Notes under the pieces: generated by a model | Seen by the model: the letters and a program-made list of their open reading frames with translations, nothing else | Databases searched by the model: none | What the model was told of the DNA's origin: nothing | Translations under genes and position numbers: made by a program | Shown here: positions 1 through 64,000 of the stretch, one piece after another | Numbering within the stretch: position 1 is the stretch's first letter | Layout: each line of letters opens with the position of its first letter | DNA from: Flavobacteriales bacterium | Lineage (GTDB): Bacteria > Bacteroidota > Bacteroidia > Flavobacteriales_D > Parvicellaceae | DNA length: 64,000 bases | Assembly: GCA_025210295.1 (NCBI GenBank) | Contig: JAOASC010000001.1 | Span: 1-64,000 of the forward strand | Reading direction: 5' to 3'

Positions 1-3000
1 TCAGTTACAGCTTGTAAGTACTCATTATTGGCATTAATCTGAGTGGCTAAATGCTTGGATCCTGCTATACGGTTTAATAAATCATAACTGTACACCATGG
101 TTTGTGGCACATCATTCTGCGTCATCAATGGTTTAATAGCAGTTGCCATGTGTGTGATGTTTCCGTTATAGAGGTTGTTTGTAGTCAAAGTTGTGTTATT
201 ATCGATTTCCGCTAGGAAGTTCGTCTCACTAAGGTAAGCATTTTCTGTCACTTTTTTGTAGTCTCCATGGAAATATCCTAAACTAAATCCAAAAACATCT
301 TCTGCGACTTTACTGTTTAACCCTGTGCTTAACCCATCTTTCCCTATGTCTCTATGACGTTTTAAGGTATTTGAGTTGACTCCTTTTAACCACCCTTGAA
401 TGGTATAAGCGTAGTCGGTTCCCTGAACATTAACATCTCCCGTCTCTACTCTTGCTAAAGGTCCATGGTCATAATACTGGTAGTTGGCATCTTCTTCCCA
501 ATCTACTCCATTGTTGGAGGTTTTGGCATAGATAATTCTATTATCAGCATCATATTCATACTGGTGATAAAACTCATCTTTTTCGCCTTCTTGATAACTG
601 ACTTTATTGACATTACCACTAATTAAATCGTATTCATAATCGATACGTTTATATTGTTGACCAATATAGGCTAACTCTTTATAATCTTGTACCATCGATT
701 TTACATTTCCATGGATATCATATAGATAATGGGTTGCAAAATCGTAATTACCTGCATGTGGTAATTGGGCATAAGTTACATGTGCGATTCGATTTCTCAA
801 TTCGTTGTGTTCTGTCGATAACGGATTGGTGATTATTGATTCATCGTAATAGGTCTTCGTTACTTCTGATTTATCTCCATTTCCATTAATTTCTTGTTCA
901 AAGGCTGTTTGGTTGGTGACTAAGGTTGCTATTGTTGAACCACCAGGAAAAGCTACTTGTCCTGCCTCTACTATTCTTCCTAGGGCATCGTAAAAACTAT
1001 AGGAATATTGATGATTCAATTTTTGTACTGCATTTTGAGATAAAATAATTCGACTTAAAGCATCATACCAAAATTCAGAAATTCCTCCATCTGGCGTACG
1101 TTGCTTTTTCAATTGATTTAAGGTATTGTAAGTATAGGTTGTTGCAAATGTATGTCCTGGATATTCATTTTGAACACCTTGAGGATTAGTCAATCCCATT
1201 GATTGGTTATAACGACTTTGCCTAACGTTACTTAATTTATCGGTTTCTGTTATTTTATTGGCCCCTTGCGGTGGAATTGTTCGAACTAAGCTTCCGCTTT
1301 GATCATATTCATATAGGGTATAATGATACTCAGCATCTTTCTCTGTTATTTCAAACGTTTCTACTAAATTATCAATTGCTCCTGCTATATAGCGACGTTT
1401 AAAATCATCTTGGATACTACTTACATAATCTTCAAACGCTTCTCGTGCTTGGTATTCAATTAAATTATTTAAGTATTCCACACAAGGGTTTTCTAATGCT
1501 TCTGTTTCGATCACTAATGGGTCTGGAGTAAAACATGTTGGGTTAGCTGCATAACCTACACAAACTTCAGCTATAGTTAATTTCTTATCTTCTGTAATGG
1601 TTGTATCTGCTAAATGTTCTAAATAAGCCGCTATACATGCATCTGAATAATTTCCAATTCCATAGCCAGCATACGCTAATAGATTGAGGTATTTAACATC
1701 TGTTGTTGCGGTTATGTTATTGTTGGCAATGTAACCCATATAATTTTGGTAATAATGTTTGGCATTATACATCCCAAATTCACGCATGGTAACATAAAAA
1801 ATATCACTTGTTGAAGTAATGTTTTGTTGGGTTAAATAATCCATGTATGCTGCCGATACATATTGCATCCCAGCCTCACAAAACTCTTCTTGAGTTGCAA
1901 TTGCAGGAATATCTGTAGTTGTGCTATTAATTTTTAGCACTGTCCCATCCACATAGACATCATTATAAGTATGCCATTCATTTGCACATGTTACTGGTGC
2001 AGTTGGGGTTGGAATACATGGAGGAGTTGGTGCACATCCATAAGCATTAGCACACTCCAATGTTCCAGAAGCTGAAACTGTTGTAGCGGCAAAGGTTATA
2101 TCATAAGTTACAATAGGGTTTACATAAACAATTGGAGTTGCATTGAGTCCTGCTTCTATTGCTAATTGGTTGGTGATTTGAAAATTTTGAATTGAAGCTT
2201 GATCATTTTCAGAAAAGAAGCAAAAATTTTCTAGCCTACAAGTTGGGGCTGACGCACTTCCTCCATCAGCAAAAAGGTATTCAACCCCATTAAAAGTTAT
2301 ATCATAATTGTTAACCTTTGCATGTCCGCAGTTATTTTGATCTGTATTATCAGTAATGGTATAGGTAGTAGCACCATGAAATACATCTTGAAGACTAGGT
2401 GTCAAATTAAAAGTATTCCCTACTTGCTGGTTGATAATATGTTGTTGTACTTCATTGAAAAAGTCTTGGATTTGAGTTGTGTAAAATCCACATTCCATTC
2501 CATTGGCTTTGATATCAAACTTAGAAACACAACTTCCCGTATTAAAATCTTCTTCAGTCCCATTGACAACAAAAATGAGATCGAAATCTAATTCACTAAC
2601 TGTTCCATTATTATCTACTGTAAAAACGAGTTCTTCACTAGTATATGTTGGGGTAACTGTTGTATATAAATAGTTGGTACCAGTTAGAAAACTATTATTT
2701 ATTAAATACACTGTTCCATTTGAACCAGAAAAAGAAGGTGAAGATACTGATAACGATGCATCATTTTGAGTATAGGTAATCGTTCCACCTAATAGATTTC
2801 CCAAAGTCGTATTTACTGTCATATTACTTGGTAATGTATAGCTTGAGTTGTTTAATAAATTAGCTGCATTTAATGTACTTATCCAACTCCACAACTCTTG
2901 TGCTTCAGCACTTGGTGTACAATCATCCAATGCACCTCCTGTTCCTAATGTTCCCAAAACATCTGCTTCACAATTACCAATTGGCAATGTCGTTTCACCA

Positions 3001-6000
3001 CTAAAAACAACATCTGTATCGGTACCATTGATCTCAACTTTACCTAAAACATCAAAATGGTAAGTTCCGTTGTTTTCTGATGAAAAAATCAACTGAGAAA
3101 AATGTTTTACAGCTGTCCAAGTAACCGATGTAATGGTCCCTGTTGGGACAAGAGAAAAAGAGACACTTGTTCCATTAGCAAAAGACAAGGTTCCTGTACC
3201 AGTTGTTCCACTACTAAAACTATAAGTACCAGCACTGTATGGGTCAATTGCAGGAGTTAACCCAGTTACTTGTTCATAGACAGCAGAGGTAAAACTATGC
3301 ATATTCACTAAAGGCACACTAGCTTGTGTTAACTTGTTTTCTTCTGCCAATTCATTCAAGAAGAGTTCTAAATCTGTTGCCAATGGACAGATTCCTGTTT
3401 CTAAATAGATTCCTGCTTGTGCTTCTGCTACATAGTCGTTAACTGCTGTAGATACTGGATAGATTTCACTAGCTACTGGAAAACGACGTTGTTTGTCTTT
3501 ATAGAAACTTAATTGAAAGATGGAAGAGGGTTGGCTAGCGTTATAGTACTCTGAGCTATTGAAAAAACCTGTTGGAAAATTTGTTATGGCATTCAGACCA
3601 TAAAAACCATATAAAAATTTGTTGAAATTTGTATTATTAAATGCACCATTATAACACGTCTCATCTATTGCTATAGATTGCATGATTTCTTGCATATAGT
3701 TTGTTCGTTCTGTATTATAGATCGCCAGAATTTTAGGAAATAATTCATCTTGTTCTGCAGGTCCCATATTTAAGAAAGAATTCCACGAACAAGCATCACT
3801 TCCATACCATCTACCACATTGTTCACTCCAAGCTACAAAATCGAATAAACTTTTTCCGGAATTTTGATAATTGTTCAATGTATTCAGAAAATCAGTACTG
3901 TATGATGCTCCAACCGACAACTTAAAAAAGGGATCATTTTCTATCAGTTTTGGTAGACTACTAATATCAATCGTATTGGAGCTGGCATCTGATCCCAGTA
4001 AAAACACATAATCGGTATGACTTAAGTCGACTGTTGCTGCTGAACTATAATCACTAATATACCCTAACAACTGACTGTATTGATTACTGGTTAATTCATT
4101 TCCAGAATGTGGAGTATTTAATTGATTACACCATTGAGTAATGTAACAATACTCTGGGTGATATTGCAACAATGATGTTGCCCAATCACTTTGCCAATTA
4201 TCTACGACTTCTTGTACTGTTGAATATCCAAACAAGTTATTAAGTGTTGCTCCACTTAGTCCATTAAATACTGATGTTGTATAATCTGAAGCATTTACAT
4301 CTACGATAAAATACTGTCCATTTGGAGATACATCAGATAACATCATTTCTTCAGCTACATCACACAAAGACTTAGATACACATGGCTCCATGCAAATGTC
4401 GTATTGCTCTTGCCATGCAATTTGATCTTGAGCATCAATATCTCCATCACCATCAACATCTGCGGTTATGTTGTTTTTTTCACCAAATTGACTAATCAAG
4501 GCATTGACACAGGATTCACAACTAATATCACAATCTGTGGTATCTATTAAAGCCGAAACACTGTTATAAAAATCTTCATAAGTTAAAACGGAGGTACACT
4601 GCCCCTGTATATCTTCATAATAACGGTTGGCGAAATAATCCAACGCAGTGGAATTGACTTGTAGTTTTTTATACAGTTGAGCACTTCCAATTTCAATATC
4701 CCCAGCTTGGCTAGTATAATTTCCGGTAAGGTTTAGAGGGCTGCCATTCAACAAAGTAGATTCATTTCCAAAATCGACATTCGGAAAGGTTTGTACTGAA
4801 GAGGTAATGACATCTGTAGTTGTTGTAGCTTGAGGGATGAGCTCATTTTGACACGGGTCCATTAAACCAAAAATTAAGTCATATACATAATTATAGGTTT
4901 TTCCTGCTACGGTTAAACAAGAGTCCGAAAAATTACTACTGTTGGTTGCTGTATAGGCTAAAGCTATTTCATGATTAGATTCAAACAAACGACTTCCACT
5001 ATAGCGCAATCCGTCTTCTTCTGTTGGCAATGTAGTTCCTGAGATAAAACGATTATTATCATCAAAAGGGGTATCTGTATCAGTTGTATTTACTTTGCTC
5101 AATAAGTCTTTAGTTACAGTTGTAAAACCATTTAAAGAGCCATTTTCAGGACGTGAATCTTGAGCCATATTTACACTTTTTACCTCCTCTAATAAATTGG
5201 AGCCTGTTCCTGCTAATGCCGTTGCTATCGTCCGCCCTTGTGCATCAGTATAAGTGACACTAACCTGCCCATTGGCATCAACAACCATGTTCTTTTTATA
5301 ACGACTTTTATACCCTACATTATTTCCAAATAAAGCATCTAAATCTTCTTGATCTGGTTGACCATAAAAGTATTGCGTCTCTTTGCCACTTCCTTTTTTA
5401 TATGTTGCTCCAACTCCTGTTTGCTGTGCAATTCTTCCGGTATTATCAGGAGTAAAAGTTGTTACTGTAAAAGGGTAACCTTCTGCATCTGGCACATAAT
5501 CCTGATAGGTACCTACACCTGTTTTTTGTCCGTAATATTTTGATGCACCACTTTGGTCACTCATTGGTGGTGTTGTGGTGTTACAGGTTGCATTTTGAAT
5601 ATCAAAATGGAATTTATCATACAAAGTACCTGTATTGGCATTGATATTAAAATTTTCTACATATTTAATTGCTGCCTCATCGGAGGGAGTAGGGAGCACA
5701 TTAATTGCTGCTCTTCCCTCATAATCGTATAAGGTCTCTCCTACGATTACATTTTTGTTGGTATTAATTTGTGTGACACTTTGACGATTTCTTAAACTTC
5801 CATCAAAATAAGAGACCACATCTTTACGCTTTCCTCCTTCTGCAAATGATGTCGTTACTTGCCAGTTTTTATTTGAACTTTCGTGTCCTTGCACTTGATA
5901 CCATCCCTTACTTCCTAATCCCAATTGATATGCTCCTAGGGTTTGAACTGCTGTTAAACCTGCTGTACTCCATTTCCCTGGTAATAATTGTTCGTAATTA

Positions 6001-6899
6001 TCTAATGAACTTTTCCCTACACCTCGAATTCTATAGACTAAATAGCCTCTATCCAACAATAACGGAATTTCATAGAATTGATTGGTCGTTCTTATTCTAG
6101 AGCTATTATGTTTAAAGCTTTCTAGTGTAAAGGGAATCAATGAGCTTCCTAATGCTAAGTTAGCTTGTATGTTTCCGTAGTCATTTACATAAGTCCATTC
6201 CACATCATAACTTTCTGCTCCTTCAATAAAATCCCAAGTAATGACAAGATTATTATTTGCTGTGTTGTAGACTTGATTGTAATTACTTGGAATTGCAGTG
6301 TAGTCAAATCGATAATATCGTTCTGTATCAATGGTTAAATTCAAATAGACATTGGCAGGAAGAGCTACTGAAGTTTGTGTTGCTTGATCTTTAACCGCTG
6401 TTAGGGTTACTTCATACTTTAAAAATCCGTTAAACTTATAGCTGCTTTTTGCAATTTCGTTTACCCCAGCTACAGGATCATAATCTAGCGATAAAATTAC
6501 TGTTTCTGGAGCACCTGATATTACACCTTGGTCGTCAAATTTTTGAATTGAAAAATGGAGGTCTATAGCATAAGCACTCAAAGTGGTTGTGGCTTCTCGA
6601 TCAAACCCTACTGATACAATATCGGTAGATTGTTTGTTAAAAAAGGTATTTGACCAATTTCCATTCCCTAACATATAGGCTAATTTTCCATCTTCTACTG
6701 CATAAGTTTCTCCTATTGAGAGATCATTTCCTGCTTTATAAACAGCAGCGTGTTCTGTACCTGCAATAGCTGAAGTAAAGATTGAGCATAACAGCACCAC
6801 AAATGAAACTGTCTTTATCATAGTGTATCGTGTATTAGCAACAGTAAGTAAGGACTTGGGCTGTCTATTTATCGATTTTGAATAGGCGTTATCTTCCAT
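1..6899 (-). CDS. RHS-repeat secreted giant protein (partial, C-terminus outside window)
   Basis: One open frame runs without a stop from the start codon to base 1, about 2,299 codons, and continues beyond the window. The part nearest base 1 (about 1300 down to 1) is made of RHS/YD repeats such as YDALGR and YEYD, the wrapping-shell repeats of RHS and teneurin-like proteins. The middle is rich in cysteines and holds a calcium-loop motif (DVDGDGDIDAQD, about 4435-4470). The N-terminus has a hydrophobic signal segment ending near TSAIAG. Two in-frame ATGs exist, at 6899 and 6821. I chose 6899 because it sits 11 bases after the previous gene, but the shorter start also gives a normal signal peptide. 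In RHS families the variable, often toxic, C-terminal tip follows the repeats; here it is not visible. It is the last visible gene of a seven-gene operon. Confidence 0.85.
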   Translation of the reverse strand, partial: MEDNAYSKSINRQPKSLLTVANTRYTMIKTVSFVVLLCSIFTSAIAGTEHAAVYKAGNDLSIGETYAVEDGKLAYMLGNGNWSNTFFNKQSTDIVSVGFDREATTTLSAYAIDLHFSIQKFDDQGVISGAPETVILSLDYDPVAGVNEIAKSSYKFNGFLKYEVTLTAVKDQATQTSVALPANVYLNLTIDTERYYRFDYTAIPSNYNQVYNTANNNLVITWDFIEGAESYDVEWTYVNDYGNIQANLALGSSLIPFTLESFKHNSSRIRTTNQFYEIPLLLDRGYLVYRIRGVGKSSLDNYEQLLPGKWSTAGLTAVQTLGAYQLGLGSKGWYQVQGHESSNKNWQVTTSFAEGGKRKDVVSYFDGSLRNRQSVTQINTNKNVIVGETLYDYEGRAAINVLPTPSDEAAIKYVENFNINANTGTLYDKFHFDIQNATCNTTTPPMSDQSGASKYYGQKTGVGTYQDYVPDAEGYPFTVTTFTPDNTGRIAQQTGVGATYKKGSGKETQYFYGQPDQEDLDALFGNNVGYKSRYKKNMVVDANGQVSVTYTDAQGRTIATALAGTGSNLLEEVKSVNMAQDSRPENGSLNGFTTVTKDLLSKVNTTDTDTPFDDNNRFISGTTLPTEEDGLRYSGSRLFESNHEIALAYTATNSSNFSDSCLTVAGKTYNYVYDLIFGLMDPCQNELIPQATTTTDVITSSVQTFPNVDFGNESTLLNGSPLNLTGNYTSQAGDIEIGSAQLYKKLQVNSTALDYFANRYYEDIQGQCTSVLTYEDFYNSVSALIDTTDCDISCESCVNALISQFGEKNNITADVDGDGDIDAQDQIAWQEQYDICMEPCVSKSLCDVAEEMMLSDVSPNGQYFIVDVNASDYTTSVFNGLSGATLNNLFGYSTVQEVVDNWQSDWATSLLQYHPEYCYITQWCNQLNTPHSGNELTSNQYSQLLGYISDYSSAATVDLSHTDYVFLLGSDASSNTIDISSLPKLIENDPFFKLSVGASYSTDFLNTLNNYQNSGKSLFDFVAWSEQCGRWYGSDACSWNSFLNMGPAEQDELFPKILAIYNTERTNYMQEIMQSIAIDETCYNGAFNNTNFNKFLYGFYGLNAITNFPTGFFNSSEYYNASQPSSIFQLSFYKDKQRRFPVASEIYPVSTAVNDYVAEAQAGIYLETGICPLATDLELFLNELAEENKLTQASVPLVNMHSFTSAVYEQVTGLTPAIDPYSAGTYSFSSGTTGTGTLSFANGTSVSFSLVPTGTITSVTWTAVKHFSQLIFSSENNGTYHFDVLGKVEINGTDTDVVFSGETTLPIGNCEADVLGTLGTGGALDDCTPSAEAQELWSWISTLNAANLLNNSSYTLPSNMTVNTTLGNLLGGTITYTQNDASLSVSSPSFSGSNGTVYLINNSFLTGTNYLYTTVTPTYTSEELVFTVDNNGTVSELDFDLIFVVNGTEEDFNTGSCVSKFDIKANGMECGFYTTQIQDFFNEVQQHIINQQVGNTFNLTPSLQDVFHGATTYTITDNTDQNNCGHAKVNNYDITFNGVEYLFADGGSASAPTCRLENFCFFSENDQASIQNFQITNQLAIEAGLNATPIVYVNPIVTYDITFAATTVSASGTLECANAYGCAPTPPCIPTPTAPVTCANEWHTYNDVYVDGTVLKINSTTTDIPAIATQEEFCEAGMQYVSAAYMDYLTQQNITSTSDIFYVTMREFGMYNAKHYYQNYMGYIANNNITATTDVKYLNLLAYAGYGIGNYSDACIAAYLEHLADTTITEDKKLTIAEVCVGYAANPTCFTPDPLVIETEALENPCVEYLNNLIEYQAREAFEDYVSSIQDDFKRRYIAGAIDNLVETFEITEKDAEYHYTLYEYDQSGSLVRTIPPQGANKITETDKLSNVRQSRYNQSMGLTNPQGVQNEYPGHTFATTYTYNTLNQLKKQRTPDGGISEFWYDALSRIILSQNAVQKLNHQYSYSFYDALGRIVEAGQVAFPGGSTIATLVTNQTAFEQEINGNGDKSEVTKTYYDESIITNPLSTEHNELRNRIAHVTYAQLPHAGNYDFATHYLYDIHGNVKSMVQDYKELAYIGQQYKRIDYEYDLISGNVNKVSYQEGEKDEFYHQYEYDADNRIIYAKTSNNGVDWEEDANYQYYDHGPLARVETGDVNVQGTDYAYTIQGWLKGVNSNTLKRHRDIGKDGLSTGLNSKVAEDVFGFSLGYFHGDYKKVTENAYLSETNFLAEIDNNTTLTTNNLYNGNITHMATAIKPLMTQNDVPQTMVYSYDLLNRIAGSKHLATQINANNEYLQAVT

Positions 6900-6910
6900 A
6901 ATGTCCACTT

Positions 6911-7597
6911 TTAGTTAATTAATTTATAGTCTTTATAAGCTGCTGTGAGGCGAGCTTCTTGATTTTTTACTTGAATATATTTATCTATACTAAAGGTTGA
7001 TGCAGCAATCTTAGGGGCTGTATTCATATTGGAATACTTGATCTCTATACGTTGTGCTTCATAGCCTTTAGGTACATGTGCCTTTAATACTATTTTTTCT
7101 ATATAGTAATTTTGGGTATTATAAACGACGTCAATAGCTTCATATTGAGCTGCATAAAACTCAAAACGGAATCCTTTTTTTCCTTTTGGCAAGCCTTCTA
7201 GCACTGATGTCTGGTGTGCTATTTTTAATAAGCTTGCAATATCAAAAGATGACGGGTCAACTTCACTTTGGTGATTATCGGCCGACATGACCTGCAACAA
7301 CACCATTTTTTCATCATGGTTAATGGTCAATGCATACTGATCATTTACTACTGATGTTTGAACCTTAGATGTTAATTTATAATGCTTCGATTTTCTGGTC
7401 AAGTGAGCATTAAATGCCTCTTCTACCTTAGATGAATTACCTAGATATAACAGGTATTCTATGTCTACAGAAAAAGCTTGATTTTCCTGATAGACCTCTC
7501 TTAATTTTGTCAACTCTTCGACCATCAGTTCATCCTGTCCATAGCCTGAAAAAACAAAACATAATCCAACGAGTATATTTATTATGATTAACTTCAT
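6911..7597 (-). CDS. Secreted LolA-like protein in the RHS operon
   Basis: A 228-residue protein with a clear signal peptide (hydrophobic to about residue 18, then GYGQ). The mature part alternates short beta strands rich in Y, V and K, with the look of a LolA/LolB-type half-barrel (for example NYYIEKIVLKA near residue 165). The family assignment is by general appearance only. It lies 6 bases after the 2048-residue gene and 11 bases before the RHS giant, so it is almost certainly co-transcribed. A LolA-like fold would suit a periplasmic escort for a hydrophobic or lipidated partner, such as the two lipoproteins or the giant proteins of this operon. That role is inference. Confidence 0.6.
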   Translation of the reverse strand: MKLIIINILVGLCFVFSGYGQDELMVEELTKLREVYQENQAFSVDIEYLLYLGNSSKVEEAFNAHLTRKSKHYKLTSKVQTSVVNDQYALTINHDEKMVLLQVMSADNHQSEVDPSSFDIASLLKIAHQTSVLEGLPKGKKGFRFEFYAAQYEAIDVVYNTQNYYIEKIVLKAHVPKGYEAQRIEIKYSNMNTAPKIAASTFSIDKYIQVKNQEARLTAAYKDYKLIN

Positions 7598-7603
7598 GTT
7601 TCT

Positions 7604-10600
7604 TTATTTTACACTTGAACTTCTAGATTCTTGGATGGTTTGAATTCCGCGTTCTGTTTCTTTTTTGATTCTTAACAACTTTCCTTCCTCATCATATTCA
7701 TAAAATGTAGCATAGTTATTATCGTCTAACTCTGCCCATAAACGCAAACTTAATGGATCATACACATAAGTCTTCATGCTACTGTTAAATGGATGAATAC
7801 GAATATCATCAACATAAGATGGAACTGTACCCATTGGGTCTTCAAACTTTACAACAATGTCTCCCGTTGTTCCGTTTTGAATCTCAAAACTATACGTTAC
7901 TTTCTGCCATCCATCGATAATCTTACCTTTAGCATAAGGAGTTCCTAATACTTCAACACCATTCACTTTTATAGAGGGTTGAATACTAGAATAGTCCAAT
8001 ACTTCGTTATTGTCTCTTAATTCCTTTTGCCAATAACTAAACACATACGCTACAGCAGTTTGACTACTTTCAATTTCATCTGCATTAAATACTGTAGATG
8101 GACCAAATGGCGCAATAATATCATTGGATTTTACGGTATATGGAATATCATCTGCTTGATTTGATGGTAAAATAGAAGTCAACGTTCCTTGAGCCTGAAC
8201 TGATCGTTGTCCCTCTCCTGTATATACTGTATTGACCATTATTGAATTTCTTCCACTATGTGCTTGTGTAGAGGTAATTGCATTAGTATAGCATTCAAAA
8301 CCAAAATGTTTGTTATTCAAACAGGCATCGTCTGAATCAAAAGCATAATCTTCAAAGCCATCAAAAGCAATTTGATTTTGTCGTGCATTATTGGCTACTG
8401 CTATGGCTAAAGAATGGTTATAACCAAATACAGCAGCAGAATATCGAGCTAGAGCATCTTTGTTTTCAACTTCTTGTCCATAAGGCGTATAATTACTAAT
8501 CAACGATGCCCATGTCCAACCAGAACCAGAACCTTCCCATGTTTCTTCAGTTGTATTATAATTCCAAAAAGGAGTAAATGTCGAATAACTACCGTCTTTT
8601 CTTAAATCTAAACTAGCGTTTGGCGTATTTCCATATACATCTGTATTGGTTTGGTTACGTTCTCCTAAAAACAAGGACGATTTCTTAGTTCGCCAAGCTC
8701 CTTGGATATTCATTAAAAATGGATTGACTATGGTATTTACAGGAAGTTTGGCACATCCTTTTTCAGTAGTTCCACAGTCAGTACCATTTCCATAAGTTCT
8801 CCAATTATCATCATATTCTACTGCACTTGCTGCTAAGATTTGATTTTGATTGGTATTGGCTGAGGTAATAACATCTTGTATTGAATAATAACCTCCACTC
8901 CCATTAGGTTTTATTGGACTCTGTTTCATGGTAATTGAACCAATAGCTAATGCTTGTTGATTCCTTCTCCCAGATCGAACAACTTTCAATTGATTATAGT
9001 CGGCAGCATGTGTATTTCCATTATCGATAAATTCCTCAATCAAGTTTCCTGATTTATCAATTAAATAAATATGATTAGTTGACTCATCTACTGATAACAC
9101 CCAGGCTTTTCTGTGATTTCCTCCATCCTCTTTAAGCAGCACTTCGTCACCTTTTACAAAATAATGGGCAGCCTTGTTGTTATAATACTTTCCTGCAGAT
9201 ACATATTGTATATTGGTTTCTAATCCAATATTTTCACTAGCAAGCCCCATTTTATCATATCCCCAATGTGCGGGATAATTTAAGGTATAGATTTCGTCTG
9301 CATATTCATTCTTAACACTAGTCAATAAAACCTCACCTGTCTCAGCATCCCATGCTAAGTTTTTTGTGGAAACTTTTGCTCCTAAATCATGGGCCACAAC
9401 TTCACGTAATATTCCGTGTTGATTAATCACTTTGGTAAAAACTGCCGAACGAAATCGGGTATGGCTATAACTAAATGTTGGCCATATTGATGGAACTACA
9501 CCAGGGAAAAAACCAACTAAGAAAGTACTCAATCCAGCATTTGCACCTTGAGATGTATTTTCTGTCCCTTGTTCTCTAAAATCTGCAACTGCATCGTATT
9601 CTATTCCTATTGTCCCCGCTTTTACAGTTCCATCTTTATAGATGAGCATACATTCATTATTTAATGAGCCTGGACGATTATTGACTGTCGTTTCTTCAAA
9701 AGGATCATCAGTACTACTTGTCATATTCATACTGGTAGCGTCTAGCTGATATAAGTATTCTACTCCAGACAAGTGTTGTTTAGCTCCTTCCGCATATACC
9801 CACTGCGCTTTTTGTTTACCATTCATATCGTTATTAATCACGACATATCCTTGTGAAGCATTCATAAAATCTTTTTGAAATCCTCTTACTAAAGAAAATT
9901 TAGCAAATGTTGAACGACGCTCAGGAGTTAGTAAATCATTATCAACTATTGTCGGATAATCTTTTGAAGTATAGAATTCATGAACCACTTTTCCTGACTT
10001 GTGATTATTGATTCCAGTTGGAACAATATTTTTGACTGTTACACGACTATATGTAACTGTAGGCGATGGAAAAAATGATTCTCCTAATGGTTCTTCAATA
10101 AAGTGCTCATCATCTGGAACCAATAAATGCTTGGTCGTCATAAAAATGGGCTGTATAAATGGGTTTTCTTTACTTTGAATTGGTTCATACGTCGCTACTC
10201 CAGAAGAAATCATTTCTTCATCAGCATTTTCAGTTTCATAACTATACTCTTGGCCATAAACTGATGTTGAACCAGCTCCATTACTAACCATACTTTCCCA
10301 TTCATCACTCATGGTTATACTTTTCACACGTGAACCGCCCCCTAGTTTATAACCATTAGGATTTGTTAATCGTATCCATGATTTTTCTTGTTTAAATTTT
10401 TGTGAATATCTGTTTTGTTTTAAACGTGTATTGACCCCTCTAGCTAAATTAATAACATCACGAATCATAGCTGCATTGGCGATGGCTTTTGCTAAGTTTT
10501 TTACCCCTTGAGCTGTTCCATCAGATGCTGGTAAATTATTGGGTTGATTTCCTGCTATTTTCGGAAGGTGTATTCTTGTATAATTCCAACCTGCTTTAGC

Positions 10601-13600
10601 TATAGGGTTTATTTGGATGGGGTTATTTGAAGATATAGGCTTATCTTTTAAATCTACATTCTTCACTTTCACATAACCAACGGTAGCACTTTTATCTCCA
10701 TAAGTATTCGGTACAACATCACAATAACCAGTTACAAAGTCATAATGTCCCTTATTATCCAGATCTAATAAAAAACGAAAATATAATTTCTCTTCTTTTT
10801 CTCCAGAATTTAATTGATAATCTATTGCATTCGTTCCTGGTAGCTTTTCAAAAAACAAATAGTTATAATTGTTATTGGCCACCCCTCCTTCGAAAAGAAT
10901 ATTATTAGGGGTACTTGAAGCTGTTTCTCCTACTCCGACCACCTTAACCATTTGCATTGCTCTTCGATCTTGCACATAAGCATAATCGTCTGTTTCATAA
11001 TTAACATTGATTTTTCCTCCAGAGGGTAATGTGATCGCTGTTAAAGCCCAAGCAGCAGCGTTTTGATCTTCTTCTGCCTTATCTTGTTTAACATAGGGAT
11101 ATTCTGGGTTTGATAACACTCCATTATCAGCCAAATCAAATGGATTATTTTTACTCACACTTGAGGGTTGTTGAGGGTTTTCTTTATATCCTCCCCAAAC
11201 ATTGTAGCCCTTTAAGTTATAAGAGGGATTAATCCCATCATAATCAAACTCATAAGGACTCCATTTAGCCTTATAAGAGTTTCCATAAGTAAAATAGACT
11301 TTTTTAAGTGTTAATTTACCTCTACCAGCTTGAGCATTAGGAAGGTTTGTTCGACAAAGCTCTTCTCCAGATGGTGCATATTCAAAATGTACTTCTTTGA
11401 TTGGTGTTAGGTTTGAGTAATCACCATTATTTGTATAATTCGTATTCCAATCCCCTTTGGCATATAAGGAAATTTTATCTAATTTTTTCATTGTTCGCTC
11501 GCTACTTCCTGCTGTTGGGACATTTGATCCATTCTCATCTTCTACTTCATAAGCATCTGTTCTAGAAGAGGTGTGAAAAACAGCTACATGTGTCTTTGTT
11601 TCTATCGTCTTTAAATAACGGACATCTTTTTCCCCGTAGATATAACTTGCCTTTTCATCTTGGTGCTCTGCTTTTAATCCCTCATCATAATTAGCATGAT
11701 CTTTTTGATAAGGCACTCTCCATTTATAATTCGTTAAATCATTGTCATAATCAAAACGTGTATAGGTTCCATAATCAGCATCATCTGCTCCATTAGCATT
11801 AACATCTACATAATCATGAGATAATACCTCAGAAATTAAATAAGAATGGGCATAAGGTGGTAATTCTGTTTTAGAGTAAAACTCATCTTTTCCTCTTCCA
11901 TTCTTAGGTTTATTATCAGTATTATGGTTATATTCTACTAACCCCGTTTCTACATTCGATCTGGGCAATATTTTTCTTTCTGAAATAGCAAAAGTGACCT
12001 CTTTTTGAACATTATTATATACTGGAATCCCATATATATACCTTGATCCATCATTTTTAGTCACAGTAATTTCTGAAACATGGTGGTCTGGGGCTTGAGG
12101 CACCACATATTTTCTTACCCCTACAACAGCTGCTTCAGCTTTAGTTAGTGTTGAGATCAATTGGTTTCTATTTACTCTTTTTGAACGTTGTAAATCCAAA
12201 TTACCAGTATGATGTGTGATATAGCCATCCTCTCCTTTTTCTTTTAATTTTGGTAATGTTTTTACTCCCCAAGCTCCATGACGTTTTAGGGGGATTTGAA
12301 CAGGTTTATCTCCCGAAATTTGCTTAAAAACAGCATCGTGGTCTACTGCTAACTCTCCTGACTGTTTGTAATAATAAGGCTCATATAAGTCGTTGGCATT
12401 ATTTTCAAAATTAGTAGTGTTTTCTCCTTTAAAACGAAATACAGAAAGGGCCTCATTATCTTGTTGCCAGACCCCACTATAACTGTTAGAAACATTGATT
12501 TTTATATCAGTACCTAAGTCCGCTAAATTACCCGATGCAAAATCGATATTTCCATTAGCTGACCCAGAAAAGCTATACGCTGTATTATCGTACACAGCTC
12601 CTACTTCACCACGGTATGGACGAAAACCTCCAGATACCCCTTGACCTTGTATTGAATAAGCGTCATAAGTATAATTAGTAATTGGCAAATTGGTAGTTCC
12701 ATCATTATAACTAGCATCTTTTTCACGATTAAAATCGAGCATAGCTCTTGAACCTGCATGTTCGGAGTTTAAATATCCGTATGCTTTATGCGAAACTTCT
12801 TTCCCATTATTTTTTAACCACGCACTAGAATACATTGCTCCAATGTCAGCTGCTCCTTTTGCTCCAAATAGTTTTGTACCAATCTTAACTCCAAATGATA
12901 CACTTAAACTGTTTCGTTCTTGATTAATTTGAGGGGTATAGGTGTTGGGCACTAAATTAATCGTTCCTGCTAAACTACCTGATGATGCTTTATCCGATTT
13001 TCTTTCATTACTTACTGTGTGACTCAAGCTTGTTCCCGATAAGCCTCCAATTGTATTAAAGCTTAACCCTAAACTTGTTGATGACTTTGCATCTTTTCTA
13101 TTCTCCTCGTTTTTTAAATCTTTATCATAAGAGACAGAAGGTGAAATACTTAGACCTCCACTTGTATTCCCCTGCAATCCTAAATTCGCATTAAAAGCTC
13201 CCATATTTGCACGCATATTAAGCGATGTTGAGATGCTCAACCCATTGTAGTTATTGTGTTGAATTCCTAATCCAAAACTTGAAATACCGATGTGATCATC
13301 AACTGCAAAACCAAACATCTCATTTGGTCCAAAACCTAAATCTACACCTAAAGTTGTATGGGGTTTCATATAAGTTGTTTTTTTCACTTGATCTCCATTA
13401 AAGTCATCTGGCAAACCTCTCATATTACGGTTAATCACTCCTGGGTTAATATTCCAGCCCAAGCCTACCCAACTGGCCTCCTGATCCATTGTAATTCCAG
13501 CGTTATAAACCATATTCACAGGATACCCTCCCACGTCTAGTAAAGGGATATTATAATTAAAATCTCCTGAGCTTAAGTCTACCATGTCAGAAGTGCCAAC

Positions 13601-13750
13601 AGGAGCAAAACTTTGTACCTCTGGCTGACTAGGTCCACCAGTTAAGGCAAAAGTAGCTGTAGGATACGTCACTTGAAATATCATACTGATTGATAAATAA
13701 ACTGCCATTCCTCTGGCTACATAACTGTCTCTTATTCTTTGTAAAATCAT
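7604..13750 (-). CDS. 2048-residue RHS-partner surface protein
   Basis: This very large secreted protein starts with a long N-terminal region and hydrophobic stretch (MAVYLSISMIFQV, residues about 15-27), then a segment around GGPSQPEVQSF and SGDFNYNIPLLDVGGYPVN (about 37-80). That segment is typical of large Bacteroidetes proteins found beside RHS genes. The central part is beta-rich with many Tyr/Asn/Gly motifs. The extreme C-terminus has a single RHS-like strand pair (YEYDEEGKLLRIKKETERG). Its start overlaps the upstream lipoprotein gene by four bases (ATGA), which implies translational coupling. It probably forms part of, or presents, the surface structure carried by the RHS giant two genes downstream. 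I do not know an experimentally assigned function. Confidence 0.75.
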   Translation of the reverse strand: MILQRIRDSYVARGMAVYLSISMIFQVTYPTATFALTGGPSQPEVQSFAPVGTSDMVDLSSGDFNYNIPLLDVGGYPVNMVYNAGITMDQEASWVGLGWNINPGVINRNMRGLPDDFNGDQVKKTTYMKPHTTLGVDLGFGPNEMFGFAVDDHIGISSFGLGIQHNNYNGLSISTSLNMRANMGAFNANLGLQGNTSGGLSISPSVSYDKDLKNEENRKDAKSSTSLGLSFNTIGGLSGTSLSHTVSNERKSDKASSGSLAGTINLVPNTYTPQINQERNSLSVSFGVKIGTKLFGAKGAADIGAMYSSAWLKNNGKEVSHKAYGYLNSEHAGSRAMLDFNREKDASYNDGTTNLPITNYTYDAYSIQGQGVSGGFRPYRGEVGAVYDNTAYSFSGSANGNIDFASGNLADLGTDIKINVSNSYSGVWQQDNEALSVFRFKGENTTNFENNANDLYEPYYYKQSGELAVDHDAVFKQISGDKPVQIPLKRHGAWGVKTLPKLKEKGEDGYITHHTGNLDLQRSKRVNRNQLISTLTKAEAAVVGVRKYVVPQAPDHHVSEITVTKNDGSRYIYGIPVYNNVQKEVTFAISERKILPRSNVETGLVEYNHNTDNKPKNGRGKDEFYSKTELPPYAHSYLISEVLSHDYVDVNANGADDADYGTYTRFDYDNDLTNYKWRVPYQKDHANYDEGLKAEHQDEKASYIYGEKDVRYLKTIETKTHVAVFHTSSRTDAYEVEDENGSNVPTAGSSERTMKKLDKISLYAKGDWNTNYTNNGDYSNLTPIKEVHFEYAPSGEELCRTNLPNAQAGRGKLTLKKVYFTYGNSYKAKWSPYEFDYDGINPSYNLKGYNVWGGYKENPQQPSSVSKNNPFDLADNGVLSNPEYPYVKQDKAEEDQNAAAWALTAITLPSGGKINVNYETDDYAYVQDRRAMQMVKVVGVGETASSTPNNILFEGGVANNNYNYLFFEKLPGTNAIDYQLNSGEKEEKLYFRFLLDLDNKGHYDFVTGYCDVVPNTYGDKSATVGYVKVKNVDLKDKPISSNNPIQINPIAKAGWNYTRIHLPKIAGNQPNNLPASDGTAQGVKNLAKAIANAAMIRDVINLARGVNTRLKQNRYSQKFKQEKSWIRLTNPNGYKLGGGSRVKSITMSDEWESMVSNGAGSTSVYGQEYSYETENADEEMISSGVATYEPIQSKENPFIQPIFMTTKHLLVPDDEHFIEEPLGESFFPSPTVTYSRVTVKNIVPTGINNHKSGKVVHEFYTSKDYPTIVDNDLLTPERRSTFAKFSLVRGFQKDFMNASQGYVVINNDMNGKQKAQWVYAEGAKQHLSGVEYLYQLDATSMNMTSSTDDPFEETTVNNRPGSLNNECMLIYKDGTVKAGTIGIEYDAVADFREQGTENTSQGANAGLSTFLVGFFPGVVPSIWPTFSYSHTRFRSAVFTKVINQHGILREVVAHDLGAKVSTKNLAWDAETGEVLLTSVKNEYADEIYTLNYPAHWGYDKMGLASENIGLETNIQYVSAGKYYNNKAAHYFVKGDEVLLKEDGGNHRKAWVLSVDESTNHIYLIDKSGNLIEEFIDNGNTHAADYNQLKVVRSGRRNQQALAIGSITMKQSPIKPNGSGGYYSIQDVITSANTNQNQILAASAVEYDDNWRTYGNGTDCGTTEKGCAKLPVNTIVNPFLMNIQGAWRTKKSSLFLGERNQTNTDVYGNTPNASLDLRKDGSYSTFTPFWNYNTTEETWEGSGSGWTWASLISNYTPYGQEVENKDALARYSAAVFGYNHSLAIAVANNARQNQIAFDGFEDYAFDSDDACLNNKHFGFECYTNAITSTQAHSGRNSIMVNTVYTGEGQRSVQAQGTLTSILPSNQADDIPYTVKSNDIIAPFGPSTVFNADEIESSQTAVAYVFSYWQKELRDNNEVLDYSSIQPSIKVNGVEVLGTPYAKGKIIDGWQKVTYSFEIQNGTTGDIVVKFEDPMGTVPSYVDDIRIHPFNSSMKTYVYDPLSLRLWAELDDNNYATFYEYDEEGKLLRIKKETERGIQTIQESRSSSVK

Positions 13751-14337
13751 ACCTTAGGTTCTTCTAATGTGGGTATTGCGTTTAATTCTTCTTGAGTGTA
13801 ATGAAAATTTAAAGGTCCTAAATTGAAGACCTCTTCATTAAAATGAAAAGTGAGGGGAGTATTTAATTCAATATCTTTAAATAAAACATTCAATGTTAAT
13901 TCAGGGCTTATTCCATAATTTCTATCCATAACAACATCTGTTGCAGCTATAGTTTCTTTTCCCTCTCGACGGATTTCTATGTGTTGTTTTATTGTATTAG
14001 TATAGTAATACACTCTGGCTTGATATGCTTTTTCATCTTTAAGCTTATATTTTAATATTGGAATTGCTGAATGATTACTTAACTGTAACTTAAAAGCCAA
14101 CATCCCTTTGTAATCTGTGACGGTTGTTTCTGGGCCTTTATTTCTCATGTATATACTCTCAGCAGGAATTAGCGCTGCCGAAACAGTAATATCCTCAATG
14201 GATTTTGACTTCGTTAATGTAGCATGATTGGCAATATACCAACTTTTATAAGCTGTTTCTTCTACATAATCTCGACCAGATTGACAGGCAGAAAATAGTC
14301 CTCCTATAAGCAATATGTATATTATCCTCTTCATCAC
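13747..14337 (-). CDS. Lipoprotein of the RHS operon
   Basis: A 196-residue protein with a lipoprotein signal peptide: charged start MMKR, hydrophobic core and lipobox FSAC, giving lipidated Cys18. The remainder has no family I recognise and looks mostly beta-stranded (for example RVYYYTN, HIEIRREG, LTFHFNEEVF). Its start overlaps the end of the Skp-like gene by four bases and its end overlaps the start of the 2048-residue gene by four bases. All three should therefore be made together. It may anchor or guide the giant protein at the outer membrane, an inference from position only. Confidence 0.7.
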   Translation of the reverse strand: MMKRIIYILLIGGLFSACQSGRDYVEETAYKSWYIANHATLTKSKSIEDITVSAALIPAESIYMRNKGPETTVTDYKGMLAFKLQLSNHSAIPILKYKLKDEKAYQARVYYYTNTIKQHIEIRREGKETIAATDVVMDRNYGISPELTLNVLFKDIELNTPLTFHFNEEVFNLGPLNFHYTQEELNAIPTLEEPKV

Positions 14338-14831
14338 TTTCCTTTATATTTTGTGTTACTATATGTAATAAGAGCTGGAGTGACATCCATACCATTTTTA
14401 GCATACAATAAATTACCATTTCCTGCTCCTAATAATAAATCCAGTTCTTGTTCTTCTGAATAAGCCTTTATATACCCATTCAACTGTTTCATAATTTGTT
14501 CATCATACTGTTCGGCTAACCTCTCATGCGCTTCATTAAATGCTTTTTCTTTGGTTACCAGTTCATTGTACAAGAGTTGATGTTTTTTTATGGCCTCTTC
14601 AGTTGGGACTTCAACCTCTTCTATTTTCTTTTTGAGTTCTACCAACTCAATTTTTAGACTATCTAATGAAATTTTAGAAGCCATTTTTTTTGCTTCTAGC
14701 TGAGTTGTTAGTTCTTCTGTAAGGGTAAAGCTCTCAAATAATAATTGACTATCTGCATAAGCAACCTTGGGTGTTTGTTTACAACTTGTCCAAACAATTA
14801 ATCCTAATACTATAATTCCAAATACTCTCAT
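14334..14831 (-). CDS. OmpH/Skp-like periplasmic chaperone lipoprotein
   Basis: A 165-residue lipoprotein (lipobox WTSC, Cys17) with a small head (KVAYADSQLLFESF), a long charged coiled-coil hairpin (about residues 40-120, rich in K, E and L) and a return segment ending in LLYAKNGMDVTPALI. This arrangement, including the final A.NG.D.T..LI motif, is typical of the OmpH/Skp family. Skp proteins are trimeric jellyfish-shaped holdases that keep outer-membrane or exported polypeptides unfolded. Most Skp proteins are soluble, so the lipid anchor is a variation. Its place just before the giant secreted proteins suggests a dedicated chaperone for their export. Confidence 0.75.
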   Translation of the reverse strand: MRVFGIIVLGLIVWTSCKQTPKVAYADSQLLFESFTLTEELTTQLEAKKMASKISLDSLKIELVELKKKIEEVEVPTEEAIKKHQLLYNELVTKEKAFNEAHERLAEQYDEQIMKQLNGYIKAYSEEQELDLLLGAGNGNLLYAKNGMDVTPALITYSNTKYKGK

Positions 14832-14843
14832 TTAACTTATTTT

Positions 14844-17069
14844 CTATAACTTGAATCTTAATTGTTTCACTTCATTTTTTTCATTGGTTACTTTTAAGAG
14901 ATAGTAACCATTGGCTAACCCTAAACTTGAAAAATCAATTGATAAATGATTATCACCTTGAACTATTGGTAAAACTGGTAAACTAACAGAAACTGGGGAA
15001 TTATTAAGGTCAATAATTTTATAGTTTAGATTTCCATTAGATGGTGTGTATCTTTCATAATAATGAAAATTTAACGCGTCCTCAACTAACTCATAATACC
15101 CGCCTGTTAAATGAGTATTCAATGGATAATACAAGGTATTTTTAGGGCTATAAAATGTTGTATAAATATTATTAATTTCATAGTTTGGATATCGAGTACA
15201 AACATCTACATAAAGCTCTTCATTGGGATCTACAGCTTCCGTCTTAATGAAATCAACTTTCCCATTAGGACTTAGTTTTTTATAGCTAATTTCTCCTCCT
15301 ACTCTTGTTACTTCAATAATATCTCCGGGGGATAAATTCCTTCCATACCCGTCAAATTTGTTTCCATTGATGAATACTTGATGATCTATACTTGAAAAAT
15401 GTGCTATTGTATTATAATTTGACAATCCAATCATTGCATAGAACTCATTTCCATTGACTACATAAGTTAGTTTACCATTGGCATTGGCTGGTAGTTTATT
15501 GGTTGACAAAGCTCCTGCTTGCCATGTCGGCGTATTTGCATTTGAAGTGAGGACATTGGTTGAAGCAGCTAATGTATAATTTTCTATATGCTGCCAATTG
15601 ACTTGATAACTTTCTTCTTCTTCGACTGTAAATGTTTTTACTAAAGTTTCTCCTGTTCCATCGGTTACTGTTAAGGTATAGTTACCCGCAGTTAAACCTG
15701 ATAAATCTTGTGTAGTAGCTCCATTAGACCAACTGTAACTTATTGGACTGGGGCCTGTAACATTAACATCTATACTCCCTAAAGTATTAAAGGAGCTATT
15801 TTCATGTTTTAAAATATGCTCTTCTATTGTTAAAGCTTGAGAAAAAGTTGAATAAAGCGAATTCAATTGTCTATTAAGAAAACGGATAGAAACATCTACA
15901 TATAGTTCTTTAGTAGGGTCTGTCGTTTGCTCTTTTAAGACATGTTGAACGCCATTAATATCGTGTTTACGGTAAATCATTTGATTTCCATAACGTTCTA
16001 ATATTAATGTATCTCCTATATTGATGTTTCCATACCCATCTAAAAAATGGTTATTTACTCCATAGAGGTAAAATTTGTAATCTAGAGAAGTATAAGAAGC
16101 TACTTCATTGTATTCGGAAAAACCAAACATCAAATAACTTTCATTACCTGCATAAACGTAAGTTATTTTACCATTGGTATTGGCTTCTAATTTATTGGTT
16201 GACAAAGCTCCTCCATCCCACTGATAAGAAGAATTTTTGGTAAGTTCTCCAGTTGTAGAATTTTCTTCTAAGTTTTGAATATTTCGCCAATCTACTAGGT
16301 AACTTTCTTCAGAATGAATAATAAAACTTTTAGAAAGTGTCTGGCTATTACCATCTGTTACTGTCAAAGTATAGGTTCCTGCTGACAATCCACTGATGTC
16401 TTGAGTAGTAGCTACTACGGTTCCTCCATTGGACCATGAATAAGACAACGGTGCTTCTCCTGTAACGTTGACATCTATACTTCCTAAGGTATTATTGGTT
16501 GTATTTTGATGATGTAATAAATGTTGTTCTATTGTTAATCCATCTTCAAAATCACAATGCATATTATTGAGTGAATAGTTGGCAAATCTGATTGATAAAT
16601 CGATAAATAATTCTTTTGTAGGATCTGTAGTTTCTGCTGTTAAAGTAACCTGATTACCATTTAAATGGTGTATATGACGGAATACTTGACTCCCTATTCG
16701 TTCGAGTATTAACGTATCTCCTGCGGTCACAGCTCCATAACCATCCAAATACTTGGTCGCTACACCATACAAATAAAATTTATGTAAAAAACCTGTATAT
16801 GTTGCAACTTCGTTATATTCTGCAAATCCAAACATTAAATAATGTTCACTTCCTCCAACTACATAAGTAATTTTCCCATCAGTATTAGCTGCTAATTTAT
16901 TAGTAGATAGTGCTCCTGCATCCCAAGCTGCTGTTGATGTTTTAGTCACAATATTAGTAGACGCATCAACTGAAACATTTCTAAGCAAATGCCAATTAAC
17001 CTGATGCTGCGCCAACAAGGTTGTTATTACTATTAGCTGGAATAGTATTAAAAAAATTATTTTTCTCAT
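14844..17069 (-). CDS. Secreted triple-repeat protein with SprB-like repeats and T9SS-like tail
   Basis: This 741-residue protein has a signal peptide (cleavage near LLAQ). Three copies of a roughly 150-residue module start near residues 25, 258 and 485. Each begins V(N/D)W and contains W.(A/G)GALSTNKL.AN. and DGYG motifs. After the first two copies comes an SprB-like beta repeat (SYSWSNG ... DLSGLTAGNYTLTVTDG). The C-terminal 70 residues end in GYYLLKVTNEKNEVKQLRFK, the usual shape of a type A T9SS sorting domain. It is therefore probably exported by T9SS and attached to the surface. The module looks like a ligand-binding beta sandwich, but I cannot name the ligand. Gaps of about 12-13 bases on both sides place it in the RHS operon. 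Confidence 0.8.
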   Translation of the reverse strand: MRKIIFLILFQLIVITTLLAQHQVNWHLLRNVSVDASTNIVTKTSTAAWDAGALSTNKLAANTDGKITYVVGGSEHYLMFGFAEYNEVATYTGFLHKFYLYGVATKYLDGYGAVTAGDTLILERIGSQVFRHIHHLNGNQVTLTAETTDPTKELFIDLSIRFANYSLNNMHCDFEDGLTIEQHLLHHQNTTNNTLGSIDVNVTGEAPLSYSWSNGGTVVATTQDISGLSAGTYTLTVTDGNSQTLSKSFIIHSEESYLVDWRNIQNLEENSTTGELTKNSSYQWDGGALSTNKLEANTNGKITYVYAGNESYLMFGFSEYNEVASYTSLDYKFYLYGVNNHFLDGYGNINIGDTLILERYGNQMIYRKHDINGVQHVLKEQTTDPTKELYVDVSIRFLNRQLNSLYSTFSQALTIEEHILKHENSSFNTLGSIDVNVTGPSPISYSWSNGATTQDLSGLTAGNYTLTVTDGTGETLVKTFTVEEEESYQVNWQHIENYTLAASTNVLTSNANTPTWQAGALSTNKLPANANGKLTYVVNGNEFYAMIGLSNYNTIAHFSSIDHQVFINGNKFDGYGRNLSPGDIIEVTRVGGEISYKKLSPNGKVDFIKTEAVDPNEELYVDVCTRYPNYEINNIYTTFYSPKNTLYYPLNTHLTGGYYELVEDALNFHYYERYTPSNGNLNYKIIDLNNSPVSVSLPVLPIVQGDNHLSIDFSSLGLANGYYLLKVTNEKNEVKQLRFKL

Positions 17070-17082
17070 CTATTTTATATTT

Positions 17083-17520
17083 TTATTGATGGTACTGAGC
17101 TGTAGAAACTGAAGAATAATTACCATTATAATCTTCTGAGTAAATCTCTAAGTACAAATGGTCACTTTGTAAATTTGGCATTAACACCATTTTCATTTCT
17201 TCACCAGTATAGACAAAACCTGAATTATTCTCAGAAATTAAATCTCCTACTGTTACAAAACCTGTCTTTACATCTCCTGCCCCCGCTGTGCTTCCGATTT
17301 TATAATGAACTTTATGGATGGATACTCCACTAATTAACGCCCCATCTACAACTATTCTTGATTCCCCATGAGCATTTTCTGTATCTATTATTGGATCTAT
17401 AATATCAACGCCAATCACTCCTTTTTCCAATTGTAGTTCTGAAAAAATAATTTGTTGAGAAAAGTAATCTATTGAAATGAATGTGCTGACAATGATGCTT
17501 ATTAATGTTAATTTTTTCAT
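17083..17520 (-). CDS. Small secreted protein, first gene of the RHS operon
   Basis: A 145-residue protein with an N-terminal signal sequence (MKKLTLISIIVSTFISIDYFSQ) and a beta-rich mature part (for example VIGVDIIDPI, YLEIYSEDYNGNYSSV). I do not recognise a family. It is the first gene after the predicted promoter at 17640-17671, leaving an untranslated leader of about 110 bases, and is followed after 13 bases by the triple-repeat protein. No T9SS tail is visible. Confidence 0.65.
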   Translation of the reverse strand: MKKLTLISIIVSTFISIDYFSQQIIFSELQLEKGVIGVDIIDPIIDTENAHGESRIVVDGALISGVSIHKVHYKIGSTAGAGDVKTGFVTVGDLISENNSGFVYTGEEMKMVLMPNLQSDHLYLEIYSEDYNGNYSSVSTAQYHQ

Positions 17521-17639
17521 ATGTTTTGTTGTTTTGTATATAATCTAATGCAATTTTACCATTTTTGGTACTCATCTATATTAATCACTTATTTAACGGT
17601 CGTTTTTTAATAGCTTTTGTGCGTCTTTATACTGGTTTA

Positions 17640-17671
17640 CAAAATTAGACCTCATAAGATTTGTATTCCAA
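17640..17671 (-). promoter_or_regulatory. Bacteroidetes-type promoter for the RHS operon
   Basis: Read on the minus strand, TTG (17671-17669) is followed after 21 bases by TAATTTTG (17647-17640). This matches the flavobacterial consensus TTG-N17-23-TAnnTTTG. It points toward the seven-gene RHS operon, with its first start codon about 120 bases downstream. Confidence 0.6.
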
Positions 17672-17755
17672 TTTTGTTATAAACAGTAATTTTTAAAATG
17701 TCAGTTTTTATCAATGAATAAAACCTTCTTTACTGTTAACAAAAACAAAGCACTA

Positions 17756-17817
17756 AGTATAAAAACCTACCTAGTATAAGTACAAAAACACAGCGCTAAA
17801 ATCAGTATAAAAACCTA
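17756..17817. repeat. Two direct copies of AGTATAAAAACCTA
   Basis: Exact 14-base copies lie at 17756-17769 and 17804-17817. A related sequence (GTATAAAAACCAAC) lies upstream of the caspase-like gene at 38757-38770, with a one-base-shorter version at 38576-38588. The copies here lie about 85-180 bases upstream of the predicted RHS promoter, so they could be binding sites for a regulator. That is inference. Confidence 0.5.
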
Positions 17818-17943
17818 TTCTTAATCTTTACTTAACACAAAGATCTAGGATAACAACGTAATTTTTTTACGGTTAAAAAACACCATATCATTTTTCTTAT
17901 AAAAAGAATAAAAAGGTATTCAGTTATTATCTTTTTCAACAAA

Positions 17944-17977
17944 AAAATGACTGCTATCAAAAGATAGCAGTCATTTT
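17944..17977 (-). terminator. Rho-independent terminator of the TGT-like operon
   Basis: A perfect 15-base-pair hairpin (arms 17944-17958 and 17963-17977, loop AAAA) is followed on the minus strand by a run of T. It lies about 40 bases after the stop of the TGT-like gene. With T on one side and A on the other it could also work in the opposite direction. Confidence 0.85.
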
Positions 17978-18013
17978 ACTTTATAGAGGATTACTCCAAA
18001 GCTTAGTAAGGTA

Positions 18014-19447
18014 TTATCGTTTGGCAATTTCCATACAGTATTGAATGGCTAAACTCCATTTTTTACTCCCTACCTTAGTATAGCGATCAACTTGATATTC
18101 CATCCATTTTTCTAGCTTTTTATTATCGTCCATTCTTCTTCTAACTGAATTACAAATATTCTTTAAGATCCAATAATTATGTCCAGAACGGCAGATTCTA
18201 AGGGTTCGAATCATCTCATCATCCCCACCTCTTAATTTGGTAAAAAATGGAATATATTGTTCAACTAGCGCTTGATTCTCTTCTAAATCTTTTACAACAT
18301 CTTTTACATTCGAAGAGGATGTAACTCCCAACGCTGCTCGTAACTTAGCCCAATCTGATGGAAACTTTTGTTCAAAATCTTTGAAAAATGGTGTTCTTGA
18401 AGTATAAGGCTCATTATTAATCAGTTGATAAGCAGCCACCTTATTCATATCCATTTTCATAAAAGCCGACCTTGATCCATACAATTTCCCTGCGAAAGCA
18501 TCCTTAAACGGAGCTGTAGAATCAATACTAATGGCTCTAGACTTACTGAATAGCCCCCCAATTAAAGCCAATAAAATAGGTGTCCCTACTCCCAAAATAT
18601 GCAACGGCAAATCGTTTTCCATAGCATCATTGGTTCCTTTAGCTATTGCAGCTGCTATCAGATAAGCTTCAGGTAATTTTTCACCGAACTCGATTACTTC
18701 TCCTCCCATATCGAGTGATGTAATCCATCTTCGACTCTTCATTGGTCCACCAAAACTAATTGCATACCCTTCGGCTTGTGCCTGTTTTCCAATTTTTGCG
18801 GCCTGATAAGCACTTGCATAATCATAAGAATGTAGTACCAAAAACTTATTGACAGCATCTAATTGCTTTTGGCTCCCAAAATCACCTTGAGCTTGAGCAT
18901 TAAACAACTTAACAGAAGCTAACTGATGCTTTTCAATCGCTGAAGCAACAGGCTCAAATACTGGATGCAACAACCCACACATCATGATTACTGTTATATT
19001 AAAATCTTCTAAACCAATCATATAATCAGGATTGATTTTGAATTGTTCTTCTATAACTTGATTAAAGTTAACCGAACTTTCGACATGACTACAAGCTTCA
19101 TTAATCTCAAGAATAAGAGCTGCTCGTTCAGCTAATGTAGCTTCACTTACCGCTCCCGTTCTTTTTTGCTCACTAATGGCTTTATTAAGAATTACATTTC
19201 CATTTTTTTCAAATTTTCGTGCAATTTTTTTCATTCTAGAGAAATTACCGTTATCACTAATCAATAAATTTCTCCTTTTCTTAACATAGTTAGCCAAGTC
19301 AATGCTCTTGGCATCAGTATAATATTCTGAGAGTAAATAACCATCGCGTTTAAGCGTTAAAGCATAATCTTTATTGGCTGTGACTTCACTTAAATTAGAA
19401 ATAAAGATGTATTTATCTCTTTTATAATTTGGAATATTTCTTTTCAT
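18014..19447 (-). CDS. TGT/DpdA-superfamily protein (divergent)
   Basis: This 477-residue protein carries a series of motifs matching the TGT barrel in the right order. SDNGNF (64-69) corresponds to DSGGFQ. PDYMIGLED (140-148) fits the strand with the substrate-side Asp. YAISFGGP (228-235) corresponds to the GG(L) motif. LGVGTP (285-290) equals the GVGTP motif. SIDSTAP (307-313) aligns with the catalytic-Asp strand, in the FDSA style of archaeal TGT and DpdA. SGHNYWILKNI (421-431) matches the LHN helix supplying the zinc-ligand His. The CxCxxC zinc motif is absent; only C419 and C432 flank the His. TGT enzymes exchange guanine for a 7-deazaguanine in tRNA, and DpdA does so in DNA. I see no preQ0 pathway gene here, so the substrate is unknown. 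It is the last gene of a three-gene operon, 12 bases after the membrane peptide gene. Confidence 0.7.
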   Translation of the reverse strand: MKRNIPNYKRDKYIFISNLSEVTANKDYALTLKRDGYLLSEYYTDAKSIDLANYVKKRRNLLISDNGNFSRMKKIARKFEKNGNVILNKAISEQKRTGAVSEATLAERAALILEINEACSHVESSVNFNQVIEEQFKINPDYMIGLEDFNITVIMMCGLLHPVFEPVASAIEKHQLASVKLFNAQAQGDFGSQKQLDAVNKFLVLHSYDYASAYQAAKIGKQAQAEGYAISFGGPMKSRRWITSLDMGGEVIEFGEKLPEAYLIAAAIAKGTNDAMENDLPLHILGVGTPILLALIGGLFSKSRAISIDSTAPFKDAFAGKLYGSRSAFMKMDMNKVAAYQLINNEPYTSRTPFFKDFEQKFPSDWAKLRAALGVTSSSNVKDVVKDLEENQALVEQYIPFFTKLRGGDDEMIRTLRICRSGHNYWILKNICNSVRRRMDDNKKLEKWMEYQVDRYTKVGSKKWSLAIQYCMEIAKR

Positions 19448-19459
19448 ATTACCTATAAA

Positions 19460-19759
19460 TTACTGGGCATCTACACAGTCACAATAAGCTTCCAATGCAT
19501 CTGCATAAGCTGCTTCTGCAGCTTCATATTCATTCCAAGCATCTTCCATTCCATCACCTGCAACTACTCCTCCTGCTAAAGCAATTCCATACGATACATA
19601 AGCACCTGTACCTCCCGAACCGATAAGTACAGCTCCAGCAGCTCCAATTGCTGAAGCTCCTGCTAATACCACTCCAGCAGAAGCCCACCACCAGTCTGTA
19701 TTTTCATTTTCTAAATTCTCCTTTGCTCTTTCTAGAGCTTGTTCTAACGCATCACACAT
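19460..19759 (-). CDS. Small glycine-zipper membrane peptide
   Basis: A 99-residue acidic protein. An N-terminal amphipathic helix is followed by WWW and two hydrophobic stretches full of Gly and Ala (about residues 27-50 and 53-68, with repeated GxxxG/AxxxA spacing). An acidic helix follows, and the protein ends in CDCVDAQ. There is another Cys at residue 2. No signal peptide precedes the first stretch. A hydrophobic hairpin with glycine zippers is known from pore-forming peptides, holins and glycine-zipper outer-membrane proteins, but I do not recognise a family. It sits one base after the helical protein and 12 bases before the TGT-like gene. Confidence 0.65.
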   Translation of the reverse strand: MCDALEQALERAKENLENENTDWWWASAGVVLAGASAIGAAGAVLIGSGGTGAYVSYGIALAGGVVAGDGMEDAWNEYEAAEAAYADALEAYCDCVDAQ

Positions 19760-19760
19760 A

Positions 19761-21209
19761 TTAAATAGTTGTTTTAAGTTTTAATAAATTTGGACGATCG
19801 AATGTGATCGTATACTTCACAGGGTTAATGATTCCGTCATTCCCCGAACTTCCACTATATACAGCAGTTAAATTATGTGGAACTAATTCATACACTTTCT
19901 TTAACTCCAACCTTAGCCAAGCTTCCCAATTTTGTTGCGATAAATCACCTAAGTTTAATCGTTTTATAGATACAGCTTTATCCCCGTTAGCTTCTGGATT
20001 CGATTTTAAAAACTCTCCATGAATATAGACAAATGAATCCTCTACAATTCCACCAGAATCTAACTTAATATAAGGTAAACAGACTTTCATTGTTCTTCCG
20101 TTAGCGTCTTCAATATCTGCTGTTGACAACACTTTATTTCTACTTAAATGCCTTACATTTAAATTTTTAACCTTACCTCTAATAATCAACTCTCTTCCAT
20201 CATAACTTGTTGGATTATTGATTAAATCTTTAATTGAAGTTAAACTTCCAGACCATACCACTTTTTCGTCTACCAACAAATTCTTTTGCTTATACAAATC
20301 ACTAAACAATTTTAACTCATGGTGCCAATCGTTTAACCATAATAAATGTTGACTTGAAGCCTTGTAGAAAATCATTTTTTGTGATAAATCTGTTGCCTTC
20401 ATTGCCTTTTTTCCTGTAGAATAAAATGAAGACGTGGAATTTTGCCACTGTTGATTAGTATCGATCAAAATAGGAAGTACTTCTTGCGTTAATTTAGTAT
20501 CGATCCATTGATCAAGATTATTTAAAAATCGAGTAACATCATTAACATCACCTAATTTTATATTTCTGTAAATTGTAGACAACCTTCCCTCAAGACTATA
20601 CTTTAACGTCCTAATGCGAGTAGACACATTAAAACTAAGGTTTTGATTTACACTAGCATCTTTATTATAACTAGCATATACACTACTGTTATAATAATAC
20701 ATATAGATAGCCAAATGTCGCTCAAAAGCATAATTCAAGGTATTTGCAATCATCTCCAATTGCTTTAAGTAATATTTATACAGGTTTAAGCCTCCTGTAT
20801 TTCCTATTCGTTTCACAATATCATCAGCTGTTGCAGTCGGAACATTATTGGTTGATAAATCATTCTCAATTGCAGTTTTAATCGATGGCCAATCATTTGA
20901 TGTTTGTGGTTCAGGACAATAATCTTTAAAACCTCCCTTTAATTGATACAACCGTTCTACTAAATCATTAACATCTGCTTGATGATTTTTAATTTGAAGT
21001 AATTTAGTGGTTACGCCAGCCAATTGAGTATCTGAGAAAACTTTCAAATCATGCCAATGATTGGTCACAATATGTTGATACACTTTTCCACTTTCTACAG
21101 GAATAATTGGAATCGAAATATCCCTATATTCGGCCGTTACTCGGCCAGAATATGCATTCACTTTGGTTACGAATGCATCTAGTCCTAATTTAAAATTTTG
21201 TTCTGTCAT
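19761..21209 (-). CDS. Helical protein with C-terminal OB-like domain, first gene of TGT-like operon
   Basis: A 482-residue protein with no signal peptide. Residues about 1-320 look almost all alpha-helical and rich in Tyr, Trp and Asn (HWHDLKVFSDTQ near 50 and WHHELKLFSDLYKQ near 300 are related segments, suggesting an internal duplication). Residues about 325-415 look like an OB fold: LIIRGKV, then DANGRTMKVCLPY, then VYIHGEFL, the strand pattern of nucleic-acid-binding OB domains. The last 60 residues are a separate strand-rich tail. I know no named family for the whole protein. The tight operon with the TGT-like gene suggests it could bind that enzyme's nucleic-acid substrate, which is inference. 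Confidence 0.7.
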   Translation of the reverse strand: MTEQNFKLGLDAFVTKVNAYSGRVTAEYRDISIPIIPVESGKVYQHIVTNHWHDLKVFSDTQLAGVTTKLLQIKNHQADVNDLVERLYQLKGGFKDYCPEPQTSNDWPSIKTAIENDLSTNNVPTATADDIVKRIGNTGGLNLYKYYLKQLEMIANTLNYAFERHLAIYMYYYNSSVYASYNKDASVNQNLSFNVSTRIRTLKYSLEGRLSTIYRNIKLGDVNDVTRFLNNLDQWIDTKLTQEVLPILIDTNQQWQNSTSSFYSTGKKAMKATDLSQKMIFYKASSQHLLWLNDWHHELKLFSDLYKQKNLLVDEKVVWSGSLTSIKDLINNPTSYDGRELIIRGKVKNLNVRHLSRNKVLSTADIEDANGRTMKVCLPYIKLDSGGIVEDSFVYIHGEFLKSNPEANGDKAVSIKRLNLGDLSQQNWEAWLRLELKKVYELVPHNLTAVYSGSSGNDGIINPVKYTITFDRPNLLKLKTTI

Positions 21210-21390
21210 ATTTTTAACTGTAAATGTTTAATTACAGTCGCAATATAACAGCTCTAAAAAGGTATTGGAGTAAAAATCTAACCAATGGAGTAATTTAATT
21301 AACGAACAGCATTTTAAGTCCAGCAAAAATTCATTTTAACACGACAAACAACCTCAAGACAGAGACATAAACAAGTATTTAACCAATAAA

Positions 21391-21960
21391 CTACATTACT
21401 TTATAATATAAAATGGTAGCACAATGACATTGCTGTTCTTCTTGCTGTTTAGATGGGCATTTAAACAAACCTTGTTCACAATCTTCTTTCCACAAATCCG
21501 AATATTCGCCCAATACTTTAAAGTGAAAGTAGTGAGCTATTCTTTCCATATTTATTTGTTTTTTTTGCTTCCAAGCATACATTATAAATCCATATTCTCC
21601 CTGAAAGTGGTCTATTGCTCGTTTTATCAAAAATCTACCAACTCCTTTTTTTCTATAACTTGAAGCAACCACCATAGTATCCATACAAACGATTTTATCA
21701 TTCAAGGCATTTTTAATCGAATCATCACCAACTCTATTCACCACTTCATCTGGTGAAGTACGGTAAAAAACTAAAAATGCTATCAACTCATGATTTTCAT
21801 TAATTAGACACCAACCATCATATTGTTGAGATACTATAACTTGATCAAAATAATCATGATTTAAATACCCCTCCCCTAAGTGAGGTGCTGCCAATAGCAC
21901 CAACTCATCAATTCTATTTTTAGTCAACGGAGTTAAGTTAAAATTCATGGATAAAGTCAT
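21391..21960 (-). CDS. GNAT-family N-acetyltransferase
   Basis: The central part reads VCMDTMVVASSYRKKGVGRFLIKRAI. Its R.kGVGr.L motif is the acetyl-CoA pyrophosphate-binding loop of GNAT enzymes, and the preceding strand is typical. The tail holds several Cys and His (CPSK...QCHC). An in-frame ATG at 21996 would extend the protein, but that would leave only about 20 bases to the divergent phosphatase gene. The family fold begins near NLTPLTK, so I use the ATG at 21960 (21948 is also possible). The substrate cannot be told from sequence. Confidence 0.75.
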   Translation of the reverse strand: MTLSMNFNLTPLTKNRIDELVLLAAPHLGEGYLNHDYFDQVIVSQQYDGWCLINENHELIAFLVFYRTSPDEVVNRVGDDSIKNALNDKIVCMDTMVVASSYRKKGVGRFLIKRAIDHFQGEYGFIMYAWKQKKQINMERIAHYFHFKVLGEYSDLWKEDCEQGLFKCPSKQQEEQQCHCATILYYKVM

Positions 21961-21980
21961 CTTTAAAGCTCTAAAATTAC

Positions 21981-21988
21981 TAATATTG
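21981..21988 (+). promoter_or_regulatory. Weak candidate -7 element for the Ppx/GppA gene
   Basis: TAATATTG differs from TAnnTTTG by one base and lies 29 bases upstream of the phosphatase start codon. No good TTG partner is visible. Confidence 0.3.
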
Positions 21989-22016
21989 TGGATCATTAAT
22001 AATAAAACAACAAATT

Positions 22017-22904
22017 TTGATTTTAGCAGCTATAGATATTGGGTCCAATGCCGTTCGTTTATTGATTGAAGAAGTTGTCATCACTGGCGCAAACGAACAA
22101 TACTTTCGAAAGATATCGTTAACTCGTGTTCCTTTGCGATTAGGAGAAGATGTATTTAGCCAAGGGAAGATCACCCAAGAAAAATCGAAAAAACTAATTA
22201 AAACATTAAAAGCTTTTCGTTATTTAATGGAGGTAAACGACGTTAAACACTTTAGAGCCTGTGCTACCTCTGCAATGCGTGAAGCTGAGAATGGAAAAGA
22301 CATTCGTAAACTCATTAAATCAAAGGCAAATATTGATTTAGAAATTATTAGAGGTTATGATGAAGCTGAATTAATTCTAGCCAATTTTAATACCGCTAAT
22401 TTACAAAAAGACCAAACCTATCTATACATTGATGTTGGTGGGGGAAGTACAGAAGTGAGTCTTTTGAAAAACAATAAAAAGATTAAATCAAAGTCGTTTA
22501 AATTAGGAACGGTACGCTTATTAAAAGGCAAAGTAAATGCCAATATATGGGAAGAAGCGCAACAATGGGTGGAAGAGCTAGCCATAAACGATCAGGTCAT
22601 AGCTATTGGTACTGGAGGAAACATCAATAGAATTTATAAAGAAAGTGTCCATAGCTTTGGTGAAAAAATAAAATATGATGAAATCAAATCCATTGTTGAT
22701 CATATTGGGAGCTTCTCCTTTGAAGAACGAATCAAAAAACTTAAATTAAAGCCCGATAGAGCAGATGTCATTATCCCTGCTGGGAAAATATACTTAAGCT
22801 TTATGCGACATGTAAATGCGACTGAAATGCTGGTACCTAAAGTTGGTTTAGCCGATGGAATTATCTATAATTTATTTCAAAAACATATAAAAAATAAAAC
22901 TTAA
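22017..22904 (+). CDS. Ppx/GppA-family phosphatase (exopolyphosphatase-like)
   Basis: A 295-residue protein of the ASKHA ATPase fold. The N-terminus AAIDIGSNAVRLLIEE is the phosphate-1 motif of Ppx/GppA. ACATSAMREAENG (about 83-95), YIDVGGGSTEVSL (about 136-148) and AIGTGGNINRI (about 198-208) complete the signature. The family hydrolyses polyphosphate and/or pppGpp. The protein is about the length of the short Bacteroidetes form, without the C-terminal HD domain. The start codon is TTG: the frame upstream has a stop at 21981 and no ATG. It is divergent from the GNAT gene. Confidence 0.9.
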   Translation: MILAAIDIGSNAVRLLIEEVVITGANEQYFRKISLTRVPLRLGEDVFSQGKITQEKSKKLIKTLKAFRYLMEVNDVKHFRACATSAMREAENGKDIRKLIKSKANIDLEIIRGYDEAELILANFNTANLQKDQTYLYIDVGGGSTEVSLLKNNKKIKSKSFKLGTVRLLKGKVNANIWEEAQQWVEELAINDQVIAIGTGGNINRIYKESVHSFGEKIKYDEIKSIVDHIGSFSFEERIKKLKLKPDRADVIIPAGKIYLSFMRHVNATEMLVPKVGLADGIIYNLFQKHIKNKT

Positions 22905-23002
22905 ATATTTGTTATATTTTCCTAATATATATATATTTATCTTTTTAACGTCTGTATTTTTACGGATTAACGCACCAAAATAAACTATCAAACAGAATTA
23001 AC

Positions 23003-24853
23003 ATGAAGTTATACACCTTAGTATTCGGAGCTGCTTTTTTCACTGCTACTGCAATGCACGCTCAAAATGTAGGTATCAACCAAAACGCGCCTACCAATTC
23101 GCTACATGTATCTCCAATCAATGCTGGAGATGATCCATTAAGAATAGATGGTATGCAATCGTATGTATCAGGAGATACTACCTTAATGATTATCGATAAC
23201 ACCAACGGAATTGTAAGATATGTTGCTAAAGACGATTTAGGGGGAATGTTGGGAGATATTCTTTTCCAAAACACTACATTTATCGACAGCTTAAACACTT
23301 TTGTTACCAACAATGGTGGATCTGATACTGATGTTGATAGTGCTAGAGTTGTAGGAAACACTTTACAAATCTTCGAAAATGGTACTATGATTTCTGCTGA
23401 TTTAACCAATGTAACTGGTACGACCTATGTAGGCGGTACTGGAATTGGAATTTCAGGGAATACGATTACGAATACAGCTCCTGATCAAGTGGTATCTATC
23501 ACGGGAGGAGGAAGCACAACGGTAACTGGGACATATCCTAACTTTACTGTTTCTTCTACAGATAACCAAACCTTAGGTTCTACAGCTACTGACATTACAT
23601 TAACCAATGGTGGAAGTGTTCCTTTTAGTACAATTAATGCTGGAGACTGGCATACTACTGGAAATGCAGGAACAAATGCTGCTACTAATTTTATTGGAAC
23701 GACTGACAATATCGCTTTAATATTTAGAACGAATAACAACGAAAGAATGCGTATCTCTAACGGTGGTGCTGTTATGGTTAATACAACTACTGCTAATGGC
23801 GTTTTTACAACTGCTGCTGGTGGAACAGATAATGCTATTGTGGCCGTAGCTAATAATGGAGATGGTGTATATGGACAAACGAATTTTGCAACTAGATTTG
23901 GTATGTCTGCAAGAAACATACATGCTACTGGTACTGGATTAATTGCTTCTGGAAATAATGTAACTGGAAACTTTTTAAACTCTGGAACAGGTGGAGCCTT
24001 TACAGGAGAAGATGGTTCGTATTCTAAAGCAGCTACAGCTACAGGAACTGGTGTGATTGGTCTTGGAAACAATTTAACGACTTCCAACACTGTTCCAACA
24101 GGAACGGGTGGAGCATTTACAGGTAACGATGGAGCTTATGCTAAAGGAGTAACTGCTGGAGGTACTGGTGTAATTGGAGCAGGAAACAATGCTGCTACTT
24201 TCTATACATTTACCAACGGTGGTGGTGGTAGTTTTACTGGTACTGAAAATGGTGCTTTTGGTGTGGCTACAAATACCTCAGGAACTTCTATTGGAGTTTT
24301 AGGACAAGGAAGTCAATTTGGTATATTTGCCAATGGTAATAACGGTGCTAGTGGAACAAAATCATTTATGATTGACCACCCGTTAGATCCTGAAAATAAA
24401 TTTTTAAAGCATTACAGTATGGAATCTCCTGAAGTCATCAACTTCTACAGAGGAAATGTTGTTTTAGATGCCAACGGAAATGGAACAGTTCAATTACCTG
24501 ATTATTTTACTGCTATTAATACTAATTATAGTTATACCTTAACTCCAATTGGAGCGCCATCAGTAACCTACATTGCTGAAGAAATTGATCAAAATGGTAC
24601 TTTCAAAATTGCAGGAGGAAACCCTAATCAAAAAATCTCTTGGTATGTTTACGCTGAAAGAAACGATGTGAATGTTCAAGATGCATTTAGTACTGCTGTT
24701 GAAGTAGAAAAAGTTGGAGACCAAAAAGGGAAATATATTAACCCATCTGCTTATGGAAAAACAAATGCTGATGCTATTTTCAAAGTAAATGAAGTTACAA
24801 ATGCAGAGAAAAAATCTAGCATTGCTACAGCAACTTTAAAAGAAAAGAAATAA
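23003..24853 (+). CDS. Secreted fibre-like glycine-rich repeat protein
   Basis: A 616-residue protein with a signal peptide (cleavage near MHAQ) and then NVGINQNAPTNSLHV, the standard opening of many Bacteroidetes tail-fibre-like proteins. The middle (about residues 310-450) has at least three imperfect repeats of about 39 residues built on GTG(V/L)I..GNN and GTGGAFTG.DG.Y, which look like triangular beta-helix coils. A proline-containing beta domain follows (about 455-560), then a charged tail ending KEKK. No T9SS tail is visible. It is probably a surface or secreted adhesive fibre; the ligand is unknown. It stands alone, with a terminator 21 bases after the stop. Confidence 0.75.
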   Translation: MKLYTLVFGAAFFTATAMHAQNVGINQNAPTNSLHVSPINAGDDPLRIDGMQSYVSGDTTLMIIDNTNGIVRYVAKDDLGGMLGDILFQNTTFIDSLNTFVTNNGGSDTDVDSARVVGNTLQIFENGTMISADLTNVTGTTYVGGTGIGISGNTITNTAPDQVVSITGGGSTTVTGTYPNFTVSSTDNQTLGSTATDITLTNGGSVPFSTINAGDWHTTGNAGTNAATNFIGTTDNIALIFRTNNNERMRISNGGAVMVNTTTANGVFTTAAGGTDNAIVAVANNGDGVYGQTNFATRFGMSARNIHATGTGLIASGNNVTGNFLNSGTGGAFTGEDGSYSKAATATGTGVIGLGNNLTTSNTVPTGTGGAFTGNDGAYAKGVTAGGTGVIGAGNNAATFYTFTNGGGGSFTGTENGAFGVATNTSGTSIGVLGQGSQFGIFANGNNGASGTKSFMIDHPLDPENKFLKHYSMESPEVINFYRGNVVLDANGNGTVQLPDYFTAINTNYSYTLTPIGAPSVTYIAEEIDQNGTFKIAGGNPNQKISWYVYAERNDVNVQDAFSTAVEVEKVGDQKGKYINPSAYGKTNADAIFKVNEVTNAEKKSSIATATLKEKK

Positions 24854-24874
24854 ACTCTACTACACACATTAAAC

Positions 24875-24909
24875 AAAAAAGCCATTCAATTTTATTGAAT
24901 GGCTTTTTT
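24875..24909. terminator. Bidirectional terminator between convergent genes
   Basis: A perfect hairpin (arms 24875-24890 and 24894-24909, loop TTT) with A on the left and T on the right serves both the fibre-like gene (plus) and the HEAT-like gene (minus). Confidence 0.9.
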
Positions 24910-24928
24910 GTTGTTACTCATTTAAGGA

Positions 24929-25438
24929 TTATAATGTTTTCAATATATTTCTTCGTTTATTTTCCAACCCTCTTGCTCCCTCAGTATATAAATCCTCTAG
25001 AACCAATTTAAACTCACTTTTTAAGTCCTCGTATTCTTTACTAATCTTTTCTATTGTCCCCATTGCAAAAGCTCTTACTGCTATGGGCTGATCACTGTTG
25101 ATTAATAATTCATAGCTTCGATCTAAAACGACCCCTTGATACTCTTCAGGCAACGTATAAGACTGGAAAAAACGAGCAATCATTCTGACAACAGCAACAG
25201 CCGTATCTTTTTCTAAAAATACTTTTACAAATTGATCAATATAGTCTTCCATCAAATAAGGACGTTGATCCATAATTCTTGCTAAAACCATTGAAGCTCT
25301 CAATGCTAGCTTTTGATCACTGCCTAAAAAAAGCTGAACCAACTCCTCTATCTTTACTTGATCTTGACCTATTTTCCGAACAATTAATTCTGCATTGGAT
25401 TTACTAAATTCAAATAATAATTGCTCTCGAACATCCAT
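24929..25438 (-). CDS. HEAT-repeat-like helical protein
   Basis: A 169-residue all-helical protein with pairs of helices such as QKLALRASMVLARIMDQRP and QPIAVRAFAMGTIEKISKE, the pattern of HEAT/ARM repeats. It has no signal peptide. Such proteins are usually binding scaffolds. It begins five bases after the RlmD gene and is probably translated with it. No specific partner can be named. Confidence 0.65.
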   Translation of the reverse strand: MDVREQLLFEFSKSNAELIVRKIGQDQVKIEELVQLFLGSDQKLALRASMVLARIMDQRPYLMEDYIDQFVKVFLEKDTAVAVVRMIARFFQSYTLPEEYQGVVLDRSYELLINSDQPIAVRAFAMGTIEKISKEYEDLKSEFKLVLEDLYTEGARGLENKRRNILKTL

Positions 25439-25443
25439 AGTGT

Positions 25444-26871
25444 TTACTTTTCAAAAAGCATAATGCTTTCAATATGTGCTGTATGTGGGAATTGGTCAAC
25501 TAAAGAAACTTTCTTTAATGCATACCCTGCTTGTTTTAACTCTATTGCATCACGGGCTTGTGTAGCTGGATTACAGCTAACATAAACAATTCTTTTTGCT
25601 CCAAGTCGCATTACTTTTCGCAAGGTTTTAGGAGCTATTCCTCCCCTTGGCGGATCTAAAACAATAGTTCCTATTTTCCCTTCATACTCAGGATATTCCA
25701 ATAAGAACTTTCCTACATCAGCAGCATAAAAATCTACGCCCTCTATTTGATTTAAGGCAGCATTTCTTTTGGCATTTTCAATAGCTGAAGCAATAATATC
25801 TACACCAATAATTTTAGCATTTTTAGTCTTAGAAGCTAAAATTTGTCCAATTGTACCTGTACCACAAAACAAATCCATAATGACTTGATTTTCCAAATCA
25901 TTATCCTCCGTTGCATAGTCCACGACCTTACTGTATAAGCGCTCAGCACTTGCTGGGTTAGTTTGAAAGAAGCTCTGCATGCTGATTTCAAATTGTAATC
26001 CTAATACACGCTCTATAATGGTTGATTTCCCCCAAGCGGTATCACTTGGACCTTTTTCTAATTTAGCACGATCGGCAACATCGTCATTAATTGTATGAAT
26101 AAAACCTGCTAATCTTTTTCCTAATAGGCCTTGTAAAAACGCTACAAAAGCCATCGTATCAAATGCTTTTTTATTGATCGAACTAGTGACCAGATTAATC
26201 AACAACTCATCATCTGCAAAACTCTTTCTGACTACCAAATGTCTAAAAAACCCCTCTTTTTTTGGAGGATGCCAAGCTGGTAATCCCGTATTTTCTAAAT
26301 AAACTCTTATCTCTTTTAATTTATTTTCAAATTCAGCATCAAACAATCCTGATTCTTTGTCTAAATTTTCAACTTTCCACCACGTCCCGCGATGTTTAAA
26401 TCCTAAAGCAAAATCATCGTGTTCCTCATTTGTTTCAAGATCATGACGAATAACAGAAAAAGAATATTCCATCTTATTTCTGTAGTTAAAGTCACTTGGA
26501 GAAGCAATATACTCATCAAATAAGTCTCTAACATTTTTAATCTGCCCCATTTTTTCAAAAAGCGTCAACGTTGTTTCTTCTTTAAAAGCTCTCTGCTTTT
26601 CGACTGGTAATGTTAAAAATGGTGCACCTGAAATAGGTTGCTGAGGCATCTCTACTTCTTCAGGAGAACGTTTAATGACTTTTTTCAATCTCGTTTCAGC
26701 ATGTTTTTTTCGCTTTTTCGTAATCGTAACCTCTACCGTTTGACCAGGAATACTGTTGGCTACAAAAACAACAAAGTTCCCTTGCTCTGTAGCTACTCGG
26801 CTAATTCCCTTTCCACCAAAAGCCATATCATCAATAGCCAACTCTAACGTTTCTCCTTTTTTAATATTCAT
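25444..26871 (-). CDS. rlmD: 23S rRNA (uracil-5-)-methyltransferase RlmD/RumA family
   Basis: A 475-residue protein. The N-terminal 60 residues form a TRAM (RNA-binding) domain. The C-terminal half is the TrmA-type methyltransferase: SAM loop MDLFCGTGTIGQIL (about 345), LDPPRGG (about 405) and the catalytic cysteine in VYVSCNPATQARD (about 432). This family makes 5-methyluridine in 23S rRNA (or tRNA) using SAM. The Cys-rich iron-sulfur motif of E. coli RlmD is not seen. The exact target uridine cannot be decided from sequence. Confidence 0.88.
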   Translation of the reverse strand: MNIKKGETLELAIDDMAFGGKGISRVATEQGNFVVFVANSIPGQTVEVTITKKRKKHAETRLKKVIKRSPEEVEMPQQPISGAPFLTLPVEKQRAFKEETTLTLFEKMGQIKNVRDLFDEYIASPSDFNYRNKMEYSFSVIRHDLETNEEHDDFALGFKHRGTWWKVENLDKESGLFDAEFENKLKEIRVYLENTGLPAWHPPKKEGFFRHLVVRKSFADDELLINLVTSSINKKAFDTMAFVAFLQGLLGKRLAGFIHTINDDVADRAKLEKGPSDTAWGKSTIIERVLGLQFEISMQSFFQTNPASAERLYSKVVDYATEDNDLENQVIMDLFCGTGTIGQILASKTKNAKIIGVDIIASAIENAKRNAALNQIEGVDFYAADVGKFLLEYPEYEGKIGTIVLDPPRGGIAPKTLRKVMRLGAKRIVYVSCNPATQARDAIELKQAGYALKKVSLVDQFPHTAHIESIMLFEK

Positions 26872-26894
26872 CCTAAACCTTTTAAATCGATCGT

Positions 26895-27674
26895 TTAAAC
26901 AAAAACAAAAATACCTAAAACTAAACCAATAATAATTAATACGATATTTTTAATTTTTTCTTTCTGATTATGATATTCTTCGAAAACTAATAATGTGGTA
27001 ACATGGATCAACATTCCTGTAGTGACAGCTAAAAGAATTGACGATAGATCATTAACGATATCTGTATTATCTATACTCAATCCTATTATTCCACCTATTG
27101 GTGACATACTCGCAAAAAGTATAAACAACCAAATTATTGTAGATTTTTTTAACTGAGACTGAATTAAAAACAACATTAAAACAACAGCTACAGGTATTTT
27201 ATGCCCTATAATAGCCCAGAATAACACCGTCGAAAACCCTTCCGTTGCATGTACAACACTATGACTATGTCCATGTCCTGCATGTAAATCAGCAGTATCT
27301 ATAATAAATAATGGAATTCCCTCAATTAAAGAATGTACACATAATCCAAAAAACATAGATACTAATGTTTTATTAATCGAATAGTGTTTCTCTTCTCCAT
27401 GCTGATGAACATGGCCATGCTCTATTCCCTTGGAAAACAATTCTAAAAATATTTGAAATACAAAACCTAATAAAAGATAGGCTCCAATATTGGATACATG
27501 ACTGTGAAATACCTCAGGCAAGATATGTACGCAAATCAAACTTAAAACAAAGGCAACGCCAACAGTTGTTAAATAATGTTTTATTCCTCTAAATAAATCT
27601 TGAAAAATATAGGTAACCACTCCAGTTGCCATAACAACTAAAAACAAAGCCAATATAATACTCCAGTTACTCAT
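26895..27674 (-). CDS. ZIP-family metal ion transporter
   Basis: A 259-residue protein with about eight hydrophobic segments. A histidine-rich loop (HGHVHQHGEEKHYS near residue 86) is followed by VHSLIEGIP, and FWAIIGHKIPVAVVL carries the H.iP motif of ZIP transporters (helices IV and V metal sites). Another His-rich stretch (HAGHGHSHS) lies between them. ZIP proteins bring Zn2+ or other divalent cations into the cytoplasm. It is a single gene with a possible -7 element (27700-27707) close to its start. Confidence 0.88.
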   Translation of the reverse strand: MSNWSIILALFLVVMATGVVTYIFQDLFRGIKHYLTTVGVAFVLSLICVHILPEVFHSHVSNIGAYLLLGFVFQIFLELFSKGIEHGHVHQHGEEKHYSINKTLVSMFFGLCVHSLIEGIPLFIIDTADLHAGHGHSHSVVHATEGFSTVLFWAIIGHKIPVAVVLMLFLIQSQLKKSTIIWLFILFASMSPIGGIIGLSIDNTDIVNDLSSILLAVTTGMLIHVTTLLVFEEYHNQKEKIKNIVLIIIGLVLGIFVFV

Positions 27675-27699
27675 CTATCAATCTTTTATAAAAAGACTG

Positions 27700-27707
27700 C
27701 AAATTTA
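27700..27707 (-). promoter_or_regulatory. Candidate -7 element for the ZIP transporter gene
   Basis: On the minus strand this reads TAAATTTG, an exact TAnnTTTG, 26 bases upstream of the start codon. No TTG partner at the usual distance. Confidence 0.4.
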
Positions 27708-27918
27708 ACTAAAAAAGAGAACTTATGAATGAGAATAAATAGCTTAATATCAAATCTTAGTGGAAAGCCCAATAGAATAAAGTATTTATCTCAAAAAAAG
27801 TTTATAAAATCGTAACTTTTAGACCGAAGAAAACGCCTTGAATTGATCGAAATAGGATTTAACGCTAATTATTAACGTTTTTTTTCAAGATTCTGCACGC
27901 TACATCTAAGGATATGTT

Positions 27919-27926
27919 TATTTTTG
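27919..27926 (+). promoter_or_regulatory. Candidate -7 element for yidC
   Basis: TATTTTTG matches TAnnTTTG and lies 42 bases upstream of the yidC start codon. The rest of the 294-base gap (27675-27968) holds nothing else I can identify. Confidence 0.5.
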
Positions 27927-27968
27927 CAGTCTTGATTTGAAAAATAGTCGAGTATAAATAACATAGAA

Positions 27969-29930
27969 ATGGATAGAAATACAATAACAGGTTTATTACT
28001 AATTGGGGCAATTCTTTTTGGTTTTTCCTATTTTAACCAACAACAACAAGCTGAACAAATAGCTGAACAACAGGAACAAGCTGCAAAAGTTCAAAAAGAC
28101 TCAGTTGTAACAGCTGTAAAACCGGTAACAGAGCCTACTGAATCAACTCCAATAACAAGCCTAAAATCTGACACAGCATTTTTAGCTTCTGTTCCAGAAG
28201 CCATCAAAGCCGATTCTAATTTATTGAAGCAATATATTGATAGTGTAGAAAATTTTAACCGCTCTGTAGCTGAAGCTGCTCAACAGCAAAAATTAGAGGG
28301 GGAATACGGAATCTTTTACCCTGCTGCCAAAGGAGCGCAAGAATACACTACACTAGAAAATGATAAACTGATTGTAACTTTCAACAACAAAGGAGGAAGA
28401 ATAGCGCATGTAAAATTAAAAGAATACCAAAGCTATAAAGACTATATCAAAGATGAAAGCACAATTGAACCGCTATTATTATTTGAAGAAAGAACATCAA
28501 ACCAATCGCTAACATTAACGAATAAAGGTGCGAAAATAGAAACTAAAAATTTGGTTTTCCAAGGGACTGTTGATAAAGGAGATGATACACAAGTACTAAC
28601 ATATATTGCTCCAACAGCAGATGCTAACAAGTATTTACAGTACACTTATACCATTAAAAATGGAAGCTATGATGTTGACTTTCAAATTAACTATGTCAAT
28701 CTTCAAACTGATATCAACCTCGCTGAGACAGAATTAAATTGGCAGATAGCAGGTTTAACAATGGAAAAACTAGCTTCTGATCAAAGAAGAATGTCTTGCG
28801 TAATGTGGCGTTATGATGACGAAAAAAGAGATTATATTCGAGAAATGTCTTCTAGTGAACACGAGTTGGAAGCCAATACCAACTGGGTTGCATTTAAACA
28901 TAAGTTTTTTACAACAGGATTAATTATTGATGCTAAAAACATTACCAAAGGAACCCTAGCGCAAAACCAATTAGAGGGGGAAGATTATACAGTAGATTAT
29001 AAAGCCAATTTGACTTTACCAGCTCAACCAGTTGTTGATTTAAAATTCTTCTTCGGACCTAATGAGTACGATTTATTAAAAAGCTATGACAATGGTATGG
29101 GGAATATTATTGATCATGGATGGGGAGTATTTGGTTTAGTGAACAAATGGTTGATTCGTCCTATTTTTAATATTCTAAATGGTTCTGCTTTAAACTTAGG
29201 TTTAATTATCTTATTGGTCACACTAATTGTAAAAATCTTAATCATGCCATTGACGTATAAAAACTATATGTCTTCGGCTAAAATGAGAGTTTTAAAACCT
29301 GAAATCGAAGAAATCAACGAGCGTATGAAAGATGCTGATGCTATGACACGTCAGCAGGAAGTATCGAAACTGTATTCGCAAACTGGAGTCAATCCAATGG
29401 CAGGATGTTTACCTATGTTAATCCAAATGCCTATTGTTATTGCAGCATTACGTTTCTTCCCTTCTAGTATTGATTTAAGACATGCGAAATTCTTATGGGC
29501 AGAAGATTTAAGTTCTTATGAGTCGGTATTAAACTTAGGATTTGATATTCCATTCTATGGAGCTCATGTCAGTTTATTTGCTCTATTGATGGCAGTTTCT
29601 ACATTCTTATATACGAAAATGAATAGTGGGAACATGGCTACGCCTCAACAACCAGGTATGCCAAACATGAACTTTATCATGTACTTAATGCCGTTTATGA
29701 TGTTGTTCTTCTTTAACTCTTACTCTTCTGGTTTAAGTTTCTACTATTTATGTGGTAACGTGATGAATATTGGAATCATGTGGGGAATCAAAAAATTCTT
29801 AATTGATGAAGATAAAATTAAAGCCAAATTAGCTGAGAATAAAAAGAAGCCTAAGAAGAAGTCTAAATTCCAACAACGAATGGATGACTTAGTTAAACAG
29901 CAACAAGAACAAGCTGCTAAGAGAAAGTAA
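27969..29930 (+). CDS. yidC: Membrane protein insertase YidC
   Basis: A 653-residue protein. It has an N-terminal membrane segment (ITGLLLIGAILFGFSYF), a Gln-rich linker, a long periplasmic beta domain (about residues 115-395) and the conserved C-terminal membrane core. The core has GLIILLVTLIVKILIMPLTYK (about 415), the coiled cytoplasmic loop with VNPMAGCLPMLIQMPI (about 475-490) and further helices. The tail is basic (Lys/Gln-rich), typical of YidC contacting ribosomes. It inserts proteins into the inner membrane, alone or with SecYEG. Length and layout are normal for Bacteroidetes. thiE starts ten bases downstream. Confidence 0.96.
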   Translation: MDRNTITGLLLIGAILFGFSYFNQQQQAEQIAEQQEQAAKVQKDSVVTAVKPVTEPTESTPITSLKSDTAFLASVPEAIKADSNLLKQYIDSVENFNRSVAEAAQQQKLEGEYGIFYPAAKGAQEYTTLENDKLIVTFNNKGGRIAHVKLKEYQSYKDYIKDESTIEPLLLFEERTSNQSLTLTNKGAKIETKNLVFQGTVDKGDDTQVLTYIAPTADANKYLQYTYTIKNGSYDVDFQINYVNLQTDINLAETELNWQIAGLTMEKLASDQRRMSCVMWRYDDEKRDYIREMSSSEHELEANTNWVAFKHKFFTTGLIIDAKNITKGTLAQNQLEGEDYTVDYKANLTLPAQPVVDLKFFFGPNEYDLLKSYDNGMGNIIDHGWGVFGLVNKWLIRPIFNILNGSALNLGLIILLVTLIVKILIMPLTYKNYMSSAKMRVLKPEIEEINERMKDADAMTRQQEVSKLYSQTGVNPMAGCLPMLIQMPIVIAALRFFPSSIDLRHAKFLWAEDLSSYESVLNLGFDIPFYGAHVSLFALLMAVSTFLYTKMNSGNMATPQQPGMPNMNFIMYLMPFMMLFFFNSYSSGLSFYYLCGNVMNIGIMWGIKKFLIDEDKIKAKLAENKKKPKKKSKFQQRMDDLVKQQQEQAAKRK

Positions 29931-29940
29931 AACCTTCTCT

Positions 29941-30564
29941 ATGAACCTATCAAAGCTTCACTTTATTACACAACCTCTACCCCACCTTTCCAATGCTGAA
30001 TTAGTAGAAGAAGTTTGTAAAGCAGGTGTTCGGTTGGTGCAGCTAAGAATCAAAGATGCTTCTGAAGAGACTATTTATGAAGAAGCTAAAGCGGTTCAGG
30101 CAGTTTGTAAAAAATTCAAGGCTACTTTTATTCTTAACGACTATGTTTCCATAGCTCAGGCATTAAAAGTGGATGGTGTTCACTTAGGTAAAAATGACCT
30201 CTCTCCTATCAAAGCAAGAGAATTATTAGGCAAACACACCATCATAGGTGGTACAGCCAACTCCATTCAAGATATGCAGCGGTTAATTGATGCCTCAGTA
30301 GATTATATTGGCTTGGGCCCCTATAAACATACCGAAACCAAGAAAAACTTAAGTCCTTTATTGGGGATAGAAGGCTATAAAAATAGCATTAAACATTTTG
30401 AAAATAAAGCCCTTCCTCCTGTATATGCTATTGGAGGAATTGAAACCAAAGATATTTCTGTACTCCTGCAAACTGGTGTTTATGGTATTGCCCTTTCTGG
30501 TTTGATTGCTAAATCCAAGGCTATTCCTACCACTGTTTCAGAAGTACTTTCTCAACTATCTTAA
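29941..30564 (+). CDS. thiE: Thiamine phosphate synthase-like protein (ThiE/TenI)
   Basis: A 207-residue TIM barrel with ThiE motifs: VRLVQLRIKDAS (about 30), FILNDYVSIA (about 64), VDGVHLGKNDLS (about 76), YIGLGPYKHTETKK (about 120) and VYAIGGI (about 160). ThiE joins the thiazole and pyrimidine phosphates to make thiamine phosphate. No other thi genes or TPP riboswitch lie nearby; it follows yidC by ten bases. A TenI-like role cannot be fully excluded, but the phosphate- and pyrimidine-binding motifs favour ThiE. Confidence 0.85.
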   Translation: MNLSKLHFITQPLPHLSNAELVEEVCKAGVRLVQLRIKDASEETIYEEAKAVQAVCKKFKATFILNDYVSIAQALKVDGVHLGKNDLSPIKARELLGKHTIIGGTANSIQDMQRLIDASVDYIGLGPYKHTETKKNLSPLLGIEGYKNSIKHFENKALPPVYAIGGIETKDISVLLQTGVYGIALSGLIAKSKAIPTTVSEVLSQLS

Positions 30565-30602
30565 TGATTTGTTAAATGTCGGCTACCGTTTTTATTTAGT
30601 TC

Positions 30603-30610
30603 TACATTTG
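30603..30610 (+). promoter_or_regulatory. Candidate -7 element for the OmpA-family gene
   Basis: TACATTTG matches TAnnTTTG and lies 20 bases upstream of the start codon. No TTG partner at the usual distance is visible. Confidence 0.45.
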
Positions 30611-30630
30611 GACTCAAATAATAAACAACG

Positions 30631-32088
30631 ATGAAAAGATTTAACTTACTAATAGCAGCTTTGATAGGGGCAACGAGCTTTGTTTCTGCTCAAACTGCTC
30701 AACACAACTACAATGTTGGAATTCAACTAGGTTCTATCCATTATGATGGAGACTTAGGAGGTGAATTTTATAAATTCGATGACATTCATGGAGCAATTGG
30801 AATTACTGCTTCAAAATACATTTCTCCTTTGGTTGATATCGGCGGTAGTTTTAAACACGGTATGATTGACCGTTCTACTTTTGAGACTTCAATTTACGAC
30901 TTTAATTTCTTCTTAAAGTTTAAAGCGAACAATGGTAAATTATTAAAAGAAGATGCTAAAATTGCCCCTTACATCTTTGCTGGTCTGGGAGATGCCATTT
31001 CAAAAACCAAAGACCTAACAACCAATACTACTGCTAAAGCTGTAGTTGATTTTAATTTCCCTTTAGGAATTGGATTTAATATTCCTTTGAATGAAAGATG
31101 GAATGCGAATATTGAGTCACATTATAACTATTCATTTAGTGATGCATACGACAACAATACTTCCATGGAGTTTGGTGATCAATTCTTATACAACACTGTA
31201 GGTTTATCTTACAATTTTGCATTTGGAAAAGATACTGATGGAGACGGTATTACTGATAAAAAAGACGCTTGTCCTACTGTTGCAGGTTTAGCCAAGTTCA
31301 ACGGGTGTCCTGATTCAGACAACGATGGAATAGTTGATGCTGATGATGCTTGTCCTAAAACAGCTGGATTAGCCCAATTTAACGGATGCCCAGACACAGA
31401 TGGAGACGGTGTTAAAGATGCAGAAGATAAATGCCCTAACATAAAAGGATTGGCAACTTTAAATGGATGTCCAGATGCTGATGGAGATGGAATTACAGAT
31501 GCTGAAGATGCTTGTCCTAAAGTTGCTGGTGAACTTAAATTTAACGGTTGTTTAGATACCGATTTTGATGGAATTGGAGATCACCAAGATAAATGCCCAG
31601 ATGTAAAAGGTGTTGCCGAAATGAATGGTTGTCCATTACCTGATTCAGATAAAGATGGAATTGCAGATAAATATGATAAATGTCCAAAAATCGCTGGAAT
31701 AAAAGCAAACAACGGTTGCCCAGAAATTAAAGAGGAAGCTAAAGCAACAATGCAACGTGCTAAAGAAGGTTTATTCTTTAATTCAGGTTCAGCAAAAATC
31801 AAAACAACTTCATACAGAGTATTAAATGATGTGTATACCATCTTAAATGAAAACCCTACTTATAAACTGGATATTGAAGGTCATACAGACAGCTCAGGTG
31901 ATGCTGCTAAAAACCTACAATTATCTAAAGACAGAGCACATGCCGCTGAACAGTACTTGATCAAAAAAGGAATTGCTGCAGAACGTTTACGTGCTGAGGG
32001 GTATGGAATTACCAAACCAATTGCTGATAACAATACACCAGAAGGGAAAGCGAAAAACAGAAGAGTAGAATTTACCATTCATTTTTAA
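30631..32088 (+). CDS. OmpA-family outer-membrane protein with thrombospondin type-3 repeats
   Basis: A 485-residue protein with a signal peptide (cleavage near VSAQ). Residues about 25-200 form an eight-strand-like beta barrel. Residues about 205-365 hold about six calcium-binding thrombospondin type-3 repeats (DTDGDGITD..DACP and variants). Residues about 370-485 are an OmpA C-terminal domain with LDIEGHTDSSG, LSKDRAHAAEQYL and NRRVEFTI, which binds peptidoglycan. Such proteins link the outer membrane to the cell wall and are very abundant in Flavobacteria. A terminator follows directly. Confidence 0.93.
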   Translation: MKRFNLLIAALIGATSFVSAQTAQHNYNVGIQLGSIHYDGDLGGEFYKFDDIHGAIGITASKYISPLVDIGGSFKHGMIDRSTFETSIYDFNFFLKFKANNGKLLKEDAKIAPYIFAGLGDAISKTKDLTTNTTAKAVVDFNFPLGIGFNIPLNERWNANIESHYNYSFSDAYDNNTSMEFGDQFLYNTVGLSYNFAFGKDTDGDGITDKKDACPTVAGLAKFNGCPDSDNDGIVDADDACPKTAGLAQFNGCPDTDGDGVKDAEDKCPNIKGLATLNGCPDADGDGITDAEDACPKVAGELKFNGCLDTDFDGIGDHQDKCPDVKGVAEMNGCPLPDSDKDGIADKYDKCPKIAGIKANNGCPEIKEEAKATMQRAKEGLFFNSGSAKIKTTSYRVLNDVYTILNENPTYKLDIEGHTDSSGDAAKNLQLSKDRAHAAEQYLIKKGIAAERLRAEGYGITKPIADNNTPEGKAKNRRVEFTIHF

Positions 32089-32112
32089 GCCCTTTATTAT
32101 TTTTAGTTTATC

Positions 32113-32146
32113 AAAAGTCCTGCTTTTTTAAGTAGGACTTTTTTTT
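32113..32146. terminator. Terminator after the OmpA gene
   Basis: A hairpin (arms about 32113-32125 and 32129-32141, loop TTT, one wobble pair) is followed by T. It can also serve the convergent AlbA_2 gene, which ends at 32162. Confidence 0.85.
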
Positions 32147-32161
32147 ATGTTTAGCCTATCA

Positions 32162-33571
32162 TTATAAAAGAATCCAAACTCCTGATTTGGTTGACCCCTC
32201 TCTTTTAATAACCCCTAATTTCTTTAATTTATCAATATTGTATTCCACTCCTCTTCGTGTTAAACCAGTGGCTTCCTCCATCTCTTTTGCTGTAACTTGT
32301 GGATTACTGGTTATCAATCTCAAAATAATTTCTTCCACAGTTTCTTCCACAGTTTCTTCCACAGTTTCTTCCACAGTTTCTTCCACAGTGCTAATCTTTA
32401 ATGGTATGATTGTTTTAAAAACATCATTTTCTATAAATTTTGGCTGAGCACCAATGGTATAAAGTGGTGTAAAACGAAAAACTTTACGCACACCTGACCC
32501 CAACTCATCGACCCAACCAATTTCCTTGAAAAAACGAGCGATCATAGGATTTTTAGGATAAGGAGTAAAATTGGAGGGGTCAATATTTCCATATCCCCGT
32601 GGTTTGTTCCAATTCTCAGTTGTTACGTTATTTTCTTCTATAATAATTTTTGCAGGAAAACCACTTGCATACTCTCTGTGAATCAACATATTTCCTACTA
32701 CTTCTCTAAAAATGTGATCTCTGAGACTAATCCTTTGGCTACCTTCTTGATGGAATTTATTCGGTAAATGTTTAGCTACAAAATCCATTAATGCCTCATA
32801 ACTTTCCAATAAATTCAATCGAATATCATTACGATCATCATAACGGTCTTTATTTTCAACTCGAACAATGGCATCGGTCTTATGATGAGATAAAGCACTT
32901 AAAACCACATGATCTTTTCCTAATAATAAAATTGCTGCAAGTGTATACCCCTCCTTACCAGTTTGTATGTCATGTTTATATAACCCTGCCGATTTTAATA
33001 AATTTTCATTACTTAATTCAATCCAGGGATGATTGGGTTTTTGATTTCGAACTAAAGCTCTTACCTTATCAAAAAGCGATGGTTTAAAATCATCTATTGT
33101 AGCAAATGGAAAAACTTGATTTTCAGTATAACTGTTTTGTTTTCTTAAATAGAGTTGTGAAACAAGTGTTGCATTATTGGTGATGTTAAAGTCTCCATCT
33201 TCATTTCTATCAAATATTTTTCCAGCTGTACTATGTACGTGTGAACTTTCTGGCACATAAATAACAATCAACTTTTTCCCTTTGATATTGACGACTTCTG
33301 GCGTTAGATAATAAGGAGGGGTTAATTTTTGAGGATTATTAGAATTAACAACGACTGTATCTAATATTCCTTGCAGCGCATCTTTATGAACTCCTGTAAT
33401 TTCTTTCCTATCATTTACCCCCAATACTAAATAACCACCTTTCCTATTCAGAAAAGCACAAATAGATTCAAAAGCATCTTTATTGAGCTTTTGTTGAGCA
33501 GTTTTAAATTCGACAGTAATTCCTTCTCCTTTTCTAAGAATTTTTTTGAGTAATGCTTGGGGGGTCATCAA
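32162..33571 (-). CDS. AlbA_2/Schlafen-type divergent AAA protein with winged helix
   Basis: A 469-residue protein. An N-terminal AlbA_2 (divergent AAA-4) domain has VEFKTAQQKLNKDAFESICA and GGYLVLGVNDR. The middle has an ATPase-like domain with HREYASGFPAKIIIEENN and GWVDELGSGVRKVFRF, typical of the helicase-like/RecG-related family. A linker of five TVEE repeats leads to a winged-helix domain (PQVTAKEMEEATGLTRRGVEYNIDKL). Such proteins are mostly putative DNA-binding transcription regulators; some relatives occur in mobile or defence settings. The linker is encoded by a 12-base tandem repeat at 32330-32389. Confidence 0.8.
   Translation of the reverse strand: MMTPQALLKKILRKGEGITVEFKTAQQKLNKDAFESICAFLNRKGGYLVLGVNDRKEITGVHKDALQGILDTVVVNSNNPQKLTPPYYLTPEVVNIKGKKLIVIYVPESSHVHSTAGKIFDRNEDGDFNITNNATLVSQLYLRKQNSYTENQVFPFATIDDFKPSLFDKVRALVRNQKPNHPWIELSNENLLKSAGLYKHDIQTGKEGYTLAAILLLGKDHVVLSALSHHKTDAIVRVENKDRYDDRNDIRLNLLESYEALMDFVAKHLPNKFHQEGSQRISLRDHIFREVVGNMLIHREYASGFPAKIIIEENNVTTENWNKPRGYGNIDPSNFTPYPKNPMIARFFKEIGWVDELGSGVRKVFRFTPLYTIGAQPKFIENDVFKTIIPLKISTVEETVEETVEETVEETVEEIILRLITSNPQVTAKEMEEATGLTRRGVEYNIDKLKKLGVIKREGSTKSGVWILL
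32330..32389. repeat. Five tandem 12-base repeats inside the AlbA_2 gene
   Basis: Five perfect copies of TTCTTCCACAGT lie end to end. On the coding (minus) strand each gives four residues of a TVEE linker. The unit is a multiple of three, so gain or loss of copies changes linker length without breaking the frame. Confidence 0.9.
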
Positions 33572-33684
33572 AGCAAAGTAAAAAACTTTAAGTATAAATC
33601 AAAACAAATGAAGCTAGTTATTAGCTAATACTTTAGTCTTCAATACTTTCACTCAGTAGCATAAGAATGCTATTTTTTTCACCT

Positions 33685-33720
33685 TTGAAAAATAAGGAAT
33701 CTAAATAAATCGTAATTTTG
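33685..33720 (+). promoter_or_regulatory. Promoter of the thioesterase cluster
   Basis: TTG (33685-33687) and TAATTTTG (33713-33720) are separated by 25 bases, slightly longer than usual. The position shows that translation cannot begin at the GTG at 33720; the ATG at 33747 fits. Confidence 0.5.
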
Positions 33721-33746
33721 TGAATAGACAATCAACACAAACAATC

Positions 33747-34187
33747 ATGGAAAGTTTTGAAAAAGAAATTGAAGTAAGGTGGGCCGATGTAGATCAAAAC
33801 CGCCATGTCCGTCACTCTGCTTATTACGACTATGGTGCGCATATCCGAATCCGTTATTTTAATACTTTAGGTTATGATGCGAAGCGTTTTGAGGATTTAA
33901 ATCTCGGTCCAATTATCTTTAGAGAGGAATGTTCTTTTATTCGTGAATTAAGTCCTGATGATACCATAACAATTAACTTATTGAGTGGTCCAAGCAAAGC
34001 AGACGGTTCAAAATGGTGTCTATACCACGAGATCTTTAATTCTAAAGGTGAAAAAAGTGCCCATATTAAATTAGAAGGTGCTTGGATTGATTTATCAAAA
34101 AGGAAACTAACCACTCCTCCATTAGAACTAGCTCAAGCCATGCAAAATCTTCCTAAAGGAGCTGATTTTGTTTATGGGAAAAAATAA
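33747..34187 (+). CDS. Acyl-CoA thioesterase (4HBT/hotdog family)
   Basis: A 146-residue hotdog-fold protein. EIEVRWADVDQNRHVRHSAYYDY matches the 4-hydroxybenzoyl-CoA thioesterase/YbgC pattern (the motif V.w.D.D...H.rn..Y). It cleaves thioesters such as acyl-CoA; the acyl chain cannot be predicted. An earlier GTG in frame at 33720 falls inside the promoter -7 element, so the ATG at 33747 is used. The next gene follows after eight bases. Confidence 0.85.
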   Translation: MESFEKEIEVRWADVDQNRHVRHSAYYDYGAHIRIRYFNTLGYDAKRFEDLNLGPIIFREECSFIRELSPDDTITINLLSGPSKADGSKWCLYHEIFNSKGEKSAHIKLEGAWIDLSKRKLTTPPLELAQAMQNLPKGADFVYGKK

Positions 34188-34195
34188 GTCTCCCT

Positions 34196-34699
34196 TTGAA
34201 ATTTCACACCAAAATAACCGCACAATTTGAATGTTCACTTGAACGTGCATTTAAGACGCCCATGTTATGCGATGTCGCCAAAGTACATACAGGTTATCTG
34301 ATTATGCCTAAAGTTACCCATACAACTGATGATGCCAATTGGGGACAAATAGGTTCGAGTAAAAAAGTTTATGTTGCACCCTCTCTTTCTCAAAAAGGCG
34401 GTTTTGCTTCAATGGACAGTGTACTGGAACGGATAGAAAATGAGTATTGGAAAATTAAAGTCGATCATTTCCAGTCTTGGATGCTTGGGTTTACAGCTTT
34501 TGTAGGCGAATGGAGAACAACAGCAATCACTGACGAAAAGGTGCTCGTGGAATATTCATATACCTTATATGCTAAAAATCCTTTCTTATATCCACTTAAC
34601 TGGCTGTTTACCCATACATTTTGGAGGGTATATATGAGGAGAGTGTTAGAGAATATCAGAACAATGGCTTATACAGATGAACCTTATTTGTTTAAATAA
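34196..34699 (+). CDS. SRPBCC-like (START/polyketide cyclase fold) protein
   Basis: A 167-residue protein that starts with TTG eight bases after the thioesterase. FHTKITAQFECSLERAFKTPM opens the typical SRPBCC beta strand and helix, and the end has a long C-terminal helix (WRVYMRRVLENIRTMAY). SRPBCC folds bind lipids or hydrophobic ligands in a cavity. A functional link with the thioesterase is suggested only by their operon arrangement. Confidence 0.7.
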   Translation: MKFHTKITAQFECSLERAFKTPMLCDVAKVHTGYLIMPKVTHTTDDANWGQIGSSKKVYVAPSLSQKGGFASMDSVLERIENEYWKIKVDHFQSWMLGFTAFVGEWRTTAITDEKVLVEYSYTLYAKNPFLYPLNWLFTHTFWRVYMRRVLENIRTMAYTDEPYLFK

Positions 34700-34711
34700 C
34701 TTCATAAAACA

Positions 34712-35353
34712 ATGAATCTAAAACACCTCTTTCTTTTATGTACTTGCTTTTTCGTTCTATCTTGCTCAGAAAACGAAATTCAAACTTTAAAAAGCCCCGA
34801 AAATTATATGATGGAATTTGACCTGACTAAAACTTCAATGAACACGCCTTATCCCCAATTACTAAAAACAGTTTCGATTAATGCCATTAAATTGGGAGAT
34901 TTTGATTACCCAGAATCAGCAATAACACAACAATGGCTAGGTACTGAACCTGCAACTCCACAACAAATTAAAGCCACAGAAAAAAGGTTAGGTATCCAAC
35001 TCCCTAAAGCTTACATTGACTTTATAACTACGACCAACGGTTTTCAAGCTACATCTAGCGTCTACCCTACTTTTCACCCTATCGAACAAATTGACTATAT
35101 GTACAATATCGATCCATTTCAAGTTGATCTTTGGCTTCAAGAGGGAACTGAAGATATTGGTAAAAAATTACAACGTAGTCTTCTTGTTGCTGGAATTGGC
35201 GAAGAACAATATTTCTTATTAATTCCACCACTTGCTGAGGAACCATGGGAATATTGGTCTTTTGCAGCTTGGTATCCTGGTGAAGTTCCACACAGTAGTT
35301 TTAAAGCTTTTTGGCTGGAGGTTAATCATTTTATTATTACTAGTAATAACTAA
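34712..35353 (+). CDS. SMI1/KNR4 (SUKH) family lipoprotein
   Basis: A 213-residue lipoprotein (lipobox VLSC, Cys18). From about residue 90 it has a SUKH domain: QIKATEKRLGIQLPKAYIDFI followed by NGF, then aromatic-rich strands (PWEYWSFAAWY). In other bacteria SUKH proteins are often immunity proteins against polymorphic toxins, but many have other roles. The lipid anchor means it acts outside the inner membrane. It is the third gene after thioesterase and SRPBCC, with a 12-base gap. Confidence 0.8.
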   Translation: MNLKHLFLLCTCFFVLSCSENEIQTLKSPENYMMEFDLTKTSMNTPYPQLLKTVSINAIKLGDFDYPESAITQQWLGTEPATPQQIKATEKRLGIQLPKAYIDFITTTNGFQATSSVYPTFHPIEQIDYMYNIDPFQVDLWLQEGTEDIGKKLQRSLLVAGIGEEQYFLLIPPLAEEPWEYWSFAAWYPGEVPHSSFKAFWLEVNHFIITSNN

Positions 35354-35401
35354 ATTCTAATCCTATACTACCCTAAAATTTTGTTATTTTTTCTAATAAA
35401 A

Positions 35402-35432
35402 TTGGTCACTTCAAAATCCAATCGTATATTTG
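35402..35432 (+). promoter_or_regulatory. arsR promoter
   Basis: TTG at 35402-35404 and TATATTTG at 35425-35432 are spaced by 20 bases, the ideal flavobacterial distance. The start codon of arsR is nine bases downstream of the -7 element, so the leader is very short. The candidate operator overlaps this element. Confidence 0.75.
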
Positions 35433-35437
35433 CGATA
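35420..35437 (+). promoter_or_regulatory. Candidate ArsR operator 1
   Basis: AATCGT-ATATTT-GCGATA is an 18-base imperfect inverted repeat that covers the -7 element of the arsR promoter. A bound repressor would exclude polymerase. A second copy (35766-35783) with the same half-site supports a real site. Confidence 0.65.
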
Positions 35438-35441
35438 AGAA

Positions 35442-35747
35442 ATGAAAAGAAGTTTAGAACATATCGAATATGATGCCGATACAGATGCTATAGCTAAATA
35501 TGCTAAAGCACTGGCTCATCCTACTCGTATTGCAATCTTAAAACATCTTGAAAATCAAACATGTTGCTTTACTGGCGATTTGGTTGATGTTTTTCCATTA
35601 GCTCAATCTACCGTTTCACAACACCTCAAAGAATTAAAAAACGCTGGTCTAATTCAAGGAGAATTAAATCCACCAAAAATTAAATACTGTATCAACCAAG
35701 AAAACTGGAAAACTGCAAAAACGTTGTTTGAGCAATTTTTTAAATAA
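35442..35747 (+). CDS. arsR: ArsR-family transcriptional repressor
   Basis: A 101-residue winged-helix protein: YAKALAHPTRIAILKHLEN, then a pair of cysteines and FPLAQSTVSQHLKELKNAGL, the recognition helix. NQTCCFTGDL places two Cys next to each other in the position of the ArsR metal-binding loop. It likely senses a thiophilic metalloid such as arsenite, releases DNA and so induces the downstream operon. Two operator-like palindromes flank the gene. Confidence 0.88.
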   Translation: MKRSLEHIEYDADTDAIAKYAKALAHPTRIAILKHLENQTCCFTGDLVDVFPLAQSTVSQHLKELKNAGLIQGELNPPKIKYCINQENWKTAKTLFEQFFK

Positions 35748-35765
35748 TATTTTTTTACATAAATC

Positions 35766-35783
35766 AATCGTTTATTTACGATT
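35766..35783 (+). promoter_or_regulatory. Candidate ArsR operator 2
   Basis: AATCGT-TTATTT-ACGATT is a perfect 6+6 inverted repeat with a 6-base spacer, 14 bases before the thioredoxin-like start codon. It shares its half-site with operator 1. The spacer holds a weak TATTTACG element, so there may be a second regulated promoter here. Confidence 0.6.
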
Positions 35784-35796
35784 AACAATTAACACT

Positions 35797-36030
35797 ATGA
35801 AACAAATAAAAATTTTAGGAACTGGATGCCCAAAGTGTAAAACGATGACCAACATTGTAGAGGAAGTTGTAGCCGAACACCAACTTAAAGCTGACATTGA
35901 AAAAGTAGAAGACATTATGAAAATCATGGAATACAATGTACTGTCTACTCCTGCTTTAGTGATTGATGGTCAAATTACAATTAAAGGACGTGTTCCATCT
36001 AAACAGGAAGTGTTAACGCTTTTAAAATAG
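35797..36030 (+). CDS. arsE: Thioredoxin-fold protein, ArsE-like
   Basis: A 77-residue thioredoxin-fold protein with the CPKC active site (Cys11 and Cys14) and a cis-proline STPALVIDG motif. In-frame extension to 35728 would run into the end of arsR; the ATG at 35797, right after operator 2, gives the compact family. Similar small proteins (ArsE) act with ArsF in reducing nitroaromatic arsenicals, known from Shewanella arsEFG. The assignment rests on context, as the fold is widespread. Confidence 0.75.
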   Translation: MKQIKILGTGCPKCKTMTNIVEEVVAEHQLKADIEKVEDIMKIMEYNVLSTPALVIDGQITIKGRVPSKQEVLTLLK

Positions 36031-36035
36031 TACAA

Positions 36036-36443
36036 ATGAACTACCAGGTAAACGCCTCATCAACAGCAAAAGATGCTGCTTCTTTTACAATAAAAGGGGG
36101 AAACACTGAATTTGGAATCACTCCAGAAGATGCTGAAACACTTCCTAATCCTGCTGAATTATTTTTAGGTTCTCTTTCTGCTTGTATGCTTAAAAATGTT
36201 GAACGCTTTTCACAAATGATGCACTTCAAGTATTCTAAAGCTACCATAACCATTGAAGCTAAGCGAACAGAAAAGCCGCCACAGTTAGAAAACATAAAAT
36301 ATCGGCTGACCATTTATAACGATGATGCTAAACTAAACCTCCCATTACTGAAAAAGAATTTGGAACGGTTTGGAACGATTTACAATACCATCAAATTAGC
36401 AACATCTATAACTGGAGAAATAAACCAAGAATTATATGTTTGA
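36036..36443 (+). CDS. OsmC-family protein
   Basis: A 135-residue protein with AELFLGSLSACMLKNVERF, the peroxidatic cysteine helix of the OsmC/Ohr family (the ACM...N motif). Family members reduce organic hydroperoxides or handle thiols. It lies five bases after the thioredoxin-like gene and overlaps the permease start by eight bases. It is therefore in the operon and may protect against organic oxidants or metalloid thiol stress. Confidence 0.85.
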   Translation: MNYQVNASSTAKDAASFTIKGGNTEFGITPEDAETLPNPAELFLGSLSACMLKNVERFSQMMHFKYSKATITIEAKRTEKPPQLENIKYRLTIYNDDAKLNLPLLKKNLERFGTIYNTIKLATSITGEINQELYV

Positions 36444-37413
36444 CTGGATACAACATATAGCAGATTGGTTGGTCTATCGAGTGTTTAACTTAGATCCAGA
36501 GCAACATTTAGCGCAAGCCTTAAACTTTTTTATTTATGACAGTGCCAAAATTCTCTTGCTCTTATTTGGGATTATTTTCTTGATGGGCATCATTAACAGC
36601 TACTTCCCTATTGATAAGGTTAGAAACTTTTTATCACGCAATAAACTTTATGGTTTAGAGTACCTCATGGCCAGTTTATTTGGTGTGGTTACTCCTTTTT
36701 GTTCTTGTTCTTCTGTTCCCTTATTTATTGGCTTTGTAAAAGGAGGAATTCCCTTAGGAGTTACTTTTGCTTTTTTAATCACTTCTCCATTAGTGAATGA
36801 AGTAGCCATTGGACTATTTGTAGGGTTATTTGGTCTAAAAACCACTGTTATCTATGTGATTAGTGGAATTGTATTGGGAACGATTTCAGGAATTATTCTT
36901 CAAAAATTAAATCTAGAACGTTTTCTAACTCCTTGGGTAAAGGATGTGATTGCTAATGCTCAACAAGAACAAGAAGCTTACAAAGATGAACAACCAACCT
37001 TTAAACAGCGTTTACCAATTATTTGGAGCGAAGCGCTTACCATTATTAAAGGAGTTTTACCTTATGTGATTATCGGAATTGCTATTGGCGGTTTAATGCA
37101 TGGTTATATTCCTGAAGGTTTCTTTGAACAATACATGGATAAGAATAATTTATTTGCCGTTCCTGTAGCGACAATTCTAGCTGTTCCCATGTATTCGAAT
37201 GCATCTGGAATCTTACCTATTGTACAAGTTTTAGTTGCCAAAGGAATTCCTCTTGGAACGGCCATTGCTTTTATGATGGGCGTGATTGGACTTTCTCTTC
37301 CCGAAGCGATGTTGCTAAAAAAAGTCATGACTCTAAAACTCATTGCCATCTTCTTTGGAGTGGTTACCCTCTGTATCATAATCTCAGGCTATATATTTAA
37401 TCTAATTTTATAA
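36436..37413 (+). CDS. ArsP-like permease
   Basis: A 325-residue permease with about eight hydrophobic segments. It has VTPFCSCSSVPLFIGFVKGGIPLG, with the CSCSS motif, and a conserved SPLVNEVA. This is the SO_0444/ArsP-like permease family (formerly DUF318), which exports organoarsenicals such as methylarsenite. The cytoplasmic loop near residue 180 is charged. It overlaps the OsmC gene by eight bases. Confidence 0.85.
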   Translation: MFDWIQHIADWLVYRVFNLDPEQHLAQALNFFIYDSAKILLLLFGIIFLMGIINSYFPIDKVRNFLSRNKLYGLEYLMASLFGVVTPFCSCSSVPLFIGFVKGGIPLGVTFAFLITSPLVNEVAIGLFVGLFGLKTTVIYVISGIVLGTISGIILQKLNLERFLTPWVKDVIANAQQEQEAYKDEQPTFKQRLPIIWSEALTIIKGVLPYVIIGIAIGGLMHGYIPEGFFEQYMDKNNLFAVPVATILAVPMYSNASGILPIVQVLVAKGIPLGTAIAFMMGVIGLSLPEAMLLKKVMTLKLIAIFFGVVTLCIIISGYIFNLIL

Positions 37414-37425
37414 AAAATCAAATCA

Positions 37426-37872
37426 ATGAAAACTATTCAAATCTTTACAGCTATCATTTTAAGTTTAACGCTTTTCTCTTGTGGGAACTCTCCAAAAGAG
37501 ACAGCAAAAGCATCTACAGTTATCGATGCCAATATCTCTAAAATTGAAGTCTTGGATTTCCATTCTACACATCGTTGTATGACCTGTAATGCGATTGAAG
37601 CCAATACAAAATATACCTTAGACACTTATTTTGCTGATGAATTAAAAACGGATCAAATTTCCTTTGCGACCATTAACATTGACGAACCTGAAAACGAAGC
37701 CATTACCGAAAAGTTTGAAGCTTATGGTACTTCTTTGTTTCTTAACGTTATTCACAACGGTTCGGAAACGTTGATTGATTTAACTGATTTTGCTTTTGCT
37801 AAAGGCAACGAAAAAGAAGTTTTTTCCAATGAATTAAAAACAAGATTAGAAGAAGAATTAAACAAACTATAA
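37426..37872 (+). CDS. arsF: ArsF-like lipoprotein (nitroaromatic arsenical reduction)
   Basis: A 148-residue lipoprotein (lipobox LFSC, Cys19). HRCMTCNAIEANTKY holds the CMTC redox pair (Cys51 and Cys54), followed by a thioredoxin-like fold. It matches the ArsF family, which works with ArsE on nitrophenylarsenicals. The next gene begins directly after the stop codon (base 37873), so the two are translationally coupled. Confidence 0.8.
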   Translation: MKTIQIFTAIILSLTLFSCGNSPKETAKASTVIDANISKIEVLDFHSTHRCMTCNAIEANTKYTLDTYFADELKTDQISFATINIDEPENEAITEKFEAYGTSLFLNVIHNGSETLIDLTDFAFAKGNEKEVFSNELKTRLEEELNKL

Positions 37873-38574
37873 ATGGAAGTTTTACAAAGTTTGATCGATA
37901 GTTATAACATTCCTGTTTTAACAGCTTTTATCTTGGGTTTGATGACCGCTATTAGCCCTTGCCCTTTGGCTACCAACATCACAGCGACTGCTTTTATTGC
38001 AAAGAATATTTCTAGTAAACGGAAAGTCTTTTTAAGTGGTCTGCTCTATTCTTTGGGACGTGCATTTAGTTATACCACCATTGGTTTAGTGCTTTATTTT
38101 GGAGCAAGTAAATTTCAAATTGCGCGTTTTTTTAACCAAAATGGAGAAAAATATTTAGGGCCTCTACTCATCATTATTGGATTGATTATGCTAAATGTTA
38201 TACGGCTTAACTTTCTACAAAAATCCAATTTTCAAGAAAAGCTTTCCGATAAGTTTAAGGACCAAGGATTGTTAGGCTCGTTTTTGATTGGGATGGTGTT
38301 TGCTTTGGCATTTTGCCCATACAGTGGCGCATTGTTTTTTGGAATGCTAATTCCTACCACCATTGCGTCTGCTGATGGCTTATACCTCCCCATTGTTTTT
38401 GCATTTGGAACTGGATTACCTGTTTTACTGTTCACTTACCTCCTCGCCTTTACTGCTGATAAAGTTGGGTTCTTTTACAATAAGATCACCAAAATTGAAA
38501 AAGTAATGCGCTATATCGCTGGTGTTGTTTTTATCTTGACTGGAGTGTATTATTTGTATATTTTTCTGGTTTAG
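37873..38574 (+). CDS. arsG: ArsG-like efflux permease
   Basis: A 233-residue membrane protein related to CcdA/DsbD with AISPCPLATNITATAF and ALAFCPYSGALFFG, the two Cys-Pro motifs of the ArsG family. ArsG exports aromatic arsenicals made by ArsEF. It is the last gene of the operon; a terminator follows about 75 bases downstream. Confidence 0.85.
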   Translation: MEVLQSLIDSYNIPVLTAFILGLMTAISPCPLATNITATAFIAKNISSKRKVFLSGLLYSLGRAFSYTTIGLVLYFGASKFQIARFFNQNGEKYLGPLLIIIGLIMLNVIRLNFLQKSNFQEKLSDKFKDQGLLGSFLIGMVFALAFCPYSGALFFGMLIPTTIASADGLYLPIVFAFGTGLPVLLFTYLLAFTADKVGFFYNKITKIEKVMRYIAGVVFILTGVYYLYIFLV

Positions 38575-38575
38575 C

Positions 38576-38589
38576 GTATAAAACCAACC
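38576..38589 (+). repeat. GTATAAA-type motif after arsG
   Basis: GTATAAAACCAACC lies directly after the arsG stop. It resembles GTATAAAAACCAAC at 38757-38770 and the AGTATAAAAACCTA pair near 17.8 kb. Confidence 0.35.
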
Positions 38590-38647
38590 CTAAAATCGAA
38601 CTTTTTTTACTTTTTTGAAAAAAAATAATTTTTCTTAAAAAATCATT

Positions 38648-38686
38648 AAAAAGTGTCTGTTTCTTATAGAAATAGATACTTTTTTG
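38648..38686 (+). terminator. Terminator of the ars operon
   Basis: A hairpin with arms about 38648-38664 and 38668-38684, containing two G-T pairs, is followed by a T run. It lies about 75 bases after the arsG stop. Confidence 0.75.
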
Positions 38687-38843
38687 TTTTAACACATTTT
38701 TAAACCACTGATTTTAAGACGTTTGCGACATGTTAATTTTCTTTAAGGAAAAATAGGTATAAAAACCAACTTATTTAGTTGTATTTACGTATTTTACTTA
38801 TTAACACTTGTTTTAAATAGACTAGCACAGTTTTTTAAATGTG

Positions 38844-38851
38844 TATTTTTG
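38844..38851 (+). promoter_or_regulatory. Candidate -7 element for the caspase-like gene
   Basis: TATTTTTG matches TAnnTTTG. No TTG partner at the usual distance. It leaves a leader of about 105 bases. Confidence 0.4.
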
Positions 38852-38963
38852 GTAGTTTTGTGGTGGAATTAATTGGAATAGAATACATCATTCTGTTAAT
38901 ATACATAATTAGAAAGAACCTATTCGAGACAATACTTTAAATAAAAATCAGATAGTTTTTCAT

Positions 38964-39683
38964 ATGAAAAGAAAAGTTTTAATCATTAAAGGATATAGTA
39001 AAGATAAGATTGAACTAACTAATGATAGACAAATTCTAGAATTGTACACAAAGTTTTTTGCCTCAAACGCTGGTGGTGTATATGATAAAAAATCAGAAAT
39101 ATTAACACTTGAAGAACCAACACTTGAAGAACTAAAGAAATATGATACAGAACTTAATGATTTAGATTCTTTAATAGTAGTTCTACTTGGACATGGGGCA
39201 AATAAAGAAGGAAAACAAGTCTTTCAGCTTAAAAAAGATTTGTTTATTCAACCAGGTAAACTGACATACGAAGTTGAAAAAAAATTATTTATAGTGGAAA
39301 GTTGCCGAAATATTATTGACTTTAATATCAATATTGAAGATTTAAATGAGTTAATTCCTAAATTTAGACATGGTGGTGTAATTAGTATGCCAAAAACTAA
39401 AGAACAAGCAAAAGATCTTTACAATAATTTTTTGATGGAATTAGATTCTGAAATAACATATGTATTTTCATCAAATATAGGTGAGTCCGCATACAATTAT
39501 TATTTTATTCATTATCTAATAAAAGTTTCAAGGGAGTTACATGAGCACTCTCAAAATTATATACATACCATAAAAGATATTTTTGATAAAACAACAAATG
39601 AGGTTATAAAATTAACAGGAGGAAAGCAAACCCCAATTATTCAAGGGCCTGCAAATTTTCCTTTTGTTGTATCGATAATTTAA
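38964..39683 (+). CDS. Caspase-like (metacaspase/C14) protease
   Basis: A 239-residue protein with the two catalytic motifs of caspase-fold peptidases in the right order and spacing: LLGHGA (His77) and FIVESCRN (Cys114). It starts with a short strand (KVLIIKGY) followed by a helix and acidic loop. The C-terminal part ends with GPANFPFVV, as expected for the last strand. No signal peptide or partner domain is visible. Bacterial caspase-like proteases are often effectors of programmed cell death or anti-phage systems that cut a host protein after activation. It lies 88 bases before the three-gene ATPase module on the same strand. Confidence 0.75.
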   Translation: MKRKVLIIKGYSKDKIELTNDRQILELYTKFFASNAGGVYDKKSEILTLEEPTLEELKKYDTELNDLDSLIVVLLGHGANKEGKQVFQLKKDLFIQPGKLTYEVEKKLFIVESCRNIIDFNINIEDLNELIPKFRHGGVISMPKTKEQAKDLYNNFLMELDSEITYVFSSNIGESAYNYYFIHYLIKVSRELHEHSQNYIHTIKDIFDKTTNEVIKLTGGKQTPIIQGPANFPFVVSII

Positions 39684-39771
39684 ATAAAATTGCATAATAA
39701 TGTAAAAACTCATAATCTATATTATTTAATTTGAGAGTTCTACCTAATAAAACAAAAAAGAAAGATTACAA

Positions 39772-40701
39772 ATGATAAAAACCGAATTTGGAAATTTTGA
39801 TGGGAATAAATGGGAAAGTGTATCCCAATTGTGTTTTAAAAATAATTTTAGAGAAGAATCATATCAAGAAATTAAAGCAACTCCAGGAGATTTTGGCATA
39901 GAAGGCTTTACACGAACAGGGAAAGTATTTCAATGTTATTGCCCAAATGAACATTATGCTACGAATGAGTTATATGAAAACCACCGAGATAAAATTACAA
40001 AAGATCTAAAGAAATTAAAAGTCTATGAATCACAACTAAAGAAAATTTTAGGTACAACGAAAATAAAAAAGTGGTATTTTGTTACACCAACATATGCGAA
40101 AAACGACATTGTACAACATTGCACTAAGAAGAAAGAAGAAGTAAAAAGTTGGAATTTATCAATTATTGATAATGAAGATTTTGATGTAATTTTTGAAGAT
40201 ATCAACTTCTTACACCCATTTCTTATAACTGCAATTGAAAACTCTAATATAAAAATTGACGTTAAGCCTGATTTTAAATTAGATACTTCGGAAAAATTAA
40301 AATGGAAAGGCTCTCAAATTCCTCTGATTGAAAACTCACAATCTAAAAATGCTCACAGAATTAACAAATCATCAGCTTCTTTTGAAGTTAAGCTTGACAA
40401 ATTAGTTGATTTAAACGTTCAAAACTTTCTTGAAGGAAACAGTATTTTAATCAAATGGAAAGAAGATTACCCTTTAGATTATGAGAAGTTTCTTAATATA
40501 ACAAGTGCTATTGAATCGGAAGTTGAAGAAAGGTGTATAACAAACAATAAAGAGCCAAGTGAGTTATATGATGAATTCAGAAGTCTATTAAAAAAAGAGT
40601 TTCAAAACTCTTTTCAAAACCTTGCACCTCAAATGATCTCTAAACTTACCAATTGGACATTAGCAGATTGGATATTTAGATGCCCAATAAATTTTGAATA
40701 A
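39772..40701 (+). CDS. Nuclease-like effector of an ABC-3C-type module
   Basis: A 309-residue protein. Residues 33-60 read as a restriction-endonuclease core: E33, GDFGIEGFT (Asp40 and Glu44) and VFQCYCP (Gln54, Tyr56). This resembles the D..G(V/I)(D/E)..QxK pattern of Mrr-like nucleases, with Tyr where Lys is normal, so activity is uncertain. The rest is helical with a charged middle and a C-terminal domain (about 200-309). Such a nuclease-like N-terminus plus C-terminal domain, together with a small middle protein and an ATPase, is the arrangement of ABC-three-component conflict systems. The start is 88 bases after the caspase-like gene. The next gene begins two bases downstream. Confidence 0.7.
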   Translation: MIKTEFGNFDGNKWESVSQLCFKNNFREESYQEIKATPGDFGIEGFTRTGKVFQCYCPNEHYATNELYENHRDKITKDLKKLKVYESQLKKILGTTKIKKWYFVTPTYAKNDIVQHCTKKKEEVKSWNLSIIDNEDFDVIFEDINFLHPFLITAIENSNIKIDVKPDFKLDTSEKLKWKGSQIPLIENSQSKNAHRINKSSASFEVKLDKLVDLNVQNFLEGNSILIKWKEDYPLDYEKFLNITSAIESEVEERCITNNKEPSELYDEFRSLLKKEFQNSFQNLAPQMISKLTNWTLADWIFRCPINFE

Positions 40702-40703
40702 TT

Positions 40704-41177
40704 ATGGAATTATATGCAAAAAAAATTACATTTTTAAAAAAGCCTATATCAATTCCTCCTGAATATAGACCGTCATATTCTATTGCTTTAATTGTACTAA
40801 TTCTAAAAACATGTTGTCAAGGCTCTAAATCTAGTCTTTTAAAACTTCATTTGATTAATTGGGCATTGAAGAGTACCGAAAATAAAGAATCTTTAAGAAA
40901 GTTTATTTTAAGTAGCTATACAGAAACCTCAAAGACATGGGGAATAGAACCAAGTTTGAATAGAGCTTTAAATTATTCAGTCCACGAAGGAATTTGTGCA
41001 ATTATTAATGGAAAATATGAACTTCAAGAAAAAGGTGAAAAATTCTACGAAAAAATAATTGCAGACACAGAATACCTTGAAGAAGAAATAAAGTTTTTGA
41101 ATTTCTTGGGTAAAAGAAAGATTACTGACAATCGAATTGATTCGATTTATAAAAAATGGAAAAACCAAAATGCTTAA
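40704..41177 (+). CDS. Middle component of an ABC-3C-type system (winged-helix-like)
   Basis: A 157-residue protein that looks like two winged-helix units. It has SYSIALIVLILKTCC (helix) and then EGICAIINGKYELQEKGEKFYEKI, a typical winged-helix ending. It lies two bases after the effector and overlaps the ATPase start by eight bases. Middle components of ABC-3C systems are short winged-helix proteins bridging effector and ATPase. The assignment is by size, place and motif shape, not strong sequence identity. Confidence 0.6.
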   Translation: MELYAKKITFLKKPISIPPEYRPSYSIALIVLILKTCCQGSKSSLLKLHLINWALKSTENKESLRKFILSSYTETSKTWGIEPSLNRALNYSVHEGICAIINGKYELQEKGEKFYEKIIADTEYLEEEIKFLNFLGKRKITDNRIDSIYKKWKNQNA

Positions 41178-43206
41178 AATAAACAACATAAAAATCGAAG
41201 TAAACACCAACAATGGTCTTTTTGGTGCTTTTCATAAATTTTCAACAGGATTAAATATTATTAGAGGAAATAATACTAGTGGAAAAAGTAGCTTATTTCA
41301 GGCAATTGTATATGCATTAGGCTTTGAAGAATTAATAGGTGGGAGATTTGAGAAAACTATGCAATCTGTTTTAAAAGACCAAGTCGAATACCCTAAAACT
41401 AAATTTCATAGCGTTTTACAATCATTTGTTTTACTTGAAATCGAAAATTCAAACGGAGATATAATAACTATTCGTAGATTCGTTCAAAACTCAAACAGAA
41501 AATCTCAGTTAGTTGATATCTATTTTGGCAGTTTTATAACAAACAACAATTTAGAAAGCCACCCAATGTATATCCACGATAATGGAGGAGCTTCTGATGA
41601 GAATTATGGTTTTCATTTATATCTAGAGGAGTTTCTTAATTGGCGTCTACCTAGAGTTATCACTAACAAGGGTGACTCAAGAAAAATATACATTCAGCAA
41701 ATTGCATCTAGTTTTATAATTGAACAAAAATCAGGTTGGTCTGATTTTTTTGCTACAATGCCTAATTATGGATTAAATAATAAAGAAGCCAGAGTAACAG
41801 AATTTATCTTGGATATGGATGTCTATGGAAATAGAATGAAAAAACAAGAATTAAATATTACTAAACGAATTCTTGAAAATGATTGGTTAAATCTCTCTAA
41901 AAGATTTGATAGATTTTCTGAGAAAGGTGGAGGTAAATTAGTTGGTTTAAGCCATAATCCAGAAATTATAAATGATATTAATTCTGTAAACATTCTACTA
42001 TCAAAAGGAGAAGCTAATTATTCGATTTCTAGTTTTCTTAATTTAACAATCTCAGAACTTGAATCATTGGAAAATATTAAAACAGCTACTGTTAAGGAAA
42101 AAGTAAAAGACAATGAATCTCTAATTGAAAAGATTGAAGAAGAATTAAATCAAGCAAGTTTTGAAGTTGAAATGATTTCAAGTGAACTAACATTTGACAA
42201 ACAAAAGTTAAGTAACTTTAATAATCAATTAGACAATTTAAATGAAGATTTAAGAAAAAACAAAGGAGCATTGAAAGTGCAAAAAATGGGAGCTGAAATA
42301 AACCTAAAAGTATCGGAAAACAACTGTCCTTCTTGTAATCAGCTAATTAATGATTCTTTACTACCTCTTTCAATAAAACAAGTACCAATGAGGTTAGATG
42401 ATAATATTAATTTTTTATCTGCTCAAATAAAGATGTTACAAGTAAACATTGAAAGTTTGGAAACTAAAATTACGACAAAAGACAAAAAAATAAAGACTCT
42501 TAGAGGTATTCAAAACACATATAGAAGTCAAATTAGAGATATAAGAAAAGAATTAATTTCAGATGAAAGACTTCCCTCAATTATAGATATAGAAAACCGA
42601 CTAAACCTTAAAAAGAAAGTTGATTTTTATACTAAATACCTAGCAGATTTCGACAACCTAATTGAAGAATTAGAAAGTTTGTCAAAAAAATGGAAAAAGC
42701 TTTTAGAGGAACAGGAAAAACTTAAAGGAGATACTTTCTCGCCTACAGACAAAATTAAATTGAATTCTTTATCTGGTCATTTTAAATCTTTATTAAGTAC
42801 GTTCAATTATAGCAGTAAAACTATAAATGATATTGCTATTTCAGATGATAATTATTTGCCATTAGCAAAGAAACCTAATGATGATTTATATTATAATATT
42901 CGTTTTGATTCCTCTGCTAGTGATTTTGTGAGAAGTATTTGGGCTTTCACTTGTAGCTTATACAAAACTTCAATAGAACAAAAAGGAAATCATCCTAGCC
43001 TCTTAATGTTCGATGAACCAAAACAACAAGATATGTCTATTAATGACTTTACCAGTTTTTTGAATGAATTATCAACTTATGATAATGCTCAAACATTATT
43101 ATTTGCCTCATTTGAAAATTCAGATGAGACATTTAAAAAAGCAACAAATAATTTAAAGTTTAATTTGAACTATATTGAAGAGAAACTAATAAAACCAGTT
43201 GAATAA
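41170..43206 (+). CDS. SMC/Rad50-like ABC ATPase of an ABC-3C-type system
   Basis: A 678-residue ABC ATPase of the SMC/Rad50 type. Walker A GNNTSGKSS lies at 33-41, and a long coiled coil (about 300-540) is interrupted by CPSC (about residue 385), a zinc-hook-like pair. A Walker B SLLMFDEPKQQ (about 611) holds the catalytic Glu. The start is the ATG at 41170, which overlaps the stop of the previous gene. A more upstream ATG at 41137 is inside that gene and is less likely. In ABC-3C systems the ATPase is the likely sensor or switch that controls the effector. The long coiled coil suggests DNA loop or end recognition. Confidence 0.8.
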   Translation: MLKINNIKIEVNTNNGLFGAFHKFSTGLNIIRGNNTSGKSSLFQAIVYALGFEELIGGRFEKTMQSVLKDQVEYPKTKFHSVLQSFVLLEIENSNGDIITIRRFVQNSNRKSQLVDIYFGSFITNNNLESHPMYIHDNGGASDENYGFHLYLEEFLNWRLPRVITNKGDSRKIYIQQIASSFIIEQKSGWSDFFATMPNYGLNNKEARVTEFILDMDVYGNRMKKQELNITKRILENDWLNLSKRFDRFSEKGGGKLVGLSHNPEIINDINSVNILLSKGEANYSISSFLNLTISELESLENIKTATVKEKVKDNESLIEKIEEELNQASFEVEMISSELTFDKQKLSNFNNQLDNLNEDLRKNKGALKVQKMGAEINLKVSENNCPSCNQLINDSLLPLSIKQVPMRLDDNINFLSAQIKMLQVNIESLETKITTKDKKIKTLRGIQNTYRSQIRDIRKELISDERLPSIIDIENRLNLKKKVDFYTKYLADFDNLIEELESLSKKWKKLLEEQEKLKGDTFSPTDKIKLNSLSGHFKSLLSTFNYSSKTINDIAISDDNYLPLAKKPNDDLYYNIRFDSSASDFVRSIWAFTCSLYKTSIEQKGNHPSLLMFDEPKQQDMSINDFTSFLNELSTYDNAQTLLFASFENSDETFKKATNNLKFNLNYIEEKLIKPVE

Positions 43207-43284
43207 ACACTAGCTTAGCTACAACATAATGACTTTTGGACAACTCTAAAATAAAGAAAACATATACAATAATTACAATTTTAT

Positions 43285-43306
43285 TGATTTGCATCACATC
43301 AAATCA
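43285..43306. repeat. Inverted repeat downstream of the ABC-3C module
   Basis: Seven-base arms TGATTTG and CAAATCA with an 8-base spacer lie at 43285-43306. They could be a regulator site for the following PLD-like gene or a weak terminator without a T run. Confidence 0.35.
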
Positions 43307-43431
43307 GTTTTCCATATAAAATTCAAGTTGAATAACAGGCACAAAGAACATACGTAATACTTCACAGCACTATGCACTACTGATACACAAACCATTATTC
43401 GTTTTATACATTTTAAAATAACCCACCAACA

Positions 43432-44343
43432 ATGAGCAAGTTTATAACAGGAAAAGCATTAGAAACAGCCATTTACGATATTATATGGGATACAAAAGAA
43501 ACATTATTAATTGTATCTCCTTTTATAAAGTTAGATGACTATTTTAAAGAGTTATTTGATAAACATGAAAACAATCCGAATATTCACTTACTAATCGTAT
43601 TTGGAAAAAACGAAAATGAAGTCAGTAGAAGTATGAGTGAAGACGACTTTGATTACTTTAAAAAGTTTCTTAATGTTAGTATTGTCTATGCTTCTAACCT
43701 ACATGCAAAATATTATGGTAATGAAACCAAGGGGATAATTACTTCAATTAATTTATATGACTATTCCTTTAAAAACAACATTGAATTTGGAGTCTACTCT
43801 GAACAAGGTTTATTAGATCGATTTAAAACCTCTGCTGATGTTGATGCTTGGAATGAGTGTAAAAAAATTGCAGAAACAAATGAAGTTGTTTTTATCAAAA
43901 GACCTGTTTATCAAACTAAAAAGTTTATCGTTAACCTGGGAAAAAACTATGTTAAATCAGATGTTATTTATGATTCCACAGAGCAATTCTATAAGAATAG
44001 AAGAAATAGAGAATCCTCTGATAAAAGACTAAATGACTTTCCAACAACTTTAGAACTAGGATCAACTGTTAAAGCACGTCCAAAGCGAATAGTCGAGGAA
44101 GAAGCGCCTAAAAAAGAAGTTAAAAAAGAATACAAACGAAAAAACTACCATTCTAACACTGGTTATTGCATCAGAACTGGAATAGAAATTCCATACAACC
44201 CTTATTCCCCATTATCTTATGATGCATGGCAAGTATGGGTTCAATTCGAAGACTACGATTTCCCTGAACAATATTGTCATAGAACAGGAAAACGTTCTTA
44301 TGGAAAAACTTCAATGCGAAAGCCAGAACTAAGTGCTTGGTAA
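43432..44343 (+). CDS. PLD-fold protein with C-terminal Cys/His module
   Basis: A 303-residue protein. The N-terminal 130 residues form one phospholipase D-like unit: LHAKYYGNE (HxK, His91/Lys93, and an acidic residue at 98) followed by ITSINLYDYS and NNIEFGV, the usual core. Active PLD enzymes need two such units, so a dimer is likely. Between is a basic linker (KEVKKEYKRK). The tail (about 240-303) repeats a C(I/H)RTG motif twice, with YSPLSYDAWQVW between. This looks like a small zinc-binding or ligand-binding module. The role could be a nuclease effector. It is separated from the ABC-3C module by 225 bases. Confidence 0.75.
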   Translation: MSKFITGKALETAIYDIIWDTKETLLIVSPFIKLDDYFKELFDKHENNPNIHLLIVFGKNENEVSRSMSEDDFDYFKKFLNVSIVYASNLHAKYYGNETKGIITSINLYDYSFKNNIEFGVYSEQGLLDRFKTSADVDAWNECKKIAETNEVVFIKRPVYQTKKFIVNLGKNYVKSDVIYDSTEQFYKNRRNRESSDKRLNDFPTTLELGSTVKARPKRIVEEEAPKKEVKKEYKRKNYHSNTGYCIRTGIEIPYNPYSPLSYDAWQVWVQFEDYDFPEQYCHRTGKRSYGKTSMRKPELSAW

Positions 44344-44477
44344 TAGTTTATATACGCTTAACTGCTCCCCCAACCTACCGAATAAACGCCAAAAGCTACC
44401 ACTTATAAAATAACCCCAACTGCTTCAGGTAAAATCGTTGGATTTCCATACTTTAATGCTTTGTAAATACCGAACTT

Positions 44478-46115
44478 ATGAACATTAAAATAACCAACTT
44501 TTTTATTGCGATTGCTATTGGAGCACTTATTGGGTGTACTTCAGAATCGAGTTCTACCAAAGTACCTGTGAAAGCAGAGCAGAAAGTTGAACGCGTTTTG
44601 TTTCAGGAGTCTCCAATGGATTCTGTTTATCAAGCTCTTCGTCCTACAGTGGAACGGTTTACTGTTGATGCTAAACAGACGCAAACCATTACCAGTAAAA
44701 ATGGAATTGAAGTCCTTATTCCATCTAACTCATTTATTGATGGTTTTGGAAATCCAATCGAGGGAAAAATAGCACTTGAAATCCTTGATGCCAACAGCTT
44801 AACTGATTTTGTAACGTGTAACCTACAAACACTATCGAATAATCAAACTTTAGAATCTGCTGGAATGCTTTATATTGATGCTAAACACAATGGGAAATCA
44901 TTGCGCTTAGCTGACGGTCAAAAACTATCGATTACCATGCCTATGATCAATCAAGGAGGGGGATTTCAAATGTTTTCTGGGAAATATGATCCAGATGGAA
45001 ACATCAATTGGGAAATAGACCAAAGCGCTAATAAAAATTACCTGGTCCCTTTTCCTGAAGATTTTTTATATGAACACTATTGGTATGGAAGGTGGAGTGA
45101 AGAAGGTGCTCATTGGCATAATTCTTTAGACTCTATAAAATACAACCCTAAAAATAAAAACTATAAAAATACATTGATTCAAACAAGAGAGTTTAGAGCT
45201 AGAATATGGCAACTCTATCATGCAACTCACCTTATTAGTTCCTTAAAAAACAAAGGCCTGACTTGGGATGATTATGCTAAGATAAAGTTAGATGATCAAT
45301 TATTTGACCTCTATTTTTCCAATTTAGATCTAAACATTGAAGTACTAGACTCAATGGCCAATTCAATTGTCAATGAGTATATCAAAAAACCTGAATTTAT
45401 AGCATGGGTAAATTCTGAGGAAGATGAAAACCACTATAATTTTTGGTGGGTTAAACGTTATGTGAATGAGAAAAACCAAACATATATAGACTTCGGTTCA
45501 GACGGAGCAAAAGGAAATGTCCCTCAATTTAAAGATTATGGGGTAGATTTATTGTCTGACCATGCTTATGATAAGCTCATAGCTAAAGGTGTTCGTCCAG
45601 ACGAAGCCATAACGATGATTAACATTGAAAAGGAAAGAGCTCAATTTATTGCTCAAGAAGAAAAAGCGAGAGCATTGAGAGCAAAGAAAGAGAAAATGCA
45701 AAAGTTTGTTCAAGAAACAGTATTTAGTACTTCTGAATTAGGCTGGATTAACTGCGACCGATTTTTAAATGATCCCAATGCTGGAAAAGCTGAAATGTTA
45801 GTTGCAATAGAAGGAGAGACAGCAATCGATTATGTTGACTGCTCCTTAATTATTCCCTCGCTTAAGGTTAAGTTGAGCGCCTATCCACATGAAAGTGGTA
45901 ACTATACTTTTACAAAAAAAGAGGGGATGTATACCAACTTACCGCTTGGACAGAAAGCCATCATAGTTGGTGTAGCTTTGCAAGATAACAAATGCTATTT
46001 TGCATCTGAAGAAATTAGTATTAAAGACGGTTTATCCATTTCGTTAAAAATGACTCCAACAGAAAAAGACTTATTGAAAAACCAATTAGATGAATTACTT
46101 TCGCCTAATACTTAA
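44478..46115 (+). CDS. Lipoprotein related to the 48.8-50.1 kb secreted protein
   Basis: A 545-residue lipoprotein (lipobox LIGC, Cys20). The N-terminal third includes a ZU5-like beta domain (IEVLIPSNSFIDGFGNPI). The middle is helical and charged. The C-terminal part starts GWINCDRF and ends with a beta module. The same GWINCDRF/GFINCDRF motif and a similar ending are found in the 48798-50135 protein, and both carry the N-terminal beta domain, so the two are paralogues. I know no assigned function. Confidence 0.7.
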   Translation: MNIKITNFFIAIAIGALIGCTSESSSTKVPVKAEQKVERVLFQESPMDSVYQALRPTVERFTVDAKQTQTITSKNGIEVLIPSNSFIDGFGNPIEGKIALEILDANSLTDFVTCNLQTLSNNQTLESAGMLYIDAKHNGKSLRLADGQKLSITMPMINQGGGFQMFSGKYDPDGNINWEIDQSANKNYLVPFPEDFLYEHYWYGRWSEEGAHWHNSLDSIKYNPKNKNYKNTLIQTREFRARIWQLYHATHLISSLKNKGLTWDDYAKIKLDDQLFDLYFSNLDLNIEVLDSMANSIVNEYIKKPEFIAWVNSEEDENHYNFWWVKRYVNEKNQTYIDFGSDGAKGNVPQFKDYGVDLLSDHAYDKLIAKGVRPDEAITMINIEKERAQFIAQEEKARALRAKKEKMQKFVQETVFSTSELGWINCDRFLNDPNAGKAEMLVAIEGETAIDYVDCSLIIPSLKVKLSAYPHESGNYTFTKKEGMYTNLPLGQKAIIVGVALQDNKCYFASEEISIKDGLSISLKMTPTEKDLLKNQLDELLSPNT

Positions 46116-46155
46116 AAAACATTAAGGATTAACACCTCTTTTTAATTAACTACAA

Positions 46156-46923
46156 ATGAGTGATACAATAGACAACATTAGGCCAGAAGAAAAGGTATAT
46201 AAAGATCGATTCTTTGGGGTAGCAACATTTCTGGGCGGTCCTTTAGTGGCTGGATATCTATTTGCAGAGAATTTTAAAGTCTTTGGACAAAGTGAACTGG
46301 TAAAACCTACTTGGATCATTACCATTCTGAGTACTTTCGTCATTTTTGGAATATCCTTTCTAATTCCAGAGGACATTAATTTCCCTAACCAAATTATTCC
46401 TATTGGCTATTCAATCATTGCGGTTTCGCTCTTTAAAAAATACCAAGAACAACAAGTCAATGCACACCTCAACAAAGGAGGCATGCTCTACAGTTGGTGG
46501 AGAGTAATTGGGATTTCTATAGTAGGGATGTTAATTACATTAGCAATAGTGTTTACTACTGTATATGCTTTTGAAGCTGTTCAACAACAAAATATAGTTA
46601 CCAAATCATACGGAGCAAGTGTTAAAAATGAAATTGATTTCGATAGTGTTAATATCTCCGAACAGGAAATTGATGAATTAGCGCAAGCTTTTTATGCCAT
46701 TGGTTTTTTCGATCAGGAATATCCTCAATATTTATACATTTCAAAAACTCATAATAAATATGAAATCTTTATTTCTGCTGCAGAGGGTATAACAAATGAT
46801 AAAGAGGCCATTCAATGGTATTCGGAATACAGAACACTTTTAAATAATGAGTTCCCACAACACGATATTGAATTTAAGTTAGTTGTCAATTATTTGGATA
46901 ATGTTGTCAAAGTAATTAAATAA
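46156..46923 (+). CDS. Membrane protein of unknown function
   Basis: A 255-residue protein with about four hydrophobic helices in the first 140 residues (for example IITILSTFVIFGISFLI and VIGISIVGMLITLAIVF). The C-terminal 110 residues are soluble and acidic. I recognise no family. It follows the lipoprotein gene by 40 bases on the same strand and could be co-transcribed. Confidence 0.65.
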   Translation: MSDTIDNIRPEEKVYKDRFFGVATFLGGPLVAGYLFAENFKVFGQSELVKPTWIITILSTFVIFGISFLIPEDINFPNQIIPIGYSIIAVSLFKKYQEQQVNAHLNKGGMLYSWWRVIGISIVGMLITLAIVFTTVYAFEAVQQQNIVTKSYGASVKNEIDFDSVNISEQEIDELAQAFYAIGFFDQEYPQYLYISKTHNKYEIFISAAEGITNDKEAIQWYSEYRTLLNNEFPQHDIEFKLVVNYLDNVVKVIK

Positions 46924-47232
46924 AGTGCCTGCTTGTGCTTAAAAATACCCACACAACAATTAACACAATATTCAACAAAATGTATTAATACCTACTCTGA
47001 AAATGTAAGATTTTCACTTCCAAAACAACAAATATTGAGTGTAAACGTTAAACGACTGGACATTACAAAAGAAGACTTAATGACAATTGCTAAGGATAAT
47101 AACATCAAAAAAGGAGAGCATATCATTAAGGAGATTAATACGACAATAAAATCGTGGCCTAACTATGCAGATGAGGCTGGATTACGACAGGATTTAAAAA
47201 CGTTTATTCACCAAAATCTAAATACTTTCTAA
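46924..47232 (+). pseudogene. HipA C-terminal remnant
   Basis: The frame from about 46990 to 47232 reads like the end of a HipA-type kinase: ILSVN.KR.DITKEDLM, AKDNNIKKGEHIIKEI and IKSWPNYADEAGL. No HipA N-terminus or HipB-like antitoxin lies nearby; the frame can only be entered through a TTG at 46933 with no sensible N-terminal sequence. I take it as the leftover of a toxin-antitoxin gene. A short protein of its own cannot be fully excluded. Confidence 0.5.
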
Positions 47233-47286
47233 ACGATGAAGCTAAAAGGAACGATGACTACAAACTCCTCAATAAGCAATAGTGCA

Positions 47287-47682
47287 TTACCTTTTTAAAA
47301 CTCTACCAGAAATGATTAGGATAATTCCAATCAACCAAGTATAATAGCCCCATAAAAGGACAGAACTGTGTTCGAATAAAAACAACCAACTAAAGCTAGA
47401 AGTTATGGCTAATGCAGCTAGGCTAAATAGCTTTAGGTTATTGCGTTCAAAGAAATAGCCTACTATTAGACCAACAACCCAAAAATTAACTAAAGCGGTA
47501 AATAAAAAGCCAAAATATGCAGGAATAGCATCAATAAAAGCCAGCTCTGAAAAATGTAAGGCCGTCACTTCCCAACCTGCCAACTTTACCCCTAACGATA
47601 CTTGTAAAACAGGTAAAAAGAAAGACAGCAAGTAAATTGCGACTCCAGCGATAAAAAGATATGTTGGTTTAAAGAATTTCAT
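47287..47682 (-). CDS. Four-helix membrane protein of unknown function
   Basis: A 131-residue protein with about four hydrophobic stretches (for example FIAGVAIYLLSFFLPVL, WVVGLIVGYFF, LLWGYYTWLIGIILII). I recognise no family. It lies eight bases after the HMG-CoA lyase gene and is probably co-transcribed. Confidence 0.6.
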   Translation of the reverse strand: MKFFKPTYLFIAGVAIYLLSFFLPVLQVSLGVKLAGWEVTALHFSELAFIDAIPAYFGFLFTALVNFWVVGLIVGYFFERNNLKLFSLAALAITSSFSWLFLFEHSSVLLWGYYTWLIGIILIISGRVLKR

Positions 47683-47690
47683 TTGTGCTA

Positions 47691-48545
47691 CTAATGTAAG
47701 AATATTTCGTTGGAAATATGCATGGCTTCTTGAAAAGCTTCAGCATCAAGATGATGGTCAATATTGTTTTTATTCAAATAAGCTAAAATGTTTTCAGTAG
47801 GCATATTCCCTGTTAAATCATCTTTTGCCATTGGACAACCTCCATAACCTTTTATTGCGCCATCAAAACGGACACAACCACTTTTAACGGCTGCATCTAC
47901 CTTTTCTTCCCAAGTATCTGGAGTGGTATGTAAATGCGCTCCTATATTGACTTCGGGAAACTCTGGTACTAACTTATTAAACAACATGGTAATCGTATCT
48001 GGATTTGAAGCTCCAATAGTATCGGATAAAGCCAAATTCTTAATCCCATAATCATGCATTAGACGTTCTGCCCAATGCGCAACGATATGTGCGCTCCACT
48101 CATCTCCATAAGGATTTCCAAATGCCATAGAAAAGTAGGTCATCATCTTTTTATTGTGCTTAACACATAAGTTTTGAACTTCTTCTAAACGTTGCAATGA
48201 TTCCTGTATCGTTGAGTTGATGTTCCGTTGCTGAAACGTCTCCGAGATCGAAAAAGGAAAGCCTAAATACGTTACTTCATCAAATTGTACTGCATCTTCT
48301 GCTCCTCGTTTATTGGCCACAATCGTCAATAGCTTAGAACTTGAATCTTTAAAATTAATTTTTTGAAGCACCTCTTTGGTATCACGCATCTGAGGAATTG
48401 CTTTAGGGGATACAAAACTTCCAACATCTACGACATCAAAACCTACTTTTAAAATCGAATTGATGTATTTAACCTTTAAATCCGTTGGAATAAAATCTTT
48501 TATCCCTTGCATGGCATCCCTTGGGCATTCCGTTACGTGTATCAT
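47691..48545 (-). CDS. Hydroxymethylglutaryl-CoA lyase
   Basis: A 284-residue TIM barrel of the HMG-CoA lyase family. VTECPRDAMQG at the start corresponds to the TE.PRDG.Q motif. VDVGSFVSPKAIPQM follows, and later KGYGGCPMAKDDLTGNMPTE, the GxGGCP signature with the catalytic Cys. HMG-CoA lyase splits HMG-CoA to acetyl-CoA and acetoacetate in leucine degradation. The Ala in RDA instead of RDG is a slight deviation. Confidence 0.88.
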   Translation of the reverse strand: MIHVTECPRDAMQGIKDFIPTDLKVKYINSILKVGFDVVDVGSFVSPKAIPQMRDTKEVLQKINFKDSSSKLLTIVANKRGAEDAVQFDEVTYLGFPFSISETFQQRNINSTIQESLQRLEEVQNLCVKHNKKMMTYFSMAFGNPYGDEWSAHIVAHWAERLMHDYGIKNLALSDTIGASNPDTITMLFNKLVPEFPEVNIGAHLHTTPDTWEEKVDAAVKSGCVRFDGAIKGYGGCPMAKDDLTGNMPTENILAYLNKNNIDHHLDAEAFQEAMHISNEIFLH

Positions 48546-48627
48546 TTTCCGTGTGTAGTTTGTGTGTTTTAAGACCCTAAAGTTAAGTAAATTATTTACT
48601 AAAATTTCTTAATTTTTCACATTATAA

Positions 48628-48720
48628 TCACTTCGAGTGGATTCAGTAAAAAAACGCCTAGTCTTAGTTCTCGATACAAATTTTGCTCATTTCAATCGCT
48701 AAATTCACTCGAACTGACTA
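48628..48720. repeat. Dispersed palindromic repeat (TTCGAGTG...CACTCGAACT type)
   Basis: Near-complementary arms TCACTTCGAGTGGAT (48628-48642) and ATTCACTCGAACTGA (48703-48717) enclose AGTTCTCGATAC. A similar TTAGTTCTCGATAC ... ACTCGAAC unit lies at about 63317-63365. This kind of sequence recurs between genes in Flavobacteriales. It is not a coding region; the rest of this 252-base gap holds nothing clear. Confidence 0.6.
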
Positions 48721-48797
48721 TACTTAATTATAAGGGGCAATGAGTTTTTTATATCGAAAAGTAATCCTCAAGCTCCTTATTTAACTTACTTTCTCTA

Positions 48798-50135
48798 CTA
48801 ATTAAACAAAATATCTATTTCTTTTTGTAAATCATCAACACTCATCGCTTTTGGGGATAAACTTATTTGACCTTGTTCTCCTAACGTCATTTTTTGGTAA
48901 GCAAAACTTCCAGACTTCTTATCCTTGGAAATATTATAAGCCAATACATATACCACCTCTCCTTTGGGAAGATCGGAAAACTTTACATCATCTTCAGGAG
49001 AATAAGCATAACCTGGTAAAATGGACTTAATGTCTTTAAAAATGATCCGTGTTGAATAAGGGGCTTTTCCCTCTACTTTTACAATTAAATCGACTTTCTG
49101 TTTAACATCATAAAAGCGGTCACAATTAATAAAGCCCATTTGATTGGTTTTCATTAAATAGCCATCTACTTCTGCATAATATCCTTCTTCTCCTTCATAT
49201 TCCCCTTCGAAATCGCCTTCTAGGTTTTCTACTTGTTCTTCAAAAACATTTTCGCCTGCTTTGATATAGCGATTTTCAGCTTGTTTATTCAACTCCCAAT
49301 TGATTAAACCACTGCGTTTCTTTCCATCAAATGAACGCATGCCTTTTTTCTCTTTATCCGCATTATTGGGAAAGAAAATTTGAATGGGTTGATCCGACTT
49401 TAAACTCAATACCTCATCTTTATATTTTACCTCAATAAAAACCATGCCTCCTGTTTCTATAATTCGATCATAATTAGCGGTAGTTAAGCCCGAGAATAGA
49501 ATATCATTGATGGTATAATATTCACACAACAGCACTTCTACTTTATCTGAACTTTTAAAGGTATGACCTCTAAAACAATTGGGAGGAAACTTCACCAACG
49601 TCCCTTGATTCCCAGTTATAATTCCTCCATAAGCAGGATACAATTCATATTCATGGCAAGTATTGGAAATGGTTGAACTTTCACTATGAGGATAATAATC
49701 GAGGTAATAAGGATCCTTTTCTACAACTACAGAAATAACTCCTTTACGTTTGGTAAACGCTTTATAACTTGCATTTGTTCCACATTGCCCATTGGTGAGA
49801 TGATCAAAATAATCGATATTAAAACTCGTGTAACGTGCAGCAATTCGTTTACGATGTAAGTATGTGGCGACACTATCTGCTCGAAACCCTGATAATTTAA
49901 ACTGGTGGTCTTTGGATAACTTTTTACGCTCTTCTTTTGACAATAAATGTAATTCTAATTCTTGCCCAGGGGCTAATTCGTCCCAAGCTTCATTGATTGC
50001 TGCTTTTACCGTTTCGTTTAAATTCTTTTTAAAATAATCAAATGATAAATAGACCTCTTCTCTAGGGGAAGCATTTTTTTGTCCATAAATAAACAACACC
50101 GAAAAAAACGACAAAGCAACAATAAATATTCTCAT
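48798..50135 (-). CDS. Secreted protein paralogous to the 44.5 kb lipoprotein
   Basis: A 445-residue protein with signal peptide MRIFIVALSFFSVLFIYG followed by Q. An in-frame ATG at 50180 would add an atypical 15-residue extension, so I use 50135. It has a ZU5-like beta domain (GGIITGNQGTLVKFPPNCF), a short acidic stretch (EGDFEGEYEGEEGY) and a C-terminal GFINCDRF module shared with the 44478-46115 lipoprotein. The N-terminal 90 residues have a separate charged domain. Function unknown; it lacks a lipobox. Confidence 0.7.
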   Translation of the reverse strand: MRIFIVALSFFSVLFIYGQKNASPREEVYLSFDYFKKNLNETVKAAINEAWDELAPGQELELHLLSKEERKKLSKDHQFKLSGFRADSVATYLHRKRIAARYTSFNIDYFDHLTNGQCGTNASYKAFTKRKGVISVVVEKDPYYLDYYPHSESSTISNTCHEYELYPAYGGIITGNQGTLVKFPPNCFRGHTFKSSDKVEVLLCEYYTINDILFSGLTTANYDRIIETGGMVFIEVKYKDEVLSLKSDQPIQIFFPNNADKEKKGMRSFDGKKRSGLINWELNKQAENRYIKAGENVFEEQVENLEGDFEGEYEGEEGYYAEVDGYLMKTNQMGFINCDRFYDVKQKVDLIVKVEGKAPYSTRIIFKDIKSILPGYAYSPEDDVKFSDLPKGEVVYVLAYNISKDKKSGSFAYQKMTLGEQGQISLSPKAMSVDDLQKEIDILFN

Positions 50136-50209
50136 AAAAACACAACTAAAAAATGAACAGTAGTTCAGTAACGAGAACATTGATCCCTAAGTTTCAAATT
50201 GTTAATAAC

Positions 50210-50938
50210 TTACTTTATCTCAGCAATGATAACACCAAAACCTCCATCGGTTTGCTCCCATTTTTTAGCAGGTAAATACATCCTAGAAACAAAACCGTCT
50301 AAATACAATGCATTTTGACAACCCTGATTCTTAAAGTAGCTGGCAAAATCATAAAAATTAATGCGTTCTTTTGAAATGGCAAACAATAGATTTCCATTCG
50401 GCAATACTCCTACTCCATTTCGCACAAATAAACTGGTGGAACCTTGATTGAATTTGGGATGTAATTTGCCATCAATAACCAACATGGGACCTGATTGGGT
50501 TGCATAAAGAACGTCTTTGGTTAACGTTAATTCTTTGGTTGGAACCACTCGAGCTTTGTTGTTCTTTTCTATTAAAAATACGCCATTGGGCTGCATATAA
50601 AAGTTTCCATACGCCTCTTGTGTTTGATCAGTTGATTTAATCACTTTCCCATTTTCGATATACAGTCCTTGTGGAGATTGATCTTTCAAGTACATTCCGC
50701 CATTCATGGCAAATAACAACTCCTTTCCTTCTTTTTTCAAATGGTGTTTTAAATCCCCTGCGTTACTATAAGGCTTTCCCTCTTTATTTTTATGAAAAAA
50801 TTGTAGTGTCGTTTCGGATAAGTTGACTTCGTGACTGATGATACGAGGGGTGTCTCTAGTTGTATCCACATTTAATTGAGTAGCACTAATCAATAGTAAC
50901 ACCAATAACAAACCAACGAATACAATTCTTTTTATCAT
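50210..50938 (-). CDS. Phosphodiester glycosidase (NAGPA) family protein
   Basis: A 242-residue protein with N-terminal hydrophobic anchor MIKRIVFVGLLLVLLLISA. The fold has LLFAMNGGMY (the NGGMY/F motif), GPMLVIDGKLHP and NALYLDGFVSRMY, all characteristic of the phosphodiester glycosidase domain. It would split a sugar-phosphate diester on the outer side of the inner membrane. The longer in-frame start at 50995 falls inside the terminator of the upstream gene, so the ATG at 50938 is used. Confidence 0.85.
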   Translation of the reverse strand: MIKRIVFVGLLLVLLLISATQLNVDTTRDTPRIISHEVNLSETTLQFFHKNKEGKPYSNAGDLKHHLKKEGKELLFAMNGGMYLKDQSPQGLYIENGKVIKSTDQTQEAYGNFYMQPNGVFLIEKNNKARVVPTKELTLTKDVLYATQSGPMLVIDGKLHPKFNQGSTSLFVRNGVGVLPNGNLLFAISKERINFYDFASYFKNQGCQNALYLDGFVSRMYLPAKKWEQTDGGFGVIIAEIK

Positions 50939-50950
50939 CAGGTTAAAGAT

Positions 50951-50984
50951 AAAAAAACCAGAAAAGAAAATTCCTTTCTGGTTT
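50951..50984 (-). terminator. Terminator of the cupredoxin-like gene
   Basis: On the minus strand a 10-base-pair hairpin (arms 50975-50984 and 50955-50964) is followed by a T run. It lies about 40 bases after the stop of the 51022-51390 gene and just upstream of the glycosidase start at 50938. Confidence 0.75.
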
Positions 50985-51021
50985 AAAATTAACAAACAAT
51001 TATGATGAAAAATCGAAGTAC

Positions 51022-51390
51022 TTACTTAACCGTTAGTGGATATTCTTCCGTCGGATTTAACGGGCAGAAATATACATATTCGCCTTTTGTCAATTTTACT
51101 TTATTGGAAGAAGCTACCTTTCCTTTTTTGACCATTTCTTTAACATAAGCTGCTTTGATATGATGCGCTTCGTCAGTCATTCCTTTAGGAGCAATCACAA
51201 AACCGACTTCGTGATCTACATTTTTATTCTCGATATCAAAAATATAGGTTCCCTCTTCTAAAGTTAATGCTTGGATCGTAAATGCTCCCTTTGTCTGATC
51301 CAAATGTATTGTTGGTACATCCTGGGCAACAATCGAATTCAATAGCCATCCCATAGCTATTATCATACTTAATACTATTCCTTTTTTCAT
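51022..51390 (-). CDS. Cupredoxin-like copper-binding protein
   Basis: A 122-residue protein with a signal peptide (cleavage near VAQD) and a small beta sandwich. VDHEVGFVI supplies one His, and YVYFCPLNPTEEYPLTV gives the Cys loop of cupredoxins, as in plastocyanin-like domains. It probably carries electrons or binds Cu in the periplasm. The final ligand (Met or His) is not clear. A terminator follows. Confidence 0.75.
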   Translation of the reverse strand: MKKGIVLSMIIAMGWLLNSIVAQDVPTIHLDQTKGAFTIQALTLEEGTYIFDIENKNVDHEVGFVIAPKGMTDEAHHIKAAYVKEMVKKGKVASSNKVKLTKGEYVYFCPLNPTEEYPLTVK

Positions 51391-51415
51391 AGTTCTATTT
51401 TTTGGGTGTTATTGA

Positions 51416-51964
51416 TTATGCGTTGACTGATTCTAATGCTGGGGCTAGAGGAAAGTCAATTTCGAAACCTGCTAAATTGTGTATAAAATTACTGATGACC
51501 TTATCTCCTATTACAATTACTACATCGATCATATTTGCTTCGGTATATCCTGCTTCAAAAAACAAGTTTTTGGCTTCTTCAGTTGCCCTTCCTCTGTTAC
51601 TGATCGTCGACAAGGTAAAAACTGCTAAAGCATGTAATTTTTCATTGAAAGTTGCAGTTCCACCACGAACTTCCAAAACTTGATCTTCAGACAAACCGTT
51701 CATTTTACCAATTAACGTGTGTGCAGATTGACAATAACGACAACCGTTATATTCACTAACGACCAAATTAACGATTTCTCGTTCTTTTGCAGATAGGGTT
51801 GATTTTCTGTTTTGTAAAGCTAAATAATCGGCTAATGCGGTATCGTTTTTTGCGTAATACGCATATAAATTAGGAACAAATCCTAAGCCCTTTTCTAGGT
51901 TATCAAAAATTGTTTGATTGCTTGCAGATACTTCTCCTCTGCTAGGAACATTAAATTTTGCCAT
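51416..51964 (-). CDS. Carboxymuconolactone decarboxylase/AhpD-like protein
   Basis: A 182-residue helical protein with REIVNLVVSEYNGCRYCQSAH, the CxxC...H motif of AhpD-type enzymes. AhpD-like proteins are thiol peroxidase reductases or related disulfide enzymes. The AraC-type gene lies upstream on the same strand, 96 bases away, and might control it. Confidence 0.85.
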   Translation of the reverse strand: MAKFNVPSRGEVSASNQTIFDNLEKGLGFVPNLYAYYAKNDTALADYLALQNRKSTLSAKEREIVNLVVSEYNGCRYCQSAHTLIGKMNGLSEDQVLEVRGGTATFNEKLHALAVFTLSTISNRGRATEEAKNLFFEAGYTEANMIDVVIVIGDKVISNFIHNLAGFEIDFPLAPALESVNA

Positions 51965-52060
51965 TTTTTCTACTGTTTTAAATTAACAGTACAAAGATGA
52001 GCAGGAATTCCCGTTAAGTTATTGGCTATTTTCCCCTAAGAGTTGGTCATTTTTCCCTCT

Positions 52061-52888
52061 CTACACTTTTTCCTTAAATGCTCGCGGTGCTACCCCCTCC
52101 ATTTTCTTAAAAAAGCGACTAAATGTTTGAATATCTTTGAAACCAATTTCATAAGCCACCTCTTTTATCGTATAATCAGTAAACCTCAACAAACGTCTGG
52201 CCTCTAACATTCTTCGTTCCTGAATATATTGTAAAGGTGATTTATTCGCATACTTTTTAAACAGGTTAGCAATTGTTTTGGGAGATTTATAAAGTAACTC
52301 GGCATATTCAACAACCGTGTGTTTTTCTTTAAAATGTTGTTCCACCAAAAAGTTAAACTCTCGGACAAGATCTACTTTGTTATTCTCTGGTAATTGGGTA
52401 AGATGGTTCGCTTTATAAATTCTCGTACATAAAATCAAAAAACGTTTTAACATCATTTGCAACATTTCTAATTGTAGGTTATCAACCGATTGCATTTCGA
52501 GCAAAAACATCTTCCATAACGTCTCTATTTTTTCCAATTCGAGTCCATCCAGTTGTATTACTGGTAATTGATTCGCTCCAAAAAACAGCAATCCTTTACA
52601 ACTGACTTCACTATCATGATCTATGATGCAATAAAAAGCACGGTTAAATCGAATCATCTTTACCTCTGAAACAGCTATTGGAACAACCTGGTGAAACTCT
52701 GTAAGAAAAACAACTTCATTTTTATGAAAGCAATGTCTAACATTATCAATTTCAATAATTGAATTATCATTTTCGAACCACAATAAAGTTAAACCACTTT
52801 CTAGTTTTTCCTTAAGGATATGGCAATTCTGATTACTTGTGATTTCATCAACATTTAAATACTCGCCTAAAGCCCCTTCATATACCAT
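52061..52888 (-). CDS. AraC-family transcriptional regulator
   Basis: A 275-residue protein. The N-terminal 170 residues form a cupin-like sensor region (for example NEVVFLTEFHQVVPI). The C-terminal 90 residues have two helix-turn-helix motifs: YAELLYKSPKTIANLFKKY and IKEVAYEIGFKDIQTFSRFFKK, ending GVAPRAFK. This is the AraC DNA-binding domain. Its target may be the AhpD-like gene just downstream. The ligand is unknown. Confidence 0.88.
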   Translation of the reverse strand: MVYEGALGEYLNVDEITSNQNCHILKEKLESGLTLLWFENDNSIIEIDNVRHCFHKNEVVFLTEFHQVVPIAVSEVKMIRFNRAFYCIIDHDSEVSCKGLLFFGANQLPVIQLDGLELEKIETLWKMFLLEMQSVDNLQLEMLQMMLKRFLILCTRIYKANHLTQLPENNKVDLVREFNFLVEQHFKEKHTVVEYAELLYKSPKTIANLFKKYANKSPLQYIQERRMLEARRLLRFTDYTIKEVAYEIGFKDIQTFSRFFKKMEGVAPRAFKEKV

Positions 52889-52956
52889 AATCGTCTTTTT
52901 GTATTCAGTCTGGATTTAGTTTGAAAACTGACAACTTTAGATTAAAACAAAGTAAC

Positions 52957-54333
52957 TTAAGCCAACAATTTTCTTTTAGGATACAAATCCCAAATAACAG
53001 CTACTAAAACAAGGAGATATTCTAATAAAACTAACCAAGGGATTTCATTCACTTCACCTATTTCACGATAAGCTGTATAACTCAAAATAATGGCTCCTGA
53101 CCAAACTATAGGAAAACGATAGTTGGTAAATACTGCAAATGCTAATAAATAAATTGCATACCAAGGGTGAACAATTGAAGCCAATGAATAATAAATGAGC
53201 AATGCCCATACTATTAATTTGAAAACCTGAACTATTTTTTTCTTTCTGATATTTAATGCAATTAGTAATAAAACACTTCCTAGCACAACCATAGGTGTAT
53301 ATTTTCCTATTACATGAATTGTATTATAGCCCACATTCCAATAGCCGATTTCTCTTAACACATAATAAAGCGATGCATTAAACTCAAATGTTTTGAAATA
53401 TAAACGAATACTTGAACCAAATGTCTCTAGCAAATCTATTCCTAAAAACGGAACAAATAGTAAAACAACAGCAACTCCGATGGTCGTATAAAACACTACT
53501 AATTTTTTAAACGGGATCTTCAATAAAAACAAAGGCAAAAACAATAGTGGGACTAACTTGGTTGTTACCGCCAACGCATAAACTACACCTGCTAAAAGCG
53601 TTCTATTTTTCAGTAACTGATAGACGGCAAACAGCACCCAAAAGATGGTTACTCCTTCAAAGTGAATATTCTGAGTGAGTTCAATAATAACTAATGGATT
53701 AAATGCATAGAGGAAGACTTGGTCTTCTGGGAGCTCAAACAACTTTAATAAAGCAACGAATAGGTATAGAGCCCCAACTTCGAATAGGAGAATAAAAAAT
53801 CTTAAGAAATAGATATTGAGTTGAAGATCATTCCCTGCTAACCAGCTAGAAACCGTAAAAACCAATTGGTTAAATGGTGGATAAACAGAATAATAATCTT
53901 TAGAGTTCATTCCACCTGGAAAAGTTTTGGTAGCACCTTCTAAGACTTTTTCTTTTAGGTAATGATGGTTTTCTGTATCCTGAAAAACAAAAGCATTGGG
54001 TTGATATTCAAAAGGGTTCGTTCCATTAACAATCATATTCCCATCCCAAACAAAGCGGAAATAATCATCAGATAAATTAGGGGTTGTAAAAAACAGAAGC
54101 CCTCTTAAACCTATTGCAATGAGTAGCATTTGCTTCACCGACCATTTATTTTCAAATAATCGCGTTTTAATTGCGGGAATAAACCATAAACCATATAAAA
54201 TAAAAAGTCCTCCAAAACATCCAATTAATGCCCATTCCATATCTCTGGTTACAGCATAGCCTAGGTAGACGACCAATAAAGAGAAGATTGCTCCCCAAAT
54301 AATTAGCTGTTTATTTTGTAAGATTTTTTGCAT
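52957..54333 (-). CDS. GT-C type glycosyltransferase (mannosyltransferase-like)
   Basis: A 458-residue membrane protein with about 12 hydrophobic segments. NLSDDYFRFVWDGNMIVNGTNPF carries the acidic pair in the first extracellular loop typical of GT-C enzymes, with YYSVYPPFNQLVF later. GT-C enzymes use polyprenyl-phosphate sugars. Substrate and product cannot be told. It lies 68 bases upstream of the AraC gene on the same strand, and 343 bases after the GT2 gene. Confidence 0.75.
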   Translation of the reverse strand: MQKILQNKQLIIWGAIFSLLVVYLGYAVTRDMEWALIGCFGGLFILYGLWFIPAIKTRLFENKWSVKQMLLIAIGLRGLLFFTTPNLSDDYFRFVWDGNMIVNGTNPFEYQPNAFVFQDTENHHYLKEKVLEGATKTFPGGMNSKDYYSVYPPFNQLVFTVSSWLAGNDLQLNIYFLRFFILLFEVGALYLFVALLKLFELPEDQVFLYAFNPLVIIELTQNIHFEGVTIFWVLFAVYQLLKNRTLLAGVVYALAVTTKLVPLLFLPLFLLKIPFKKLVVFYTTIGVAVVLLFVPFLGIDLLETFGSSIRLYFKTFEFNASLYYVLREIGYWNVGYNTIHVIGKYTPMVVLGSVLLLIALNIRKKKIVQVFKLIVWALLIYYSLASIVHPWYAIYLLAFAVFTNYRFPIVWSGAIILSYTAYREIGEVNEIPWLVLLEYLLVLVAVIWDLYPKRKLLA

Positions 54334-54676
54334 TGGTATTTATTCGTTGTTTTTTCCGTTTTTACCTTACAATTGATTTGAATTATTTATTGGAATCGTA
54401 AAGATATTAATTGTGTTTTCTTTGTTCAATTATTCTTGATAGTTTTCATTATCTTTTGTCTTGAAACAAAAGAAACAAAAATTCAAGACTGCATCTTCTT
54501 TTTCTAAATCTAAAATATTATCGCGCTAAAGAGCTAAAAACTCGCTGCGCTCAAACACTACGCTCTTTGTAACGCTCTATAATATTTAGATTTTACGAAA
54601 AATAAGCTGATGTCGATTTAACCTGAATTTAAGCATTTATTGATTTAATATCTTCGAAATTGGGTTTAATTTTTTT
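54334..54676. other. Intergenic region with dispersed palindromic repeat
   Basis: This 343-base gap contains a repetitive non-coding sequence (about 54450-54615) with several inverted segments (see the repeat entry). I see no gene and no clear promoter for the minus-strand glycosyltransferase at 54333. Confidence 0.55.
54450..54615. repeat. Dispersed extragenic palindromic element
   Basis: GTCTTGAA (54458-54465) pairs with TTCAAGAC (54482-54489). An outer pair around AATCTAAAATATTA and TAATATTTAGATT encloses the segment CTCGCTGCGCTC. The GC-rich core among AT-rich flanks, and the nested inverted repeats, are typical of the REP-like elements common in Flavobacteriales genomes. Confidence 0.6.
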
Positions 54677-56155
54677 TCATCGAAAAGAATGCTTTAAAGA
54701 CAATAGCAAGGTATAAGAAAAACCGCAAACAACCATAACTAAAAACAAAAGCATACTTAAATTACCCGATTGATAAGAAAGTGTAATCCCCAATATTGCA
54801 TAGGCAATCACCCCTAAATCTATGAATAGTAAAGGAGAGATAAAGGTTTTTGCATATTGTTTAATCGACCATTTTTCTTCTGTTGATTTTAAATTATATT
54901 TAGGTGTTCTTACAAACGGAGACTTAATCCCTAAATACCCTTCTAATACTGCAATAAAATTATAGGTTGTTAACCCTAACATTGTGGTTAAAAACACTGG
55001 GAAGAAAATTATAAATTTCAAGAATTCTACAGCGGTATTTTTATCTTCATCTTTAGTGGCAATAAAATACATAAAACCTAAGAAAAAGGTATTGATTAAG
55101 AAGAACCCAAAGTATGGATAATAGCTGGCATATCTAGGATCCTCCATTCCGATTTTAACTAATGGTACACTCAGTACAATCAATCCAGCAATAACGATAT
55201 AAACGGAACTATTCATTAAATGAAAAACAGCCGTAAACTTGGTCCATAAACTTAAATCTGAACTACTTAAAACCTTACCCAAATTCTTTCTAGTACATTC
55301 AGCTGCCCCTTTTGACCATCTAAATTGTTGGTTCTTTAGTCCTGCCATATCTATTGGCAGCTCAGCTGGAACCACAACTTTTTCGATGTATTTAAAAACC
55401 CAACCTTTTAATTGTGCACGATAACTTAAATCCAAATCTTCTGTAAGCGTATCTGCTGACCAACCTCCTGCATCTTCAATACATTTTTTACGCCAAATTC
55501 CGGCTGTACCATTAAAATTAATAAAGTGTTTTCCTTTATTTCTACCGACTTGCTCTACTCTAAAATGTGCATTTAATGCAAAAGCCTGGAGACGGGTTAG
55601 CAAAGAATAATTTTGATTCAAATGCCCCCAACGGGTCTGTACTACTCCAATTTTTTCATTTTTTACAAAAGGAAAAATGGTCTTCATCAAAAAGTCAGAA
55701 TCTGGAACAAAATCAGCATCAAAAATTGCGATGAATTCTCCCTTGCATTGTTTTAGCCCATAATCTAAAGCTCCAGCCTTAAAGCCTTTTCGATCTTCTC
55801 TCCTAATGTATTGAATATCGACTCCTTTCGTTTGCCACTCTGCAACTTTATTTGCAATAATAACTACTGTTTCATCATTTGAATCGTCTAAAACTTGTAT
55901 TTCTAATTTATCTGAAGGGTAATTAAACTGGCAAACAGCATCTATTAAACGCTCTATCACATACATCTCGTTATAAACAGGCAATTGCACCGTAATTTTA
56001 GGATAATTGTTTTCCAATAAAATGGAAAGATTCCCTTGTTTTTTAGGTTTAGACTTACTTCTTAAATAAAGTATTGTTAGGTAAAACGCAACGACACTGT
56101 ATAAAAAAATAAACAGCAAAAAGAGAAAGTACAAACCAAAAACTAAATATGCCAT
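54677..56155 (-). CDS. GT2 (cellulose-synthase-like) glycosyltransferase
   Basis: A 492-residue protein with an N-terminal membrane segment, a GT2 domain (QVLDDSNDETV about 90; IFDADFVPDSDF about 145; TLTEDLDLSYRAQLKGW about 240; QQFRWSKG about 280, the QxxRW motif) and four C-terminal membrane helices. This is a processive beta-glycosyltransferase family, making cellulose-like, glucomannan-like or other chains. It overlaps the FAD dehydrogenase stop by one base (TAATG) and shares its operon with porT. Confidence 0.88.
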   Translation of the reverse strand: MAYLVFGLYFLFLLFIFLYSVVAFYLTILYLRSKSKPKKQGNLSILLENNYPKITVQLPVYNEMYVIERLIDAVCQFNYPSDKLEIQVLDDSNDETVVIIANKVAEWQTKGVDIQYIRREDRKGFKAGALDYGLKQCKGEFIAIFDADFVPDSDFLMKTIFPFVKNEKIGVVQTRWGHLNQNYSLLTRLQAFALNAHFRVEQVGRNKGKHFINFNGTAGIWRKKCIEDAGGWSADTLTEDLDLSYRAQLKGWVFKYIEKVVVPAELPIDMAGLKNQQFRWSKGAAECTRKNLGKVLSSSDLSLWTKFTAVFHLMNSSVYIVIAGLIVLSVPLVKIGMEDPRYASYYPYFGFFLINTFFLGFMYFIATKDEDKNTAVEFLKFIIFFPVFLTTMLGLTTYNFIAVLEGYLGIKSPFVRTPKYNLKSTEEKWSIKQYAKTFISPLLFIDLGVIAYAILGITLSYQSGNLSMLLFLVMVVCGFSYTLLLSLKHSFR

Positions 56156-57711
56156 TAGATCTCTTTAACTGCTTTAATTTGTTGCATGACTTTGATTCCA
56201 TCAATAGCCGCAGAAACGATACCACCTGCATAACCAGCACCTTCTCCACATGGGTATAAACCTTGTACTTGAGGATGTTGTAAAAGCTCTTTGTCTCTCG
56301 GAATTCTAACAGGAGATGATGTCCGTGATTCTGTAGCGTGTAATACTGCTTCATTGGTCATATACCCTTTCATCTTTCTTCCAAAATCTTTTAAGCCCTC
56401 TCTAAGTGATTTTGTAATAAATGGAGGAAATACCTTATCTAATTCTACGGACACAACTCCAGGATGGTACGATGTTTTAGGTAGATCTTTTGAACGTTTT
56501 CCTTTGATAAAATCCATCAAACGTTGAGCAGGAACCTGTTGTGTCTTTCCAGCCAACTCCCACGCTCTTTTTTCTATGCTTTTTTGAAAATACATCCCTG
56601 CCAAAGCCCCATATTTATGAAATTGGGGAATATCTTCTAACCTTACTTCTGTTACAATCCCTGAATTAGAGTATGGATTATTTCGCTTACTAGGAGACCA
56701 ACCATTGGTCACCACTTCCTCTTCACCTGTAGCACAAGGAGCAATAATACCACCAGGACACATACAAAATGAATACACTCCTCTATCTTCGACTTGGCTC
56801 ACTAAACTATAAGAAGCAGGAGGTAAAAAATCACCACGATCCTGAGTTTTATATTGAATTTGATCAATTAATTGTTGGGTGTGTTCTATTCGAACACCTA
56901 AAGCAAACGATTTAAATTCTAGCCCTATCTTTTTATCGTGTAAAAGCGAATAAATATCACGTGCAGAATGTCCTGTTGCCAATACCAAATGTTCTACTTC
57001 AACAACCTCTTTTTCATTGATGGTAATCCCTCTTAAACGATTTCCTTCTACGTGAATATCCGTCATTTTACTTTCAAAATGAATTTCTCCTCCTTTAGCG
57101 ATAATCGTTTCTCGAATATTCTCGATCAATTTGGGTAATTTATTCGTTCCAATATGTGGATGAGCATCAACCATAATGGTTTGAGGAGCACCATGGATCA
57201 CTAAAGTTTTTAACACTTCTTGAACACTTCCCCTTTTTTTGGAACGCGTATACAATTTCCCATCAGAATAAGTTCCTGCTCCACCTTCTCCATAACAATA
57301 GTTGGACTCGGTATTTACTTTCCCTTCTTTATTAATGGCTGCCAAATCTCTTCGGCGTGTTTTGACATCTTTACCACGTTCAAAAACTATGGGTTTAACT
57401 CCAATTTTTAATGCTTCTAATGCAGCAAACAAACCGGCAGGGCCACTTCCAACAATATGTACAACTGTCGATGCTTCTGTGACATCTAAATAATTGTTTT
57501 CAAAAATAACAGGTTCAAATTTCTCTTGGATATACACCCCTAATTTCAACTGATAAAAAACAGGAAATTTTCTAGCATCAATAGAGCGTTTAAGTAGTTC
57601 TATGTGTTGAATCTCTGATGACTTTATCCCTAATTCATAAGCCACTTTTTGCTTTAAGATATCGGGATCTGCTGCTTCTTTGGGTAATACTCTTATTTGT
57701 AGTTCTCGCAT
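56155..57711 (-). CDS. FAD-dependent dehydrogenase (COG2509-like)
   Basis: A 518-residue flavoprotein. The N-terminal 85 residues are a separate alpha/beta domain. VHIVGSGPAGLFAALEALKIG (about 86-107) is the FAD dinucleotide fold, and GEGGAGTYSDGKLYTR follows (about 148). The C-terminus has GLYPCGEGAGYAGGIVSAAIDG (about 486), the FAD closing motif. The family is uncharacterised in substrate but widespread. The start is eight bases after the acyltransferase gene, and it is in one operon with porT, acyltransferase and GT2. Confidence 0.85.
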   Translation of the reverse strand: MRELQIRVLPKEAADPDILKQKVAYELGIKSSEIQHIELLKRSIDARKFPVFYQLKLGVYIQEKFEPVIFENNYLDVTEASTVVHIVGSGPAGLFAALEALKIGVKPIVFERGKDVKTRRRDLAAINKEGKVNTESNYCYGEGGAGTYSDGKLYTRSKKRGSVQEVLKTLVIHGAPQTIMVDAHPHIGTNKLPKLIENIRETIIAKGGEIHFESKMTDIHVEGNRLRGITINEKEVVEVEHLVLATGHSARDIYSLLHDKKIGLEFKSFALGVRIEHTQQLIDQIQYKTQDRGDFLPPASYSLVSQVEDRGVYSFCMCPGGIIAPCATGEEEVVTNGWSPSKRNNPYSNSGIVTEVRLEDIPQFHKYGALAGMYFQKSIEKRAWELAGKTQQVPAQRLMDFIKGKRSKDLPKTSYHPGVVSVELDKVFPPFITKSLREGLKDFGRKMKGYMTNEAVLHATESRTSSPVRIPRDKELLQHPQVQGLYPCGEGAGYAGGIVSAAIDGIKVMQQIKAVKEI

Positions 57712-57719
57712 TACAACTG

Positions 57720-58697
57720 TTACAATTTTATTTTCGATGCTAAACGTTTAGATGGAGCTTCTACTACCAAATAAAAGATCCACGCGCCAAAGATAGAAAA
57801 TAAGATTGCACCAATTAACAATAAATAGCTTTGAATTGACGATGTTGGGCAAAATGGGAGTAAAAAGTAAATAAACTTCCCTCCTAATTCTCCATGGGTT
57901 AAATAAACAGAGTATGATATTTTCCCTAAGAAATCTGAGCTTTTCGTTTTAATGTGCATACCAACAATAATAAAAAGTGTTAGTAAGCAAATTCCAGCAA
58001 TAATTCCACCTTTAAAGAAGAGGATAGCCCCAAAAAACACAACGACCCAAAAGAAAAAAGAGGCTTTGGTAATTTTATTTAATTGGACCAAAGCTCCAAC
58101 TATTCCCATTCCAAAAATAGGAGTATAAGCCACTAAAAAACCATCGTATCCTAAAAAAGGAAATAAAGCCATACTCCCCAGTGCTATTGTTCTAATCAAA
58201 TCTTTTTGATGAAAAAACAAGGGAAAAGTAAAGGCAATTAATAAATAATATTGAAACTCTATCGCTAAGGTCCAGTAAACATCATTAAACCAATGTTCCT
58301 CAGAAAAAGGAATGAAATACCCCAGGTGCAAAGCGATTCTTTTCCATTCTAGCACAATGTCGTTTCCTAAATATACCGCAAAGCCTATACCTGACAATAA
58401 AACCCAAAGCATTGACAATAAATAAGGCGGTTCTATTCTGGTTATTCTCTTCAATAAAAACTTCCCTATTTTGGGAATGGTATAATTGTGTTTCACCATT
58501 GAATAAGGAATCACAAATCCAGAGATCACAAAAAATAAATGTACACCATATTGACCAAAATGCCCTATTTTATAGATCCAATCATCTTCCGACAAAAGTG
58601 TTCCATGAATACTTTGGTGATGTGTAAAATGAAAAAAAGCAACTAATAAAGCTGCTACTCCTCTTAAAAAATCTATGGACGTATAATAGGTTCTCAT
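57720..58697 (-). CDS. Acyltransferase 3 (OafA/YrhL family)
   Basis: A 325-residue membrane protein with about ten hydrophobic segments. YYTSIDFLRGVAALLVAFFH carries the R of the family's first helix (the R.rG.A motif), and FFVISGFVIPYS follows. These enzymes O-acylate exported sugars or polysaccharides, with acyl-CoA on the inner side. It starts two bases after porT. Confidence 0.88.
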   Translation of the reverse strand: MRTYYTSIDFLRGVAALLVAFFHFTHHQSIHGTLLSEDDWIYKIGHFGQYGVHLFFVISGFVIPYSMVKHNYTIPKIGKFLLKRITRIEPPYLLSMLWVLLSGIGFAVYLGNDIVLEWKRIALHLGYFIPFSEEHWFNDVYWTLAIEFQYYLLIAFTFPLFFHQKDLIRTIALGSMALFPFLGYDGFLVAYTPIFGMGIVGALVQLNKITKASFFFWVVVFFGAILFFKGGIIAGICLLTLFIIVGMHIKTKSSDFLGKISYSVYLTHGELGGKFIYFLLPFCPTSSIQSYLLLIGAILFSIFGAWIFYLVVEAPSKRLASKIKL

Positions 58698-58699
58698 TC

Positions 58700-59419
58700 T
58701 TATCCTTCAAATGTAAATGAAAGGGTCCACATTTTCGTCCGTAATCGATCAATAGGAGTTGAGAACTGTGTATTTTCCTGTATCAAAACATTTTTTAACC
58801 CCGTTGACAACTTTAGTTCTATACCAAATTTAAAATATTCTAAAAATAAATCAATTCCTCCTCCTACTTCAAACCCATAATCTGGTTTGGTAATTTTCAC
58901 AATTTGATCTTTTAAAGAGGCATTTGAATTTTTCACATCCTTATTTGATGCCATATCTAGTCCAAAACGGCCACCTGCCAAACAATAAGCTGCAAAGTTT
59001 TTGATACGCTCTGTTCTAAATTTCATAACCAGAGGAAAATCTAAAAAAGTCGATTCTACTTTTTTATTCCATTGTACAGAAGAATCTCCCTGATAAGCAT
59101 AGGTATAAGCTAAATTTCTTTCTTGAAATGATAGCGTAGGCAAAAATCGAATTTTAAACGTAGGAGAAACATCTAATGAAGAGACTATCCCTAAGTTAAA
59201 TCCTGGTCTTCTTTCTACATCTAGTACCAATAACGAATCTCGTTCAAAATCTTCTAAAACATCTCTATCCAAATAGAAATCACTGGAATTATAGCCTAAC
59301 GCAAAACCAAAGTGAAAGGCTCTTTTATCAAAGTCTCTAAGGTTCATCATCTGAACCTGTTGTGCCAATGTATACATTGCACAAAAAGAAACAAGTAATA
59401 GCAGTACCCCTTTTTTCAT
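58700..59419 (-). CDS. porT: PorT-family outer-membrane protein (T9SS)
   Basis: A 239-residue protein with a signal peptide (cleavage near TLAQ), then FDKRAFHFGFALGYNSSDF, the typical PorT opening. A beta barrel continues with FLPTLSFQERNLAY, FLDFPLVMKFRTERIKNFAAY and GGGIDLFLEYFKFGIELK. PorT is required for type IX secretion. Its presence fits the T9SS-like tail on the 741-residue protein of the RHS operon. It heads an operon with acyltransferase, FAD dehydrogenase and GT2. Confidence 0.8.
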   Translation of the reverse strand: MKKGVLLLLVSFCAMYTLAQQVQMMNLRDFDKRAFHFGFALGYNSSDFYLDRDVLEDFERDSLLVLDVERRPGFNLGIVSSLDVSPTFKIRFLPTLSFQERNLAYTYAYQGDSSVQWNKKVESTFLDFPLVMKFRTERIKNFAAYCLAGGRFGLDMASNKDVKNSNASLKDQIVKITKPDYGFEVGGGIDLFLEYFKFGIELKLSTGLKNVLIQENTQFSTPIDRLRTKMWTLSFTFEG

Positions 59420-59603
59420 TTGATTTTAAAATTCCTATTCACAAAGAAACGATTTTATTGGCTTTATAGTATATCTCTTTGAATTTTTTATTTCATTAGA
59501 TTTAATAAACAGTTAACAACTTAGCCCTCTTTTTTTCATTGTTTTTTCGTATTTTAGCTACATAAGTTGAAAAACTTTATATATAAACAACAAATACAAC
59601 CTA

Positions 59604-60620
59604 ATGAAACTGCTTAAAGGCCTTGCTGTTTTAAGTGTGATAGCTTTATTGCTAATCAGCTTTAAACCTGTCCCCCTACCTACCAAACATGTATGCACAA
59701 GTACTTGGGGATTTTATGGTCATAAACGTATCAACCGTATGGCTACTTTTAGTTTGCCTCCCGAGTTATTTAGTTTCTACAAAAAAAACATTGAATACGT
59801 AACAGAGCATGCCGTTGATCCTGACAAAAGAAGATATGCTGCAAAAGGAGAAGCGGAACGGCATTATATTGATATTGATCATTATGTTAAACCTGGAGAA
59901 GACCCTTTTTTAGTAATGCCTAGAAAATGGGAAGATGCTGTTGAAAAATTTGGAGAAGACACCTTAAAAGCCTACGGAATAGTTCCTTGGCATTTAGAAG
60001 TTATGGTCAAACGGTTGACCAAAGCTTTTAAAACTAAAAACTTACATCGAATTTTACAATATTCTGCCGAACTCGGGCATTATGTTGGTGACGCTCATGT
60101 TCCTTTACATACTACTGAAAATTACAATGGTCAACTAACTGGTCAGAAGGGTATTCATGGTTTTTGGGAATCTAGAATCCCTGAAATCTCTGCCAATGAT
60201 TATGATTACCTAATCGGTCGTTGCGCCTATATCGCTGACCCACTCGATAAAGCCTGGGAAATTGTAAAAGAAAGTAGTCAAGCTGTAGATTCAGTACTTA
60301 CTTTTGAAAAAGAATTGACAGCTAGATGGCCTGCAGACCAAAAATATAGTTATGAACATCGTGGACAAGTGATGATGAAAGTATACAGCAAAGAATTTTC
60401 AATGGAATACCAACGAATGTTAGGAGACATGCAAGAGCGAAGAATGAGGGGTTCTATCTATGTCACTGCTTCATTTTGGTATACAGCTTGGGTAAATGCT
60501 GGTCAACCAGACTTAAGTGACCTCAACGGTGACATTTCTGAAGATATGAAAAAAGAAATGGAGAAAAACGATAAGTATTTTAAGCAAGGAAAAGCCGTTG
60601 GTAGAGATTTTGAAAATTAG
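59604..60620 (+). CDS. Zinc-dependent phospholipase C / S1-P1-like hydrolase
   Basis: A 338-residue protein with an N-terminal signal segment and a TSTWGFYGHKRINRMA start after it. The zinc centre is visible as WGFYGH (Trp and His), HYIDIDHY and LGHYVGDAHVPLHTT, the H...D.H...H motif shared by phospholipase C and S1/P1 nuclease folds. It would hydrolyse phospholipids or nucleic acids outside the inner membrane; the family label is from motifs only. Confidence 0.8.
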   Translation: MKLLKGLAVLSVIALLLISFKPVPLPTKHVCTSTWGFYGHKRINRMATFSLPPELFSFYKKNIEYVTEHAVDPDKRRYAAKGEAERHYIDIDHYVKPGEDPFLVMPRKWEDAVEKFGEDTLKAYGIVPWHLEVMVKRLTKAFKTKNLHRILQYSAELGHYVGDAHVPLHTTENYNGQLTGQKGIHGFWESRIPEISANDYDYLIGRCAYIADPLDKAWEIVKESSQAVDSVLTFEKELTARWPADQKYSYEHRGQVMMKVYSKEFSMEYQRMLGDMQERRMRGSIYVTASFWYTAWVNAGQPDLSDLNGDISEDMKKEMEKNDKYFKQGKAVGRDFEN

Positions 60621-60820
60621 AACTTTCAATTGAGCATAATACTTTTTGTGCTTATATCATTATTTAAATACACTGGGGTGTTACACACAATAAGTATTTA
60701 TTAGATAATATAATTTTTACGAATATAATTTGTCGATAATCAAACTCGATTTAATTCAAAATATTCTCAAATATTATTAAAAGTAGGGTATAAAACAGCC
60801 ACAGATCTTAGCAAATGTTT

Positions 60821-61006
60821 TTAAATTGGAAGAGATTTCAGTTTGCTTAACGTTTTTTTCGCCAAATCAACTTTTTCAGGGAACAATTCTTTTCCTTTAA
60901 TATCTTTGGCAATACTAGAAACTCTTTCCTTTGTCGTTTTAGACATAGAAAGAACTTTCGTTGCTTTTAATATTTGTTTTTTACGTTCCATCTTAAGTTT
61001 ATCCAC
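60821..61006 (-). CDS. Small basic protein following the DUF6934-like gene
   Basis: A 61-residue Lys-rich helical protein (MERKKQILKATKVLSMSKTTK from the second Met). It follows the 180-residue protein after 32 bases on the same strand. No family is recognised. A pair of a small protein and a DUF6934-like protein recalls a toxin-antitoxin arrangement, but there is no direct evidence. Confidence 0.5.
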   Translation of the reverse strand: MDKLKMERKKQILKATKVLSMSKTTKERVSSIAKDIKGKELFPEKVDLAKKTLSKLKSLPI

Positions 61007-61038
61007 TGGTGTTCTAGTTAGAACACCATAAAATTAGT

Positions 61039-61581
61039 TTATTTTTTCTTAAAAATCAAGATTCCAGTATACTCATTTTTAGGAGTATATTCTACTAAAG
61101 TTGGGGGGTCTCCATTTATATAGCCAAAAAAGATGTATTCTTTACTTAATTCAAAGAAGTTCCTATCGACATAATATCTGTAAGTTTTAATTCGTCTATT
61201 AAAATTCTTACAAACATCACCACAATTCTTTGTGCAGTTAACTTCACATAGCTGTTTAAAGTCATCAGCGCTATCACTACCTTGAACCCAAATAGCAGCG
61301 TTTTCATTTTCTTTGAAAAATTTTGACACAGTATTTAAAACTGTACTGAAAACTTTTCTCATATCCCCATTATTGCTATTGATATCGTCAAAAATATTGC
61401 CATTTTCTTCATTGTAATCACCAAATCCTAAATTATAAACTGTTTTCCCATCTATTTCAGTGATAGGGGTATATTCTATAGCCTTGATAATTGACCTTTC
61501 TCCTTTGCTTTCAAATAAGTATTGGATTTTTCTAGTGTCAGAATCAACTAATTGAGTTTTATAAGCTGGTATGTTGTTCAA
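61039..61581 (-). CDS. DUF6934-like protein
   Basis: A 180-residue alpha/beta protein. I recognise the overall pattern of the Bacteroidetes DUF6934 family: VYNLGFGDYNEENG, the helix DMRKVFSTVLNTVSKFFKEN, then AAIWVQGSDS, RRIKTYRYYVDRNFFELSKEY and a short strand end. Its cysteine cluster (CEVNCTKNCGDVC, about residue 113) is less usual. Such genes often stand beside a small partner gene, as here. Function is unknown. Confidence 0.6.
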   Translation of the reverse strand: MNNIPAYKTQLVDSDTRKIQYLFESKGERSIIKAIEYTPITEIDGKTVYNLGFGDYNEENGNIFDDINSNNGDMRKVFSTVLNTVSKFFKENENAAIWVQGSDSADDFKQLCEVNCTKNCGDVCKNFNRRIKTYRYYVDRNFFELSKEYIFFGYINGDPPTLVEYTPKNEYTGILIFKKK

Positions 61582-61600
61582 TATCTTTCTACTTAATTTA

Positions 61601-61633
61601 CAAAGTTAGTTTTTTTCTAATAGTCACTAACAA
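61601..61633 (-). promoter_or_regulatory. Promoter of the DUF6934-like pair
   Basis: On the minus strand TTG (61633-61631) is followed after 22 bases by TAACTTTG (61608-61601), matching the Bacteroidetes consensus. The start codon is 20 bases downstream. Confidence 0.65.
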
Positions 61634-61777
61634 ATGTATATAGTTGCTAAACATAATTATAAATCTATCATGTATTCAATTCTAATTTAGTAAAGTCACA
61701 GGATATTTCATAGTCTTTACACTTTTTTTATCATTAAGAAAAATCGTTATTATTAACCACATCTAATATTCCAAAAC

Positions 61778-62164
61778 CTACTCTTCCTCATCCTTAGAAA
61801 AGGCTGATGGAAACAAATTCACTCCTCTTTTTTCAGCTATTTTCATTAAAAAAGGAATCAATAACGATGAACCAGGTATTAAAAAAAAGGGTACGCCTAT
61901 CCCCACCATTTTCAATAAATCATAGACCTGTTGTTTAAGTTCCTCTTCTTCTTCTTGCTCAACTTTTCCTTCTCTTAAAAATTTTACTAGAATTTTAGAA
62001 GCTTCTTTTGTTTCTTTCGCTTCTGTTCCCATATTATGTAAGAACAAGCGCATGGCCTTAGACGCTTTTTTACTGTTTTCGCCAAGTTTACGGGCAAATT
62101 CCTTAGCTCCCCTCTTCTCCAGAAGGTGTAGCTCCTCTTTTGATAAATCAGCTTTGTCTTTCAT
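61778..62164 (-). CDS. LETM1-like domain protein
   Basis: A 128-residue protein, mostly helical and charged, with a hydrophobic segment near the end: GVPFFLIPGSSLLIPFLMKI then RGVNLFPSAF. This is the pattern of the LETM1-type ribosome-binding domain (F..PG...l.P.l..).  The rest is a Lys/Glu coiled region. In mitochondria LETM1 proteins handle cation/proton exchange; the bacterial small forms are uncharacterised. It begins nine bases after the GH3 gene. Confidence 0.7.
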   Translation of the reverse strand: MKDKADLSKEELHLLEKRGAKEFARKLGENSKKASKAMRLFLHNMGTEAKETKEASKILVKFLREGKVEQEEEEELKQQVYDLLKMVGIGVPFFLIPGSSLLIPFLMKIAEKRGVNLFPSAFSKDEEE

Positions 62165-62173
62165 TGGCTCATC

Positions 62174-63259
62174 CTATTTTATAAGGCCCAAGCATATCTT
62201 TAATCGGATAATTTTCATCACAGAATTATAAATCTGTTGACGATAGGCTTCATTGACTTGCATTTCAGCTAGAATTTCATGTACATCCTGTTCCTCCTCT
62301 ACTGGCATTAATAACATATCACAACCTGCTAAGGTTGCCTTAACTCCCGAGTGTTCTATATTACTTACCCCACCCATATTCATCGCATCTGTAATCACTA
62401 ACCCTTTAAACCCTAATTCACTTTTTAGCAAATCTGTTACAATAGGTTTTGAACAAGTCGAAGGAAGATCATTTGTCGTATACTTTTTATTATTTTTCAC
62501 TGCTATATGTGCTACCATAATAGAGAGCACCCCATTTTCTATAATTGGCTTATAATTGTCTACCTCTTTCATTTCTCCATCAATATAAACCAACTTTTTA
62601 TGCGTATCCCCTACCACATAACCATGGCCAGGGAAATGTTTAGCTGTAGCTACAATACCATTTTGTTGAGTGGTAGTGATGAATTGATTCGAAAATAGCG
62701 TCACAGTATCTCTATTCAGTCCAAAGCTACGATTACTTACTGTTTGATTCGGTGAAGCATCAATCACTGGAGCAAAATTTTGGGTAATCCCAATTTGTTT
62801 TAAGTCTTTGGATATGGTATTGGTCACTTTCTCCACTTCTTCAAGTGTTTGAATTTGATTCGTTTTGGGAACAGGTGTCGATTCTTTGATTTTGTATCGA
62901 ATTAATGTCGGCTCAGCATCTGCACTGTATATTGGCAATAAGATATGGTGAGCGTTACAGATACTATCGAATTGTTTTCTATAATTGGTAAAACTTGTAA
63001 CGGTACCGTTCAGCAATAAGATCCCACCAACATATCCTTTCTTAGCCAATTCCACAACGTGTTCTGTTGGCTTACCATGCTTTCCTAATGATGGAACAAT
63101 CATTTGTCCTACTCTTAGTGTATCCGATAAATTATTAAAAACGGTTTCTGTTTTTGTTCTCAATTCCTGATTATCTGAATAAAAATCTTTTAAGGTAAAC
63201 GTTTGTGCATGACTTCCAAGTACAGTAAAAACAATTAATATAACTCCTAATAATTTCAT
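62174..63259 (-). CDS. Glycoside hydrolase family 3 (NagZ-like) protein
   Basis: A 361-residue secreted protein (signal peptide ends near GSHAQ). It contains GQMIVPSLG (about 52), ILLLNGTV, FAPVIDASPNQTVSNRSFG, ATAKHFPGHGY (the KHFPGHG motif with the general acid His) and LVITDAMNMGG with the nucleophile Asp. This is the NagZ-type beta-N-acetylglucosaminidase fold, which splits muropeptides or chito-oligosaccharides. The signal peptide points to a periplasmic role. The LETM1-like gene follows after nine bases. Confidence 0.88.
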   Translation of the reverse strand: MKLLGVILIVFTVLGSHAQTFTLKDFYSDNQELRTKTETVFNNLSDTLRVGQMIVPSLGKHGKPTEHVVELAKKGYVGGILLLNGTVTSFTNYRKQFDSICNAHHILLPIYSADAEPTLIRYKIKESTPVPKTNQIQTLEEVEKVTNTISKDLKQIGITQNFAPVIDASPNQTVSNRSFGLNRDTVTLFSNQFITTTQQNGIVATAKHFPGHGYVVGDTHKKLVYIDGEMKEVDNYKPIIENGVLSIMVAHIAVKNNKKYTTNDLPSTCSKPIVTDLLKSELGFKGLVITDAMNMGGVSNIEHSGVKATLAGCDMLLMPVEEEQDVHEILAEMQVNEAYRQQIYNSVMKIIRLKICLGLIK

Positions 63260-63570
63260 AATTTTCTTTTGGGCAAACCGTTATTACGGACAGGCTATCC
63301 GCTATATCTTCTTAGTTAGTTCTCGATACCGCTCTATTTTTCCAAAATAAAACGACTCGAACACACTAAAAAGGATGCCACTCCTATCCTTTTTGCAATC
63401 AAATAAACAACTTTTAATCATACCAAAGCAATGAGACAGAAATAGTATGCAACATTCAAATGTTAACAGCCTTTAAAGCTATCGTTAATAACTTTGTGGA
63501 TAAGCTCTAAAATGAATTCGTAAAAAAAGACGTTCAACGGCTATTTTTGTAGTTACAAAATGCGAGAGAT
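63260..63570. other. Intergenic region with dispersed repeat
   Basis: This 311-base gap contains a repetitive unit (about 63270-63410) with AGGCTATCCGCTATATCTTC, TAGTTCTCGATAC...ACTCGAAC and AAAAGGATGCCACTCCTATCC. I see no clear promoter or gene in the rest, which ends at the partial gene from 63571. Confidence 0.55.
63270..63410. repeat. Composite dispersed extragenic repeat
   Basis: The unit has the flanks GGACAGGCTATCCGCTATATC and AAAAGGATGCCACTCCTATC (the latter partly self-complementary around AGGATGCCACTCCT). Between them is an inserted TTAGTTCTCGATAC...ACTCGAAC segment like that at 48670-48720. This looks like one repeat type inserted in another. Confidence 0.6.
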
Positions 63571-64000
63571 ATGCTATCAACATTATTTGGGAGGAAAAAA
63601 CTGACGGAAGATAAGATTGCAAATATATTTGTAAATACTTTATTGAATACAGTAGACAATAGTTTTGCTGATATTGCGACTTCTATCATGGTAGATCCTG
63701 AATTTGTTCGCCAACCTCAAATCGACACTACTGACTCTGATAAGTTTTTAATGATTATTGTTGCGGGTAATTTCAATTACCTTTCTCGCTATTTTTCTGC
63801 ATTAGAAGAAAGTGTTTTAAAATCTAAAATAACAGCAAAGTTTGCAACTGTTTTTGGGTTAACTTTTGATGAAATGAAAAAGATCATCAATGATTATCAA
63901 GATTTTATTTATCGTGTTAATCACCCCTCAAAAAACACGTTGTATGGAATGTCTAAGGCAGTCTTTTTTAAATATAAGTTAGGCCAATATCAAGATGAAT
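63571..64000 (+). CDS. Hypothetical helical protein (partial, runs off the window)
   Basis: An open frame starts at the ATG at 63571 (MLSTLFGRKKLTEDK) and continues to the end of the window. The first 140 residues look helical: IANIFVNTLLNTVDNSF, LEESVLKSKITAKFATVFGL and MKKIINDYQDFIYRV. No family is recognised. There is no hydrophobic start, so it is probably cytoplasmic. The end lies outside the window. Confidence 0.6.
   Translation, partial: MLSTLFGRKKLTEDKIANIFVNTLLNTVDNSFADIATSIMVDPEFVRQPQIDTTDSDKFLMIIVAGNFNYLSRYFSALEESVLKSKITAKFATVFGLTFDEMKKIINDYQDFIYRVNHPSKNTLYGMSKAVFFKYKLGQYQDE

Follow-up and report, generated by a model that had tools for sequence, protein, structure and literature searches.

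The operon described here lies on the minus strand of the window, by which we mean the whole 64,000-nucleotide stretch of DNA that was analyzed, and comprises three genes. The first (19761..21209) encodes a protein of 482 amino acids with a helical N-terminal part and an OB-like C-terminal part, the middle one (19460..19759) encodes a 99-amino-acid protein that is a putative membrane-active effector, and the third (18014..19447) encodes a 477-amino-acid protein of the TGT superfamily that is devoid of zinc cysteines. The intergenic gaps are 1 nt between the first two genes and 12 nt between the second and the third, in agreement with a preliminary description of this DNA, which had called the three genes tightly linked and had placed a strong terminator after them. 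A terminator-like hairpin starts 37 nt past the stop codon of the last gene; this putative intrinsic terminator (17944..17977, minus strand) is composed of a 15-pair stem, a 4-nt loop and a T tail. No long direct repeats of the mobile-element type flank the operon, and none of the PADLOC defence models matches any of its three proteins.

TGT enzymes place 7-deazaguanines in tRNA and, in the form of DpdA, in DNA. The preliminary description had interpreted the 477-residue protein as a divergent TGT/DpdA-like barrel, for which a predicted fold other than a TIM barrel would be an argument to the contrary. Searched alone, the protein scored above the cut-off of no Pfam, NCBIfam, PHROGs or PADLOC model and matched no PDB sequence, and the TGT models PF01702 and TIGR00430 gave no match at E <= 10. 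The canonical TGT of the host aligned with it in a single BLAST segment (E 6e-4). Profile comparison with our own TGT alignment gave weak signals both for the single sequence (36.7 vs a shuffled maximum of 21) and for the family (29.4 vs 25.4), and comparison with our own DpdA alignment gave scores no higher than those of shuffles. Because sequence-profile comparison by itself is weak, the TGT assignment rests on the fold. An AlphaFold2 model built from an alignment of eight homologues reached a pLDDT of 82.8 and a pTM of 0.82, while a single-sequence model made without homologues had a pLDDT of 42. The predicted fold is a TGT-type TIM barrel. When this model was compared with the PDB using Foldseek, 50 of 50 among the matches listed belonged to the TGT superfamily, and DpdA (7ui4) ranked 12th. 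A second structure aligner gave a Z score of 24.7 over 314 residues for archaeosine TGT (1iq8) and of 22-23 for the Z. mobilis TGT, and the viral structure matches include a phage TGT.

Conservation was read from an eight-row alignment of the window protein and seven homologues from three phyla. D65, E147, D148, H206, H283, the LGVGxP motif, D309, S310 and H423 do not vary among the eight proteins. Each of the six TGT-barrel motifs quoted in the preliminary description is present, and this conservation together with the predicted fold shows that their occurrence is not accidental. Residue equivalences were read off aligned motifs. On this reading Asp65 (codon 19253..19255, minus strand), which lies in SDNGN and ends predicted strand 61-64, would correspond to TGT Asp102, and Asp309 (18521..18523), which ends predicted strand 306-309, to the TGT nucleophile Asp280. 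Glu147-Asp148 (19004..19009) are the likely equivalents of the base-recognition pair D156/E157. His206 (18830..18832) falls at the position of TGT Gln203, where His is also found in phage DpdA sequences ('FHxGE'). D65, H206 and D309 would all be located at strand ends, where active-site residues of TGT sit. His283 (18599..18601) appears to be the equivalent of DpdA His196 in 9g numbering; in the phage 9g DpdA the His of 'VHGFG' is residue 196. His196 is conserved in DpdA and missing from DpdA2 (PMC6884629), therefore it is not strictly DpdA-defining. The Ser that follows the catalytic Asp, as in DpdA, together with His283 supports the catalytic-Asp strand of archaeal/DpdA style that had been proposed. 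The family thus resembles canonical and archaeosine TGT (PF01702; 1iq8, 1j2b, 2pwv) in its fold (Z 22-25), in the predicted Asp102/Asp280 equivalents, and in the LGVGTP and His-Asn motifs of the window protein. It differs in that this protein has neither the CxCxxC cysteines nor a PF01702 score, carries His in place of Gln203 and has Glu at the Asp156 position. Cysteines are found in it only at positions 119, 157, 419, 432 and 471, and the zinc cysteines are kept in none of the eight family members, as the preliminary description had noted for the window protein.

With the 477-residue protein as a single query, neither plasmids, phages and IMG/VR nor a first scan of GTDB contigs returned a match, and no homolog was found among the relatives first sampled or in a phylum-level sample of genomes. 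An order-level sample contained full-length homologs in 2 of 398 other genomes (53% and 49% identical). A GTDB contig scan with an alignment-based query recovered seven loci, two of which were already known from the order sample; the hosts are Desulfosediminicola flagellatus, Reichenbachiella faecimaris and MAGs of Flavobacteriales, Crocinitomicaceae, Rhodobacteraceae, Gammaproteobacteria and Prolixibacteraceae. Together with the window, these eight loci are patchily distributed over three phyla, Desulfobacterota and Pseudomonadota among them. The window protein is 47-57% identical to its seven homologs, and identity within the whole family ranges from about 46 to 86%. In the phylogenetic tree the window protein groups with the one from Desulfosediminicola (support 99/99). 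Its nearest relative found is thus in another phylum, which we attribute to horizontal transfer. The cassette is rare and horizontally moving, its rarity being a rough estimate from sampled genomes and short peptide patterns.

The preliminary description had also proposed an OB-like domain in the helical partner. The OB-like region of the 482-residue protein (residues about 317-461; 19827..20261, minus strand) gives weak but repeated matches to the OB region of DNA polymerase III alpha: an NCBIfam match has an E-value of 0.0044, a DnaE-sized open reading frame in G042 weakly matches the protein (E 3.6e-4), and the family profile weakly matches PolC 3f2b (E 1.2). Using leave-one-out HMMs, we found a member of this OB family beside the TGT-like gene in all eight loci. 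The omitted member was recovered at E-values from 1.5e-17 to 7e-75, while unrelated open reading frames reached about 0.0045 at best; for the window protein the value was 1.5e-17 and the next unrelated frame had 0.07. The earlier reading had been tied to the retention of Asp65, Asp309, His423 and the neighboring genes among homologs: the three residues are kept, and the TGT-like and OB genes are conserved as a unit in every locus.

Each of the eight loci carries at least one variable gene next to the TGT-like and OB genes. Most loci are arranged as OB, variable, TGT, and L077/L074 as TGT, OB, variable. The middle gene of the operon is thus a variable slot, which goes beyond the preliminary description. 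In the window it encodes an acidic Gly/Ala-zipper protein of 99 residues (net charge -15) with Cys2 at the N-terminus, Cys93 and Cys95 at the C-terminus, and TM-like windows beginning at residues 26-31; judged only by composition, it is a putative membrane-damaging toxin. The slots of L079, L076 and L082 encode small helical proteins that are unrelated and have Cys close to either end, and an MBL-like gene upstream in L082 was left out of the cassette unit. The L077 slot holds two proteases of calpain type, together with small partners; both proteases have an intact Cys-His-Asn/Asp motif and match Pfam Peptidase_C2 (E 1e-15 and 1e-14). Long coiled coils that are related to each other occupy the slots of L080 and L081. 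L078 encodes two proteins that are 64% identical over 173 N-terminal residues and differ in their C-termini, and a lipoprotein-like gene comes after each of them. BLAST between the variable proteins of the loci detected no similarity except that of L080 with L081 and one 24-residue stretch. Taken together, the 477-residue protein is almost certainly a TGT-fold protein within a cassette of fixed and variable parts.

Genomic context of this kind bears on the possibility that the protein is a TGT paralog modifying tRNA or rRNA in some niche housekeeping role, with unrelated neighbors. The fold does belong to the TGT superfamily and is closest to archaeosine tRNA TGT. However, the genome of the window already has a canonical TGT, located elsewhere and the sole copy found in a genome search for canonical TGT, the family is very rare and patchy, and every locus pairs it with a member of one OB family and with a variable slot; we regard this explanation as very improbable. 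The variable genes could instead belong to a polymorphic effector system, in which variable toxins or helical carriers are exported, lipoproteins confer immunity, and processing or loading of the cargo falls to the OB and TGT-like proteins. The L078 pair, with its common N-terminus, swapped C-termini and trailing lipoprotein-like genes, speaks for this reading, as do the cysteines near both ends of the small variable proteins in most loci and the duplicated calpain proteases with their small partners. The lipoprotein-like genes of L078 fit exported toxin-immunity pairs better than effectors acting as internal suicide proteins. We nevertheless consider such a system unlikely: the neighborhoods that were read showed no secretion apparatus at any locus, the idea that the L078 C-terminus is amidase-like found no support in our checks and was dropped, and a chaperone role is not an obvious one for a TGT barrel whose catalytic residues are intact.

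Another feature of the family is an N-terminal extension of about 215 residues, present in six of the eight TGT-like proteins. It matches DUF6308 (PF19827) with an E-value of 2e-5 and 25 bits, below the cut-off of 27.3; one member only of a wider set matches an Ogg-HhH model (E 0.012), and there is no match among PDB sequences. The domain conserves 'GTSKLLHF..P..YPIWDSRV', a sequence reminiscent of 8-oxoguanine glycosylases around their helix-hairpin-helix (HhH) Lys and GPD Asp. The six homologs may thus resemble DUF6308 and OGG-type HhH-GPD glycosylases in a putative motif of HhH-Lys/GPD-Asp type, and depart from them in Pfam scores below the cut-off. The domain is missing from the window and Desulfosediminicola proteins, which are sisters. 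Stand-alone copies occur near RES genes and, as we read the neighborhoods, near macro-domain and DarTG-like genes as well; they are not adjacent to OB or TGT-like genes. The open-licence literature that we searched yielded no mention of DUF6308.

We examined the supply of a substrate by searching for preQ0 genes in the eight host genomes (mostly drafts; that of the window is about 95% complete). Full-length QueC was found in only two of them, the Gammaproteobacteria MAG and Desulfosediminicola, and YhhQ-type transporters in six. In the genome of the window, at this completeness, QueC, QueF and YhhQ were not found; a QueC candidate was read as asparagine synthetase and a QueF candidate as FolE. 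The preliminary description had seen no preQ0 gene, and this holds beside the operon and, for QueC, QueF and YhhQ, in the genome as far as it is complete. It is therefore doubtful that preQ0 produced by this host is directly inserted, and the options left are salvage, use of another base, or recognition of a foreign base.

These observations weigh on the proposal that the cassette performs DpdA-like modification, exchanging guanine in host DNA or a special RNA for a 7-deazaguanine as a self mark under guidance of the OB protein, with the middle gene as an accessory or as a penalty for unmarked DNA. The resemblance to DpdA (7ui4, NF041059), the DNA preQ0 insertase, is considerable: a TGT barrel that matches 7ui4, the Asp pair, a His283 that would correspond to His196 (PMC6884629), Ser after the nucleophile, His206 as in phage DpdA, and a probable association with conflict. 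YhhQ-type precursor transporters in six of eight host genomes would fit as well. In contrast, full-length QueC was not found in six of the eight host genomes, and in that of the window neither YhhQ nor a true QueF was found, although assemblies that are mostly drafts can miss genes. No preQ0 genes or Dpd partners were seen beside the operon, and none of DpdB-K was recognized in the neighborhoods read. The NCBIfam DpdA model NF041059 does not match the 477-residue protein at E <= 10, although phage DpdAs themselves reach only E 0.018 on it or have no score, which makes it a narrow model. The window protein is 160 residues longer than the phage 9g DpdA. Its partners are an OB protein and a variable slot, with a glycosylase-like N-terminal domain in many homologs, instead of Dpd proteins. 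We therefore consider DpdA-like marking improbable.

TGT homologs in conflict loci are known for Dpd and for BREX-related capture (BRC) systems (PMC12839542), neither of which has the partners found here. BRC systems include a TGT and a GNAT (PMC12839542); like our loci, they combine a TGT homolog in a conflict locus with sparse occurrence over many taxa, and a GNAT gene adjoins the operon in the window. They appear to differ in that the large components PglZ, DUF6079, HerA and STAND were not apparent beside the operon when neighborhoods were read by eye; a HerA/FtsK translocase and DUF4007 were likewise not noticed at the loci read in this way. We rejected a link between the operon and the GNAT gene because no adjacent GNAT was recognized at the other loci of the family. 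We found no description of a TGT-like/OB/variable-slot cassette in the open-licence literature searched, and there is a fair chance that the cassette adds a new system type to those based on TGT/DpdA.

The operon is probably a conflict system of some kind. Our best guess, to which we assign a probability of roughly 45%, is a trigger-effector cassette in which a fixed pair controls the effector encoded in the slot. The TGT-fold and OB proteins would form the fixed, nucleic-acid-facing part, which may act on a base in DNA or RNA or recognize it by flipping and exchange, assisted in many homologs by the fused glycosylase-like domain. The variable slot would supply the effector: a membrane-damaging Gly-zipper peptide of 99 residues in the window, a calpain protease or another domain elsewhere. 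Most likely, the fixed pair would restrain this effector, or free it on meeting a nucleic acid that is out of the ordinary, such as incoming DNA whose guanines are modified, and the freed effector would stop the infected cell. Retention of the catalytic residues, an OB partner in eight of eight loci, unrelated slot contents and patchy spread count in favor of a conflict cassette, as do the DUF6308/OGG-like fusion in six of eight proteins and the stand-alone copies near RES, macro-domain and DarTG-like genes. The missing PADLOC matches for the three proteins, the lack of the glycosylase-like domain in the window version and the lipoprotein-like genes of L078 count against it. That a TGT-fold base-exchange protein and an OB protein sense or edit a base and so control interchangeable effectors, as a new type of conflict system, is possible but falls somewhat short of an even chance.

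If true, this would connect TGT chemistry to swappable killer proteins for the first time. A branch of TGT with its catalytic core, mostly QueC-less hosts, a glycosylase-like domain fused to it in many of these hosts and swappable effector-like genes would broaden the roles of this fold, and the compact three-gene unit is suited to asking whether base exchange senses or punishes foreign nucleic acid.

In the genome of the window's host (G000, with L004, L103 and L113; about 95% complete), a canonical TGT is present, and QueC, QueF and YhhQ were not detectable there.

A GNAT acetyltransferase gene (21391-21996) lies 181 nt upstream of the operon and on the same strand. TGT is paired with GNAT in BREX-related capture (BRC) systems (PMC12839542). 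An adjacent GNAT gene was not recognised at the loci homologous to the window's cassette. Downstream of the operon, an AT-rich gap holds short imperfect direct repeats (17739-17817), namely two copies of AGTATAAAAACCTA and two ACAAAAACAAAGCACTAA-like copies. The region 14844-17069 encodes a 741-aa protein with three repeats of about 230 aa each and Por_Secre_tail-like matches; it appears to be a commonplace surface protein of the kind made by bacteria with type IX secretion.

At L082, another locus carrying the cassette, an MBL-fold-like protein is encoded 430 bp upstream of it (5012-6583). This protein bears weak similarity to the defence proteins RTasMBL, Lamassu LmuA and 6A-MBL, and its gene may be a defence gene separate from the cassette.

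The glycosylase-like DUF6308/OGG-like domain also occurs in stand-alone proteins. At L094, the DUF6308-like gene is immediately preceded by a second gene whose product carries an HhH-GPD-like motif, 'GYSTGTKIVTFLNPNNCGVLDS', forming a tandem pair of glycosylase-like genes (5837-6565 and 6608-7240). DarT/DarG-like, RES-Xre-like and macro-domain genes adjoin those for the stand-alone proteins at L097 (6310-6882, with 3567-5236), L084 (5184-6591) and L092 (5724-7472), and the domain therefore appears to be carried repeatedly in toxin-antitoxin or defence islands.
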